Of a DNA stretch of 64,000 bases, positions 1-64,000 are shown one piece after another. Source of the stretch: Physcomitrium patens (taxonomy: Eukaryota; Streptophyta; Bryopsida; Funariales; Funariaceae); NCBI RefSeq assembly GCF_000002425.4, contig NC_037273.1, forward strand, positions 12,949,129-13,013,128, written 5' to 3'. The notes under the pieces were generated by a model. The model saw only the letters and a program-made list of their open reading frames with translations. It did no database searches and was not told the origin of the DNA. The position numbers and the translations under genes were made by a program. Numbering within the stretch: the first letter of the stretch is position 1; every line of letters begins with the position of its first letter.

Positions 1-1155
1 CCTTGGGCCCGTTACAGACGGGGGGTGGCTTCCGAAGCATGTGCTGTTCCAGATTATGTTATGAAGGTGAGTTAATCTCGTCTCTTTCCACCCATCACTA
101 CTTCGCTCAAGATTTTCTAGATGTTTCGTAATGGCTTCGTTAAGTGCAATGTCGAAGGTGGTTTCTGCTGGGGTTTTGAGATGTGTGTCCCATGTATTGA
201 TGTCGCTGCCATGTCGCAGATTCAGGAGAGTAATGAGGATTCGTGGAGGACACGAGCGTCAACCTTTGAATCTGTCAAAGCGGAGTTCGGCAGCTTTCAT
301 GCTTTCCATGGGACTTCTGCCGAAAATTTGCACAGTATACTTCGGTGTGGTAAGCCTCTCGCATCCTTCTGCATTAGTGTAGGCTCAACACGTTGTTGTG
401 ACATAACTATTTCTTTATGCCCCTCTTCCCGAAAATTATGGCATCATTAATCGTGGTTCTTATTGCAGTACACTTAGTATTTGAATAATCTCCGTGCTTT
501 GTGTTCTTACGGCCTTTTTTCTGCTGTTTGTGACCTGACAGGACTATTGAACATGAGTAATTCGCAACTTCAACGAAATGGATGTATATTCGGGGAGGGC
601 GTTTACCTTTCTACAGATCCTGGAGTTGCCCACAGCTTCTGCAAAGCAGGGACAGGCTGGACTCACTCTTTTTGTGGTTCGAGAGTCAGATATGTACTGG
701 TTTGTGAAGTTGCAGGGAAATACACATTTCGGTCAGATTCAACTGCGCTCAAGACCGGCTCTTTTGCTGTCCAAGATTATCCTTCTACGTGTAGGGAGGA
801 GAGCTCGACTTCGAACTCTGTACCAAACACTTATGTCGTCGTAAAGAACAGCGACCTCGTGAAAATTCGTTATATTTTTGTTTACACTGAACCTTCAAGA
901 GTGCAAATTACCTTGCGATCGTCTTCGTTTGGCCCATTAGGCATCTTGCCAGAGGTGTTAGGAACACACGGTGTTGCATCGGAAAGGTATGTGTCCAAGC
1001 TAGGATTTGTGGATATGTTGAAGAAAGTCGACTGGTGCAGGACATTCATTGTATTGTACATTGTTGTGCTGATCGGAGTGGGGCTCCTGAAGCATAACAC
1101 CGGCAGATACGGCCGAGGCTCATTTGTTCAGCGATTCTTCCCTGTCTACCAATGA
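1..1155 (+). CDS. PARP16: PARP16-like mono-ADP-ribosyltransferase, 3' part of gene (5' end outside window)
   Basis: The predicted exons are <1-66, 121-349 and 542-1155 (stop TGA). Introns are bounded by GTGAGT/TAG and GTAAGC/CAG, and the frame is continuous through all joints. Joined, they give a PARP catalytic domain: HGTSAENLHSIL holds the NAD-binding His, GEGVYLS the Tyr, and YVVVKNSDLVKIRYIFVY is the last strand. As in PARP16, the third triad position looks like Tyr rather than Glu, which fits mono- rather than poly-ADP-ribosylation. A hydrophobic segment near the C-terminus (about 1042-1089) followed by a short basic tail matches the ER tail-anchor of PARP16. The expected role is mono-ADP-ribosylation at the ER and nuclear envelope; that is family knowledge, not shown here. 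The exon at 1-66 has no homology I can name and is placed only by frame and donor site. The splice-aware product is more reliable than the uninterrupted frame, which reads through intron sequence. Confidence 0.85.
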
Positions 1156-2675
1156 CACACTGCCTGCCTGCCTGCCTCCCTGCCTGCTAGATACGAGAAA
1201 GTCGAAGCGTTTTTCCCAGATGCACCTCCCTGAGTGATCTGGAAGGAATTAGATGGATTCATTTACCGTCGTCTGAAACTATGAACCGATATACATATTT
1301 TTGCGCCCAGTTTTTAAGTCTGGAGCCCACTTGAGTAAATGACTTGAGAGTGGCATTTCCATGGCAGGTGCCTGGGTGTTTTGTCATCAGAACAAGGTGA
1401 TGTTCTTGTATGTGGGACAGACAACGTTGTATATAAAGCTTACTTGTCATTTTCCTCAGCTTCATGAGGTCTTGCCTTGAGGAATCATCGTGAGACGTCT
1501 ACATTTTGCTTGTATACACTTGAACATTTCCCAACATCTGGAATGAGCATCTAAACATTTAATGCACATGACAGATTGATGTAGTCTATTAGCTACTTCT
1601 ATCATGCTTACGGGTAAGTTCAATTGGACTTGTGGGTGCAATGCAAGATAACTAAGTTTCAACGAAGTCTCATCTGTTCCTACCATTGTTATCTTGCATT
1701 CCGAGTTTGTCTAACTTTACAATCAATTCTGACTTTCTGTTAACGATAGGATGCGACGTGAGTGGGATCTTACCAGGATCTCAACACTGTCCTCATCCGG
1801 GCATGTCGGTCTCAAAGGGATTCCAAGCTTATCCCCTGCTACTTAAAGCGACCTTACATTGTTGGTAGCATTAACTCAACTCTTGTCTGGTCTGACACTT
1901 TTCAGCTTAGGTTGAGCATTTATGGTACATGATTTCCAAGGAGAATAATCAACTCTTAAATAGTTTAGAATGTTTACAAACTTGCACTGGTTTTAATTTT
2001 TAAAAAAACTTCGTACGAATCACTCTTAGCTTGTCCGATTGAAAATTTTACAGTTGACTTTGGCATTTGGAAGTGGATCAACGTTCCCCATTGTCTTCGG
2101 AAGATGAAATCCTATAAAAAAGTGCTCGTGAGTGAATTTTGTCGTGTTTCAGTTATCGCCCTAAATTGTTGGACATTTTTTGTTCAACCAGATGATCATA
2201 ATATGATACGTGCACTACAATATTTTGTTTTGTTGCAGTCGTTTGTACATTGCTTGGTGCAGAACATTATGCTGGATCATGGAACTCAGTCGTTGATTGC
2301 AAAGAAATTTGAAAACTAAAAATGAAGGGTGATTGTTGAGTGAGACGGTGTGGGCCTCGACTGGCGAGTGAGGATGGAGTCCGCAAAATCCAATTAGGGA
2401 GACCTAGCGGAACAGTCCGCCGCACTCACGAGCCGCTTTGCACACACTGTGAAGGGAGCACTTGCTGCCCAATCTGCTGAGCAAAGAGTTCACATGATTC
2501 AATCGTTCGTTGCAGTGCAATAATTCTATTGCAAAGTACCTCCAAAGATACGCATCTTTTGAAATCAAGGAGGAACCAAAGGGTGGTGGGGTTAGGGCTG
2601 TGAGCCTGTGGCCGTGCAGATGATGTTTTTGTTTATTTTATTCTGACTTACGCGGTGTGTGTTCGTACGGGTATA
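1156..2675. other. 3' flank and intergenic sequence; no gene recognised
   Basis: This stretch starts with a short TGCC/CCTG-rich tract (about 1161-1187) just after the PARP16-like stop and is otherwise unique-looking. Short open frames exist at about 1462-1686 and 2104-2319, but none shows a domain or good splice context. From about 2330 the GC content rises. This part could be the 5' UTR of the LINE that follows, but I cannot place its start. Confidence 0.5.
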
Positions 2676-3876
2676 ATGAAGACCTATGCGGATCTCGTAA
2701 GAGGGGAGTGACGGACGGAGTCTAGACGGGTGCGACAGCTGGACCCAAGCGACGGATCCGTAGGCACAGAGGAGGCATTATCAAGCGTCCTCACACATCA
2801 TCCAAGCTCTAATGGGTCGCTCCACTCAATCAAGGCGCAACCTGGTGAGGATCTACATGAGGGGTACTTCCGCAGCTACGCAGGGTTCCTGCTGCGGGAG
2901 ACCAACCGCGTCGTGCAAGTGGATCAAGCCGTGGTTAAACAGGAAATAGATTTCCTCTCGAATTTTGTTGCCATTGCGTATTTTGTGGGAGGTAAGTCCC
3001 CCGACTTCCAACTTCGATAATGGTTCACTGTTGCAAGTACAAGTTCAGGGCTCTTTGACTTTTGGCCGCAACTTGGGCAAAGACTTTTTCTGAGTTAAAA
3101 CAAACAATACAGAAACCTAGAGGAATCTCTTATTGGCGTGTCGACACAAGGGCTTTGTATTTTCCAGAAATGAGCCTCAGGCTTCGACCCCTTCTCGGAG
3201 CATGGTTGCTCTGCTATGGGGCAGGCTTCCGGTATGAAAATTCCCACGTGGGTTACATTGAGACAAGTCGCAGATGAATTTCGAGGAATTTCCCAGCAAA
3301 TCGCGGAAGGGATAGGAGAGCTGCTGCCGGTGGATATAACGACGAAGGATATCGACGACCCCAGGTTCTGTTTAGCACTGAATTCTAGACTGGGGTGGGA
3401 GCCCTCAGTCACACTGTACAAAAAGAAAAACTGAAACTAATGTGACAATTCTAATAGATTACAACTATCTGCCCATCCGATGCCGTTACTGCCTCAACAC
3501 CCAGCATCGAGTCCGCGCCTGTCCCGCCCGTTTGGTGTCCAGAAAACTACGTTGGACCACCACGTGCTCACAGCTTCAACACACAAGCGGAAGGAAACCA
3601 GCCCGAGGGAGTGTAAAACCCTCATCAGCACCAGCCTCGCATAATGTGCGTGAACTCCAGCCGGCCACCCCAAGCCTACCAGATGATGATGGGTTTCAAG
3701 TTTACGTTCCAAAATATGGACGCAAAGGGTGCGCACGCCCTACCCAGAAGTCGAATTGGGACATAGGATCCATAGGGAACATATGTCACCCCCAGCTAGA
3801 CTCGCCAACGCAGTTTCGCAGCCCTTCAACTCAGCAGTCCCCAACGAACCAGAATGTTCAACTCCGAAAACCATAG
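2676..3876 (+). pseudogene. LINE (L1-like plant type) ORF1, decayed
   Basis: A start at 2676 (MKTYADLVRGE) is followed by a stop after 11 codons. The reading then continues over three frames with several frameshifts. Recognisable parts are the N-terminal segment at about 2730-3020, a segment containing IPTWVTLR and DPRFCLALNS (about 3237-3400), and a CCHC-like zinc knuckle CRYCLNTQHRVRACP (about 3481-3528) preceded by IDYNYLPIR. This order (nucleic-acid-binding N-terminal domain, then one CCHC knuckle) is that of ORF1 proteins of plant L1-type LINEs, which coat the element RNA. The rest, to 3876, is Pro/Ser-rich with no motif. It cannot encode a full protein as it stands. Confidence 0.75.
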
Positions 3877-4648
3877 ATCAACGCTTTCAGCCTAATAAAG
3901 CCACCACCCCTCGAGTACCTGTGGAGACCACCCCCGGCCTCATGGAAAATATGCAGTGGTCCCCGTACTAGATGTCGGGTCGGAAACGTACTTCCGAGCC
4001 CATATGCCTAGACTCCTCCTCAGCCTCGCACAAATCAGCAGCCTCTACTGAACTCATTGATCCACGCCCAGGACCGGAGCGTCAGGATCTGAACACACTA
4101 CCTCCAAAAATCGATAACCAAAGCGAACAGGCTTCCGGCGAGTCATGCTCCATAGCTTGCACTCATGAGCTCCATCAAAAGGAAAGGCACCTACACCGCG
4201 GTCAGTCTGCTGCGGTCAATCCTCCCGGACGACTGACCTGGGACCCTATTCAGGTTCACTAGGCTCTCCAACCAGCGCTTTCAACCACCCCTCGATCGTA
4301 ACCGAGCAACTGGGCGGTCCCACAACAAGGCGATACGTCCTGCTTATCAAGCGACAAACAAGTCCTTGTCACAGCCCTAGAACATGACTCACCCCTCAGG
4401 ACCTTGGTGGAACGCGACCCAGAAGGGTGCTGGTGACCCTAATCTGCCCCCCAACTAGCGGACAGCGGAGGAAGGCGTCGACTACAAGAACACTGCGCCA
4501 ACGCTGCACCTTATGCGAATGGAGTCTTTTGCTCCAGAAGGGAGATAGACTTTAGACGACCGTGCAACAGGGATGGGTCGAGGCCCGTCATCCAGATCTG
4601 CATCTCGCCCCAGCCCGCACTAGCCCTCACCCAATTCCTTCCTTGGTC
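3877..4648 (+). other. LINE ORF1 tail and inter-ORF region
   Basis: This GC-rich sequence lies between the zinc-knuckle part of ORF1 and the endonuclease part of ORF2. A frame at 3972-4262 is Ser/Pro/Glu-rich, like the variable tail of plant LINE ORF1 proteins. No conserved motif is visible, and I infer that it belongs to the same element from its position only. Confidence 0.45.
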
Positions 4649-5640
4649 ATGAAATTATGCCTCATTTCACATAACGCCCAAGGGTTTAACAACGCGGTCG
4701 CTACGCAGAAAGTTTGCAACTCCTTCTAGAATCACTTTCGACATATGGAGGTCCTATGCCTACAAGAACACAAACTTCGTGGGCGCAAGTTATCTGAACT
4801 CGGCCCCAAAATCTGGAGACACACCACATTCTTCAGCTGTGAAGCGTCCCCCGGCTACAACCAAGTAGACGGACAGGATGGCACGGGTGGAGGGAGGATC
4901 TGTATGTTCATCTCCCCCCGAATTCACCACCTGATTGTTAGCCATCGGATAGTGGGTGCCAACATGGCCCAGTGGGTGATCTTTCGCGGCTATCAAGGTG
5001 GGGATGTGGCGGTCCTCAACGTGTACACACCCCATACATCGCAAGAGCAAATCCTCCCATGGCAGGAATTGCTCCGACTTCAAGGGTGCTACTGGGTGGT
5101 ATGCAGTGATAGGATCATGGTGGAGGCTGCTAGAATCAAGTCTTCCACATGTGATAAATTGTTATCCGGCAGAGAAAAAGAAGAATTTCATCTGCTTAAG
5201 TCACATCTATAGATTTCAGACTCTTTTGACTACACCGGCCTCCTTTTTTCACCTGGGACAACCGGCGCAGCGACGGTTTGAAGATCATTGCCCGTCTAGA
5301 TAGTGTGTATTTATTCATGAACACATAAGGGACCCCAGGCCATATGGTGTCTAAGTACAAGATACTAGCGACTCCAACCTCTCGGACCACCTGCCCGTGA
5401 AATTCACCATTGAACTTCCAGTGGACCGCGAGACAGGAAGCCGCTACAAAATGAGCAGCAAGTACTTGGATGATCCACGCATCCACTGGTCGACTTTGAC
5501 AATATGTAGGATAATTACAAAATCTTATGTACTAGAAAAGGATTCCGAGTAGACTGGGTACAAGTTAGCCCGGCCAGGTAGTGGCAACTCTAAAGCACTA
5601 TGATAGGTTCTTAGTTTCCTTCCACTTTGTCGTTAAGGAT
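4649..5640 (+). pseudogene. LINE ORF2 remnant: apurinic-like endonuclease domain, reverse transcriptase missing
   Basis: An endonuclease/exonuclease/phosphatase domain reads from MKLCLISHNAQG (about 4649) through LCLQEHKL (the metal-binding Glu, about 4752) and VAVLNVYTPH (about 5010) to SDHLPV (the catalytic Asp-His pair, 5382-5399). At least one stop lies between the first two motifs, and a stop and frame changes lie between 5210 and 5380. In L1-type elements this domain nicks target DNA to prime reverse transcription. The homology fades by about 5640 and no reverse transcriptase follows. Because LINEs usually lose their 5' end, a copy keeping its 5' part and losing the 3' part suggests a later deletion or a broken insertion rather than ordinary truncation. 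Confidence 0.8.
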
Positions 5641-5689
5641 ATGAGCCGCCTGTATTTTACTCTTTAATGCAATTGAACAAAGTTCGATT

Positions 5690-7414
5690 TGTGCCAAAAA
5701 ATAAAATAAAAATAAAAATGAAGATTATTTATGTTATAATACAGTAAGACATTGTAATGGATATATAAGTAATGAAAACTTTAAAAGTGTTCAATTTACA
5801 TCACAGAATGCATACTTTTGGTAAGCTATTTAGATTGATAATTAACATCTAAATGATGGAGATTTTATTGTCAGCTGTTTGTTTTCTTACACAATTTTAA
5901 ACATGTAATTATAATAAATATGGAATGAAAAAAAAACACAGTTGTTGCTGCATCCATTTTGTATTGCTCTGCATTGCCATTAAAACATAAAATTGATTCA
6001 AAACATTATATTGTAAGCAGTTATTGATATATTGAGACTAAACCAAAGAAAATTCATTTAAAGGCAAGAAATCATAACAATTTAATTTCTTCCTTGAGTT
6101 AAGTGGGACATTTTTGCAATATAGATTGATAATTTAAAGGATTATTAATGTTGACGGAATTAGGTGAGAGGCCTTAACTTTTTAATGTTTTGATTGGTAA
6201 AAATTAAGAAGTCTTTTTAATAAAGCTTATATACAACTGATATAATTCTATAAGGTTTATACATAGCTAAATATATCTACATGAATACTATCATCATTCA
6301 ATATTATAACTTACAATGAAAGATTGTAACTTTGAATATTAGTACTTGCAAAGAAATTGGTCTATATTTTTACATCAATTCTTGTACTATTTTTTATGTA
6401 GTATGCTATATTATCTTTAAATGCCAATATGATTACCTCTAATTGATTAGAAATGCATAAAAAAAATCAGATATTTATCAAATTATAAGGTTGTAGAAGT
6501 GTCGTTATAATAAATAGAAACCATAGAAATATATAATTTTTTAATATAAAATAACCATGTCAAAATTGCATTAGACATTACTAAGTATCAAATTATGACA
6601 AGTTAGTTAATAGAATCTAAATTTTAAATATAAGAAAATTTTAAAACTTTTAGTTTTGAATATATATATTAAAATTATATAAAATGAAAGTTTAGTTTTA
6701 ATAAAAAAATAATTAAATATATAATAAAAATATTTTGTGGTGGTATTTGGTTGATGTTAGATTGTAGTGATATTATTATTATTATAAAAAAAAGAAGACA
6801 AACTTCAATAAAAAACTAATTATTTATAATGCTATATAGTATTATAAGAATATTACTATTCATGAAGCACTTATAAAAATATTTGATTTTGGAGCAAGAA
6901 TTGTTGCATTGTTTAAAAGTTAGATTATAATTAATTTATTTTAATAGAGAATTAATCAATAAGTTAGCCATTTGTAATAATTTGATGCTAAATTATAAAT
7001 AATATAAAAATAGCAGTAATTAATTTTATATTTTTTCTATTATTAATATTATATACATTATGTTGATATAGAGACTTATAAAAATTCCTAAGTGTTATCA
7101 TTGCAACAAATAATTTTATACTACAATTACCATTATTGTCTACAATTACATTGAATAGATTTTATTTATGCATGTAGGTTTTTTAGCTTCAATACATAAT
7201 ATTAAAGTATTTTTGAACTCTAAACTTTTATTTAATTATTCAAAATACTTTATTAGTATTATAGTTTTACTAAAAATTAGTAGTTTATATAGTCTTAAAT
7301 TACTGTTAAACTATACATGCATTCAAAACCTTTAGGTATAGATAATATTATTTTTGGTATACATCTATTGAATATATTAGAATTGATATTTTAAAAATAT
7401 TAATGTAATTAACA

Positions 7415-7446
<32 letters not shown>

Positions 7447-8150
7447 TTTGAAGGTTCAATCAAAATATGTAAAAGATAATATGTATGTTAGATATGAAAA
7501 GAAAATAATTTATATTTTGCACAAAATACTACTACGTGATTGTGATAATAAATCATAGAATGATAAAAATAATGTCATTACTAATGCATGTAACAAATGC
7601 AACTTAGATATAGTATAAATAATGTATTACAACAAGTTTATAAGGCAACAAAGCATAATTATTTTAAATATATGAAATTAAATTTATAATCTTGAATCTA
7701 AGAATTGATTATTATTTTAAACTTCTATTTTATAGAATATACATATTTTATATTTCAACAAAAGAATAGAGTATAATTTTATATTTAATGGATATTAAAC
7801 TATTGTATAATCTCCAAAAACGAAATATAATTTTGTCCAAAGTACTATGGTGAGTAGGAACAAAACCAAAATTCTTTCATTAAATATTACTATTACAATG
7901 ATCTTTTCTTATATTCAATAAAACATATCTTATAATATTTGTTTATGCCTTCTTGCTCTAATTAACTTCTTGTACAAAACTCTTCAATCCCATTCTATCC
8001 AACAATACTTCTTCCTCATCACTCCATTGGTATTGTTTGATAATACCAAATTGAAATTCCATAGCTCTTTCCTTTTTTACAATCTATTTATTTCTACATT
8101 TAGGCATTGTCTTAAAAAAGAAAAAAAATCAAAAGATTATATATTTAATT
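5690..8150. other. AT-rich sequence without recognisable genes
   Basis: There is an abrupt change to very AT-rich sequence with no meaningful open frame. It includes a run of about 31 T at 7411-7441. Some short words resemble the decayed retrotransposons further right, but I could not align any stretch. It is probably old, decayed repeat DNA; I see no regulatory or RNA-gene signal. Confidence 0.5.
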
Positions 8151-8399
8151 GTAACTGATTTGGTTATAACCATTATAATCATTATGGTTGTAATTGTTTT
8201 AGTTACAACCATTATCTTTCTATCTACTTTAGTAAACTCTCTTGTTACTATTTTTGGTAATTTTACAAAATCATGATGAAATAACTTAATACTTGCTACC
8301 TTCAATCTTTTGATTAATTTTTTTGATGGACAAATATATTTGAGTTGTCTTATATTTGTATTGAGGTAATAAAAATTTTATATTCTTTTGCTTTTATTA

Positions 8400-9075
8400 T
8401 ATTTTCTTCAGCTTTTGCTCTTTGTAAATCCATTTTACAAACTCAATGAATTCTATTTGTTATTATAGTTTGCATATTAAAAACTCAAGTCTCATTTTTA
8501 ATTCCATTTATATATTAAATAAGTAAAAGCACTTCAGTTCTATAAACTAAAGAAAAAGGTATATGTTTTTTTGAGACTTTGTATGCAATATGATATACCC
8601 AAAGTGTCAAAAAACATTTAGTATCTCAATTTCTTTGATTTGTATTAATTATTTTAGTTAACATAGCTTTAAGGATTATATTAGTTGTTTCACCTTATCT
8701 ATTTTCTTGAAGATAATAAATGGTGGACATCCAATGTTTATTTTATATATATATATATATTGTTAATAATTGAATTGTTTCATTAGTAAAATATACTCCT
8801 TGATCACATATCAATGGAACAACCATAATAAGTAATAATTTCTTCATATATGTTTTTTTCTATTAATTTAGTAATATTATCCTTATATGATCTTGCTTCC
8901 ATCTACTTAGTTGTATAATCAATTATAATTATAATATATTGATTCCTTATAAAACTAGTTGGTGGATCTATTGGTCCTATAAAATCAATTTTCCACCTTT
9001 GAAACACTTCTAGTGGTAATATAGGATGTAAAGGATTTTTGTGTTTATTTGGCTTAGTCATTATTCATTGGAAAA
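8400..9075 (-). pseudogene. pol: Element D integrase remnant
   Basis: The minus-strand reading gives RWKIDFIGPI and, shortly after, YIIIIIDYTTKWMEA (about 8895-9000). This is the first catalytic-Asp region of Gypsy integrases. Further on a VYRTEVLLLI block (near 8520-8560) corresponds to the conserved region before the integrase C-terminus. Several stops are present. RNase H sequence with FYVDYKVLFYSIN precedes it at about 9640-9690. Confidence 0.65.
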
Positions 9076-9097
9076 TATTACATTTTTTGCAATAATC

Positions 9098-9128
<31 letters not shown>

Positions 9129-10099
9129 TATATCATCTCAACATTGGCTATTAAAATAAAGCATTAAGAATTTTGTGTAAAATAATTGTTGTCAAAAAAC
9201 AATCTCCAGTAAGTCCTTCATGTGCTTTAATAATAATAGATTTTGTGATAGGCTTTGCTAAATTTTTTTTTCTATTCTATCTGAAAAAGTTTTTATTAAT
9301 TAATTTATTTTGTCGAGATAAAAGTATTGACTTCATATGACAACTTGTTGTCTAATATTAATTGAAGCAGTTGTTATAAGTCATCAATTCTTCAATAAGT
9401 CAATATTAGGTATTCTTCTATCCATAAAACATAATAGATGGTGGTCTTTTTCCAGATTAATTTAAACCATAAATATATTTGTGTCTAAAAAAGTATCTAC
9501 TACATCTGTGGATGCTTCTCTGATAGTTATTTTGGATAAGTGATTTGCCATGACATGTTGATGTCTTGGCTTGTAAACAATTTCGAAATCATATTCTTAT
9601 AACAATAACATCCATCTTACTACTCATCCTGAAACTATTGGTCTATTAATTGAATAAAATAATACTTTATAATCAACATAAAATATAAAATGATTTTCCA
9701 GAAAATAATGAAAGAAATTTAAATTAAATAAACCATTGACATTTTTTATTTTTTATTTTTTTTTTCTTCTTCCTATGGTACTATAATTTCTTTTAACTTG
9801 ATTTAGTAATAGACTTGCATAATAAATTGGTTAGTCTAACTATCTTGTATTATTTTGAACCAAAATACAACCAGTTGCTTCATTTGAAGCATCACAATGT
9901 ACATGATTTTTTTTTATCTTAATGTTGTCAATGTTATCTACATGATTAAAATTAGAGAAATTATTAATTTTCTTTTTAAAACTTCAAAAGCTTGTTGACA
10001 TTCTATGGTCAATATATACTTTATATTGGATTTTGTTAAGTTTGTCAATAGTTGTGATGTATTGGCAAAATTATTTACAAATCTTTGGTGATAAATAGT

Positions 10100-10760
10100 A
10101 GAATCTATAAATTCTCACATTTTTTTAAGATTCTTTAGTGGTTGTAAAGCAATGATAGCTTGCATCTTGGCTGGATCCATTAATAGTCCTTCTTTACAAA
10201 TAATATGATCCAATAATGTACCTGAAGTAATTGTAAAGGTACATTTTTTTGAGTTAAGGCTAATTCCATATTCTCAACACCTTCAAAGGCACTTTTGTAA
10301 ATGTACCAAATGTTTGACTTGAGTTCCACACAAGCTAAAATCACCAAATAAAACTTACTTGAAATCGTTCAAATACCATACAAAGGTATGCATAACTGTT
10401 CTTTGAAATGTAGCGGGTATATTTTTCAAACCAAAAGGCATTACTCAATAAGTAAATGGTCTCCACTCTATAATTAAACAAGTTTTAAGCTGATCTTTTA
10501 GAGCCATTGATAATTAATTATAACCATTGAATCCATCTAACATAGAATATAATTCATGACTGGCCACTATTTTAAGTATTGCATCAGTAAAAAATAATAG
10601 AAAAAGCTTTGTTTTTGTGACTCCATTAAGTTTTTTATAATTAATACAAATTCAAAGTTTGCTATTATTTTTAGGAATAATAAATATAAAAGATAACCAT
10701 TTTTTTTGATCTACAGGATAAATAAATCCTGTCTTGAATAATTTATCATTTTAAAAAAAA
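10100..10760 (-). pseudogene. pol: Element D reverse transcriptase remnant
   Basis: On the minus strand VMPFGLKNIPATFQ (about 10,398-10,440) is the conserved Gypsy reverse-transcriptase block. It is followed by EYGISLNSKKCTF and by MDPAKMQAI further downstream (about 10,150-10,290). The catalytic block between them is damaged (YLND in place of an xxDD box) and followed by a stop. The flanking protease and connector sequence continues to about 11,900 in broken frames. Confidence 0.7.
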
Positions 10761-11164
10761 ACTTTAGCACCATATATTAGATTCATTTGATATCTTTATC
10801 ATTTAATTGATTGAGCATTTTAGTCAAATTCAATTATATGTTCACAAATATGAGCAAGAATTCCTTTTAAATCTTCATAATTCCATATAAAACTATATCT
10901 GTATATTTTTTATAATCTTATCAATTCTTCCTTACAACCCTCATCATTTTGTTTTCCTATTTTCATTGTTTTTGGTTGAGCTTCAGTCTCTAAATTCTCT
11001 TCATATATTTGGTCTTTTTCATTGATTGTCCAACTTGTGATAGATTTCTCATTAATTCCTAATGTAGCTAGAGTTGTATCAAATTCTTTGGCTTCCATCC
11101 TTGATTTATAGAAATGATCAAGTTATTTTATTAATTTTGCGACTGATTCAATTGAAATATAAGG

Positions 11165-11196
<32 letters not shown>

Positions 11197-12779
11197 TGTA
11201 TCATTTTTTGATATTATTTCTATTATATTACAATCATAACTAAACCTTTTTTTTAACCTCAATAATTCAATGTTAGCTATAGGATGTAATGAAGGTATAG
11301 CTTAATAAATAATTTGTTCTTCTTTATCAATTAAACCTCTTTCAATCATAATATTCTAAGTGTGTAAGGCATTTTTGATGGTGAAAGTCCTAAAAAATTT
11401 AAGGTACTTATTTTCTTTTCTTTGTTTTTACAAAAAATGGTTAGAATATTCCTAGCTCAATCTTGTTTAGTTTTTGCTTGTTTAAGTCATGGTCAACCAA
11501 ATAACATAGAATAGTTTATTTTATTTATTTAATTAATTTATTTTTAATTTCTAAAACTATTATTGTAATATTACAAATAAATTATCCTACTTATATTTAT
11601 AAATCTTTGATAATTCCTATTGGATTCATTTTTTGTCCATTAAACATTTTTATTATAAAAGTTGCTAGTTCAAGCCTATTATAATCCAGATTTTTGTATA
11701 ATTCACTTGTGATAATATTTAATTTCAAACCTCTATCTAATAATACATCTTATATAATTTGATGTTTAATTTTAATAATTATTATAGGCATTTTTGTATC
11801 ATAATTTTGACTTACAACATAATCTTCTGATACATTTGATTTAAAATTACTCTTAAAAAGAAATGCTTCTATAATCTACTTCTTGCAATATGGAATTAAT
11901 TCCAATAATTATCTTATTGATATATTTTCTATTGTCTATTGAAATATATTTTTAATTATTTTTTTGATTTTTTAATTTTTTGATTTTGATTTTGATTTTT
12001 TTTGTTTCCCCTCTTCTTTTAATATTCTTACTTGCAAATCTTTCTTCAATATTTTTAGGTAAATCTCCTTTTAAAATTGGAATTTCTCTAAAATCCTTTT
12101 ATAATTATTATACTTCTTTAGTTTCATTTTTTTGTATTCTTCTTTCACTAGCCCATTCTTGAGATGCTTTTTCTTATAATTTATCTAAGTTTATAAACAC
12201 AAGTTGGTTCCTACTTTCATCTTCTTCATCTTTGTTACTACAAATATTACTTGTTGTTTCATTCTTAGTTTTTTTTGTTTTTTTGTTTTTTTTTTTTTTG
12301 AGCTCAAGTCATTACTCAAACTTTTGGAATTATTACATTTGTAGCTATAACAGGTTGTCCATGTATTTATGCCTCTCTAATTTCTATTTGGTATTTCAGC
12401 CATAGTATATAATCCACTTTTATATATCCATTTTGATGGGAACAATAGTACTCAAGATTATTCTCTTATGCTTGATTTACATAATCTTTTCTTAGTGAAT
12501 TTGCATTCTTTTTTCATTCATATCTTTCTTCATATCTTGGTTGTAATCTATCTTCATAATAGTGGGATCTATATTCTTCTTTATAAAGATATCTTTCTTC
12601 CACTCTATAAGTGTTATTTCTCATAGTATCTTCTCTCTTATAATATTGTTGATTTGAAGGTCCCTGACTTCTATCTTGGTTTATGGATAAATTTCTTTTC
12701 GTAGATTTTTTTCTTTTTATATTATTTAATTGTAATTATACTTGATGAATTGCTAAACTTCTATCTTTATAATATTGAT

Positions 12780-13850
12780 TATAAGTACAATCATTAGTGT
12801 GTGTGTATTGTAATTTATATAAAATTTCATATGACACTCATAAGAAAATATCCTTCATTATTGTACTTTCTACAAACAATATCTATTCAAAATTGCTTTG
12901 ATCTAATGCTTAATTGAGCCATTTTTTTTTTTTTAATTTCCTTATATTTTTTTAGTAGTTTTTTTTTCTTTCTTCTACTTTTGTTTTGTTTTGTTTTGTT
13001 TTATTTTTTGTTTTGTTTTTTGTTTTGTTTTGTTTTTTTTGTTTATTTATTTATTTTTTTTGTTTTTTTTTTCATTTAAACCTTCACTTGAATCTTCAAA
13101 TTCTATATCATAAGATCTTTTCTTTCTATGTATACTTAATTCAACTTTTCTTGCTGATTGTAGAGCTTTTTCTAATGTATTTATTGATAATAAAGCTACA
13201 TATTTGTCTACTTTTCTTTTTAATCCATTTAAAATCTATGTTTTCTTAAATAGGTCATAGAATTGAGGAAAAAGTTTATTAACTATCCATATTATTCTTT
13301 TAAAGAATTCTTCCACATTCTCACTTTTTTTTTTTTTGCTTGAGATGTAAAAGGCTATTAGTGACTTCTTTATTATTCTTATTTTTTCTAAAATAAATAG
13401 TGAATGCATTTTAAAGATCTTTCTAAGAAATAAAATATTCTAAAAAATATCAATTATATGATTTAAATGTCTTTTTTTAAGTGTTACTAAAAAAAGTAAT
13501 AATTTGACTTTATTTACTATTTCTATATTACCTTGAAAAACATGATTAAATTCTCCAATGTAAATGTCTATCTCTTTTGCCTTTAAATTTGGACAATCTA
13601 GCTTTGATATATCTAATTAATTGTATCTCTAGAAATAGCAAGATATCTCCAATATGGTCTCCAAATAAACATCTAGATTCTTGTACCTCAAGAATTTCAA
13701 GTATTCCTTCTGTATTCCTATATAGGATCTATCCATGTACTTGTCTTTTGCAGCTCTTGGTTTTGTTAAAATCATGGTCAAAAAATTCAAATTAAAAATT
13801 ATCTTCAATTTATATGTTAATTGTATTTGCTAGTTTTATCTGATCTTCTT
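12780..13850 (-). pseudogene. gag: Element D gag remnant
   Basis: The minus-strand translation shows a gag-like helical region followed by a basic and acidic linker (IHRKKRSYDIEFE near 13,110-13,150). A damaged zinc knuckle lies near 12,800-12,900, where only the first Cys and the spacing to NNEG remain. A low-complexity TTTTG tract (about 12,979-13,043) lies inside it. Gag would form the particle shell; this copy is broken. Confidence 0.5.
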
Positions 13851-13940
13851 CAATCTACTCTTTAAATATTCAAATCTTCATGGAGTCAATCATGTCCTCA
13901 TTTTTTTTAATCTAGTTCTTCAACTATCTATTTTTTTTCT

Positions 13941-14075
13941 TGCCTTTGTCTTCTTCAATCTACACTTTACCTATCTATATCTTCATTTCATCTTGTCTTT
14001 GTCTTCTTCAATCTACACTTCACCTATCTATATCTTCATTTCATCTTGTCTTTGTCTTCTTCAATATAATCTTTA
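13941..14075. repeat. 53-bp tandem repeat, about 2.5 copies
   Basis: The segment starting TTTGTCTTCTTCAATCTACA at 13,945 recurs at 13,998 and again, partly, at 14,051, so the period is 53 bp. The first two copies are nearly identical. It lies in the gag/leader end of element D and, read on the minus strand, encodes an Asp/Glu/Lys-rich stretch. Confidence 0.8.
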
Positions 14076-14542
14076 AACATCCATAATTCTATTTTATCTT
14101 ACAACTCTTTTAACTTAATACTAGATCAAAAGTATATATAATCATATGCAAGCATGCCAATTATATCTTCTTTTATTGTGATAATAATAATATAGTTTTG
14201 AAATTATTTATAGCTATTTTATAGTAAATTTCTTTTAATATTAATTAAACATAGTAAAACTAATTTATTCTAATTACTATAACTTTCAATGGTGGTTTTA
14301 ACCACCTTGTCTTTTAAACACATGGGCGGCTAATTCCTTTGCCTTTTTTCACTCTCATATCTTTTCTAATCTTAGTTATACTTGTTTCTATAAGTTGATT
14401 TTTTATACCAAATTTAATTCTTTATTTAATTTTTTTATATTAGTCTATTTTTTCTATTTTTTTATAATATTTTTTTAATAAAATAATATATTTATTTTAT
14501 TAAATATAATTTTTAAGGTTAATACATTTATTAAAAAATAAA

Positions 14543-14740
14543 AATATCTTTAGTCAGAAAAAATGAACCTATACATGTAGAAGTCATAGATAGTTGTTTG
14601 TTATCTTTTAGAGACATAATCCATGAAACAATTCCTTTAGATATAGCAACTAAAGATCATAATAACTTAGTAATATTCAATGTCATTAGATTCTCATTCA
14701 ATCTAGTTATTTTAGGATTACCATTGTTGTATTAAAAAAT
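14543..14740 (+). pseudogene. pol: Fossil E2-family copy A, left piece (protease region)
   Basis: This piece aligns base by base with the E2 protease region at about 28,680-28,875. It includes the coding stretch for PVHIEVIDGRPL and the following VIFNIIRSPSNPVILG, with many C-to-T and G-to-A changes. It stops at the point matching E2 position about 28,872. The next base of the same element resumes at about 35,305. It is the left flank of the insertion that carries element C and everything nested within it. Confidence 0.8.
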
Positions 14741-15784
14741 AGTATAATATATAAAAATAATATAAAATATTATAAAAATTTGGATTATAATTATAAATAA
14801 AATAAAATAAAATAAAATGAATACTTATCTAATTTGTTTAAGTTTTGTAATTAAAGATAGAAATTGTAGGATTTATTAATAAAGAATTTAGAAAGGCCTT
14901 GGTATCAAAAGTGTAATTTTTTGACTTTTAGGCCATTCTATGTGGGTGGATTAGGTTAGTAATAGTAGACTTTATTTCTATTGATTGAAAGTCATTTCCA
15001 ATAGGCTTCGAGATTTTGTTTGGGACCACACTAGAATTAAGAACCTCTTTAGGGCGACCTATTCAAAGCAAGATAGACCTTTCAAGGCAAACCAATTCAT
15101 TCAAATTTTAGAGATTGGATTCAAGAAGCTTGTATTTTGGGCTATAATTTGGATAAAAGAAATATAAAATTTGAGATTTTAATAATAGAGATATGATTTT
15201 TTGAAATTAAAGTATAAATTTGGTACCTATTTTTATTCTTTTAAGCATATAAAAAGTTGTAGGATAGTATTTAATAATCAAAAAGTGAAATTTAAAAGTT
15301 TAATTAAAAAAATAAATTTTATATAAAAAAATTAAGATATTCCAATCTACAACAAGCAAAAAAGAGCTATTGGAAATTAGTGTTCAAAATTGGAATTTGT
15401 AAGTGAATTTTTTTCAATGGAGGTTTTGGTTTAAGCCATACCTTGAATTTTTGGATGAATTTTTGGCTCAAAATTTCCATAAGTATAGATGATTATGTTA
15501 AAAAATATCACATAAAAAATTCATGGTATTTGAACATTGGATTTTTTTAATAATTTTAGTACATGGATGTCTAAAAATTGACATATTTAATACTTGCTAG
15601 AGAGTAGGAAATATTCAAAGATTTTTAATGAATTTATAATTTTTTTTTTGTGTGAAAGTAGTTAAAAATATAAATTAGATAATAGAGAATTTTGAATCAA
15701 ATTGGACTATTAGATTAGACGTTATTGAATGATACATATATAAAAAGAAACTTCCATAGAACTAGAAGTGATTTTAGGATATGT
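14741..15784. other. AT-rich sequence left of element C LTR; uncharacterised
   Basis: No coding similarity was found. Because the two E2-family pieces at 14.74 and 35.30 kb are contiguous in the intact family, this kilobase must have arrived with, or after, element C. It may be the 5' part of a longer LTR whose 3' counterpart was lost, or another small insertion. A short frame at 14,985-15,167 has no recognisable domain. Confidence 0.45.
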
Positions 15785-15950
15785 AGTCACATCTTGGATA
15801 TTCTTGTGCATCCTTGACTTTTATATTTGATGTAATTATCTTTTGAAAGAAAAATTATAAATGATATTTGTATTTTATAAACTTGCAACTTATTTGAGTG
15901 ATTAATGGCAGCCAAAGGTCCAACCTTTTTCGGGAGCAAACTCTCTTACA
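15785..15950 (+). repeat. Element C 5' LTR (3' part recognisable)
   Basis: The sequence around TTTTATAAACTTGCAACTT and GGCAGCCAAAGGTCCAACC matches 35,130-35,295 with scattered substitutions. Only this part can be paired, so the true LTR may extend further left. The right edge is placed after the shared AAACTCTCT. Confidence 0.65.
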
Positions 15951-15959
15951 TGCAACATT

Positions 15960-17235
15960 TGATACTTTCATTGAGAAAGACTTAAAGCACTAATTTCTCA
16001 ACAAGTTAAGATAGAGGATATAAAGCAAAGATGTTCAAATAATGAAGGTAGTCAAAATCTTATAAATGACTTTAAGGGCCATGAAAATATTCATAGAGCA
16101 ACAAGTTACTAATGCAACTTTGCAACGAGCCACCAAAATATTGAGAGATATTATTTGTGAGGTAAGGAGGTTTAATGGAAAGAATATTATTAAATTTTTG
16201 AAGGTCTATATGTATAAAATAGAAATCTATCAAGTTCAAAATAATAAGATGATTAAGATCTTTGATTTAATAGTTATCATAGAAGTCAAAAAAAGGGTAA
16301 AATAACTACATAGGAGCATAGATGTGAATATATGGGCTAAATTTGAGGAGAGATTGAAAGATGAATACTTTAATGAAGATATTGAAAGGATGACTAAGAG
16401 AGATTTTTTTATTAGAAAGAATAGCAATCAAGCAAATATATGAGACCAAATGAACTATTAAAGAAGTTTGAGATAAAAATTGAACAACTTTCATTATTTG
16501 AGAAGCGCCTTCTAGAAGTGAAGAAATCAAAGTTATTTTTGCAAGTTGCAGATGAGTTACTAGAAGATAGATTGCTTCTTCTTCTTGAAGATGGAATAGC
16601 AAAAGATGGTTTTACCACCAATTGAAGAAGGTTGGAAGAGGTGATGAGCCTCATTGCTAAGAAACAGTATGTAAAGTTTAGAAGATTTGGAACAAAAATA
16701 GAAACAACACCAGTGATAGCTATGAAGGCTCCAACAACAACTTTGTTGATTTTTATTCCATCAATCTCTTAAAAAAATAAGAATATAGATAAAGAAACTT
16801 TTGAGGAGTTGATGAAGGACATAAAAGAGTTAAAAGTAGAAATAAATATTTTGAAGAAAGGCATAAGGTCAAGCACTTCAAGTTTGACTGAAGGATCAAA
16901 GGGATTTGTAATGAGATACATTTGGTATAATAATTTAAACCACAAATATGGTGATTGCAAATTATAACCAGATGCCATGATGAATGATATTATTACCTTC
17001 AAAAAAGGCAAAATTAGAGACGTTGTAAAGGATGAACTTTTAGAAACTAACTTTAGAAGTAGAGGCATGAAAAAATTGATGGAAGATAGATTGGAGAAGA
17101 ATAACTTCTCACATGATAAGAAAATAAAGACTTATGTCATTGAATTTGAATATATTAAGCTAAGAACCTCTACACATATATTTAAAGAAGTAATGGTAAA
17201 AGAAGCAGAAGCTATTAAAAGGCTAACTAAATAGC
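15960..17235 (+). pseudogene. gag: Element C gag remnant
   Basis: The reading continues through 16,066-16,305 (an alpha-helical gag segment containing FIEQQVTNATLQRATKIL), 16,440-16,625 (RPNELLKKFEIKIEQLSL) and 16,977-17,234. It is broken by stops and frame changes. A region near 16,905-16,965 resembles the zinc-binding segment that precedes the final basic part. The gag-to-protease linker is Lys/Asp-rich (17,300-18,050). Confidence 0.65.
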
Positions 17236-18075
17236 ATGATCTAATTGATTTTACTACCATTAAGGCCTATTTGGTGAGTAAGTTTAGAGAAAAAAAAGCC
17301 TATGATGCATAAGTAGAAATCAAGAGGGACAAAACTAATAAAAAAGACAAGGTAGGAGAGCCAACTAACAAGAAGAAGGCCCTAAGTGGTAGAAACATTA
17401 TTCCAGGAGAAAGACTAGTAGATAATATAAGACAAAAGCAAGAAGCAAAGCCTTGAGCTTTATATTCAAGAGCTGATATTCTACTTCAAAGGCGAAGTGG
17501 CAAGAGAGGATGGATAACAGCAAGGACAAGGATAAAGAAGACAATAACAAAGGAAAGAATAAGGTACCAACTTATAAACTTCAATCTAATATTAAACCCT
17601 TAGTTGACATGAAGAACATCTTAAAGAACAAGATTTTGGATGAGAAGATTGTATTTATCTTGAGAAAAATTCTTGATATTACAAAGAAAGATTTTTATGA
17701 GTTTATCATTAATATTATCAAGATAAAGATGCAAATAATAGCTAAAATAGTGATGACAAGAGTACTAGATACTTGAATGACCAAGAAAGAAGAAAAAAAG
17801 ATTAGAGAAGTATTTGCCTTGATATATAATGATGTAAGCAATAGTAACCAAAGCAAAAGATATAGAGTCATTTATGATAAGACTAAGAAGTTGAAGTTAT
17901 AGAGAAAGTTTTATATGATGAGATAAAAGATGAAGTGCTACAAATATTTTCATGTGATGGAGTGGCCAATATCAAGGTGGAATCCAATATTAAGAAGAAT
18001 CAAGAAGAAGAAGTTATAATAGAAGCCAAAGTATTTCAATATGAGGCTAAAAAAATTTAGAGTAAAGGAAAAGCT

Positions 18076-18295
18076 TTGACAACTTATACTCATCTATTTT
18101 GGATAAGAACTACTACAAAGATATGCATGAAGATTGAAGGCCTTAAAGAGCCAACTTTAGCATTCATGGATCATAGCTCTGAGATCAATATCTTATTCAG
18201 AAAGTTTTATGGAAAAGACAAGTGGCTAATTGATAGATCTATGGATGGGTGTTCAGAGCTACTAATGATGAAAGAAGTAGCTTTTATAGACCATG
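18076..18295 (+). pseudogene. pol: Element C protease, first half (interrupted by E1)
   Basis: The open stretch encodes KIEGLKEPTLAFMDHSSEIN, a retropepsin-like strand with DHSS where DTGA/DSGS is usual, then DRSMDG and the motif before the flap. E1 begins at 18,296 inside this domain. The second half resumes at 24,448 in the same orientation, which shows that the element was whole before E1 arrived. Confidence 0.7.
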
Positions 18296-18718
18296 TGTCA
18301 CGGACACAAAATACAGACTTGAAATCTAACAAGAAGTTCAAGAAGAAGTGGCAGAACTAGATTAAACAGATGAGTACAAGAACAACACCAGAAAGGTGGG
18401 CTAGAACTCCAAGAGATGTGTTGTCGAGACTGAAGAACCCTTCAGCCTCGACTCCTATATATACTACTGAATAGGAAGCTTCTCGAGCTACTTCCGCTAA
18501 CTAGGACGCTTCTCCAACAACTTCTACTAATTAGGAAACTTCTCAAGCAACTTCCTAGAATCTATCAAAATATTCTAGAACCTTCTAAGAATATTCTAGA
18601 ACCTTCTAAGAGGATCTTTAGGGAATATTCTAATAATATTCTAAAGGAATCTTTAGAGAATCTTTAGAGAATATTCTAAAAGAATATTCGAAGAATCTTC
18701 CAATGTATGTCCATGACA
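18296..18718 (-). repeat. E1 3' LTR
   Basis: This LTR is 423 bp and nearly identical to 24,015-24,447 apart from a 10-bp gap and a few substitutions. On the element strand it carries a TATATATA box about 32 nt upstream of the predicted RNA start, inside a 13-bp inverted repeat. The region rich in TTCTAGAA/AGAATATTC words is the U3 part. Confidence 0.95.
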
Positions 18719-18733
18719 TCACCTCCTCTTCTA
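18719..18733 (-). other. E1 polypurine tract
   Basis: On the element strand AGAAGAGGAGGTGA lies directly before the 3' LTR. This is the usual position of the plus-strand DNA primer of LTR retrotransposons. Confidence 0.7.
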
Positions 18734-18768
18734 ACTTCGAGGTCTCCGAGAAGCAATGTTGTTATCAG

Positions 18769-19122
18769 TCAATACCAACGCAAGAAAATGAAAATCTGTC
18801 GCATCACATCCACTATGAATTCCAATTGTTGTTCGAGAGGCAAATGATTCATCGGCCCTTGGAGCCAACGGTAGTGACCAACACCTTCAACCTCTGACCA
18901 AGCGTGGACTTCTGTGTCTTCATTGTGAAACTGTCCTCCAAATACACCTTCTGGCTGACCGTCGTAGGCAGGCTCGACCTCAAATACAATTACTAGCGAT
19001 CTGTTGCTTGGTATCCTCCGACGTCGTCGTGGTGCAGGCGGTTCTTCATCTCGCGGTCGTCTTCGTGAGCTAGTCGCTTGAAATGACATAACAAGTGTAG
19101 TATCTTGACTATCCATGTCCAA
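18769..19122 (-). CDS. E1 extra ORF between integrase and 3' LTR (117 aa, function unknown)
   Basis: This is an intact 117-codon frame starting MDMDSQDTT, with an Arg-rich segment (SSRRRPRDEEPPAPRRRRR) at about residues 18-36, then a beta-rich part (SLVIVFEVEP), the motif GHYRWLQGPMN at about residues 82-92, and a hydrophobic C-terminal helix. It aligns over its whole length with the ORF at 32,095-32,517 in E2: shared TL-x-x-S, RRR-x-RDE, LVI-x-x-E, W-S-x-x-x-G-x-GHYRWL and the closing I-x-FL. A decayed version lies at 45.24-45.55 kb. I do not recognise the family. The Arg-rich N-terminus suggests nucleic-acid binding or nuclear entry, which is only a guess. It is the one E1 frame without a stop. 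Confidence 0.75.
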   Translation of the reverse strand: MDMDSQDTTLVMSFQATSSRRRPRDEEPPAPRRRRRIPSNRSLVIVFEVEPAYDGQPEGVFGGQFHNEDTEVHAWSEVEGVGHYRWLQGPMNHLPLEQQLEFIVDVMRQIFIFLRWY

Positions 19123-19233
19123 AGGCTAAAATGATGAGAGCAAACTATAGTTGCTAACAAAGTTCTACACTAGCGAACTATGGGTTTTGGAGGTGCCCTC
19201 CTCCCTACTTGATGAGCAAGCTTCAGCAAGAAG

Positions 19234-20292
19234 CTATCGTTGAATCGGCTTAGGTTTATGAGGATATCGTTGATGAAATTCTTGTACCTTTTTTGGTGCA
19301 TTGGCAAGATTTTCGGCACGCTCCCACGTTCGTTCATTGATGTCGTATCCACTCCAATGCACTAAATACTCCAATTTTCTCTTATTACACCGTGAATCTA
19401 GTACCTTTTCCACCTCGTATTCCTCATGGTTTTCAATTTCGATACTTGGTGGCGGACTTTGTACTCTTTGGGGAAAAGCTAACTCTCGATAAGGTTCCAA
19501 CAAAGACACATGAAAGACTGGATGTACCTTCATAGTAGCTGGTAATTCCAAACGATATGCCACCGGATTGATCTGCTTCTCGATAACAAATGGCCCTAAT
19601 CTCCGATAGTCCAATTTGTCACATGGCCGCTTGGTCTTGATATTCCGTCGAAGAAGCCATACTTTACTTCCAACTTTAAAAGTAGGCGCCTCATTTCGAT
19701 ATTTATCTGCAGATGCCTTGTAACTCTCTTGGGCAGATTGCAATTGAAGCTTCAACGTCGCTTGAAGCTCCGATAGTTGCTTCACAAATCCTTCAGCTGC
19801 TGGGTTGTTATTTGCTGAAGAACTCAATAAATCGAGCTTGGGGTGGTATCCGTAGTTGGAGAAGAATGGTGTTTGTTGAGTTGACGCATGAAGAGTGTTG
19901 TTGTATGCGAACTCAGCAAGCGGTAGATATGCAGTCCAATCATCTTGTTGATAGTTGATGCTGCATCGTAAATATTGCTCCAAAACTTGATTTAACCGGT
20001 CCGTTTGACCGTCAGTTTGAGGATGAAAAGCCGAAGAGAGCTTAATATCCACCTTCAATATCTCAAAGAGGGACCTCCAAAACTTGGATACAAACTGAGT
20101 ACCTCGATCCGACACGATATCATCTGGTAGGCCATGATAACGATATATGTTATCAAGAAAGAGTCTTGCGGTGTCTTCACTTGACGATGTTTTCTTGCAA
20201 GGCACGAAATGCGCCATCTTTGTAAATCGATCCACCACAACAAAGATGCTGTCAAATGAATTCGATGGCAGTAGGTCCGTAATGAAGTCCAT
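19234..20292 (-). pseudogene. pol: E1 integrase with C-terminal chromodomain
   Basis: The integrase core has MDFITDL (first Asp) and VSDRGTQF (second Asp). In the third block QTDRLNQ stands where QTERVNQ is usual, so the catalytic Glu of D-D-35-E is Asp. The C-terminal part has the KVWLLRRNIKT and HPVFHVSLLEPY blocks. It ends with a chromodomain (EEYEVEKVLDSR, then EYLVHWSGY and ERTWE) with cage-type aromatic residues. Integrase joins the DNA copy to the genome, and chromodomains in this group steer it to histone-marked chromatin. It is in frame with the upstream pol ORF but separated by a TGA at 20,311-20,313. Confidence 0.9.
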
Positions 20293-20310
20293 AGAAACTG
20301 AAGACCATGG

Positions 20311-22602
20311 TCAGTGCGGAATAGGCAATGGTTGGAGAAGTCCATACGGACGATGTCGAGGGATCTTGGATCTTGAACAAACATCACAAGAAAGGACAAA
20401 TTCCTTCACATCCTTCCACATTTGGGACCACCAAAAATCTCGTGAAATGAGCTCCAAAGTCTTGTTGAATCCAAAATGTCCCGCAGCTGGAAAGTCGTGG
20501 CGAGATTGAAGTACTCGGAGTCGAGTTGGTCCTTTCGGGATATACAACCGCTCTTCAAAATACAGAAGATCTCCCTCCACCTTAAACTTGTCATTGTCGA
20601 CACGTTGTTTGATGTCAAGAGCAATAGAATCCTCAATGGTCGCAGTACGTACCTCGCTGAGGAAGCCGTCATCGATAGTTGCAACAGTAGCAAAAATCTT
20701 GAATTTTTCTGGTTTCAATAATGTTGTACATTGTTGATCAAACGCTGCTTCTCCAGCCTTTGGCGCAAGATACGATCTCCTCGATAATGCGTCAGATAAT
20801 CCTTGCTGTTTTCCAGGGCGGTAGGTGATAATAAAGTCAAATCGTGATAGAGACATATTCCATCGAGCTTGACGACGATTCAAAATTCGAGCTGTCATGA
20901 AGTACTCCAAATTCTTGTGGTCCGTATAAACAGTCACTGGATGTGCAGCTCCTTCGAGGAAGTGACGCCACTCTTGGAAGGCATCCACTATAGCAAGCAG
21001 CTCTTTGTCGTGGATCTCGTAGTTGATCTCAGCAGCAGAGAACTTTCGTGAATAGAACGCAACTGGGTGAAGCTTTTTGTCTATGCCCATCTGTGAAAGC
21101 ACAGCTCCCAAAGCAAAATCTGAAGCATCGGTCTCTAAATAGAAAGCCTTTGCAAAGTCAGGGTGTACCAAGATTGGAGCCGTAGTGAATGCCGTCTTGA
21201 GATCTTGAAATGCTTTTGCTGCTTGTGATCCCCATTCGAGCTTGTCTTTGCTTATTAGACGCGTGAGTGGTGCAGCAACTTGAGAATAATTCTTGATGAA
21301 GATCCGATAGAAGTTAGCAAATCCAAGAAAACACTGAACATCTCTAACCGTCTTCGGAACTTCCCAAGATATAATTGCTTCTACCTTTTTTGGATCCATC
21401 TTCAAGCCCTCTGTAGTCGCAATGAAGCCCAAAAATTCCATCTCATTCTGGTGAAATTGACACTTCTCCAACTTGGCGTAGAGTCCTCGTTCGCGTAGTT
21501 TTTCAAGAACCAAACAAACGTGCTTCTCATGTTCTTCTTCATTCTTGGAAAATATCAAAATATCATCCAGATAGATGACAACAAAGTCATCGAGGTACTC
21601 CCGAAAGATGTCGTTCATCATATGTTGAAAGACTACTGGAGCATTGGTAAGACCAAAAGGCATGACATTGTACTCAAAATGGCCATACCTTGTACGAAAG
21701 GCTGTCTTCCATTCATCTCCTTCTTTGATTCGCACAAGGTTGTAGGCTCCTCTTAAATCAATCTTTGTAAAAATCCTTGCACGTCCAAGTTGATCTAAGA
21801 GGCCGGAGATCAAAGGTAAAGAATAGCGATTTTTCTTGGTCACCTTGTTGAGTCCTCGGTAGTCCACGCACATCCGCAGTGAGCCATCCTTTTTCTTCAC
21901 GAATAAGATTGGTGCTCCAGCTAGCGACTTTGAATGTCGAATAAAATTCTTGGCTAGATTCTCATCGATGTACTTCCGCAATTCTGCCAACTCCGTCTGC
22001 GATAGGTTGTATATTGGACCAAAAGGTGGTTGCACTCCTTCCTCTAAGTCTATGGCGCAATCATATGGTCGATGTTCCGGCAGTATATCGACGTTCTTCT
22101 TCTGAAACACGTCTTCAAAATCCCTATATTGCTCTGGTATATTCGATGTTGAGATATTCTCGCCGCTAGTTGGAGCTGCATAAATGACAATTGGTGCGCC
22201 TTCCTTGGACGATCTTAGGAACGCTCTCGCTCCAATAAACATGGATTTCTTCATGTAGGTTCTACCAACAGGTTTATTATTATTTTTTTCAGGAAATGTT
22301 ATCCTTCGTAGCCTCCAATCAATGGACGGATTATGATCTTCTAACCAAGAAAGACCAAGGATAACAGGGCTTGATGGGGTTCTAATAATATTAAAAATAA
22401 CGTGACTACTATGGTCCTTAAACACCACTTCTATAGGTTCTGATTCGTGGGTAACGTTGCCTGACAATAAGGGTCGTCCATCTATCACCTCTACGTGAAC
22501 AGGTTTGGACTTCTGTACTAAACGGATCTTGTGGCGTTTAGCAAACTCTTCATCTAAAAAACAAGTAGATGCCTCCGAATCCAATAAAGCTAAAGTTTTT
22601 TA
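20311..22602 (-). pseudogene. pol: E1 pol: protease, reverse transcriptase, RNase H, integrase zinc finger
   Basis: The long frame starts inside the protease (LLDSEASTCF; the usual DSG is DSE) and goes on through the reverse transcriptase (KKDGSLRMCVDYRGLN, MPFGLTNAPVVFQ, VVIYLDDILIFS). It continues with RNase H (FYLETDASDFALGAVLSQ, YTDHKNLEYF) and the integrase HHCC finger (CDVCSRSKIPRHRPYG). A TAA at 22,600-22,602 replaces the Tyr found in E2 in the protease N-terminus. From there the frame is open back to the presumed frameshift site at about 22,731-22,737. It is in the -1 frame relative to gag. Confidence 0.95.
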
Positions 22603-22694
22603 TTTTTGAGGGCCTAAAAACAAAGGAATTGTAAAACAACGGGCAGGTTGGACAGAGAAGGAGGAACCTGATTGTTGTCGTGATATTAGATTGT

Positions 22695-22737
22695 CCAGCC
22701 GCACGGTTCCTACTGTGGCTGGGCGTCGTCGTTTTTC
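22695..22737 (-). promoter_or_regulatory. E1 presumed gag-pol -1 frameshift element
   Basis: On the element strand a GAAAAAC heptamer (22,737 to 22,731; codons AAA AAC in gag frame) is followed by 8 nt and then CCAGCC (22,722-22,717), which pairs with GGCTGG (22,700-22,695). The loop of 16 nt holds the gag stop TAG (22,712-22,710). Slip site, spacer and stem match the usual layout of -1 frameshift signals. The first codon of the heptamer gives imperfect re-pairing, so efficiency is uncertain. Confidence 0.55.
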
Positions 22738-23711
22738 GGAATCATCTCACTTCTAGTCTTCACAGGGTGCCAATTTTGCTTCTTTGGGCAATTTCCAACC
22801 TTGTGACCTTCTTCTCCACAGTACAAACATAACCCTTCCTCCATACGCTGTTTCTTCTCTGTTGGAGTAAGAGATCGGACACGCGCCATGTCGATTTGCA
22901 TGTCTGTTGCCTACGAATGTGAGTTTAAGCTATTTGCAGACATAGTCACGTCGTAACGAGTCATTTGGTGTCTTGGACGTTGGTCTTGGCGACGCTGGCA
23001 TAGGCGGTTGTCACACTTTACAGCTTGGCTAATAGCTTCGTTGAACGTTTGAGGATCAGGAAGAGATAACAGCAAGTCCTTCACATCATCCTTCAAGCCC
23101 CAATAAAACTGACTCACCAACGCCTCTTCACCCCAATTAATGTCACTTGCCAATTGTCTGAAATCCGAGGCATAGACTGATGCAGAGCGTGTTCCTTGTC
23201 GTAGCGATCGGATCTTTGTTGTAGCCCATCGAACTTTAGCATGCTCACCAAATGCTTCTGCAAACGCCTCCAAGAACGTTTCAAAGTTGCTCAGGATTGG
23301 CGATTGCTTCTCGAACAAGGGAGTAAACCAAGACAGAGCTTGTGTTGTAAGCAAGGTTCCAACAAGCCCAACACGCGCTTCCTCCGTCGGATAACATTCG
23401 GGCTATAAAATTGTTATCAACCTGATTTGGTTGACAAAACCTCGAAACTTGGAACGAGTTCCATCAAACTTATCCGGAAGACTAACTCGAGGCTCCTTTC
23501 GTTGTGGGACTACTCGATCTTGTTGAAATGGAGGTAGAACTGCTTCTTCTGGCGCAGAAGTTTGAGGCTGATATGCTTTAGATGGCGCTATCCCAGATGC
23601 TCCATTGTTATGGAGTCCTACCATGACTCCTTCGATCTCTGTTGTCCTATGTGACAACAAGGCAAGAGCATTTATGATGGCATCTAGTTTGGATTCCAAA
23701 CTTTCAGCCAT
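22710..23711 (-). pseudogene. gag: E1 gag
   Basis: One frame runs from MAESLESKLDAI (23,711) to the TAG at 22,710. It has two in-frame stops, at 23,403 (TAG for the Gln seen in E2) and at 22,911. Domains in order are an N-terminal linker, a retrotransposon gag core (RKEPRVSLPDKFDGTRSKF through LRQGTRSASVYASDFRQL) and one zinc knuckle CLYCGEEGHKVGNC near 22,800. Gag packages the RNA and forms the particle. Start chosen because E2 has the equivalent MAEL start. Confidence 0.9.
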
Positions 23712-24001
23712 TTTAACGTCTTAACCTTCGGCTAACCTTCAGAAAGAAGAAAAAAGAGTTTTGACAAGAGGACAATATTGGTTCAGAGGAGAGTACTCCA
23801 CAACCTCTAAAACGCCTTAAGACTCCAAAATGAGGGGTAATCCACTCTCTCCAAGAAGAATAAGGCTCCAATATTGAGAAAGAAGAGATATCAGTTTAGA
23901 AGAGGGTAATCCGCAACCTCTAAAACACTAGTACACCTTCAAGAAGAGGGGTAATCCACTTTCTAACAAGAAGGAACTAGCTTTGATACCAGTGAAAATG
24001 C

Positions 24002-24012
24002 AGTCTCGACAA
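24002..24012 (-). other. E1 self-primer binding site (11 nt)
   Basis: On the element strand TTGTCGAGACT begins 2 nt inside the 5' LTR edge. It is the exact complement of AGTCTCGACAA in the same LTR at 24,150-24,140, placed where transcription should start (32 nt after the first T of TATATATA at 24,182). Complementarity extends to 12 nt. This replaces a tRNA-binding site and matches the Tf1 self-priming layout. Confidence 0.75.
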
Positions 24013-24014
24013 AC

Positions 24015-24447
24015 TGTCACGGACACAAAATACAGACTTGAAATCTAACAAGAAGTTCAAGAAGAAGTGGCAGAACTAGATTAAACAGATGAGTACAAGA
24101 ACAACACTAGAAAGGTGGGCTAGAACTCTAAGAGATGTGTTGTCGAGACTGAAGAACCCTTCAGCCTCGACTCCTATATATACTACTGAATAGGAAGCTT
24201 CTCGAGCTACTTCCGCTAACTAGGACGCTTCTCCAACAACTTCTACTAATTAGGAAACTTCTCGAGCAACTTCCTAGAATCTATCAAAATATTCTAGAAC
24301 CTTCTAAGAATATTCTAAAACCTTCTAAGAGAATCTTTAGGGAATATTCTAATAATCTTCTAGAACCTTCTAAAGGAATCTTTAGAGAATCTTTAAAGAA
24401 TATTCTAGAAGAATATTCGAAGAATCTTCCAATGTATGTCCATGACA
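24015..24447 (-). repeat. E1 5' LTR
   Basis: This LTR is 433 bp. It carries TATATATA (24,175-24,182) and the predicted RNA start (24,150). A 13-bp inverted repeat lies around the start: arms 24,142-24,154 and 24,159-24,171, 4-nt loop, one G.U pair as RNA. It drives transcription leftward. Confidence 0.95.
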
Positions 24448-24732
24448 GCATGTCTAGTAGTAGACATCAAAATTAGTGATGTGGAAGTAGAACAAAACTT
24501 CTTTGTGTAAAATCAAGAAAGTTATCTAATCATTTTGGTGCATCTAGAAATCACAACAAGAAGGATGGAGACCAAGTTGTTGGATGATGGCTCATATTAT
24601 ATTAGGATTTATAGCTATGATGGCAATAAGTTAGTCTTGTTTTTCACAATAAGGCCAAATCATGAGAAGAATAGAGATCAACTTAGAGAAATTTCCATGA
24701 ACCATAAGCATGATGATTTTTTGAATTTTTAG
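24448..24732 (+). pseudogene. pol: Element C protease, second half
   Basis: It resumes directly after the E1 LTR with VVDIKISDVEVEQNFFV, then, past one stop, ILVHLEITTRRMETKLLDDG, ending in RPNHEKNRDQLREI. Joined to 18,076-18,295 it gives an aspartic-protease-like domain followed by a linker. One stop (near 24,510) and the E1 insertion break it. Confidence 0.7.
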
Positions 24733-25355
24733 ACTGCATACATGAAGCATGGGATGCCACAGATACAAAGAAATCATCTACTATAACATGCTTTAATATA
24801 CATAGGAGATGTTGTAAGATTTTAAATTTATTAGAAGATGGATTTGTCAGTTTTGAAAAAGTTGAGGATTTAGATTCTATGTATAGAGGATCAATTAAAA
24901 AGATTGAAAAAAATTAAAAAGAATTGATGTGATTTTAAATAATAAGTTTCTTTTTAGAGATATATAAAAAAAAAAAATCAAATGATGTTTTATCAATTTT
25001 GGAAACTTTGTAAGAGAAAGACATTGTAGAAATTGATGTAATGATGGAGATTCATTTAAGAAGATTATATGAAGGGATATTAAAGATAGCTATTAATGCA
25101 AGGTTGATTGGAAGTTATGACTTAGAGACTAAATCAATGGTGAATACCAAGTATAAGACCATGGCAAAGAAGATGACGCTAGTGGTAATACAACTGCCAT
25201 CAATCTCCGAAGATCATATTAAGAAGGCTAAAAAAGAGCCTACATTAAGAGAAATAAGAAAGATTAAGCATAATTTTATGAAAGAAACATTAACAAAGCT
25301 AAAGATTGGAAGCAGTGAGTTCTTAAGAGAATATGAGGAGAAAAGGGTCTGAGAA

Positions 25356-26235
25356 ATGATTTCTAAGGATGGTAAGACTTTTGCCTCTTCACCAAATGAA
25401 ATTGGATGTATTAATCCAAAAGTTATTGTACCAATGGTTATTTTAACTATTCCACATATATTTTGGAATTTAAAGCCAATTTTTGTGCCAAAAGCCTTGC
25501 TATCTAAGTTGGTGAGTCTATTGAAGGAAAATGTACAAATAAAAATATTTGAATCATCTATGGCTCCAAATTCCAATCAATCGTTTACAATACTAAAGAA
25601 GTCTTGGGCTTTGAGATTCATTTAAGATATGCAGTTAGTCAACAAGGTGATAATTAGAAATAAGGCATTAAGATTGATTATGGATGAAGTTGTTGAGACT
25701 TTTGTAAGACATGCCATTTATTCTATTAGAAATCTTTTTTTTTGATTATGATCAATTTCAACTTACATCAAAAAGTAGAGATTTGACAACTATGAAGACT
25801 TTATTGGAACTTATGAAGATGTGCACTTTACTTCAAGGTGCCACTAATTCAATAGTTCATATGCAAAATGCTATGAATCAAATTCTGAGGGATTTTGTAC
25901 TTGAAAAGATTATTCTTTTTGTAGATGATATACTTATTAAAGATTGCAAAGAAGAGAATAAAGACTTGACATTAGATGTTGATGGATGCAAAAGATTTAT
26001 GAAGGATGATATTGAAGATGTAGAAAAGATTTTGAAGAATCTTAAAAAGATGGATCTAATATTGTTTATTGATAAGTCTAAATTTAGAATTAATGAGATT
26101 ATAATAATTAATCATTTGTATAGGAAGTATGGTAAAAAATCTAATCTTAAGTTGATTGATGCTATTGTTAGGATAAAAGCATGTAATAGCATCATTGAAA
26201 TAAGAAGGTTTTTGAAAGTATATATCTTCTATTAG
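25356..26235 (+). pseudogene. pol: Element C reverse transcriptase remnant
   Basis: The translation shows FDYDQFQLTSKSRDLTTMKT (substrate-binding block, about 25,740-25,800), CTLLQGATNSIVHMQNAMNQ and KIILFVDDILIKDC, where VDD is the catalytic pair (about 25,905-25,945). After that comes the thumb region, with RFLKVYIFY near 26,230. Two stops lie in the first third. The FVDD box and the LLQGATNS block differ from E1/E2. Confidence 0.75.
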
Positions 26236-26239
26236 ATTT

Positions 26240-26750
26240 AGGTTCTTTACTTTATTTTTATAACTGAGTCATTATACAATCTCTTAAAAAAAAGAATTAA
26301 ATTTAGATTGAAGAAAAAATAAATACTAGCTATAGAGTCTATAGGAGATTTTGAAGTTATCACTAATCTTGAGGCAAATTAACTATGATTGTGGTAGCCC
26401 AATTGCTGTTACTATTGATATAAATCATATTGCTATTGGGTCGACTATTCGTCAAAATGATGTAGAAGGCAAAAGATTTTCTATCAAATTTGGAGGAAGA
26501 ATTCTCACAAATAGATAGAAAGCATATCCACAAGTAAAGAAGGAGCTTTTGGAAGTACTTAAAACTAGAAAAAAAAACATAAATTACTTAATTGGAACCA
26601 ATGTCATGCTAAAAATTCATTGCTTATCATTATTGGATATGATTGCCAACTCTTATATTGTTGATATTGCTATGTTGAGGTGCATAGTCTACATTAGATC
26701 ATTCAATCTTATGTCAGTACACATTTTTGGAATTTTTTTTTTTGTAATAA
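26240..26750 (+). pseudogene. pol: Element C RNase H remnant, truncated
   Basis: A segment at 26,549-26,735 encodes KKNINYLIGTNVMLKIHCL followed by MIANSYIVDIAMLRCIVYIRS, an RNase H-like domain with stops upstream. It ends just before the E2 target site. No integrase follows on the far side of E2, where the Tc1-like element begins instead. Confidence 0.65.
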
Positions 26751-26755
26751 ATATG

Positions 26756-27285
26756 TGTCACGGACATACATATAATTACCTATATGAATAGATAAAAGTA
26801 TGTAAAAGTAGGTTAATTGTGTAATATCTTCTAGAGAAGCTTCTTAGAAGCTTCATAGACGCTGTTTTGACTTTATAGGAGTCTATAGTTGACTTTTAGG
26901 TTAAAAACTTGGTCAACAAGTTAGCCATGTGCCACGCATGTTGGAAGCTTAAAGAACAAGCTAACTACGTGGTCCATCCATAGAAAACTTGCCTTGCAAG
27001 CAAAGGCATGTGGCCTAGAAAGTCAACATATATTGGAGGTCTTATAGAACATCGCCATGTGGCTTCTAGTTAGATAGTATATATAGAGGCAAGAGTGAAG
27101 CCCTCTTCACTCTTGTCAACTCCTTTCTTGCTTCTAGTCTAGTTTCAAGGGTCTCTAGTTTTCTTGTATTTTGGCAATAGCCATTCCAGTTTCTTTCTTA
27201 ATATACATATTTCTATTTTGTCCTATTTCTTTTTGAGAAAAGTCTCACTTACTCTTTAGCTTTCATCGAGTTCTTGTCCCTGACA
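26756..27285 (+). repeat. E2 5' LTR
   Basis: This LTR is 530 bp, from TGTCACGGAC to CCCTGACA. It contains the promoter: TATATATA at 27,078-27,085 and the predicted RNA start at 27,109. An 11-bp perfect inverted repeat (27,090-27,100 and 27,105-27,115, loop CCCT) spans the start. The U3 part includes a GCTTCTTAGAAGC palindrome near 26,839. Confidence 0.97.
27078..27119 (+). promoter_or_regulatory. E2 LTR promoter, RNA start and self-primer sequence
   Basis: TATATATA at 27,078-27,085 puts the start about 31 nt on, at A27,109. The first 11 nt of the RNA would be ACTCTTGTCAA (27,109-27,119), the exact complement of the site at 27,288-27,298. The start lies in the right arm of a hairpin whose left arm is upstream of the start and so absent from the RNA 5' end. 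Confidence 0.7.
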
Positions 27286-27287
27286 GA

Positions 27288-27298
27288 TTGACAAGAGT
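27288..27298 (+). other. E2 self-primer binding site (11 nt)
   Basis: TTGACAAGAGT starts 2 nt after the LTR edge, where a primer-binding site must lie. It matches no tRNA 3' end I know but is perfectly complementary to the predicted RNA 5' end. The 2-nt gap equals that in E1 and fits removal of two bases by integrase. Confidence 0.8.
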
Positions 27299-27497
27299 AC
27301 ACTTACAATATGAGAGCTTTGTCTTTTCTTGATTAAGAGTGGATTACCCCTTTTTCTTGATAAGACATAAGCGCATTAGAAGTTGCGGATTACCCTCTTT
27401 TAAACTGATATTGTTCTTAGTATTTTCTTTGTTATCAATTCCTCTCTTCTATTTGTTTTGAGCGTTATTAGACATCTTCTCTTTTCTAAGTGCTACT

Positions 27498-28505
27498 ATG
27501 GCAGAGCTTGTTGAAATGAAGAGTGCAATGGCACAGATGCAAGAACAATTGAGGGAGTTAATGCTTGCGATGCATCAACTCAATTTACCACTACAAGGAG
27601 CAACAAGAATGGTAGGAAGTGAAGATATAGAGATGATTGGGGCTGCTTCAACATCTGCACCAAACCATGTCCCTTCTCCCAGAATGGAACACCCTTCGAG
27701 TGTTAGAGAACCGAGAGTTGCCTTGCCCGAGAAGTTTGATGGTACCAGATCCAAGTTTCGAGGATTCATCAATCAGGTCCAACTAGTGATTGAACTTCAA
27801 CCCCAGAGCTATCCAACTCCAGGGTCACAAGTAAGATTCATTGGTACACTTCTTTCAGGTTCAGCATTGTCATGGTTTTCATCTTTTCTTGAATGACGAG
27901 ATCCAATATTGGATAATCTGGAGGCTTTTTTGGCGGAGTTTCGATCCATGTTTGGAGAACATGATGCAATTCGTGTTGCAACCAACAAGATCCGTATTTT
28001 GCGACAAGGCAATCGATCAGTAACATTATATGCTTCGCAATTTCGACAACTTGTAACTGATATCAAGTGGGATGATGCCGCACTTGTGAGTCAATTTCTC
28101 TACGGATTACAATATGAGGTAAAGAAATTGATGCTTAATTTACCTGATCCTCAAACATTGAGTCAAGCAATTGACTTTGCTGTGAAGTGCGACAATCGAC
28201 TTTTTGAATTTCGATCCGAGAGTCGCACAAGTGGGCCTCAACGTTACTACAATTCAATGGCAACACCGATGTCTCCTCAACACATACCTTCGGAAGTAGA
28301 GGATATGCAAATTGATGCGGTACGTTTCAAACCTCTTACTGAGCAAGAAAAGTCTCGTCGTCGACAAGAAGGATTGTGCTTATATTGTGGAGAACCTAAG
28401 CACACTGCTCAACATTGTCCAAAGAAGCGACGTAACTACAAAATGAGGAGTACGGCTGTCAAAGAAGACAGTATGTCGGAAAACGAGTACGTCCAGCTAC
28501 AATAG
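27498..28505 (+). pseudogene. gag: E2 gag
   Basis: The frame starts at MAELVEMKSAM (27,498) and ends at TAG 28,503-28,505. One in-frame TGA at 27,894-27,896 stands where E1 sequence continues, consistent with a CGA-to-TGA change. It has a coiled-coil-like N-terminus, a gag core (REPRVALPEKFDGTRSKF, then LRQGNRSVTLYASQFRQL) and one zinc knuckle CLYCGEPKHTAQHC near 28,376. About 335 residues if whole. The leader between LTR and start is 212 nt with no upstream ORF of note. Confidence 0.92.
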
Positions 28506-28521
28506 GGACCGTGCGGCTGGA
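28478..28521 (+). promoter_or_regulatory. E2 presumed gag-pol -1 frameshift element
   Basis: GGAAAAC (28,478-28,484, codons GAA AAC in gag frame) is followed by 8 nt, then CCAGC (28,493-28,497), which pairs with GCTGG (28,516-28,520); the outer U-A pair extends the stem to 6 bp. The gag stop is in the loop. The layout is the same as in E1. The -1 frame encodes RPATIGTVRLE across the gag stop, matching RPATVGTVRLD in E1. The P-site re-pairing at GAA/GGA is not ideal. Confidence 0.55.
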
Positions 28522-30859
28522 ATCTTGTACAACTTCTAATAAAGGTCCTATCCTCTCCTCAAAACCATCGCCTTGTTTTATAATAAATGTGCGTTTAGGA
28601 CCTAATAATTACAAAGCCTCTGCCTTGGTAGATTCAGGAGCCTCATCTTGTTTTTTAGATGAAGAATTTGCTAGATGTCATAGAATATCATTAATACAAA
28701 AAACTAAACCTGTACACATAGAAGTCATAGATGGTCGTCCGTTGTCTTCTGGAGATGTAACTCACGAAACACTTCCTGTAGATGTAGTAATAAATGGTCA
28801 TAGTAGTTGCGTAATTTTTAATATAATTAGATCTCCCTCTAATCCAGTAATTTTAGGCTTATCATGGTTAGAAAAGTATAATCCTCGAATAGATTGGATT
28901 TCTCGTAAACTTGATTTTCCTCAGAGCATTAGTAACGGTTCTATTAACCAAGTAAAAAACCATGAGTCTAGTATAGTAAAACTCACACCTATAGGTGCAA
29001 AAGCATTTATACACGCAGCAAAAGAAGGATCAACTTTTGCTATTTATGCTGCACCTATTTCTGAAAGCGTAAAGACTTTAAGTGGCATTCCAAGTCAATA
29101 TCAAGATTATCAAGACGTTTTTGAGAAAAAGAATGCAGATATTCTTCCTGAGCATCGCCCATACGATTGTTCAATCGATCTCAAGGAAGGAACTCAGCCA
29201 CCATTTGGACCAATTTACAGTTTATCGCAAGATGAGTTGGCTGAACTCAAGACATATATTGACGAGAATTTTGCAAAGAATTTCATACGCCATTCAAAAT
29301 CTCCAGCAGGAGCTCCAATTTTATTCGTAAAGAAAAAGGATGGATCTTTACGAATGTGTGTTGACTATCGAGGACTCAACAAGATCACAATCAAGAACAG
29401 GTATCCATTACCTTTGATATCAGGACTCCTTGACCAGTTAAATCAAGCTAAGATCTATACAAAAATAGATCTAAGAGGAGCATATAATCTAGTACGGATC
29501 AAAGAAGGAGATGAATGGAAGACTGCGTTTCGAACCAGGTACGGGCATTTTGAATATAATGTCATGCCTTTTGGACTCACGAATGCACCAGCTGCTTTTC
29601 AACATCTCATGAATGATGTATTTAGTGAATTCTTAGACAATTTTGTCGTCTGCTACCTAGACGATATCCTGATTTATTCTAAGAATGTTGAAGAACATGA
29701 AATACATGTTCGTCAAGTATTACAAAAACTCAGAGATGCAGGATTGTACGCCAAGATGGAAAAGTGTGTATTTCACACTACTCAAGTTGACTTTTTAGGA
29801 TACATCATTTCAAATGATGGTCTTATGATGGATTCTAAGAAAGTCCAAACAATCATGGATTGGAAGATTCCAAAGACTGTGAGAGATGTCCAATGTTTCT
29901 TGGGATTTGCCAATTACTATCGGATCTTCATCAAAGACTTCTCACGAGTTGCAGCTCCACTTACACGCTTGACTAGTAAAGATAAATTCCAATGGAATCA
30001 AGAAGCGGAAGCAGCATTTGAAGCCTTGAAGACATCGTTTGTCTCTGCACCAGTCTTATATCGTGTTGATTTTTCCAAGGCATTTTTTATGGAAACAGAC
30101 GCATCGGATTTTGCCTTGGGTGCAGTTTTATCACAAATGGGAACAGATGACAAACTTCATCTGATAGCTTTTCATTCAAGAAAATTCTCAGCAGCCGAGA
30201 TCAATTATGAGATCCACGATAAAGAACTTCTTGCAATCGTGGATTCCTTTCAAGAATGGCGTCATTATCTAGAAGGTGCTTCTAGTCCAGTCACTGTGTA
30301 TACAGATCACAAGAACCTCGAGTATTTCATGTCAGCACGCGTGTTGAATCGTCGTCAAGCTCGTTGGAGTATGTCTTTGTCAAGATTCGACTTCATTATC
30401 ACTTATCGGCCAGGAAAACAACAAGGTTTGTCCGATGCCCTGTCTAGACGTTCTTATTTTGCACCAAAAGAAGGAGATGCAGCTTTTGAGCAACAAAGAA
30501 CGGTCCTCTTGAAACCAGAGCAATTTCATCTCCGAGCAGTGAAATCAACATTGACTGTTGATTCAACTTTTCTCAAGCAAATCCAGTCCAGTATGTCCTC
30601 AGACCCTCTTGTTCATGATATCGAGAATAATTCTTCCAAGTCTCATGATTCTTCTAAGTTCGAGTTCAAGAATAATCTATTATATTTTGAAGGACGCCTA
30701 TATGTTCTAGAAGGAAAAGCACGTTTGCGTGTTCTTCAAGCACGTCATGACTTTCCAGCAGCAGGGCACTTTGGATATAATAAGACTCTGGAACTCATAT
30801 CAAGAGATTTTTGGTGGCCACAAATGTGGAAGTCAGTCAAAGACTTTGTACAATCATAA
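28506..30859 (+). pseudogene. pol: E2 pol: protease, reverse transcriptase, RNase H, integrase zinc finger
   Basis: The frame is open from upstream of the gag stop to TAA 30,857-30,859. It has protease LVDSGASSCF (intact DSG), reverse transcriptase KKDGSLRMCVDYRGLN, MPFGLTNAPAAFQ and VVCYLDDILIYS, and RNase H FFMETDASDFALGAVLSQ plus YTDHKNLEYF. The integrase HHCC finger follows; the TAA falls where E1 has its first finger Cys (FVQS-stop-NICSRSK). No ATG is near the frame start, supporting production as a gag-pol fusion. Reverse transcriptase and RNase H copy the element RNA inside particles; protease cuts the precursor. Confidence 0.95.
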
Positions 30860-30952
30860 AATATTTGTTCAAGATCAAAAATTCCTCGACATCGACCTTA
30901 CGGACTTCTTCAGCCATTACCTATACCAGAACAACCATGGTCTTCTGTTTCT

Positions 30953-31999
30953 ATGGATTTCATCACAGATCTTCCAAACTCAAGATCTTATGATTCTATA
31001 TTTGTGATAGTAGATCGTTTCACCAAGATGGCACATTTTATGCCATGTACAAAATCTATCACAGGTGAAGAAACAGCTAAGCTTTTCATTGATAATATCT
31101 ATCGCTATCATGGATTACCTAAAGATATCATATCGGATAGGGGAACTCAATTTGTGTCAAGATTCTGGAGGACTCTTTTCAAGATTTTAAAAGTGGACAT
31201 AAAGCTATCTTCAGCTTTCCATCCTCAAACTGATGGACAAACAGAGCGCGTAAACCAAGTCTTGGAACAGTATTTAAGGTGTACCATCAACTACCAACAA
31301 GATGATTGGACAAACCTTCTGCCATTGGCAGAGTTTGCTTATAATAATACGGTACATTCTTCCACGCAACAAACACCTTTCTTTGCCAATTATGGCTATC
31401 ATCCACGACTTGATACTTTTGATTTTTCAAAAGTTGATAATCCTGCAGCAGAAGATATGGCAAATCGGTTGTCAGAGTTACATGCAATAATGAAGGCGCA
31501 GTTGAAGAAAGCTCAAGAACGACAAAAGATAAATGTAGATGTATATCGTAAAGAGCAACCACAACTCAACGTGGGTGATAAGGTATGGCTACTTCGTCGC
31601 AATATCAAGACCACTCGACCGTGTGACAAATTGGACTATAGTAGGCTTGGCCCCTTTTCTGTTTCTGAACAGATCAACCCAGTTGCATATCGGTTACATC
31701 TACCGGAGTCAATGAAGATCCATCCTGTATTCCACGTGTCTCTTCTTGAACCATATAAGACAGTGGATATACAAGGAAGAAGACAAATGCCACCGCCTCC
31801 TATAGAAGTAGATAATAATGAAGAATTTGAGGTGGAAGAGATATTAGACTCAAGGCGGCGCCGAAATAAGCTGGAATATCTTGTTTATTGGTGCGGATAT
31901 GATATTAGTGAGCGCACATGGGAGCCATCCAAGAATCTAGCAAATGCATCAGCTAAAGTCAAAGTTTTTCATCAACGACATCCATCAAAACCAAGATGA
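30953..31999 (+). CDS. pol: E2 integrase core and chromodomain (same frame as pol, after one stop)
   Basis: The intact 348-codon stretch contains MDFITDL (Asp 1), ISDRGTQF (Asp 2) and QTERVNQ (Glu), a complete D-D-35-E triad. It continues with KVWLLRRNIKT, HPVFHVSLLEPY and a chromodomain (EEFEVEEILDSR, EYLVYWCGY, ERTWE). It is in the same frame as the upstream pol ORF and starts 94 nt after its TAA. The ATG at 30,953 is internal to the ancestral polyprotein, so this is not a natural start. Unlike E1, all catalytic residues are present. Confidence 0.93.
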   Translation: MDFITDLPNSRSYDSIFVIVDRFTKMAHFMPCTKSITGEETAKLFIDNIYRYHGLPKDIISDRGTQFVSRFWRTLFKILKVDIKLSSAFHPQTDGQTERVNQVLEQYLRCTINYQQDDWTNLLPLAEFAYNNTVHSSTQQTPFFANYGYHPRLDTFDFSKVDNPAAEDMANRLSELHAIMKAQLKKAQERQKINVDVYRKEQPQLNVGDKVWLLRRNIKTTRPCDKLDYSRLGPFSVSEQINPVAYRLHLPESMKIHPVFHVSLLEPYKTVDIQGRRQMPPPPIEVDNNEEFEVEEILDSRRRRNKLEYLVYWCGYDISERTWEPSKNLANASAKVKVFHQRHPSKPR

Positions 32000-32094
32000 A
32001 AACCTCTCTTATAAAAGAGACAAGATTGAGGCAAGATAACATTCAATTTCCTATCCTTGTTTATAAATTCTTTACATTTTGTGACGCTAATTAG

Positions 32095-32517
32095 ATGGAG
32101 AGCCAACAACCAGCGGATTCAACTCAAGAACCTTCGTTTGCTGACTTACCGGATGAGACATTACGATTGTCACAACCTTCAAGACGACGAAACCGAGATG
32201 AAGACCCTCAAGAACGACATGTTCTTCCTCGAACAGATGGTGAGATACAACGCGTTTGGTATCACGACCTTGGAAGAGATTCTCGATGTTTGGTGATATT
32301 ATTGGAGATAGGAACGACTCCTGATGGTCTTTCAAATGTATTATTTGAAGGAAGTTATGAAGGCCTCAACAGTGATCAAATAACAGGGTGGTCTTCTCGC
32401 CCTGGAATGGGACACTATCGATGGCTAAGAGGACCCATCAACTATCTTCGAAGAGAACAAAGATCAGAGTATGTAGCAAATACAATTCGCCGCATATTAG
32501 ATTTTCTCAATATATAA
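32095..32517 (+). CDS. E2 extra ORF between integrase and 3' LTR (140 aa, function unknown)
   Basis: The intact frame starts at MESQQPADS, 95 nt after the integrase stop, and ends 42 nt before the LTR. It shares with the E1 ORF the TLRLSQPS/RRR-x-RDE N-terminal part, a CLVILLEIG strand, the GMGHYRWLRGPINYL block (about residues 107-121) and an Ile-rich C-terminal helix ending DFLNI. No transmembrane segment, signal peptide or zinc motif is visible, so it is not env-like. Keeping this frame open while gag and pol have stops, in two diverged families, argues that it is a real gene. Translation would need a subgenomic or spliced RNA or reinitiation; none is evident. Confidence 0.75.
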   Translation: MESQQPADSTQEPSFADLPDETLRLSQPSRRRNRDEDPQERHVLPRTDGEIQRVWYHDLGRDSRCLVILLEIGTTPDGLSNVLFEGSYEGLNSDQITGWSSRPGMGHYRWLRGPINYLRREQRSEYVANTIRRILDFLNI

Positions 32518-32545
32518 TCACCGCTCCTCGTGGAACTCGTCCCTA

Positions 32546-32558
32546 GAAGGGGGGGTAA
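32546..32558 (+). other. E2 polypurine tract
   Basis: AGAAGGGGGGG followed by TAA lies immediately before the 3' LTR TGTCACGG. This is the expected primer for plus-strand DNA synthesis. Confidence 0.8.
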
Positions 32559-33088
32559 TGTCACGGACATACATATAATTACCTATATGAATAGATAAAA
32601 GTATGTAAAAGTAGGTTAATTGTGTAATATCTTCTAGAGAAGCTTCTTAGAAGCTTCATAGACGCTGCTTTGACTTTATAGGAGTCTATAGTTGACTTTT
32701 AGGTTAGAAACTTGGTCAACAAGTTAGCCATGTGCCACGCATGTTGGAAGCTTAAAGAACAAGCTAACTACGTGGTCCATCCATAGAAAACTTGCCTTGC
32801 AAGCAAAGGCATGTGGCCTAGAAAGTCAACATATATTGGAGGTCTTATAGAACATCGCCACGTGGCTTCTAGTTAGATAGTATATATAGAGGCAAGAGTG
32901 AAGCCCTCTTCACTCTTGTCAACTCCTTTCTTGCTTCTAGTCTAGTTTCAAGGGTCTCTAGTTTTCTTGTATTTTGGCAATAGCCATTCCAGTTTCTTTC
33001 TTAATATACATATTTCTATTTTTTCCTATTTCTTTTTGAGAAAAGTCTCACTTACTCTTTAGCTTTCATCGAGTTCTTGTCCCTGACA
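32559..33088 (+). repeat. E2 3' LTR
   Basis: This LTR is 530 bp and differs from the 5' LTR at four places by eye (in the GACGCTG, GGTTA, CATCGCCA and CTATTTT stretches). It is followed by ATATG. Confidence 0.97.
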
Positions 33089-33121
33089 ATATGTCATTCA
33101 AAGCTAAATATACAAATATTC

Positions 33122-33324
33122 AAAAGAAAAAATTAATATTGATATATTTTTAAAAGAATAGTGTATTACAAATGAATTATAGTGAATAATAATACATGGT
33201 TTGTATAGAAAATAAAGCATTTTTTATAGCTAATAAATGAACTTAAGTTGAAAAGAATCCATTAAATAATTGCGGAGCTATGATTAATCTAATTTGGAAT
33301 AGTATTGAAATAATTTTTTGAGTG
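33122..33324. repeat. Tc1-like element left inverted repeat
   Basis: This is the inverted partner of 34,828-35,040. The inner end TTTTTTGAGTG is well kept; the outer end is decayed. The E2 insertion site is only about 20-30 bp to its left. Confidence 0.75.
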
Positions 33325-33339
33325 AGGTATCCAATTACA

Positions 33340-34340
33340 TATTAGTATTTTGTAGGACCTCTTTTGGCCTTAATAACTACTTCCATTATCTTATGCATAC
33401 TTTCTATTAACTTTTGGTAAAAAATTGATTCAATATTATTCTATTTTCTAGCTATTCTTTTTCATAATTTCCAAACTTCTTTTGATTTTATCTTCCATGT
33501 ATTGAGCTGGCATTTGAAGTGCCTCCAAAGATGTTCAATGGAATTGAGATGAAGAGACTGAGCACACCAATCCATTATATTAATTCCATAATAATCAAAC
33601 CACTTCTATACTAGTTTTGAATTATGCTTGGGATCGTTATTTTGCTAAAAAATCATCTCGTTCTTAGAAATGCCAAATTCTTTAATACTAGAGAGCAAGT
33701 TTTTTTCAAGAATTTCTACAAATTACTTGACATCCATCCTCTCTCAATCTTTGTCATCTTTTCTATCCTATTCCATTCTATATAATCTCATATTATTATA
33801 TTTCTACCTCCATGCTTAATTGTTTTTTGGATCTTCTTGTCAAGCGAGGACTAATCCTTTTGTTTCTACACCCACTTCTTGCCATCTGATCCAAATCTAT
33901 TGATTTTGGTCTCATCTTACTAAATAATCCTCTTCCAATCCTCCACAATTCATTCTTTGTACTTTAGAGCAAAATCCAAGCATTGTTTTCAATGGCAGGT
34001 AGATAGTAGTGATTTTTTTTCTTCACTACGGCTTTCATATTCTATTTCTTGAGAATGTTTCAAATAGTTTAAATTGAAATATTATAATTAATAATATTGT
34101 TAAGATTTTTAGCAACCTCAATAGTATTTTCAGCCTTTCTAGTATTGATTTCACAAATGATTATTCTTTCATCTACTATAGTGAGCTTCTTTGGTCTACC
34201 TAATTTAAGGTTCTTCCTATCAAAAATGATCTTTTTTGCTAGCCTGGACATAGTAATTTTACTGCAATCAAGTTCAGAAGCAATTTGGCCATAAGTTTTT
34301 TGAAAATGAATAAAAATAAAGATGATGTTGTCTTGGAGAG
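33340..34340 (-). pseudogene. Tc1-like transposase remnant (DDE family)
   Basis: Read on the minus strand it has a helix-turn-helix part with GRPKKLTIVDERII (about 34,150-34,195), then DETKINRFGSDGKKW (near 33,885-33,930), the NDPKH block (33,624-33,638) and IEHLW (near 33,530-33,545). Together these are the Tc1 DDE landmarks, but in several frames and with stops. The Asp normally before NDPKH reads Asn (QNNDPKH). The C-terminal GPTKY-type end is near 33,345, right beside the left inverted repeat. The protein would cut and paste the element; this copy cannot make it. Confidence 0.8.
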
Positions 34341-34827
34341 AGTAAGGAATAGGTTTTATAGTTGTTTAAGGAATTATCAAGGATATAAGAATTTGACAAA
34401 GAAATATGTCAAGATTAAAGACAAAGAATGAGATTGATAGCAAAAGTAGTTTCAAAGATTCTTATTTATACTATAATGAAGGTTACAAAAGTCTATGGTA
34501 CTTTCTATGGAAGTTTTTAGGAGTCTAAAGAAGCTTCTAGAAATCTAAAGAGGCTTCTACAAGCCTTTCGAACTTTCTAAAAAAATATAGAAGATTCTAT
34601 AAGTATCTAAAAGATTCTAAAAATTTATAAAAGATTTTAGAAGGTCTTAAAATATAATAATTTAGAATATATCTATGCCAAAAATTGTGATTAAAAATGG
34701 TACTTTTATAGATGCTAGTAAGCATCAATGATGTCATTAGATTAGTAATAATATTTTTATAGTAAATTTGATGATGATAGAATGTTGTAATTTTGCGTAA
34801 TTGATAAAATCCAAAAATTAGAAACTA

Positions 34828-35040
34828 CACTCAAAAAATTGTTTCAATATTACTCCAAATTAGATTGATTATTGCTCTACAATTATCTAATGGATTCTTT
34901 TCAACTTAGGCTCATTTGGTAGTTATAAAAGAATACTTTATTTTCTATATAAACCACGTATTATTATTCACTATAATTTATTTGTAATATACTAATATTT
35001 TAAAGATATGTCAATATTGAAGTAATTTTTTGAGTCACTA
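34828..35040. repeat. Tc1-like element right inverted repeat
   Basis: The reverse complement matches about 33,122-33,324, for example CTTTATTTTCTATA and TATTATTATTCACTATAATT blocks in the same order. Its own two ends are inverted copies of a CTCAAAAAATT-x-x-TTCAATATT word. Confidence 0.8.
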
Positions 35041-35129
35041 TATTTGTGAAGAAGAGGTGGAGACACAACAGATTGGTGAAGATGATGAAAATGAAGGCTA
35101 TGGCTATATGCTAACTATTAATGGACTAA

Positions 35130-35295
35130 ATATAAATAGTGAATATTCTTGTATATCCTTGATTTGTATAGTTGATATAATTATCTTTTAAAAGATAAGC
35201 TATAATTAATAGTTGTATTTTATAAACTTGCAACTTGTTTGAGCAATTAGTGGCAACCAAAGGCTCAACCTTTTTTTGAGATAAACTCTCTCTAG
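35130..35295 (+). repeat. Element C 3' LTR (recognisable part)
   Basis: It matches 15,785-15,950 through TATTCTTGT, TTTTATAAACTTGCAACTT and AACTCTCT, at roughly 80% identity by eye. The preceding 35,045-35,130 could be the end of element C coding sequence. Confidence 0.65.
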
Positions 35296-35299
35296 TACA

Positions 35300-35640
35300 A
35301 TACAGTGGCTAAAAAGATATAATTCTCAAATAGATTTAACTTTTCAAAACCTTAATTTTTTTGTAATTTAATTGAGGATCCTACTATTTCAATAAAATTC
35401 TATAAGTAGAAAATGATCAAATCCTTATTAATAGATATAAGAACTATCATGTATACATCAAAAAAAGAGCCAACTTTTGTTATATATGCCACACCTATTT
35501 TTGATGAAGAAAAGTCTTCAAGTAATATTCTTATCTAATATTAAGATTATTAAGAAGTTTTTGAGAAGAAAAATATAGATATTCTTTTAGATTCATGAAT
35601 GCACTAATTGCTTTTCAATATTTAATAAATGATGTCTTTT
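35300..35640 (+). pseudogene. pol: Fossil E2-family copy A, middle piece (protease to reverse transcriptase)
   Basis: It aligns with E2 from about 28,873 on, then, after an internal deletion near 35,585, with the segment coding FGLTNAPAAFQHLMNDVF (E2 about 29,570-29,625). It ends at CTTTT, the target site of the Tat/Athila-like element. Most differences from E2 are C-to-T or G-to-A. Confidence 0.8.
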
Positions 35641-36407
35641 TGTAGAATAGATATTAGTTTGTTTTTGTAAGATATTAGTAAAATAAAATAATAGTCTATA
35701 GAATAGTCAGTTTAGGAGGACAGATGATTGATTCAGATATTAAAAGTCGTTATTATAGGATTACGGTTAGAATCTGGAAATTAGTAGCAATAATATAGAA
35801 GTTGTAGAAGTTTGTCGGGGGCCAGACTGTGATAGTTATGAGTCGGGGTTAAGCTTGGTGCTTCCTCTTTGTTTTTTTTGTTTTTTTTGTTGTTGAAGAA
35901 TAATGGATAGTTTCTGAATACTGAGAAGTGAGTCTGTGGAATAAATCAGAGATTGATTTATGAGTTATTGATTATGTAATTGGAGTATTGAGTGATTGAA
36001 TTATATGAAAAGTTATTGGAAGATTGATTATGGATGGAAGATTATGATTGTTGTTTATTGAGAGTTGTGTGTGTGTTTTGACAAAGGAAGTCTCTGATTA
36101 CAGGAATTCTGTGAATTCAGATTGATTAGAGTGAAGTCTATTATTCCTGGTGTTGGATGGAATTTATTGAGTTTTGAGCGGTCTTTTGAGAGTGCAGGGT
36201 TGCACATTGTGGTTATCAGTTGATGAAGGAGTATTGTTACTGGGAGAAAGCATTGTAGTATTTCTTAGTATTTTAGTGGTTTGGAATATAGTTAATTGTG
36301 TTATCCTAACAAGTGAAATTCATGCGCTTAGTCTTTCCATGTGTTCGAATTCCCTTATACAGGTTTATTCTGGAAGGAATTGTAGAATAAATAAAACGAC
36401 AATCACA
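35641..36407 (+). repeat. Element T 5' LTR
   Basis: This LTR is 767 bp and paired with 42,809-43,575. It begins TGTAGAATAG and ends ACAATCACA. No clear TATA box was assigned. Confidence 0.95.
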
Positions 36408-36410
36408 TTT

Positions 36411-36428
36411 TGGAGCCACTGTCGAGGA
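36411..36428 (+). other. Element T primer-binding site, tRNA-Asp-like
   Basis: TGGAGCCACTGTCGAGGA, 3 nt after the LTR, matches 13 of 18 positions of TGGCGCCGTTGCCGGGGA. I recall that as the usual tRNA-Asp primer site of Tat/Athila elements. The mismatches are mostly C-to-T or G-to-A type. Confidence 0.6.
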
Positions 36429-36959
36429 TTGACAATAACATTGAGTGTTATGAATTAACTATTGGATGAGTAGATGGAAAATAGGAAACAAATTCAGTAG
36501 TATATAATGAAAGATTATAGTTATTAAGAATGAAAACATTGCAATAAAGAAAACACGCTAGTTGAAAGAAAGACAAGAGAGAGCGCAAGCAAGAGAATCG
36601 TTGCAAAACAAGCAAGAATTCAAGTTAAAAAGAAAGCATCGACAAAGTTGGATTAAGCTATGGTTGCATGCCTATTGGCATATCCGAGTATACTCAAAAG
36701 CTGATCGACATCAAATATTTTAGCAATATATACCATTAAGAAAATTGTTGAGAGCACTCGAAGGGAATTTTGTCACCAACCCAGCGTATCTCTTGAGCTT
36801 GTAAACTGTAAGTGGAAGAAACACAAAAGAATTGGGTACTCCATTGGGTACCTTCCCAATAGCAGAAACTACTGATTCTGTAAAAACAGGTTCCGTAGAA
36901 TGGCATAAATTCCTTGCCAATAAGGACTAATTTAGCATATTTCAAAATCCATCATTTTT

Positions 36960-37865
36960 ACCTCCAATTCAACTAATAAACTTATTTAGGGATAATAATA
37001 GTAAATTAAGGAGGTTAGAAAGTCTAAAAAAGATAATTGGAGAAGACAGTGGTAATTTTAATAAGAGATTAAGCAGCACATTGTCCTCTTCAATTGTGAC
37101 GGGTAGTCCAGCGGTTCCAATAGCAGTACAAATGGGTGATGTGAGCGATTGCACAATGAGCGTGGTTCCATTACCTACTTTTAGGGCTTTTGGGGTGCGG
37201 ATTTCGATCAACATTTGTCTCAATTTTTGACAGCATGTGCAGCTAATAATGGAAGAATCGAAGATAATTGGTTACGATGGTTGCCAATAACCTTAAAGGA
37301 CACGGCATTTGAATGGTACAATTGCCAACTAGTGGGTCAATTTCGGAATTGGAAAGCATTGAATAATACATTTTTAACCCATTTTTGGCCAATAGGTTTT
37401 GAGGTTTGTCTTCGAGAGAGGTTAATGAACAACAAAATGATCCTAAGGGTGGCGATAGAATCGTATTATGGTCGGGTGGCTGATATACTAAGTAAGTGGC
37501 CAAATCACCAAATATCGGAGGCATTTATCTTATCCATATTAATCAATGGTTTGCAACCACTTAAGTTAAAAATGTTTGTGAAGGAAGCTCAACCTGTTAC
37601 GGTGTTTGCATCCCTTAATAGAGCCAAGGTTTGGGAGGAATGCCATTATGATCAATTTTTAACTACGAGAGCTACGTTGATTCTAGTTCAAGGCAGTTAT
37701 CAAAATCTGACTTGGAACGGATCAGTGGGTGCTTATCCACGGATGTTAGATACAAGGGCGAATTCCAAAGCCAATATTCAGAGGCCAGTTAATGTCACTC
37801 CATTGCAAGCTATACCACCAAACATGACAACAATGTATGCTCCCTATTTTTCGTATCAACAATAA
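36960..37865 (+). pseudogene. gag: Element T gag core
   Basis: The open stretch at 37,215-37,865 encodes HLSQF/FLTACAANNGRIEDNW and LKDTAFEWYNC (the retrotransposon gag core), then QISEAFILSILINGLQP. The N-terminal part is in other frames upstream to about 36,960. The frame ends at TAA 37,863 before the zinc knuckles. Confidence 0.8.
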
Positions 37866-38394
37866 GCATTAACTGCGATAGAGTTACTAATAATACCAAC
37901 CTCAAAAGATTCCAATGAAGCCTTGTTGTTGAATTTGATGAAGAAAATGGAAGAAATGGCCGTCAATATGACCAAGGATAAGGAGAAGATGTAAAAGCCT
38001 ATCAATACTAGGACCACCCTCACAAATGATGGATCAATGTATATTTTGCGGAGGAAAGTACTTAACAGCTAATTATTGGAATTTGCAAAGGCAACAACAA
38101 TTCAGTAATCAAACCATGATCCCACCAACTCACTAGGACGTCAATTAAGTTCAATCAAAAAATACGTTTGGATGGAATAGAAATCGATCTAATCGATAAA
38201 ATTGAACATTCAATAACTTTCAAAGTTCTAATTTTAATCAGAGGTCTGTATCAAATCCCAAGAACTACGGAAAAGAGCAATAGAGGTATCAGCAATATGA
38301 TCCACCGGCGTCATCGAACCAAGTTTCCTCCATTCCAACGGGACAACCAAGATCATTTTCTAACCCTACATGGAACAAGTCTAGTAGGTATATA

Positions 38395-38715
38395 TTGGTG
38401 GAGACACCCAATATGCCTGATGGGGGTGCAAGAAGACCACTTCGTTGTTTTTATTGCAAACAGATTGGCCATTATGCCAGTGAATGTCCCAATCCCAAAG
38501 CTAGTGACGATTATGCGCCAGTTTGTAGAAATTGCAAGCAGTCAGGGCATACTTATCACCAATATAATACTTCGTTCAATTTCAATAATCAAGATCAGCA
38601 GATCCAAAACCAAGGAAAAATGAAGGAGATAAATCAAGGTCCTAAAGATTCTCTAGTAAATCAGATGGAATGTATCCAAGCCGTTCTTAATAGGAGTCAG
38701 CAAAAAAGAAAATGA
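38395..38715 (+). pseudogene. gag: Element T nucleocapsid part with two zinc knuckles
   Basis: CFYCKQIGHYASEC is a complete CCHC knuckle. The second, CRNCKQSGHTYHQYN, has Tyr where the last Cys belongs, so it is damaged. It is followed by a short Gln/Lys-rich end and a stop at 38,713. Knuckles bind the element RNA during packaging. Confidence 0.8.
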
Positions 38716-38919
38716 CCAATTCAACATTTGGTTGATCTTGAAGCAAAGGGCCAATTTGACCCAATTATGGGGACATCCAATCTAGGTCGTGTTATAGGCC
38801 TCTTACCCAGTATGAGACCTGACTCGGTTGGGCTACCCAATGAGGTACCGATTACGGAGGCTTCGGATCCATTTCAAGCTGTTCCGTTCTCTACATAGTT
38901 TTGAGAAACGTCTTTTCTA

Positions 38920-40059
38920 TTGAAAGATCCTCTAGGAGGCGTGAATTCCAAGGAAGCTCCGTCTACTGTTCTAATTCTGAGTCCAGGGCGGAAGAATATC
39001 TTACCTCAAGGAGTTAAACTCCAACCAATGAAAAGAAAGAGGGCATTGGGCATTACCTTAAATATGGAATCCTATGACATATTGAAGGATCTGGATACTA
39101 TTCGGCCTTCTATTTCTATGAAGCAACTTCTAGCGGTTGCACCAAAGTGTTGTTCTACATTAAATTCATCGTTAACATGGCATAAGCAATGTAATAAAGA
39201 AGTTTGTGAAGTCAGTTTGAACCTTGACCCAAATGCACCAACCATCGATGTTTTAATTGATGGTGTTATGATCTCGGGTGTTTAGGTGGATGGTGGTTCC
39301 AATGTCAATTTAATGAATGCTGATACAATGGATGCTTTAGATTTGGAATACTTAGTACCCACGACATTGATATTATGGATGACAAATCATAGCCAGGTTA
39401 AACCAATGGATATTTTACAGAGTGTTCAAACTATAATTGCTGGTATTGCATATGGAATTGACTACATTGTCTTTTGGCTACAACGTTTGACTTTATCATA
39501 TTTAATTTTATTGGGACAACCTTGGCTTTATCAAGCGAAGGCCAAGAACGATTATGATCGGGGTATTTTGATAATTGGCAAGGGCGGAGACAAAATGGTA
39601 TTAAAAATGTACCTAGTATGCTATCTCAGGGAGTTTCAATTGCCAGCATCTGAATTGACGTCAAACAATGAGCTTAGCTCTGATGACGACGTAGTCATAC
39701 CGATTACGGAGGCATCCGTGGATGCAACACAATACCCTAGAGTGGTATACCAATGTAGAAGTCCAGAGGAGTACTTGATATATCCGATAGATTTAGAAAA
39801 CTCTGAGTATGTTAATATTGATTGGATGACCAAGTATGATGTGCACCATATCAGTGCTCAAGACATAGGATTCAATACTTCACACATGTCGGATGTATCA
39901 ACTGATTTTCAACCAACATGGGAGTTGAAACAGAACATCGCCATTGCACTTTTATGTCAAACTATTAACTTGGCGAGTACAATAGAACCTCGGACAATTA
40001 AGGTCTACAAAGGTATTAAGGATCAGGAGTTGACCTGTTGGACAGAATTTTTCTTGTAG
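38920..40059 (+). pseudogene. pol: Element T protease region
   Basis: Two adjacent frames (38,920-39,285 and 39,286-40,059) are separated only by TAG at 39,283. They carry a retropepsin-like active site VDGGSNVNLMN (DGGS in place of DTGS) and ILLGQPWLYQAKA, the closing Gly-Gln-Pro-Trp block. The linker to reverse transcriptase is 40,060-40,197. Confidence 0.75.
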
Positions 40060-40197
40060 CATAAGTCCGCTTTTGCTTGAACTTATGCTAATTTAAAGGA
40101 TATTCTCCCTGATGTCTGTGAGCATCGTGTCATTTTAGAGGAGAACGCTAAACCAGTACGGCAAAGAAAATATCGCCTTAATTCTAAATATTCTCTC

Positions 40198-41410
40198 ATG
40201 GTGAAGGAAGAATTAGACAAGCTTCTTGCGGTTGGTTTTAATTACCCAGTACCGAATAGCGAGTGGATTTCTCCAATCATGATGGTGCCGAAAAAGAATG
40301 AAAAAATCCGCATTTGTCAGGATTTTCGAAAACTTAATGCGGCCACCAAGAAGGATTACTTTCCGTTGCCTTTCACAGATAGTATTTTAGACGTCATAGT
40401 GAGTCACGAATGTTATTCGTTCCTCGATGGATTTTTTGGATATAATCAAGTTCAAATTACAATGAAAGACCAGCTTAAGATGACCTTTACTACGGATTGG
40501 GGCACATTTGCTTATCGCATGATACCTTTTGGATTATGTAACGTCCTAACCATGTTTCAGAGAGTGATGACTCAAGCCTTCCAAGACTATCTCTGGTTAT
40601 TTTTGGAGATCTTTTTAGATGACTTTTGTACATTCAGTACAAAACATGATCATCTTAATTATCTAGGTAAATGTTTGGCTCAATGTGTTAAGTTTGGAAT
40701 ATCATTGAACTTGAAGAAGTATCATTTTGGTGTTCCATCCGGTAAATTATTGGGACATATCGTCTCCAACCATGGTATTGCTACGGATCCTGACAAAGTG
40801 CAGCATATAATGAACTTGCCCCAACCAGAGACGGTCTTCGGTGTTCGTGGGTTTGTGGGCCATGTCAGTTATTATCGAAGATTCATTCGTTTGTTTGCAG
40901 TTATTTGTCAACCTTTAACGAACATATTAAAGAAACCTCCGTCAGATAGGACTAGTCCCATCTGGACTATGGAGTGTACCATGACCTTTGAAGCATTGAA
41001 ATCAAAATTGGTCTCTGCACCAATATTGGTGGCTCCTCGTTGGATGGAGCCCTTTCATGTGTACGTTGATGCATCCAATGTGACTATTGGATCGGTGTTA
41101 AGTCAGAAGGATGACAAAGATTTGGATCATCTTATCTATTATGCCAATCGGCAATTGGTGGCTGCCAAACGCAATTACACTACTACTGAACGAGAAGCGT
41201 TGAGTATGATATACTCGGTTCAGAAATTTTAGCACTATTTGCTTGGATATCCATTTGTTTTTTATGTGGATCATGATGCCATCAAATACATGATTAATAC
41301 ATCTCAATTGAGTGGATGCAATGTCCGATGGGTCTTACTATTACAAGAGTTTAATTTTACCATTATCGTATGACCTGGGAAGGAACATGCCAATGTTGAT
41401 CATTTATCCC
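40198..41410 (+). pseudogene. pol: Element T reverse transcriptase and RNase H
   Basis: The open 344-codon stretch has ICQDFRKLNAATKKDYFPLP, MIPFGLCNVLTMFQRVM, and EIFLDDFCTFS as the catalytic box (FLDDF). It continues with LLGHIVSNHGIATDPDKV and, in RNase H, VYVDASNVTIGSVLSQ. A TAG at 41,230 interrupts the RNase H, which goes on with FYVDHDAIKYMI and, after a TGA, PGKEHANVDHLSRL (to about 41,415). Confidence 0.9.
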
Positions 41411-41689
41411 GGTTGTCTAATATTCTTGGCAACGAGCCTGTCCCGAATGCTATTCCCAATGCCAAATTATTTGTGGTGGATGTGATTTTCCTCGAGTATA
41501 GTAAAATCATTCAGTTTCTGACCTTCCACACCTTTCTGCCGACTTTCACCGAGAAGCTTAAGAAGCAACTCATTCTGAAGAGTGCCCCGTACACAATAAT
41601 TCGCAATGCTTTGTATAAACATGTAAAGATGGTATTTTACATCGATATATCTTTCCAAGTGAAGTACAGTCGATCCTCGAAGGTTGCCA

Positions 41690-42722
41690 TTTGGATAATT
41701 GTGGTGGTCATTTTGCGAGAGATAGTACCGCTCGTAAGGCTTTAATGGTCGAATATTGGTGGCCCACAATGTTTTCTGATGTGGACCAATTTATTTGTCA
41801 TTGTGATCCCTATCAACAAATTGGTCGACTCACGGGCACTTTTGCGATGCCGTTAGTTCCAATCTTAGCACAGGCACCGTTCAAAAAATGGGGTATTGAT
41901 TTTGTTGGTCCCATTGCACTAGCGTCAAAACTTAGCCAGAATCGATATATTTTAGTTGCCACGGACTATGTAACAAAATAGGCAGAGGTTATTGGTACGT
42001 GCCATAATAATGCCAGTACAGTACCTATGTTTCTATATGAAAATATTATAACTCGATTTGGGTGTCCAAAGGAATTGATTAGCGATCGCAGCACCCATTT
42101 CCTAAATGCTACCATAGCTGCCTTGATGAACGCATATGAGATTAAGCATCAAAAAACCACTTCATATCATCGTCTTGCTAATAGGCAAACGAAAAAGATC
42201 AATGAAATTTTGTGCAAGGTCTTGACTAAGACAGTTTTGGGGGTGAGTATCGATTGGGAGACCAAACTCTTTGCGGCTTTGTGGGCATATCACACCACAT
42301 ATAAAGTAACTATTAACTCTACTCTGTTTCAACTAGTTTACGATCAAGAGGCAATTTTATCCATGGAGTTGGAGGTTCAAAGTTTATGGATTGTCTTGGA
42401 TGAACGACTTAGTGACAAAGAATTATTACATTCTCAATTGGCAAAATTGGAAGAATTGGATGAAATACGGACTACAGTTCTTTTTTACATAGAAGCAACT
42501 CAAAAACGGAGGAAGAGTTACTATAATAATAAACTGCGTCCAAAGATTTTTATGTCCAATGATTTGATATTACTATACGATAGCCAATTTAATCATTTTT
42601 CGAGAAAATTTCAAGTTTGTTGGCATGGGCCATATTGGGTGATTGAAGGTTTTTTCAATGGGTCTATCCAATTGGAGGATTTCATAGGCCATCACTTTAG
42701 TACCCACATTAACGGGAATTAG
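41690..42722 (+). pseudogene. pol: Element T integrase
   Basis: The zinc-finger part is decayed (CHCDPYQQIGR at about 41,797). The core has KWGIDFVGPI (Asp 1), YILVATDYVTK followed by TAG in place of Trp, and LISDRSTHF (Asp 2). The third block RQTKKINEIL has Lys-Lys where Glu-Arg is expected. The C-terminal part runs to 42,722 without a chromodomain. Inactive as seen. Confidence 0.85.
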
Positions 42723-42808
42723 TAATTTTGTAGAGTTTTGTTAAGTTGTTTTTAGATAGGAATCAATTGTGTGTTTGCGAGGACACTGCACAAATAGGAG
42801 TGGAGCTA

Positions 42809-43575
42809 TGTAGAATAGATATTAGTTTGCTTTTGTAAGATATTGATAAAATAAACTAATAGTCCATAGAATAGTCAGTTTAGGAGGACGGATGATTGAT
42901 TCAATTATTAAAAGCGGTTATTATAGGATTATGGTTAGAATTTGGAAATTAGTAGCAATTATATAGAAGTTGTAGAAGTTTATCGGGGGCCAAACTGTGA
43001 GTTATGAGTCGGGGTTAAGCTTGGTGCTTCGTCTTTGTTTTTTTTTGTTTTCTTTGTTGTTGAAGAATAACGGATAGTTTTTGAATACTAAGAAGTGAGT
43101 CTATGGAATAAATCAGAGATTGATTTATGAGTTATTGATTATGTAATTTGAGTACTGAGTGATTGAATTATATGAAAAGTTATTAAAAGATTGATTATGG
43201 ATGGAAGATTATGATTGTTGTTTATTGAGAGTTGTGTGTGTGTTTTGACAAAAGAAGTCTGTGATTACAAGAATTCTATGAATTCAGATTAGTTGGAGTG
43301 CAGTCTGTTATTCTTAGTGTTGGATGGAATTTATTGAGTTTTGAGCGGTCTTTTGAGAGTGCAGGGTTACACATTGTGGTTATCAGTTGATGAAGGAGTA
43401 TTGTTACTGGGAGGAAGTATTGTAGTATTTCTTAGTATTTTAGTGGTTCATAATACAGTTAATTTATGTGACCCTAATAAGTAAAACTCATGCGCTTAGT
43501 CTTTTCCTGTGTTCGAATTCCCCTATACACGTTTATTTTGGAACAAATTGTAGAATAAGTAAAACGACAATCACA
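42809..43575 (+). repeat. Element T 3' LTR
   Basis: This LTR is 767 bp and paired with 35,641-36,407. It is preceded by AATAGGAGTGGAGCTA, a weak polypurine tract, and followed by the CTTTT duplication. Confidence 0.95.
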
Positions 43576-45592
43576 CTTTTGTAAGTTTCTTGATGATTTA
43601 TTTATTTATTATCTTATATTCAAAAAAAAAGATATAACTTTTAATCTATATATATATTTTTTGAAGTTGAAGTATTTTTATCTTTAAGTAATGAAATCAA
43701 TATTAATTATTGATTTAATATTTCTTAATCAAGCTTTATCAAATATGTCCTTAAGTCTTCTTATTTATGATATTAATATTAATTCTTCTAAGTTTCATAA
43801 AAATTCTAAGTTTGAATTTAAGAATAATCTATTCTATTTTGAGAGACAATTATATATTCCAAAAGGTGAAGCATAATTATGTGTCTTTCAAATTTATCAC
43901 AACTTTCTATTAGTTTGATATTTTGGATACGAAAAGACTTTGGAGCTAATATCTAGAGATTTTTGGTGGCTTCAAATATGGAAGGCAGTCAAAGACTTTG
44001 TATAATCATGTAACAATTGTTCAAGGTGAAAAACTCTACATCATTGAACTTATGGACTTTTTAAGCCATTACTTACTTTAGAACAATCACGGTCCTTTAT
44101 TAACATGGATTTTAACACAAATCTTCTAGTCTTATGTTTGTATAATTTTGTATTTATAATAGTAGATTATTTTATTAAGATAGTATATTTTATATCATAT
44201 ATAAAAACTATTATAAGTAAGAAAATAACTAAATTTATTCTTAATAACATTTATCTCTATTATCAATTGCTCAAGGATATTATATCAAATAATAAGACTC
44301 AATTTGTATCAAGATTTTGAAGAACCCTTTTTGAAATTTTAAAGGTCGATGTTAAGCTATCTTTGGCTTTTTATCCTTAAACCAATAGATAAACAAATCA
44401 AGTATATTAAATTTTGGAATGATATATGAAGTATATCATCAAACATTAAAAAATTAATTGGATAATTTTTTACCATTGATAAAATTTATTTATAATAATA
44501 TGATATTTTTTTATATAATAATTTTTTAATTAGGATTATTTTCTACAACTTGATACTTTTGACTTTTCAAAAGTTGATAATTATGGAGCAAAAGATTTGA
44601 CAATTTGTTTATCTATACTATATATAATATTAAAGGTATAATTAAAAGAAACTCAAGAATGATAAAAGATCATTGTAGATGCCTATTACATGAATCAACT
44701 TCAATTCCATGTTGGTGATAAGGTATAATTACTTCGTTACAATATCAAGATTAGTCACTTTTTTGACAAGTTAGATTATCATAGGCTTGAATCATTTTTT
44801 ATTTGTGAGCAAAGCAATTGAGTTGTTTATTGATTACATCTACCAAATTCTATGAAGATCCATCTTATATTCTACATATATCTTGTTGAATTATATAAGA
44901 GAATAAATATCTTAAGAAGAAGATAAATACTACTTCTTTTTATAGAAGTAGATAATAAATAAGAATTTGAAATAGAAGAAGATTTAGACGTAAGGTGGTA
45001 CTAAAATAGATTAAAATATCTTATTTATTGGCCTAGATATGATATTAATGAATTCACATGGAAATTAATTAAGAATCTTTCAAATACAAGAAAGAAAATT
45101 GATGCTTTTTATCAATGATATCTATCAAAACTAAGATGAAGAATATCAAATCTTTGCTATAAAAAAAATGTGATTTAAAAAAGATTATATTTTATTTTTT
45201 TATCTTTGTTTATAATTTTTTTGTATATGTATTGCTAAGGAGATGGTATCTAACAACTTGCAAATTCAACTCAAGAGCTATCATTTACTAACTTATTATG
45301 ACCTTGAGAGAGACTCTTGATGTTTAGTGATTGTATTACAAGTAAGAATAATTTCTGATGGTCTTATAAATGTTTTTATTGAAGGAAGTTATGAAGGCCT
45401 CAACAACAGCCAAATAATAAGGTGATCTTTTTAATCTAGAATAAAATATTATCAATGATTAAAAGGACCTATTAACTATCTTCATAGGAAATAAAAATTA
45501 GAGTATATAGCAAACATAATTTGTTGCATCTTGGACTTCCTCAACTTATGTTGATTGTTCTTCATAGAACTTGTACTTAGAACGAAGGATAA
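43576..45592 (+). pseudogene. pol: Fossil E2-family copy A, right piece (RNase H end to extra ORF)
   Basis: It aligns with E2 from about 30,540 through integrase and chromodomain to the 3' LTR. It covers the linker (43,690-43,876, FEFKNNLFYF), the integrase core (44,105-44,320) and chromodomain traces near 44,960-45,070. A decayed copy of the extra ORF lies at about 45,240-45,550. Stops are frequent, and changes are overwhelmingly C-to-T and G-to-A. An integrase frame of 71 codons is the longest left. Confidence 0.85.
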
Positions 45593-46105
45593 TGTCATAG
45601 ACATATATATTTACCTTGATAAAAAGTACTAGGTAGAAAATAAATATAAATAGATTTGATATTATCTTGTGGCAAAGCATTTTAGAAGCTTTATAGATGC
45701 ATATTTGACTTTATACATGTTTATAGTTGATTGGTAGGTGAGAAACTTGGCCAACAAATTAGCCATGTGTTACATGTAGGTAGCTTGTAATATAAGCTAA
45801 CAATGTGGAGTGCATATAAGAAACTTGCCTTACAAATTAAAACATGTGTTTTGTAAATTGGATACATGTTAGTAGTCTTATATGATATTGATACATAGCT
45901 TTTAATTAGATAGTATATATGGAAGTAAGAGTGAAGCCTTCTTGACTCTTATCAATGCCTTTTTAGTCCTTAGTCTTATTTGAAGACTTTCTAGTCTTCT
46001 TTTCTTGGACACGAGCCATTTTAGTTCAATATATTACTATCTTTGAGTGATTTTCTAGTCTTTTTGAGTGATATAAGAATATATTGAAATTTTTTTTTTT
46101 TTTTG
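45593..46105 (+). repeat. Fossil copy A 3' LTR (E2 family)
   Basis: It starts TGTCATAGAC (E2: TGTCACGGAC) and follows E2 LTR order: GACTTTATA, GCCATGTG, a TATATAT box near 45,913, and ACTCTTATCAA (45,945-45,955) at the RNA-start position. The inverted repeat around the start is still visible, with its outer pair changed to T-A. The right edge is blurred by a T-run. Confidence 0.8.
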
Positions 46106-46129
46106 TGATTCATATTCTTATTAATTAAT

Positions 46130-46612
46130 ACTTATAATGTATTAATTTAATCTACCACCAAATGAGACAATAAGATTTGGAGGAAGTAAAGATATAGAAA
46201 TAATTGAAGCTGCTTCATCATTTATATCAAATCATGTTATTTTTCCTAAGGTGGAACATTGTTTAAACTTTAGAGAATTAAGAGTTGCCTTGTCTAGGAA
46301 GTTTGGTGAAATAAGATGAAAATTTTGACGATTCATCAATAAAGTATCACTAGTTATTAAACTTCAACTTCAAAGCTATTTAATTCTATGATATGCAAAT
46401 TGATACAATATATTTTAAACTTATTACTATATAAGAAAAGACTTGCCATTGTCAAGAAGAATTTTTCTTGTATTATAGAGAACCTAAGTAATCTACTTAA
46501 TATTATCTAAACAAAAAAAATACAATCACAAAATTAAGAGTATGGCTATTAAAAAAGACCACATATTAGAAAACAAGTTTGTGTAGCTATAATAATAACC
46601 ATTGTCATATTA
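46130..46612 (+). pseudogene. gag: E2-family gag fragment after the fossil LTR
   Basis: It aligns with E2 gag: 46,145-46,385 to about 27,575-27,825 and, after a deletion, 46,390-46,612 to about 28,305-28,515, including decayed zinc-knuckle codons. It lies directly downstream of an LTR in the same orientation, so that LTR is also in the 5' position of a second, truncated unit. Confidence 0.8.
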
Positions 46613-46669
46613 TGTGAAGCTTTGTTTGAGAATGCATCAAGTACTTAGTTGTGGATGATGAATTGGAAA

Positions 46670-47110
46670 GTGCAACAATAAGGTCCTAACAATTCTAATT
46701 TATTCCTAAATAAATTCTAATTAAAGCTTCATAAATCTAATCAAATCCTAATCAAATCCTAATCAAATCTAAAAGAGGTTTTTATAAGATTATAAAGAAA
46801 CATTAGGAAATCCTAAATAATAATTTAAAATAAAAAATAAAAAATAAAAATATAAAAATCCTTTAAAAATATTAATAATAAAAAAATATGTAAATTCTAA
46901 AAAAATCCTTAAGTGATTCTAATCAAATCCTAAATATATCTAATTTAATCCTAATATAATCTTAAATAAATCCTATTAAAGTTCTAAATAAATTATAATC
47001 AAATCTTAATAAAATCTTAATTAAATTTTAATTAAAATTTCTTAATAAATCCTAATCAATTTTTAATCACATCTTAAATACTAAACAAATCCTTAATCAA
47101 TCTTATAACA
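46670..47110. repeat. Degenerate AATCCTAA-rich repeat block
   Basis: Words such as AATCAAATCCTAATCAAATC recur at irregular spacing over about 440 bp, with the core TCCTAA or TCTTAA more than 15 times. The pattern looks like a decayed short tandem repeat with a unit near 11-12 bp. Confidence 0.6.
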
Positions 47111-47892
47111 GATTAAAATTTTAATAACTAATAATTTAAATATATATTTTAACTCAAAAATTATACATCTCAAAATTATTTAGTTTACAATAAAAAAAAG
47201 ATGAAGAAGATTAAACTTATCAAATAGAAGACAAATGCAATAATCTGCTTAGATGTCAGTCAGTGTCATTTTCCAACTTTAATGCTAATTTCTTATTGCC
47301 AATATCTCTTGATTTCACTATCCAATGGTTTTCAAACTTCACACAATTTTTGAAAATGAAGTCTAATAAAAATATTATTCCAATCTAGAAAATATTATAT
47401 TGCAAAATTTTAGAGGCCCTTTCTAGTCCTCTAAATTCTAATTCTTAATATTCTAATATTTTAAATTTTAATTATCTTCAAATAAATTATTTGATCAACG
47501 TCAAACTTACAACTCATTTAAGTCAACTACGATCATACAATCACAATATTTCACTTGTAGATCATCTACCAATTTTACAAAATTTTCCAAAGTATAATCT
47601 CTTTATATTTTTAAAAAATCCAAAGTCATTCTAAAACAACTTTATCTTTACAAAGTTTTTTGTGAATCATCGAATTGACTCACATGGATATTTATTGTAA
47701 AAAATACACTTATTATGCTTAAAAATATAGATTTTGTGAATTAATAGTAGAATTTTTAGAAAAAAATAGAAAATAGATTATTCATAGCACATATGCAGCC
47801 TAAGATAGAATTTATTAAGACAAAATTCCATGATGAATAGGTTTTTTTGTAATTAACATTAGATGATGGCTAATGGAAATAGCCCTCATTTT

Positions 47893-47895
<3 letters not shown>

Positions 47896-47932
<37 letters not shown>
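47896..47932. repeat. TA microsatellite
   Basis: An almost pure TA run of about 36 bp. Shorter TA runs occur near 8,746, 9,101, 56,582, 57,823 and 61,101. Confidence 0.9.
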
Positions 47933-47937
<5 letters not shown>

Positions 47938-50900
47938 AAATAAAAATATCAAAAGAATAGAAAAAAATAGAGAATAGAAGAAAAGAGGGAAAAAAATAGA
48001 AGAATAAAAAAAAGATAGAAGAAAAGAAAAAAATAAATAAATAAAAAGAAAAGAAGAAATAAAATAAAATAAAATAAAATAAATTTAAAATAAATTTAAA
48101 AGGTGATTGAGAAGGCAAGAGGCTATCCTTGAATGGTGGCAGTCTCTTTGTCGATAGGGTCCGACCGCCGGATCCTTCACTCTCTTATTTTTTTGGTTTT
48201 TTTTGTGCAAAGAGAAGCTCAACATCAATCGTGATTGTGGTCGTGAATCTCTATCTCTTCTTTTATAGTCCAAGCAGCTCATAGGTCAAGTTTTTTATTG
48301 TAGCATCAAGGATTGTATAGCGATGGATTGTGCCTTGTTGAGCAAAGCTGCATTTGAAAAATAGAAGCAATAGTACTAAACTTTGGACTCTGTCAGTTAT
48401 AAGCTCTATTGATTGTTTTCTTTTGTGTATGTGATTGAACTCGTCTCCAACAAAGGCAGCTAAAAGTGGATCATTTTTTTGTTTCATGTTCAAGTACATT
48501 TGTATTTTTAATAATTTGTGTCTTTAATAGAAGCTTTGAAGGTGGAGTAGCTATTGCATGTGGTGGTGTACTAGTGGTGGGCTGCTAGTGGTATTTTCTC
48601 TCATTGACGACTATGTAGTAGAAGCGTTGAATCTGGTTTTTATGAACTCTAGGCACTCTAGATCGGTTTGTTTGTATTCTTGAGTGATATGCTATAATGT
48701 GTGCTCTCTTGCAAAAATGGTGTTATTTGCTATGGTGCATGAGTGGATTGAAAGAAGGTTGCTCTTGCATGGTGTGTGAGGGATCACCTAGCACAATTCT
48801 TCATTTTTTAAGATGTCTTCTTTGAGCTTGCTTGAGCAATCATTGGTGGAATTATTGTCAATGTCTAGAATAAGTACGGCAATGTAATAGCAACAAAAAT
48901 GTATGGCCAAGAGCTCCAAAAATTAGAAAGATCTAAAAGGTTGTTGTTGTTGATGGTGTTATGTTGTAATACAACTATATGGTGAAAATATATAAAAAAT
49001 TATGATAATAATAATAATTAATATCTAATCATCTTAGTTCAATAATAATTCAAGATTTTAAACATAGTTTTCATAAAATCTTCTTAGTTTATTTTCTTAT
49101 CTTAATAGCTAATAGACTAAAAGTTGGTTAGTTGTCTTTACCTTCTGGGCTATAGAAACTCTTTTATTGCTTTAAAAAGGCCATAAATTAATACAATCAG
49201 ATTAAAAAAAGATAAATAATTAGCATGATTGATACTAAGATTAAGTTAAGGATAGGATTGGCTTAAAAAATTCCTAGGATAAGTTAGATTCATATCTAAA
49301 GATCGACTATTTGTGGGACATGGTCAAAATCAGACCTCTAGCTACAAAAACAATTGCCTATGGCAAAATAGAGGAGCATTTGAAGATTGGCAATTAAAAT
49401 TTTAGAGCTAGCTTCAAGTTAATTTTAAAGGGTTTGGAATGACTTTGTAATTATTATTCAAAATTGGGGTTTGTATTAGTGATTTGGAAATTATGCAATT
49501 TAATTAGGGCTAGTACTCTAAGCTAGTTTGTGCAATTGGTGCCACATTTATAATTCAAAATTTGGTAATATTTAGTGGATTGGGTGTGCTAAGTTTATAT
49601 TAAATTTTGTTTTAATCTAAGGATGTAATTGAGAGATATCTAGGTTTTAATACAAGAGAGTATTAAAAGTTGGCAATTTGAGATTTAGTAGGGTTTCTAT
49701 AATATTTGAAGATCTACAAACTGAATCAAGATGAAATTTAGCATAGTAATAAAACACATTAATATCAAGCTATATGCCAATTTTGAGTTGAAGTTAATAA
49801 TTAAAAAAGGAGAGATTACTATTGGAACATTTGCATCAAACTTCAAGTTGGCGGCCAAGTAACATTAGTGCAATTTTTGGGCTTTTTCTCACGATCTGTA
49901 CGTTGGATTGAATTAAAAAAAAATTAGAGTATATAAAAAGCTTATAGTGGCATTTGTATGCAAAATTTTGTACTAAAAAATGATCAAATTAGGAATTATA
50001 ACTCACCAAAGCTCATTGACTAAGATTAGGGCTTGTAAGGAGAAATCAAAATTGCCTAATTTTGAAAGTAACAAGGTAATTGGGATTTGTGTATAGTTGA
50101 GGTTACTAAGAAGAATATTTTTGAGCACTTTATACTAGGTTTAGGCACTTTTAAATTAAAATTTGAATTCCATTCTTCTTATATGGATGAAATCTACTAA
50201 GGTTTCTTGGATATTTGTAAAGCTCAACTTCACCTTCTATAGCCAAGTGCCTAATGCATTCTCAAATAAAAAAATATGTATTACAACAACGTGATCTAAA
50301 ATTAATTCATTTGTTATGATCTAGAATAAACTTCCAATTAATAGAGGTTTATTTTAGCTCACATCTTCACAAGGTCATTAAAAACTTAAATTATTCAAAA
50401 TTAACACTTAAATATTTTTGTTCTACTTTCCTCTCAAATTATACTCTTTGATTTGCAACATAATTCCAAAATTGCCATAGGTGCGCAATTTTGAATCTTA
50501 AGGTCTAATCTCAACTTTGGTTTACAACCGGTCCTCTCTGAGTATCAATTCTTTATTTCTTAAGGTAATTTTTGCTACAAACTACTCTTAATTTTTTTCT
50601 AAGAATATAAAACTAAAATTATAAAAAAAATTATATAAAAAAAACATGGAAGATAAATTCAAAAAATATAAAATAGAATAAATATAAAAATATTATAAAT
50701 AATTTAAATAAGAAAATACAAAGAATTAGTTCAAATGGCAATATTAATGAAATTAATAATATATGTATATATATTGCACTATTATTCTTATATTAGTTAT
50801 AAAGTGTGTGAACTATTTAACAATATCATTTTAAACATTACTATAGGTATGTATCAAACATAACAACATTAACAAACTAGCAAATTGATATCCAACAAAG

Positions 50901-51200
50901 AAAAGAAAAAATGATCTAAAAATATTTTTATAGAATTACAATTAATCTTAAAAATCCAACAACCTTACCATTAAATAAACATTTCAACCTTATCACAAAC
51001 TCAATATCCCAAAACATCAATAACCAACTTAAAATGACCAACTATACCCATATACTCATCATACCACTACACTCTGGCTATTGCAATTCATTAACCAACA
51101 TCACAACCCCTAAACATTATTTATGTATTACTATTATTTATTTATTTATTTATTTATTTAGGTAACTTTATAATTTAATTGTAATCAAACACATTACCAA

Positions 51201-52052
51201 TCCTTCCTCACTAAAAGAACAATGGTTTCTTTGAACCTAACAGCAAGAAAGATTAACTCACCCCTAAATATAACAAGGGACTCAGGACAACTAAGGGCAG
51301 TTATTTGCTATATAAATTTATATATCCGCAAGGCCAAGGTGGCCGTCAAACCTCAGGATTGGGTCGATGAGGGGGCGGAGTCGATGAGGCCAGGGTGTCA
51401 CGGCGTCAAGGCGATGGAGGATACGGAGCTGGAGGAAGTAGGAGTCGCGGTGGTGGTAGTGTTAATTCTACCTCCTCGTCCTCGTCTACTTCTTAGTCAG
51501 TCCTCCTCGTCGTCTTCTTCTTCCTAGTCTTCCTCGTCGTCTTCTTCTTCCTAGTCTTCCTCGTCGTCCTCCAAGTGTGCGAGCCAGGTTGATGGAATCG
51601 ATGCCTGACGCGGCCCCATCTGGGATCGCACCGGGTAGGAAGGAATCCGTTACATAAGCGGGGCGACATCGTTGGCTAAAGTCCCGAGGCTGCGCTCTGG
51701 GTTCTGCTGTCAGAGAGGATGCATTATTGGAGCCTATCTTTATGTCGCGCGCACCCCACCTGCCACAGCATCAGCATCATCATCATCCCCGCCTTCAAGC
51801 ACCCATTATCCTCTTCTCACCCCCCCCCCCTTTGCCCCTTGCACGAATCGCTGTCAGAGGGCCCCTCCCGCAGATTTGGCCGCTTTCTGCAACAAAAAAC
51901 ACTGCCCGTCGTTGGATTTCCTGACAAGCGCAGACCCCCTGAGCGAGCTATTTCACCACTTGGCAGCCTTACTTGAGACTTCAGATTTTTCCTCCCTGGT
52001 CTTGGTAGTCTGGAAGTAATAGCTGCAGCTGCGACTGTCGTGCTCTGGGACA
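51201..52052. other. GC-rich flank upstream of the 8-Cys protein gene
   Basis: GC content rises sharply here. A TCCTCGTCGTCTTCTTCTTC segment is tandemly repeated with a 27-bp period (about 51,500-51,575). Several overlapping frames at 51,222-52,019 are Ser/Pro-rich and look like shadows of repeats, not genes. This is the likely promoter and 5' UTR side of the gene starting at 52,053. Confidence 0.45.
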
Positions 52053-53378
52053 ATGAGGAATTGGCATGTTCGGGATGTTTGTGGGTGCTTGTTGTTGCTG
52101 CTTGTGACGACTGGTGAGATATTCTCGGATGTCTACTTGGGGGAAAGGAATTGCGGGGCTAGTTAGTGGCTGATTTCTTGCTCTCCAATGAACAAGCTGG
52201 AAATGTTTCGAAGCTGTCGGGTTCGTATCTTTATGTGACGTATGTGTCGTCGCTGAACAATCTGGGGTGATTTGTGTTTCATGCCTTATTGCAGCACTTG
52301 AAGTCGTGTCGTGAATTCTCAGCTGCTTGTTAATCAGATATCTCTTCCGTAGCTTGCTCTTCACCTGCTGAACTTGGTTGTCACAGCTATGCATGAACGT
52401 AAAGCTCACATGTCACGGGCCTTCCAACAACGTTGGAGTGAGTGAGTGTGTGTCTGTGTCCGTCCGTGGCTGGAGTAAAATCAGCATTGCTGTGGTCCTA
52501 GCTTTAGAACCTATAGCGGTAGTTGTACAGTCGTTTCTGGCGAGAGAGTCCAGTGTGATAGAATTTTTAATTGATATTTTCATAGAAAATTGCTTTCTTC
52601 GGAGTTTAAATGAATGGCTACGAATTTGGGACACGGATTGACTTGAAGACGTTAAACCAGGACCCTTTCGGGTTTTTTCTGCTAGTCATCGACCGTGATG
52701 GACACCAAACACTCAGTTTTGATGATTGCGTACAAGCAAAGTCATCAGTACGTACAGTGAGAACTGCTTCTAAGATTAAATTTCTGAAATGTGCAGAAGC
52801 AGTACGAAAATGGGCCTTCGTTCAGGAACTAAGCAGTGAAGTTCTGTCAAACAAGGTGAAGTACATATCTGGCTCATCCCAAAGATCGAAAGCCTGCATA
52901 GCTGCCTCAAGTTCTTCTTTCTTGCATTTCCGCATGAACCTATTGAAGTAGCTCCTAATTGGCGTTGCAAATGGGCTCGCAGATAGTGACTACCCAAGAC
53001 CCTGCCATCCACCAGGTTGCTAGAAGGTTGCTAGAACCTCGAATCCCATCTCGTAAGTACCCCCCTTTTTTTGAAACTCACTCGCAAAAGGCTAGTAGAA
53101 ACAGAACACTCAATATGGAGACCTCTCGACATCTCTAATTCACTTAGAAACAGTGAAGTTTTTTAGACATATGGCACACAGAATGTTCTCAATGAGTCCA
53201 ATTCTCCCTCCGTTTTGCAGTGTGTCAAGGCCAGCAAGAGTGCGAGGAGGGAGTTGGGGTGACATGTATGTATGGCAACGTGGTAGCTTGCAGCTGTGAA
53301 TACATCGCTGTCTGCCATCCGTTCATCAAGAGCTGCAGTCGCTTTAACGCCACTCACACAGAGTCCTGCGGCTTCTAA
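52053..53378 (+). CDS. Probable small secreted 8-cysteine protein, three predicted exons
   Basis: Exon 1 (52,053-52,113) encodes a signal-peptide-like MRNWHVRDVCGCLLLLLVTT and ends at a CTG/GTGAGA donor in phase 1. A middle exon ends at 53,052 with a strong donor GTAAGT; its start is uncertain (52,987 or 52,999, both after AG and in the right phase). The last exon (53,221-53,378) follows a textbook acceptor (TCCCTCCGTTTTGCAG) and ends in TAA. The phases agree through both joints, giving about 90-94 residues. The mature part has eight Cys spaced C-x5-C-x7-C-x7-C-x-C-x5-C-x6-C-x10-C and one N-glycosylation site (NAT). It lacks the CC pair of lipid-transfer proteins, and I do not recognise the family. 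AATAAA lies at 53,465. The 870-bp first intron is the weakest part; another exon may exist within it. Confidence 0.5.
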
Positions 53379-54116
53379 CATTCGCTGAATGGAGTGGTGC
53401 GCGCAGCTGTGACTCTCGTCCGCAGTATTCTCCAAATACATGCACTTGGATGTTTTGTACCATCAATAAACTTGTATATAAGGACAGTAGATTTGCGCAA
53501 TGCTGCAAGATAGTAGACAGAGAGTTTCCTGTTTTGAGCGTGGGCACACATCTCGCAGCTTAGGTGCAACCGCTATGGTGGAGACTTCAATATTTTCTAT
53601 TTTTAAACGCTTCTACCTTTCCTTTCCCTCCTTGTAATGTACACATCTTGCTACTAAACAAGAAGTCATTGCAAACTCGTTGCAAAAACATGTCTACAAG
53701 TAAAATTCAAGCTCGACTATTACACACTCTCCTTCGTCATATTCTGGTCTGCCCTAGATATGTGGTTGTGCTTAAGTTCGTTGGCAAATTGTCCCCTACG
53801 GTACAGCACTAAGTCACAATCTATTAATAATTAGACGTTGGGGTAACAACTTGAGATATACTTATGATGATATTCAGTGTGCCGCACTTGCAAACTTCAC
53901 TCCTTTGATTACTGGCAACGAAGACCAGTTCAAATTGTGTAAGACTTAAATGTCTGAACATCTTACATTCTCAAAAATGGGAGACGTTAAATGTTATACA
54001 ACGAAAAAACTGTTCTGTTCGTCGTGCACCTAATGTTTATAACTCATTGTACCAAAATTTCTGAAGTCGAATACCAAGGGCGTTTTGATTCTTGAGACTG
54101 GTACTCGAGGCATTGG
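53379..54116. other. Convergent 3' regions between the 8-Cys gene and the phospholipase gene
   Basis: Starting with the 3' UTR of the plus-strand gene (AATAAA at 53,465-53,470), this sequence runs to the stop of the minus-strand phospholipase gene at 54,117. The two genes converge. Short frames here lack domains. Confidence 0.5.
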
Positions 54117-55621
54117 TCACCAACCCCCCAGGAGTAAGACCATAAACGAATTAAAAACTAAAGCCGTATAGCTTCTGGTATTAGGTAACGACGAGGGGAT
54201 GCCAACACTTTTGCCAAGTGTCGCTATATTCATTGAAGTGATGATGACTTCTTCAATCGCAGATGCAGAACAAGTGGAGCCATTAAACTGAGTCATGTTT
54301 GAATCTTGAAACTTCTCAACGCATTTTTTTAATTGATCATTGCAGGTTCGATTCACATAATTTTCTGATAAAAATCAAGCAACAAGGTATAAGTTTTTTG
54401 ATGAAGGAAAAATGCGTAGGAAGGATTGATGGTTAAATCTCGTGACAACCAGTAGAGCCCCTTGTAACTTTTCACTGCACGACTGGCCCTCACTTTAATT
54501 GATATATTTAGTGGTTCGGTTAACATTCCGCTGTTTAACATCATGAAGATTTGAAAGTCAATAAACAACACCACACTTACCAAGATTCGGTCCGATGCAA
54601 ATATCGTGACTCTTACAGCAGGAGTCGATACCATCGCAAGGTACCTCGCTCTCACAGCCTGTGTATCCAATGCCACAGTACTTTCCGTACCGCAATTTGA
54701 TTGGATCTGCACTTGCATGACGAGCAAAGAATGTCACTACACCCTTCTTGCTCACATTTTGAAGCTCAAGAGTTGCACCTGTTTGTCATCTTGAAATAGA
54801 ATGTATTTGGTTTGGTATCCGAAGATGTACAGGAACATATTAATTACCCTGACAATGCCGAGACTCGCATTCACGACTGCAACCCTGCAAAACCTCCACC
54901 AAGGAATCAAAAGCATATTCCAAACTCCAAGAAATTATGGATAATCGACTGCCACTGTCACAGAGCGTATCTTCAAATATTAAAGCCTTGCATCCTCGCA
55001 CCTGTGATTGCACCCTTGCATCCACTCACTTGACCCCAGAAGCTTTAAAAACTACGACCTACAAAAGTTGTCACCACATCACTCCAAGATCGAGCGACAT
55101 TCGGAAGCGAAACTTGGCAACAATAACTACATCAAAACAACGACACAACCAGTACAAGAACCCGAGCATCTTGCCACATGTGCATAGTGACTTCACACTC
55201 TTTCACTTAGCCACCACTCAATCTTAAGCAAGTTGAAAGGTGAACTGCAGACCTTCGCAAAGGCAGAACTCCACGCAACTTCCAGCAAGAAACCAAGAAA
55301 GTGATACGATTATTGCCAATCATGGCTGTTATCACACACTTGACCATCCATAAACACGCCAAACCTCAGCAAAGTTAACACAACCTTACTCATGAACATT
55401 GCCAGACATACCAACGAAAATCAACACATGCAATCAGCCAAGCGTATTTCAGAAATCCTGGTGGAGGAGACAGCATCCACTTTTAACCAGCTGACCTTGA
55501 AAATAGTCCCGTTAACAACGAGAGAAAGCGCAGGACTCAATAGCTCTAACAACAGCAACATCACGATGGTTCCAGCGTGCGCCAATATGCGCGGGCAGCG
55601 TCGTCGCTGCAGAGTCGCCAT
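54117..55621 (-). CDS. PLA2: Secretory phospholipase A2, plant type (four exons)
   Basis: The minus-strand exons are 55,621-55,496, 54,884-54,848, 54,706-54,581 and 54,364-54,117. All junctions are GT-AG, the phases agree, and the total is 537 nt, giving 178 residues. Residues 1-34 are a signal peptide with a Leu-rich core (VMLLLLELL). The mature part starts near FKGCSRECESRHC. It has the calcium loop YGKYCGIGYTGC (61-72) and the catalytic CCKSHDIC with His88-Asp89, followed by the C-terminal helices. There are twelve cysteines in the mature domain, as in plant sPLA2. It cleaves the sn-2 acyl chain of phospholipids in the secretory pathway or apoplast, releasing lysolipid and fatty acid. Unusual: after the domain there is a 30-residue extension ending in a hydrophobic TALVFNSFMVLLLGGW, resembling a GPI-anchor signal. 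The 37-nt exon 2 is very small but carries two of the conserved cysteines' motif. Confidence 0.88.
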
Positions 55622-56060
55622 CCCTGCTGCAGTGGAGGGATTCTGAGCTCCAGGCGACGACGACGCAGGGGTGGATTCAGCGTGGTTGTCGAGACGACCT
55701 CAGAGAACCGATACAAGCTGGGCATGGCTGCAGGAAGCAGGCATTGACGCCATCGATGCAAGATTATCGAAAGTCATGGTGAGGAGTGATGGTGACGCAG
55801 ATATTGAACGGGGCGCCATCACCAGCCTGGACGTACCCTGCGCTGTGCTGTGCCCCGCAGACAGACTACGCGCCTTCGCTCTGCCGCTCTACGCTCCCTG
55901 TTCAATTTGTCGTATGTTTATACTGGTATAATACGAGTATGAATATCCATGTACGTGACAACGACCTGACATGTTTGTTTCGTATTGCCGTTTGTGTTTT
56001 AAATCAACTTTTACAAAAACTCTTTCAAATCTTTGGCTTTGTTAAAATAATTCAATAGTG
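55622..56060. other. Upstream region of the phospholipase gene
   Basis: This is GC-rich sequence containing frames in both directions (for example 55,671-55,931 plus) with no domain. It is the likely promoter and 5' UTR of the minus-strand phospholipase gene; I cannot place a TATA box. Confidence 0.4.
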
Positions 56061-57817
56061 AATTTAAGTGCTAGAGGGTTAAAGGACTTGATTTCATTGC
56101 TTAAAAGGAAAATTAAAGATTGGAATATTTAAAAATGTGCAAGTGATCTCTATGCTGTTGAGGCTTAATTAACTTATTGAGTTGAGGTCCATTGTACAAA
56201 TCTCATCAATGATTGCATGGTTTTACTTGTATCTATCTATCTATGTATATATTTTTCGAAATGATGTCATTTAGCTATTTATATATGATTAAATTTTATA
56301 ACAAATAATAAATGGATCTTTCAATGAGAATTTCCATGCATGCAACTACTTGTAGTTTGTGCTAAGCACATGATTTATTTTGTTTTCTATTTTTATTATT
56401 TATTTATTTACTATTATTAATTTTGTGAACGTCGATTATTTAGTAATAATACTAAATTATTTGTATTAAAAAATTCTCCAAGTTATGCATGATTTGTGAC
56501 ATATGTATGAAAGAGACATAACTACATACCATGATTTTGTTACATAATATTTAGTATGGCTAGTTAAATTATTCATGAATATATACATATATATATATAT
56601 ATATATATTAAAAATTCTTGCAATGTTATTTTGAGTCACCAAACCAAAAATGTAATTGACATAAACATCATTGTCTCTTTGTTTTCATTGTTGTAAAATA
56701 AAAGAAAAGGAAATTATTATAAAATAATAATATGAAATGATTTGTGGACAAATATTTCTTTATAAATCTAATAAATTTGGTTAATTGTTAAATAGACCTA
56801 GATATTTACTGAATTGACCCACCTATCAAAACCATCTTAGATTCCCATTATTTCCCATTCCCTATCCAAACCACTTGTTCTTTGTTCCCATTCTTAGCCT
56901 CTATCTTCCATCATGACTTCCCTCCATTGCCATTTATGCATAATACAAAAATAAATAAAAACAAATTCCACAGTTACAAATATTTCTTGTAATAAATAAA
57001 GATATAAAATAAAATTTTATTTTTTAAATAATTGAGTAAAGTAAATTTATTATTAGTTACTCAAAAGTTCTAACCATGATGAAGTATAAAATCATGGTGA
57101 TGTTTATGTAGTATGGAGGTTAAATTTTTATCATTTTATTAAAAGAATAAAAATATTAAATAATTTTTAAAATTGAAATCAAATAAGAATAATACCAATG
57201 AAAATAACAATAATAATACTAATTCCAAATAAAATCTTTAGCATCTTTAGCAATACAACAAGGAGTGTTTAAAAATTTAGTAATATGTAGAAGTGATTTT
57301 TATTAGCAAGTATAAAAATACTTTTTAAAAATAGAATTTTTTTTTAAAATTTAAAATTTCACAATTATATTTATTTTTTATTACTATCATACATTTTTAG
57401 TTGATATTATTAATATTAATATATTTTTTCTTGAATAAATATTACTTTGATTGATTCATTGATTGATTATGTATGCATCAACCAACATAGACATATGACC
57501 ATACTATTAAGAACAATCTTTTATAAGAAGAATTATAACTTTTATTATTGGTTTATTTTCTATGTACTTCTTCTTTTTAATGTGCCAAATTTCACAAGAA
57601 AATTATCCAATTTGTCTTCCAAAAATTATTATCACCCTCTTCTTAATTACAAATGGTTGTTTTGGGTTGGCTCAACTTCCACCATAGTTAGTTTTTTTTT
57701 TTTTTTTTTTTTTTCTTTTTCCTTTTCTATTCTGGTCATTTTTCTTATAAAATCATTTGTGTATATATATAGATACAAAATGTAGATTCTTGATTTTTAT
57801 TTATATACACATTTGAA

Positions 57818-57854
<37 letters not shown>

Positions 57855-60800
57855 TATATACAATTTTTTTTAATAAGACATGTATCCAAAAGAAAAAAAA
57901 TTATATTGAAAAAAATCCCAAAAAAACATGAAAGTATCACAAGTAAAAAGAGAGTAAAAAATCAAGCATAACAAGAATAAAATCTATAATATTAATTGCA
58001 TTGAAGAAGAAGATGCTAGGTATTGATGCAAAGATATTTGTCTCCTTTGACAAACAAACCACAAAATAATGGTACATAATATAGAAAAATGACAAGGAGG
58101 TGGCTAAGATGGGAGATGGGGAGGTTGGGATGAGAGATGAGGGTTTCAAATGAGAACAAGGGACGAGAGGGTCTAATAAAATATAATAGAAAATTATAAT
58201 AATAACAATATATAAAATTCATGTAATATTTTACTTACATTCTTTTACATAAATACATATAATTTGAATAATCTTACAATGTAATTCTATATAAAATTTA
58301 ATATAAAAGCTTCCAACAAACACTCCTAAAATAATTCTTGATTTTTTATGAAATAAAGAATATTCAATTTTTATTTATAATTTTAAATAATTTAATTAGA
58401 GGATTCTTGATTTAATATTCTTTATTTTTATATCTACATATATCTATTGAATTGGAATAAAAAATTGTATCAAAAATAAGAATGGTTGTATTGTAGTTGT
58501 CTTTATTGTTTAGTTAAATTTATTTCTTTTTATTTAATAAACTTAAAAGTTTTTAAGGACTTGCAAGATTTAAAATTGAGGTGAGAGTAGAGTGCATATT
58601 ATAGCTTATATTCTTTGTAATTGATATTCTAGATTGTTGCAAAAAATGTGTCACTATGCAATTTTTGTTACAACAATAAAAGAACTTTCTTCTAGTATTG
58701 TTATTTGACAATACTTCTATAGATGTGGTTACAAGATTACTTAAGATTTTTTAATCATTTTATATATAATTGTGATATTTTTTATTTAAAGAAAGAAATT
58801 AGTAGTATTTTAAAAATAACATCTATGGCATCTTATATTAAAAGAATAATAATAAGGTGTAATCATATTCAATAGTAGTAGATACTTTATGAAAATAGGG
58901 AAAAAAAAGAGGCTTTAAAATGAGATTAGTAAGAAATCATGTAATCAAAACCTTGAGACGTACATTTAAAGAATTTTTTTTATAAGTACATGTACAACAA
59001 AGAAAACAACTTCTTTCATAAAAGAATTTTTACCCTCAACTAAAATTTACTATAAAATAACAACCTTAAGCTTGTGATGATTAGAAAGTTGTAGTTTTTG
59101 GAAACATGAAAAAAATAAGTAGGTTTTACTCAAGTAAAAGGTTGTGATATTGGATCACTAATAGGCAAGTTGGTATAATACTACAAAAAGTTTCAAATAG
59201 TAAAATATAGTAGTGGTTCAATTATAATTTAGAGTAGTAAGATTTTATGATTTTTTATAGACATGGTTTTATTTACAAAAATACAAGGGAGCATTGATCT
59301 AAATTACTATAAGAACATTTTCAAAGAGTTTTTGTATTATATTATACAAAGATACAATTTAGATCCTTATAGTTTAGTTTTCCAACATGACAATGTTTAA
59401 TAACATTTAGCCAAATCTATATAAGAGTGGTTTTAGTTGCAATATTTTTAACTTCTAGAATGAATAACTCAATTATTGAATCTAAATCTAATTGAGCTTT
59501 TATGGACACTTTCGTAATGTTGCTTAAATCATTTAAACAAAGCTCCAATATAAATGTTGTAATTGTAAGAGCAAATAGTTGAAGTATTCTGTATAACAAA
59601 TATTGAGGAGTGTATGGACCTTCATAAAACCTTCATAAAACCTACCTAAGTGTTTTGCACAAGTTTTAAAAACTAAAAGATATTAGACCAATTTTTGAAG
59701 TTTCATTATTTTATTTATACAAAACTAAGTTTGTAGATTAGTTTTGTTTCATTGACTATAGACTTCCATGTAATAGTGCTTCTTCCTCTTCAATAATTTC
59801 CAAGGATATGTAAAATTATGTGTAATATAGTTCCTATTGTTTAGTTTTCATAACAATTTTTAAAGACCATTATAATTTTTTGTTCTTTGTGTTTACATGG
59901 ACAATATCAATGTCTGCATGGTTCTTAGCTGCTGAAAAGTGATTGCCTTTAAGTAATGCACATCACTTTGTGGCAGAGAGAAGAGAGAAGAAGAAAAAAA
60001 CTGATGTATATAATAACACTCGAATTTTCTTGAGATATCAAACCTCTGATATCAGAAATAGAACTTGGACATCAGTTTGTCACATCCTCTTCATCGGTAA
60101 CCTCCTCTAGTCTGGATCAAACAACTAGTAGAATGTCTCATACTTGTCGAGGACAGGAACCAAACTGGAAAACCACGAAAATATTTTATTCTGCATGCGT
60201 CCCATCAGACAAAGAAACCTAAGAAGATGAAACTCACTTATTGATGGTTGTCGAAATCAATACAACCGGAAGCTTGGCCCTACAGCCATAGATACCTATA
60301 ACCGTCATGTTGCTCCTAAGACCCAAAATTCTATAACCGTTCAGCTGGTCCTAAAATCAGCTTCATCCTATTGGCGCAATGGTAATACATTAACTATTCA
60401 GTTCATTATTAGAATTTATTTTTAACTTGTTATATGAAGTACAAATGATGTGAATGTAAATTGACGTTAAAATTAATAGGTTTCAATACAATGTTGAAAA
60501 TATTTTTTTAATTTTAATACCTTATTTATATGTATTTTCGTCCATTTATCCATCCACATTATTATCTTTTAGATGTAGTAAATAAATGATTTAAAGTACA
60601 AGATAAGTACATCTTTTTCTCTTGAAATACATAAGCACATGTAATTTGAGATTAATATTTTTTGTATTGTTTCTTTGTACATTTGATTGCATACAGGGCG
60701 TTTAATAAATAGATGATTAGTTGAAATAAAAAAAACCTTGGTTAATAATATTATTGAAAAAACAAGTTGTTATGCAATATAATCTCAAAATCATAATATG

Positions 60801-62924
60801 TTAGTAAACATCCCATTCTTCTACCAATATTTCATCAGATTCTTTTCAAAGTCTAATTCATAAACTTAGTATTGTAGTTTATACAACTAAATTAGAATGT
60901 TATGAAATTTAATTGTGAGATCTGTATTTTGATATCTTTCAAATTCTTCATGAACATATGCATTTCTTATGAATATAAATTTCAAAGACTTTTAAAATAG
61001 TTATTTTTTAAAAAATAAGTAAATCCAAACATAAAAATTCATATTAAAATGATATATAATGAATATTTCAACTCAATTCATATTTTTGTACATATGAATA
61101 AATATATATATATATATATTCAAAAATCACAAATTTTAATATAAATTGAAATTTCAAAATTTTAATATAAATTGAAATTTCAAAATTTTAATATAAATTG
61201 AAATTTCAAAATTTTAATATAAATTGAAATTTCAAAATTTTAATATAAATTGAAATTTTAAAATTATAATATATATGCATATATTATAATTATTAAGTAA
61301 TAATAATAAAAAATATAAATATTTTATGTATTTTAATTCAAAAAATGAGTTTGAAAAAATTTACAATGACAAAATAAAGCAAAGACAATATTAGAGTATA
61401 AATAAATATCAACATACAAAATAGATCAAGTACCAAAAATCTTCATCAAGTATGCAATCAAAACCAAATAAGAATAGACAATGAACTTGTTTGTAAGGAA
61501 AGATGAAAAAATTAAATACAACTTAGTCATGCTATGTTTCATACTACAAAAAAAATCCAAGAATGCAAGTTTCTAGAAAAAATCCAAAACTTTATTCAAT
61601 GGCTAAATTATCATGGTTAAGCAAAATCTTACAATTATGAGTTTTTTTTCTTAAAAATACTTATAAATCTTGTTTTAACAAGAATATCAAATTAAAGAAG
61701 TTTCTTTACATAAATCCTCATACCCTAATTGATACTATAAGGTTAATTATTATAAAAACATTAAATAGATGAAAACCTACTAAATTAAAGTAGATTACAT
61801 CCATTTGAAGTGATTTGGTATCCAAGGCCACATTACATGACAATTTTTGTGTAAATAAAGATTATTAGATATAAGAAATTAAATGCTATAAGTCATAATT
61901 AAGTATGTAATTAAAATCAAATAAGTATGTATAATTAACATACTTTCAAGTGCTTCTTCTTATTGATTAGAATCTCCATTAATAAGCTAAGATAATAATA
62001 TACTTGTCATTGGAGATAAATGCCATAATGATATTCTATAAATTTGTATACAACCAAATCAATATCGTTGCAACTAAACCACCAAAATATATGACAAATA
62101 TAAAAAAATAATATTTATTTTTTATTAATAGATAAGACATATCTAAAGATTTTCTACAACAAAGACAAATCTAATCTTTTGAAGGAAGAATCAAAAGAGT
62201 TTATATCAAGTATATCATATATCACCCACATTGGTACTGATCATATAATATTATGGTAGAAATCATTTTTTTCTTATCACATATAAAATAAAAGAGGCCA
62301 TTTAGTATAATTATTAATTTAAGATATATAGAATCATAAAAAATAAAAAAAAAAACAAGGAATACAATTCTTTGGATGTTTATGACACTTATGTCCATTG
62401 TTAATTTTAAGCAACAAAATGCCATTAGACAATATATCTTTATATAAATAATTATGCACCTTTCCTTGATATTAAGTATTGTAGCTTCTATATTTTGCAA
62501 AAATACATAATATTTTTTAGAGAATCGTTACAATTGAGATCAATAAGCTTTATACTTGATGCAAACCTATAGTAAAATATCACAATATTGAGTATTAGAT
62601 AAATCCTCTATAGTAATGGATATGGTCTTCTTTAAAAATTGTACTTGATTATATAGACATTGAATCTAAATATTACAAGTATTTAAGTCTGTAATTAGAA
62701 TCAATTTGTTATATATTAAACTTCATAGAATTGAATTTTATTTATATAATAAATAATAATTATTATAAAATATAAATAATGCATGCCTAATAAAATAATA
62801 ATCTATTGTAATCTATGAAAATATTAAATTTCAATCATAATAGTTGCTATGAAACAATCTACAGTTTTCTAAATTATCCTTGATAATTTGAACAATCCCT
62901 TCAAGTAAGCCATCTATCTTAACA
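56061..62924. other. AT-rich intergenic sequence without recognisable genes
   Basis: There is a sharp return to AT-rich DNA. It contains TA microsatellites (about 56,582-56,609 and 57,823-57,852), a T-run (57,691-57,714) and a perfect 26-bp tandem array (61,131-61,260). A GC-richer island at 60,050-60,370 has no open frame and could be a piece of an unknown LTR. No coding similarity was seen. Confidence 0.5.
61131..61260. repeat. 26-bp tandem repeat, five units
   Basis: The unit AAATTTTAATATAAATTGAA plus ATTTCA recurs at 26-bp spacing over 130 bp with almost no change until the last unit. Each unit contains the palindrome GAAATTTC and is flanked on the left by a TA run. Confidence 0.92.
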
Positions 62925-63133
62925 TAATTTATAAAAGTGGTGCAATTAAAGTTTTAATAAAAGAAGCCTCAAAAGCTCTAAAGAAATTCTTTTTTTGATA
63001 TATTAAGTCTATAATATGTGCTTTAAAATGTACAAACATATAATCAAGAAAAACCATAACTATGAACTTAGAGAAGTTTTGTGACAAAGCTACAAATTCA
63101 ATTGACTTACTAAAATATTCCACAATGATCAAT
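62925..63133 (-). pseudogene. pol: Gypsy integrase fragment
   Basis: The minus-strand 67-codon frame reads IIVEYFSKSIEFVALSQNFS, then FLDYMFVHFKAHIIDLIYQ. This is the integrase stretch between the first and second catalytic Asp in a Gypsy element (usual form VEYFSKW-x-E). It is interrupted at its upstream end by the LTR that begins at 63,134. It may belong to the same group as element C, which has lost its own integrase. Confidence 0.65.
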
Positions 63134-63660
63134 TATCATGAACATACATATTTATTCTAATAATTACCTAAATGATTAGGTGGAAGAAGATGAAAGTATA
63201 TTAAATTTATAATATCTTCTAAAGAGCTTTTTAGTAGCTTCATAGATGTGATTTTGACTTTGGACATGTTTATAGGTTAGAAACTTAGTCAATAAGTTAG
63301 CCACATGTTATATATGTTAGTAGCTTGTGGAAGAAATTAACTACGTGGCACACATATAAAAAAATTACCTTGCAAATTAAGACATGTGTCTTACAATTTG
63401 AACATGTATTAGAGGTCTTATAGAATATTACCATGTAATTTCTAGTTAGATAGTATAAATGAATGCAAAAATAAAGCCTTCGTCATTCTTGTCAAACCTT
63501 TCTTTTTATTAGTCTAGTTTTAAGAATACATACTCTTTTTATTTTTAGCAATATCCATTCTAATCTTAATACTAGATTATTTTTAAAATAAATAATTATT
63601 TTTTAAAAATTAGATAGTATTATTTTAAAATTTTTATTATTTTGATTTATATCATTAATA
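63134..63660 (+). repeat. Decayed E2-family LTR (5' LTR of an element running off the window)
   Basis: It starts TATCATGAACATACATATTT (E2: TGTCACGGACATACATATAA) and follows the E2 LTR through AATATCTTCTA, GACTTTGGACATG, TTAGCCACATG and TAGATAGTATAAATG. The 527-bp length nearly equals the 530 bp of E2. It ends 2 nt before a primer-site-like word at 63,663. Confidence 0.85.
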
Positions 63661-63662
63661 AT

Positions 63663-63673
63663 TTGACAAGAAT
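63663..63673 (+). other. Self-primer binding site of the decayed E2-family element
   Basis: TTGACAAGAAT lies 2 nt after the LTR edge. It is perfectly complementary to ATTCTTGTCAA (63,485-63,495) at the RNA-start position of the same LTR. Both differ from E2 by one base, at paired positions. Confidence 0.65.
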
Positions 63674-64000
63674 TCTAACTCATTTTTTTTATCTTCTTTT
63701 TTGAAGTAAATGAATTATTACACTTCTATTGTTGTATTTTTGGGTTTATAGGTACACTTCTATTTAGAAGTGCTCTCTTTTTGTTTGCACCTTTGATGAA
63801 AAAGAATTCACAATTCTTTTATAATTTGAATTCATTCCTAAAAGTGTTTACAATCACATTTGGAAAAAGTGATTGAAAAATAATAGTAGAGATCAAGCTC
63901 TTATCTTTACAACAATAATCACAATCAACCATCATATATGCTACCAAATTCTAAAATCTTACTTACATCATGGATTAAAATGATAAAGTCCTTATCAATC
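63674..64000 (+). other. Presumed leader of the decayed E2-family element
   Basis: AT-rich sequence after the primer site. It should be the leader and gag start of the element, but I cannot align it convincingly with 27,299-27,600, so the internal region may be deleted or replaced. Confidence 0.35.

Follow-up and report, generated by a model that had tools for sequence, protein, structure and literature searches.

E2 and its relatives in the window

The window is a stretch of 64,000 nucleotides from the moss Physcomitrium patens, and at 26756-33088 it carries E2, an LTR retrotransposon of 6.3 kb. Self-blastn placed the 5' LTR at 26756..27285 on the forward strand (+) (TGTCA...TGACA, 530 bp) and the 3' LTR, 99.2% identical to it, at 32559..33088 (+). 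A 5-bp target-site duplication (TSD), ATATG, flanks the element at 26751-26755 and 33089-33093. Within the 5' LTR is a TATA box, TATATATA, at 27078..27085 (+), and 31 nt from its first T at 27078 stands ACTCTTGTCAA (27109..27119, +), the putative self-primer and start of R; judging only by this TATA spacing, the RNA of E2 would begin at 27109. The LTR ends in TGACA at 27285 and is followed by a 2-nt gap, GA (27286..27287, +), and by TTGACAAGAGT (27288..27298, +), the candidate self primer-binding site (PBS). The first-pass annotation had described the two 11-mers as perfect reverse complements, with a gap of 2 nt from the LTR edge to the PBS and a presumed start 31 nt from the TATA box, and each of these details was found to be right. 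A second copy of the 11-mer lies within the 3' LTR at 32912-32922.

The gag frame of E2 is at 27498..28505 (+) and the pol frame, placed by Pfam and ORFs, at 28436..31999 (+). Both have an in-frame stop in the window copy (27894-27896 and 30857-30859); there are genomic relatives whose pol frames are open over 1185-1189 codons. Pfam finds protease, RT, RNase H, integrase, SH3_Tf2-1 and chromodomain in pol. The ORF list adds an extra ORF of 140 aa between pol and the 3' LTR (32095..32517, +), and a polypurine tract read from the sequence adjoins the 3' LTR (32545..32558, +). The best 40 of 1395 first-look candidates for the E2 query were all at least 99% identical, and because of this the E2 family seems to have been recently active. 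Elsewhere in the window, the PARP-type ORF at 481-1155 has a protein of Ceratodon purpureus as the one named relative among 11, at 74% identity, and this points to a moss host.

Three relatives of E2 lie in the same window. E1 represents a second family, 70% identical to E2 in Pol, with its 5' LTR at 24015..24447 on the reverse strand (-). Its self-primer AGTCTCGACAA (24140..24150, -) is 32 nt from the TATA box, and its self-PBS TTGTCGAGACT (24002..24012, -) is 2 nt (GT) inside the LTR. E3 is a truncated relative with R ACTCTTATCAA at 45945 (+), for which a PBS was looked for and none was found. E4 is a degenerate relative at 63485..63673 (+), with ATTCTTGTCAA at 63485-63495 and TTGACAAGAAT at 63663-63673. 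E1 and E2 also have other parts in common. The extra ORF of E2 and an E1 ORF in the corresponding place between pol and the 3' LTR (18769-19125, -) are both about 120-140 aa and look alike by eye (GHYRWLxGPxN), with no family assigned, and the leader from PBS to gag contains repeated GTGGATTACCC / GCGGATTACCC blocks in both (27336-27425 in E2, 23790-23965, -, in E1), which are perhaps a packaging or translation signal.

Complementarity between R and the primer-binding site

Shuffled LTRs were used to evaluate how often such a complement would arise by chance. The shuffles kept LTR dinucleotides and were scored for a complement to a stretch whose first base lies 0-5 nt in from the LTR edge; agreement with TATA+31 is left out of the figures. 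For E2, a complement of at least 10 nt appeared in 12/2000 shuffles and one of at least 11 nt in 1/2000, while for E1, where 12 nt were observed, at least 10 nt appeared in 0/2000. Allowing at most one mismatch, the E2 11-mer has 9 sites in the window against 1.69 expected, and six of the nine are the putative self-priming feature in E2, the E2 3' LTR, E3 and E4. The distance from TATA to R is 31 nt in E2, 32 in E1, 31 in E3, 31 in E4 and 31-33 in the contaminant loci described below. An element at 35641-43579, whose LTR edge is tentative, has the ordinary layout, with TGG 3 nt inside the LTR and a self-complement of at most 5 nt. A shuffle did once reach 11 nt for E2, but that the two 11-mers match by chance is hardly credible, and it is refuted by the relatives, since E1 repeats the match and so do other families whose letters differ.

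The first-pass annotation had made co-variation of the two 11-mers in family members one of the points on which its proposal could fail, and the 11-mers do co-vary. Those of E1 and E2 differ at three positions, and the PBS compensates all three. Further compensated variants occur in locus L073 (AGTCTCAACAA with TTGTTGAGACT) and in L142, and other families have perfect 11-12 nt complements with different letters. E4 was set aside as proof of co-variation, having one compensated site only, possibly from two independent C-to-T type changes.

Loci across the genome were then grouped by how they had been selected. The best 30 E2 loci all had perfect R:PBS complementarity, with ACTCTTGTCAA and the gap GA in every one, a figure that adds little because the query contained both 11-mers. 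Where loci were selected by pol and the PBS lay outside the query, complementarity was perfect in 10/10 (L076-L085), in L105 and in six of the seven loci L106-L112. Twenty loci (L056-L075) came from a U3/R pattern with the PBS outside it: 15 were perfect, two had one mismatch (L066, L075), and in three no self-PBS was found. The pattern TGAAG-N4-CTTCA-D-N6-CAA bars C at R position 2 and so leaves out E2's own R, which makes decayed copies overrepresented among its E2-like rows. It matches 6788 times in the genome (470,438,890 bases) against 17 for the reversed pattern, a measure of abundance and no test of the stem, because the pattern fixes the hairpin tip.

The last set was 20 loci chosen for an unusual R, which may or may not lie in 5' LTRs: two were perfect, three had one G-U at R position 2, three had an imperfect PBS (L049, L050, L054), and in 12 none was seen. 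In L038, L046 and L047, R ATTCTTGTCAA faces PBS TTGACAAGAGT with a G-U pair, which is neither support nor an exception. L049 and L050 are E1-like copies with imperfect self-PBS TAATCGAGACT and TTGATCGAGACT, probably decayed or tolerated variants. The fit of R and PBS is imperfect in L049, L050, L054, L066 and L075. The gap between LTR and PBS in relatives is GT, AT, GC or GA. Searches with P0035, P0010, P0025 and P0020 gave E2-like and E1-like subfamilies, as judged by position and fetched places, and no third family was seen in them among the roughly 40 best candidates scored, so its absence is not shown. Loci L001-L005 from a post-PBS pattern were dropped; L001, the sole one checked, was without an upstream 11-mer.

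Prokaryote assemblies were scanned for contaminants, which gave 18 relatives, 15 of them with at least 350 nt before pol. Four of the 15 combine a self-complement of 11-12 nt with an upstream TATA and with an LTR end, CA, that lies 0-3 nt ahead of the complement, and the shuffle mean for loci with a complement of at least 9 nt is 0.04 loci; in the remaining 11 the LTR edge was not placeable, so they were counted neither way. The self-primer is AAGGCGAACAA in L088 and L090, and in L089 it is a 12-mer, ACTCTTGATCAA, fairly close to the E2 11-mer; the best Pol segments of L088-L090 are 53-57% identical. L091 has the E1-like AGTCTCGACAA and is 72% identical. Ten more places were taken from L088's assembly, and four have a self-PBS (L134, L135, L142, L141); L141 shares a contig with L089, L134 with L102, and L142 with L093. 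Candidate self-PBS in L095/L115, L100/L120 and L101 were rejected as 9-11 nt matches that were chance or unplaceable. Viral contigs were searched with the E2 RT and with A1, and no relatives were confirmed. As a side observation, eukaryotic chromovirus contigs sit inside cyanobacterial and other bacterial assemblies (L086-L103, L113-L142), and one Trichormus MAG appears heavily contaminated because 100 matching stretches were found in it.

A conserved motif follows the self-PBS of E2 at 27309..27318 (+). It reads TATGAGAGCT in the window copy and TATCAGAGCT in 26/30 E2 loci, and it is kept directly after the self-PBS while its flanks vary. This raises the question of whether tRNA-iMet is the true primer, annealing some 25 nt in from the LTR, at the TGGTATCAGAGC / TATCAGAGC motif. 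The PBS expected from the tRNA-iMet of the host itself, TGGTATCAGAGCGAGGTT, has the same core as the motif; L053 and L059, of one E1 subfamily, match its first 12 nt exactly, with TGGTATCAGAGC complete; and the 9-nt core, sometimes altered, is found in 16/16 distinct post-PBS stretches (L036-L085). However, the site is about 25 nt from the LTR end, yet the 3' LTR of E2 abuts the TSD. No tRNA-iMet PBS starting with TGG was found 0-5 nt from the LTR in E2, and the TGG that would pair with the CCA end is absent from the motif in E2 and in 12/16 distinct stretches, being present in 4/16. The motif is also absent in L088-L091, and a tRNA primer would leave the co-varying self-PBS unexplained. Weighing both sides, priming by tRNA-iMet is very improbable, and TATCAGAGCT may instead be a relic or a tRNA-annealing site. 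The TATCAGAGC motif (27309-27318; complete in L053 and L059) could mislead PBS-calling software.

A hairpin across the U3-R junction

The inferred start of E2 lies inside a hairpin at 27088..27117 (+), with a 13-bp stem and a 4-nt loop, identified from an RNA fold of -19.7 kcal/mol and from co-variation across families. Its U3 arm is at 27088-27100, its loop at 27101-27104 and its 3' arm at 27105-27117. The 3' arm joins the terminal 4 nt of U3 to the initial 9 nt of R, which makes the 5' arm a further complement of the primer, this one carried by U3. An identical 30-mer in the 3' LTR (32891..32920, +) is the copy expected in full-length RNA. The same geometry is seen in E1 (24142..24171, -), L091, L088, L090, L134, L135 and L142, and, with one mismatch and -11.2 kcal/mol, in E3 (45924..45953, +), and over the hairpin families the stem is 12-13 bp with a 4-nt loop. 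The arms of L088, L090, L134, L135 and L142 are unlike those of E2, with the geometry still kept, and the R of L088-type loci has only its first A and final CAA in common with E2. In E4 the hairpin is lost (-2.1 kcal/mol), and L089, with a self-PBS called in the same way, has no start-site hairpin (-4.7 kcal/mol).

Ten representatives were aligned to evaluate the pairing, five of which are one family, so the rows are not independent. Over these, 123/130 cells pair, against a mean of 84 and a maximum of 98 in shuffles, and shifting the partners by one or two columns leaves no more than 65/130 cells paired. Two-sided change is seen in 12/13 hairpin pairs, a level reached by 2/2000 shuffles. Extra pair types are not unusually numerous, with 580/2000 shuffles reaching their number. 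In 7/9 representatives the computed energy of the hairpin is -18.6 to -22.8 kcal/mol and that of R:PBS -14.4 to -16.2, which makes the hairpin more stable by 3.0-6.9 kcal/mol; the margin is 1.1 in L073 and there is none in L089.

The locus L142 has R AAGGTGAACAA, PBS TTGTTCACCTT and a U3 arm changed to match, a three-way compensation relative to L088. In L073, R and PBS changed together, the U3 arm is unchanged and the hairpin is weakened. This last locus fits the possibility that the U3 arm is a functionless by-product, which arose when aberrant reverse transcription copied the primer in inverted orientation, as R and PBS moved there without the arm, and nine arm bases do match the PBS (with one G-U variant in E2 and E1). 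Such an origin seems quite improbable all the same: the stem runs 3-4 bp further into U3, beyond any PBS match, a pair in this U3-internal stem changes on both sides between L088 and L134, and the arm tracks R in E1, E2, E3, L088 and L142.

A more serious rival is that the hairpin works on DNA or at transcription, where the palindrome would fix Pol II initiation or alter the promoter and be unrelated to priming. In the hairpin families it covers the inferred start, and its spacing from TATA hardly varies. But L088-type arms are unlike E2 arms, which makes sequence-specific protein binding unlikely; G-U pairs are tolerated in the arms of E2 and E1, which fits RNA better than DNA; and a promoter palindrome has no need for its 3' arm to contain primer sequence. 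A purely transcriptional role is judged unlikely, while still to be taken seriously.

The effect of the U3 arm was modelled by folding the leader and the 3' end together, joined by a 12-N linker. With the arm free, the 3' R is in the hairpin with P of at least 0.98 and captures the PBS with P 0 in E2, E1, L076 and L088. Keeping the arm from pairing lets the 3' R occupy the PBS, with P 0.61 in E2, 0.94 in E1, 0.05 in L076 and 0.96 in L088. In these values the competition is exaggerated because the linker brings the ends artificially near, and in L076 the arm makes almost no difference. The model suggests that the U3 arm can matter for capture of the PBS by the 3' R; it does not establish that the arm does. 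Pairing of the 5' R with the PBS, with the arm free, is predicted at 0.00 in E2, 0.48 in E1, 0.84 in L076, 0.91 in L088 and 0.00 in L089, and the E2 value is unstable because a shorter stretch gave 0.85 versus 0.00 with the longer one. The stability of the whole leader is not above shuffles in E2 (z -0.35) or in E1 (z -0.45, for a piece that began 6 nt late). No consistent helix was found between the TATCAGAGCT motif and the LTR.

Proposed mechanism and known systems

The complementarity, its position, its co-variation and the geometry of the hairpin are seen directly in these loci. E2 is best explained as a moss chromovirus of the Tf1/sushi branch which very probably primes with the first 11 nt of its own RNA. 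From the RNA start through folding to the RNase H cut and priming, we infer the following course. The E2 RNA would begin at 27109, and its first 11 nt would fold back onto the PBS, 2 nt inside the LTR. By analogy with Tf1, the element's RNase H would cut after nt 11, and the freed 11-mer, as RNA ACUCUUGUCAA, would prime minus-strand DNA. In Tf1 the self-primer reportedly escapes removal (Atwood-Moore 2006, cited in PMC6317226), and given this the co-variation of R with PBS could, by analogy, be templated, which leaves the U3 arm unexplained.

A self-primed RNA contains the primer sequence twice, once per R, and using the 3' copy would remove the strand-transfer acceptor. The U3-R hairpin, if it acts as a lock, answers how the 3' copy is avoided, and it is directly testable. 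In RNA its formation would be confined to the 3' LTR and to transcripts begun too far upstream. Because the full-length RNA begins at R, the 5' primer copy would be without the U3 arm and free to reach the PBS, while the 3' hairpin would conceal the second copy from it. With the 3' copy locked, only a correctly started 5' end would prime, and the 3' R would stay intact for strand transfer. That the hairpin hides the 3' primer copy in E2 and so leaves priming to the true 5' end alone is a tentative reading to which we give slightly less than even weight. Slightly more tentative again is the general form of the idea, that self-primed chromoviruses carry a start-site-gated primer whose U3 arm, R start and PBS co-evolve as a three-way unit.

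In Tf1 of fission yeast, RNase H cuts the RNA between nt 11 and 12 and the 11 nt released from its 5' end serve as primer at the PBS, according to the account in PMC7175516. E2 is like Tf1 in its chromodomain integrase, in its SH3_Tf2-1 domain and in having an 11-nt complement where its RNA is inferred to begin, and it has the Tf1/sushi trait of a PBS complementary to the first ~11 nt just inside the LTR, with the start placed by TATA. Unlike Tf1, its gag and pol frames are separate, and its cleavage would be as in Tf1 by analogy; the U3-R hairpin is a further difference, as the Tf1 passages cited here do not mention one. An RT tree that includes no Tf1 reference sequence puts E1 and E2 together with sequences from frog and chytrids in a group of 36 rows (100/99); Solanum and Closterium, both long branches, fall outside it. 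By sequence, the RT of E1 and E2 probably belongs to the fungi/vertebrate chromovirus branch.

The fission-yeast elements Tosmo and Tj1 have "pretzel" leaders of three duplexes (excerpts of PMC10085805 and PMC4600332), in which, as described there, the extra duplexes join the 5' LTR downstream of the primer to PBS-adjacent bases. Such duplexes were not convincingly found in E2 or E1: the flanking-helix candidates of 6-10 nt in E2 are not borne out in E1, which has only 6 nt.

Self-priming as a principle is not new here, because Neumann 2019 (PMC6317226), in the part cited, predicts it for the majority of moss and club-moss Tcn1 chromoviruses and for copia TAR elements, using a complement of at least 10 bp that starts 0-5 bp inside the LTR. 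This settles a doubt of the first-pass annotation, which had not been sure whether self-priming had been described in land plants. For Selaginella SM-Tcn1, Novikova 2010 (PMC2864245) reports evidence of neither a self-PBS nor a tRNA-PBS. The passages of Neumann 2019 cited here do not report start-site position, co-variation or the U3 arm, and no description of a hairpin joining U3 and R was found in the literature searched, a scope outside which the primary Tf1 papers fall (e.g. Butler 2001). Relative to that literature, the start-site hairpin and the three-way co-variation are possibly new.

E2 resembles the Tcn1 clade in its non-seed plant host, a moss, and in its chromodomain, which is of group I with the three cage residues Y/F, W and Y (Pfam Chromo; residues read by eye, following the criterion as excerpted from PMC3350952), and self-priming is predicted for Tcn1 in the cited part of Neumann 2019. 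The moss offers near-identical copies of what appears to be a self-primed element, active until recently and found outside the fungi, together with a diverged second family for comparison.
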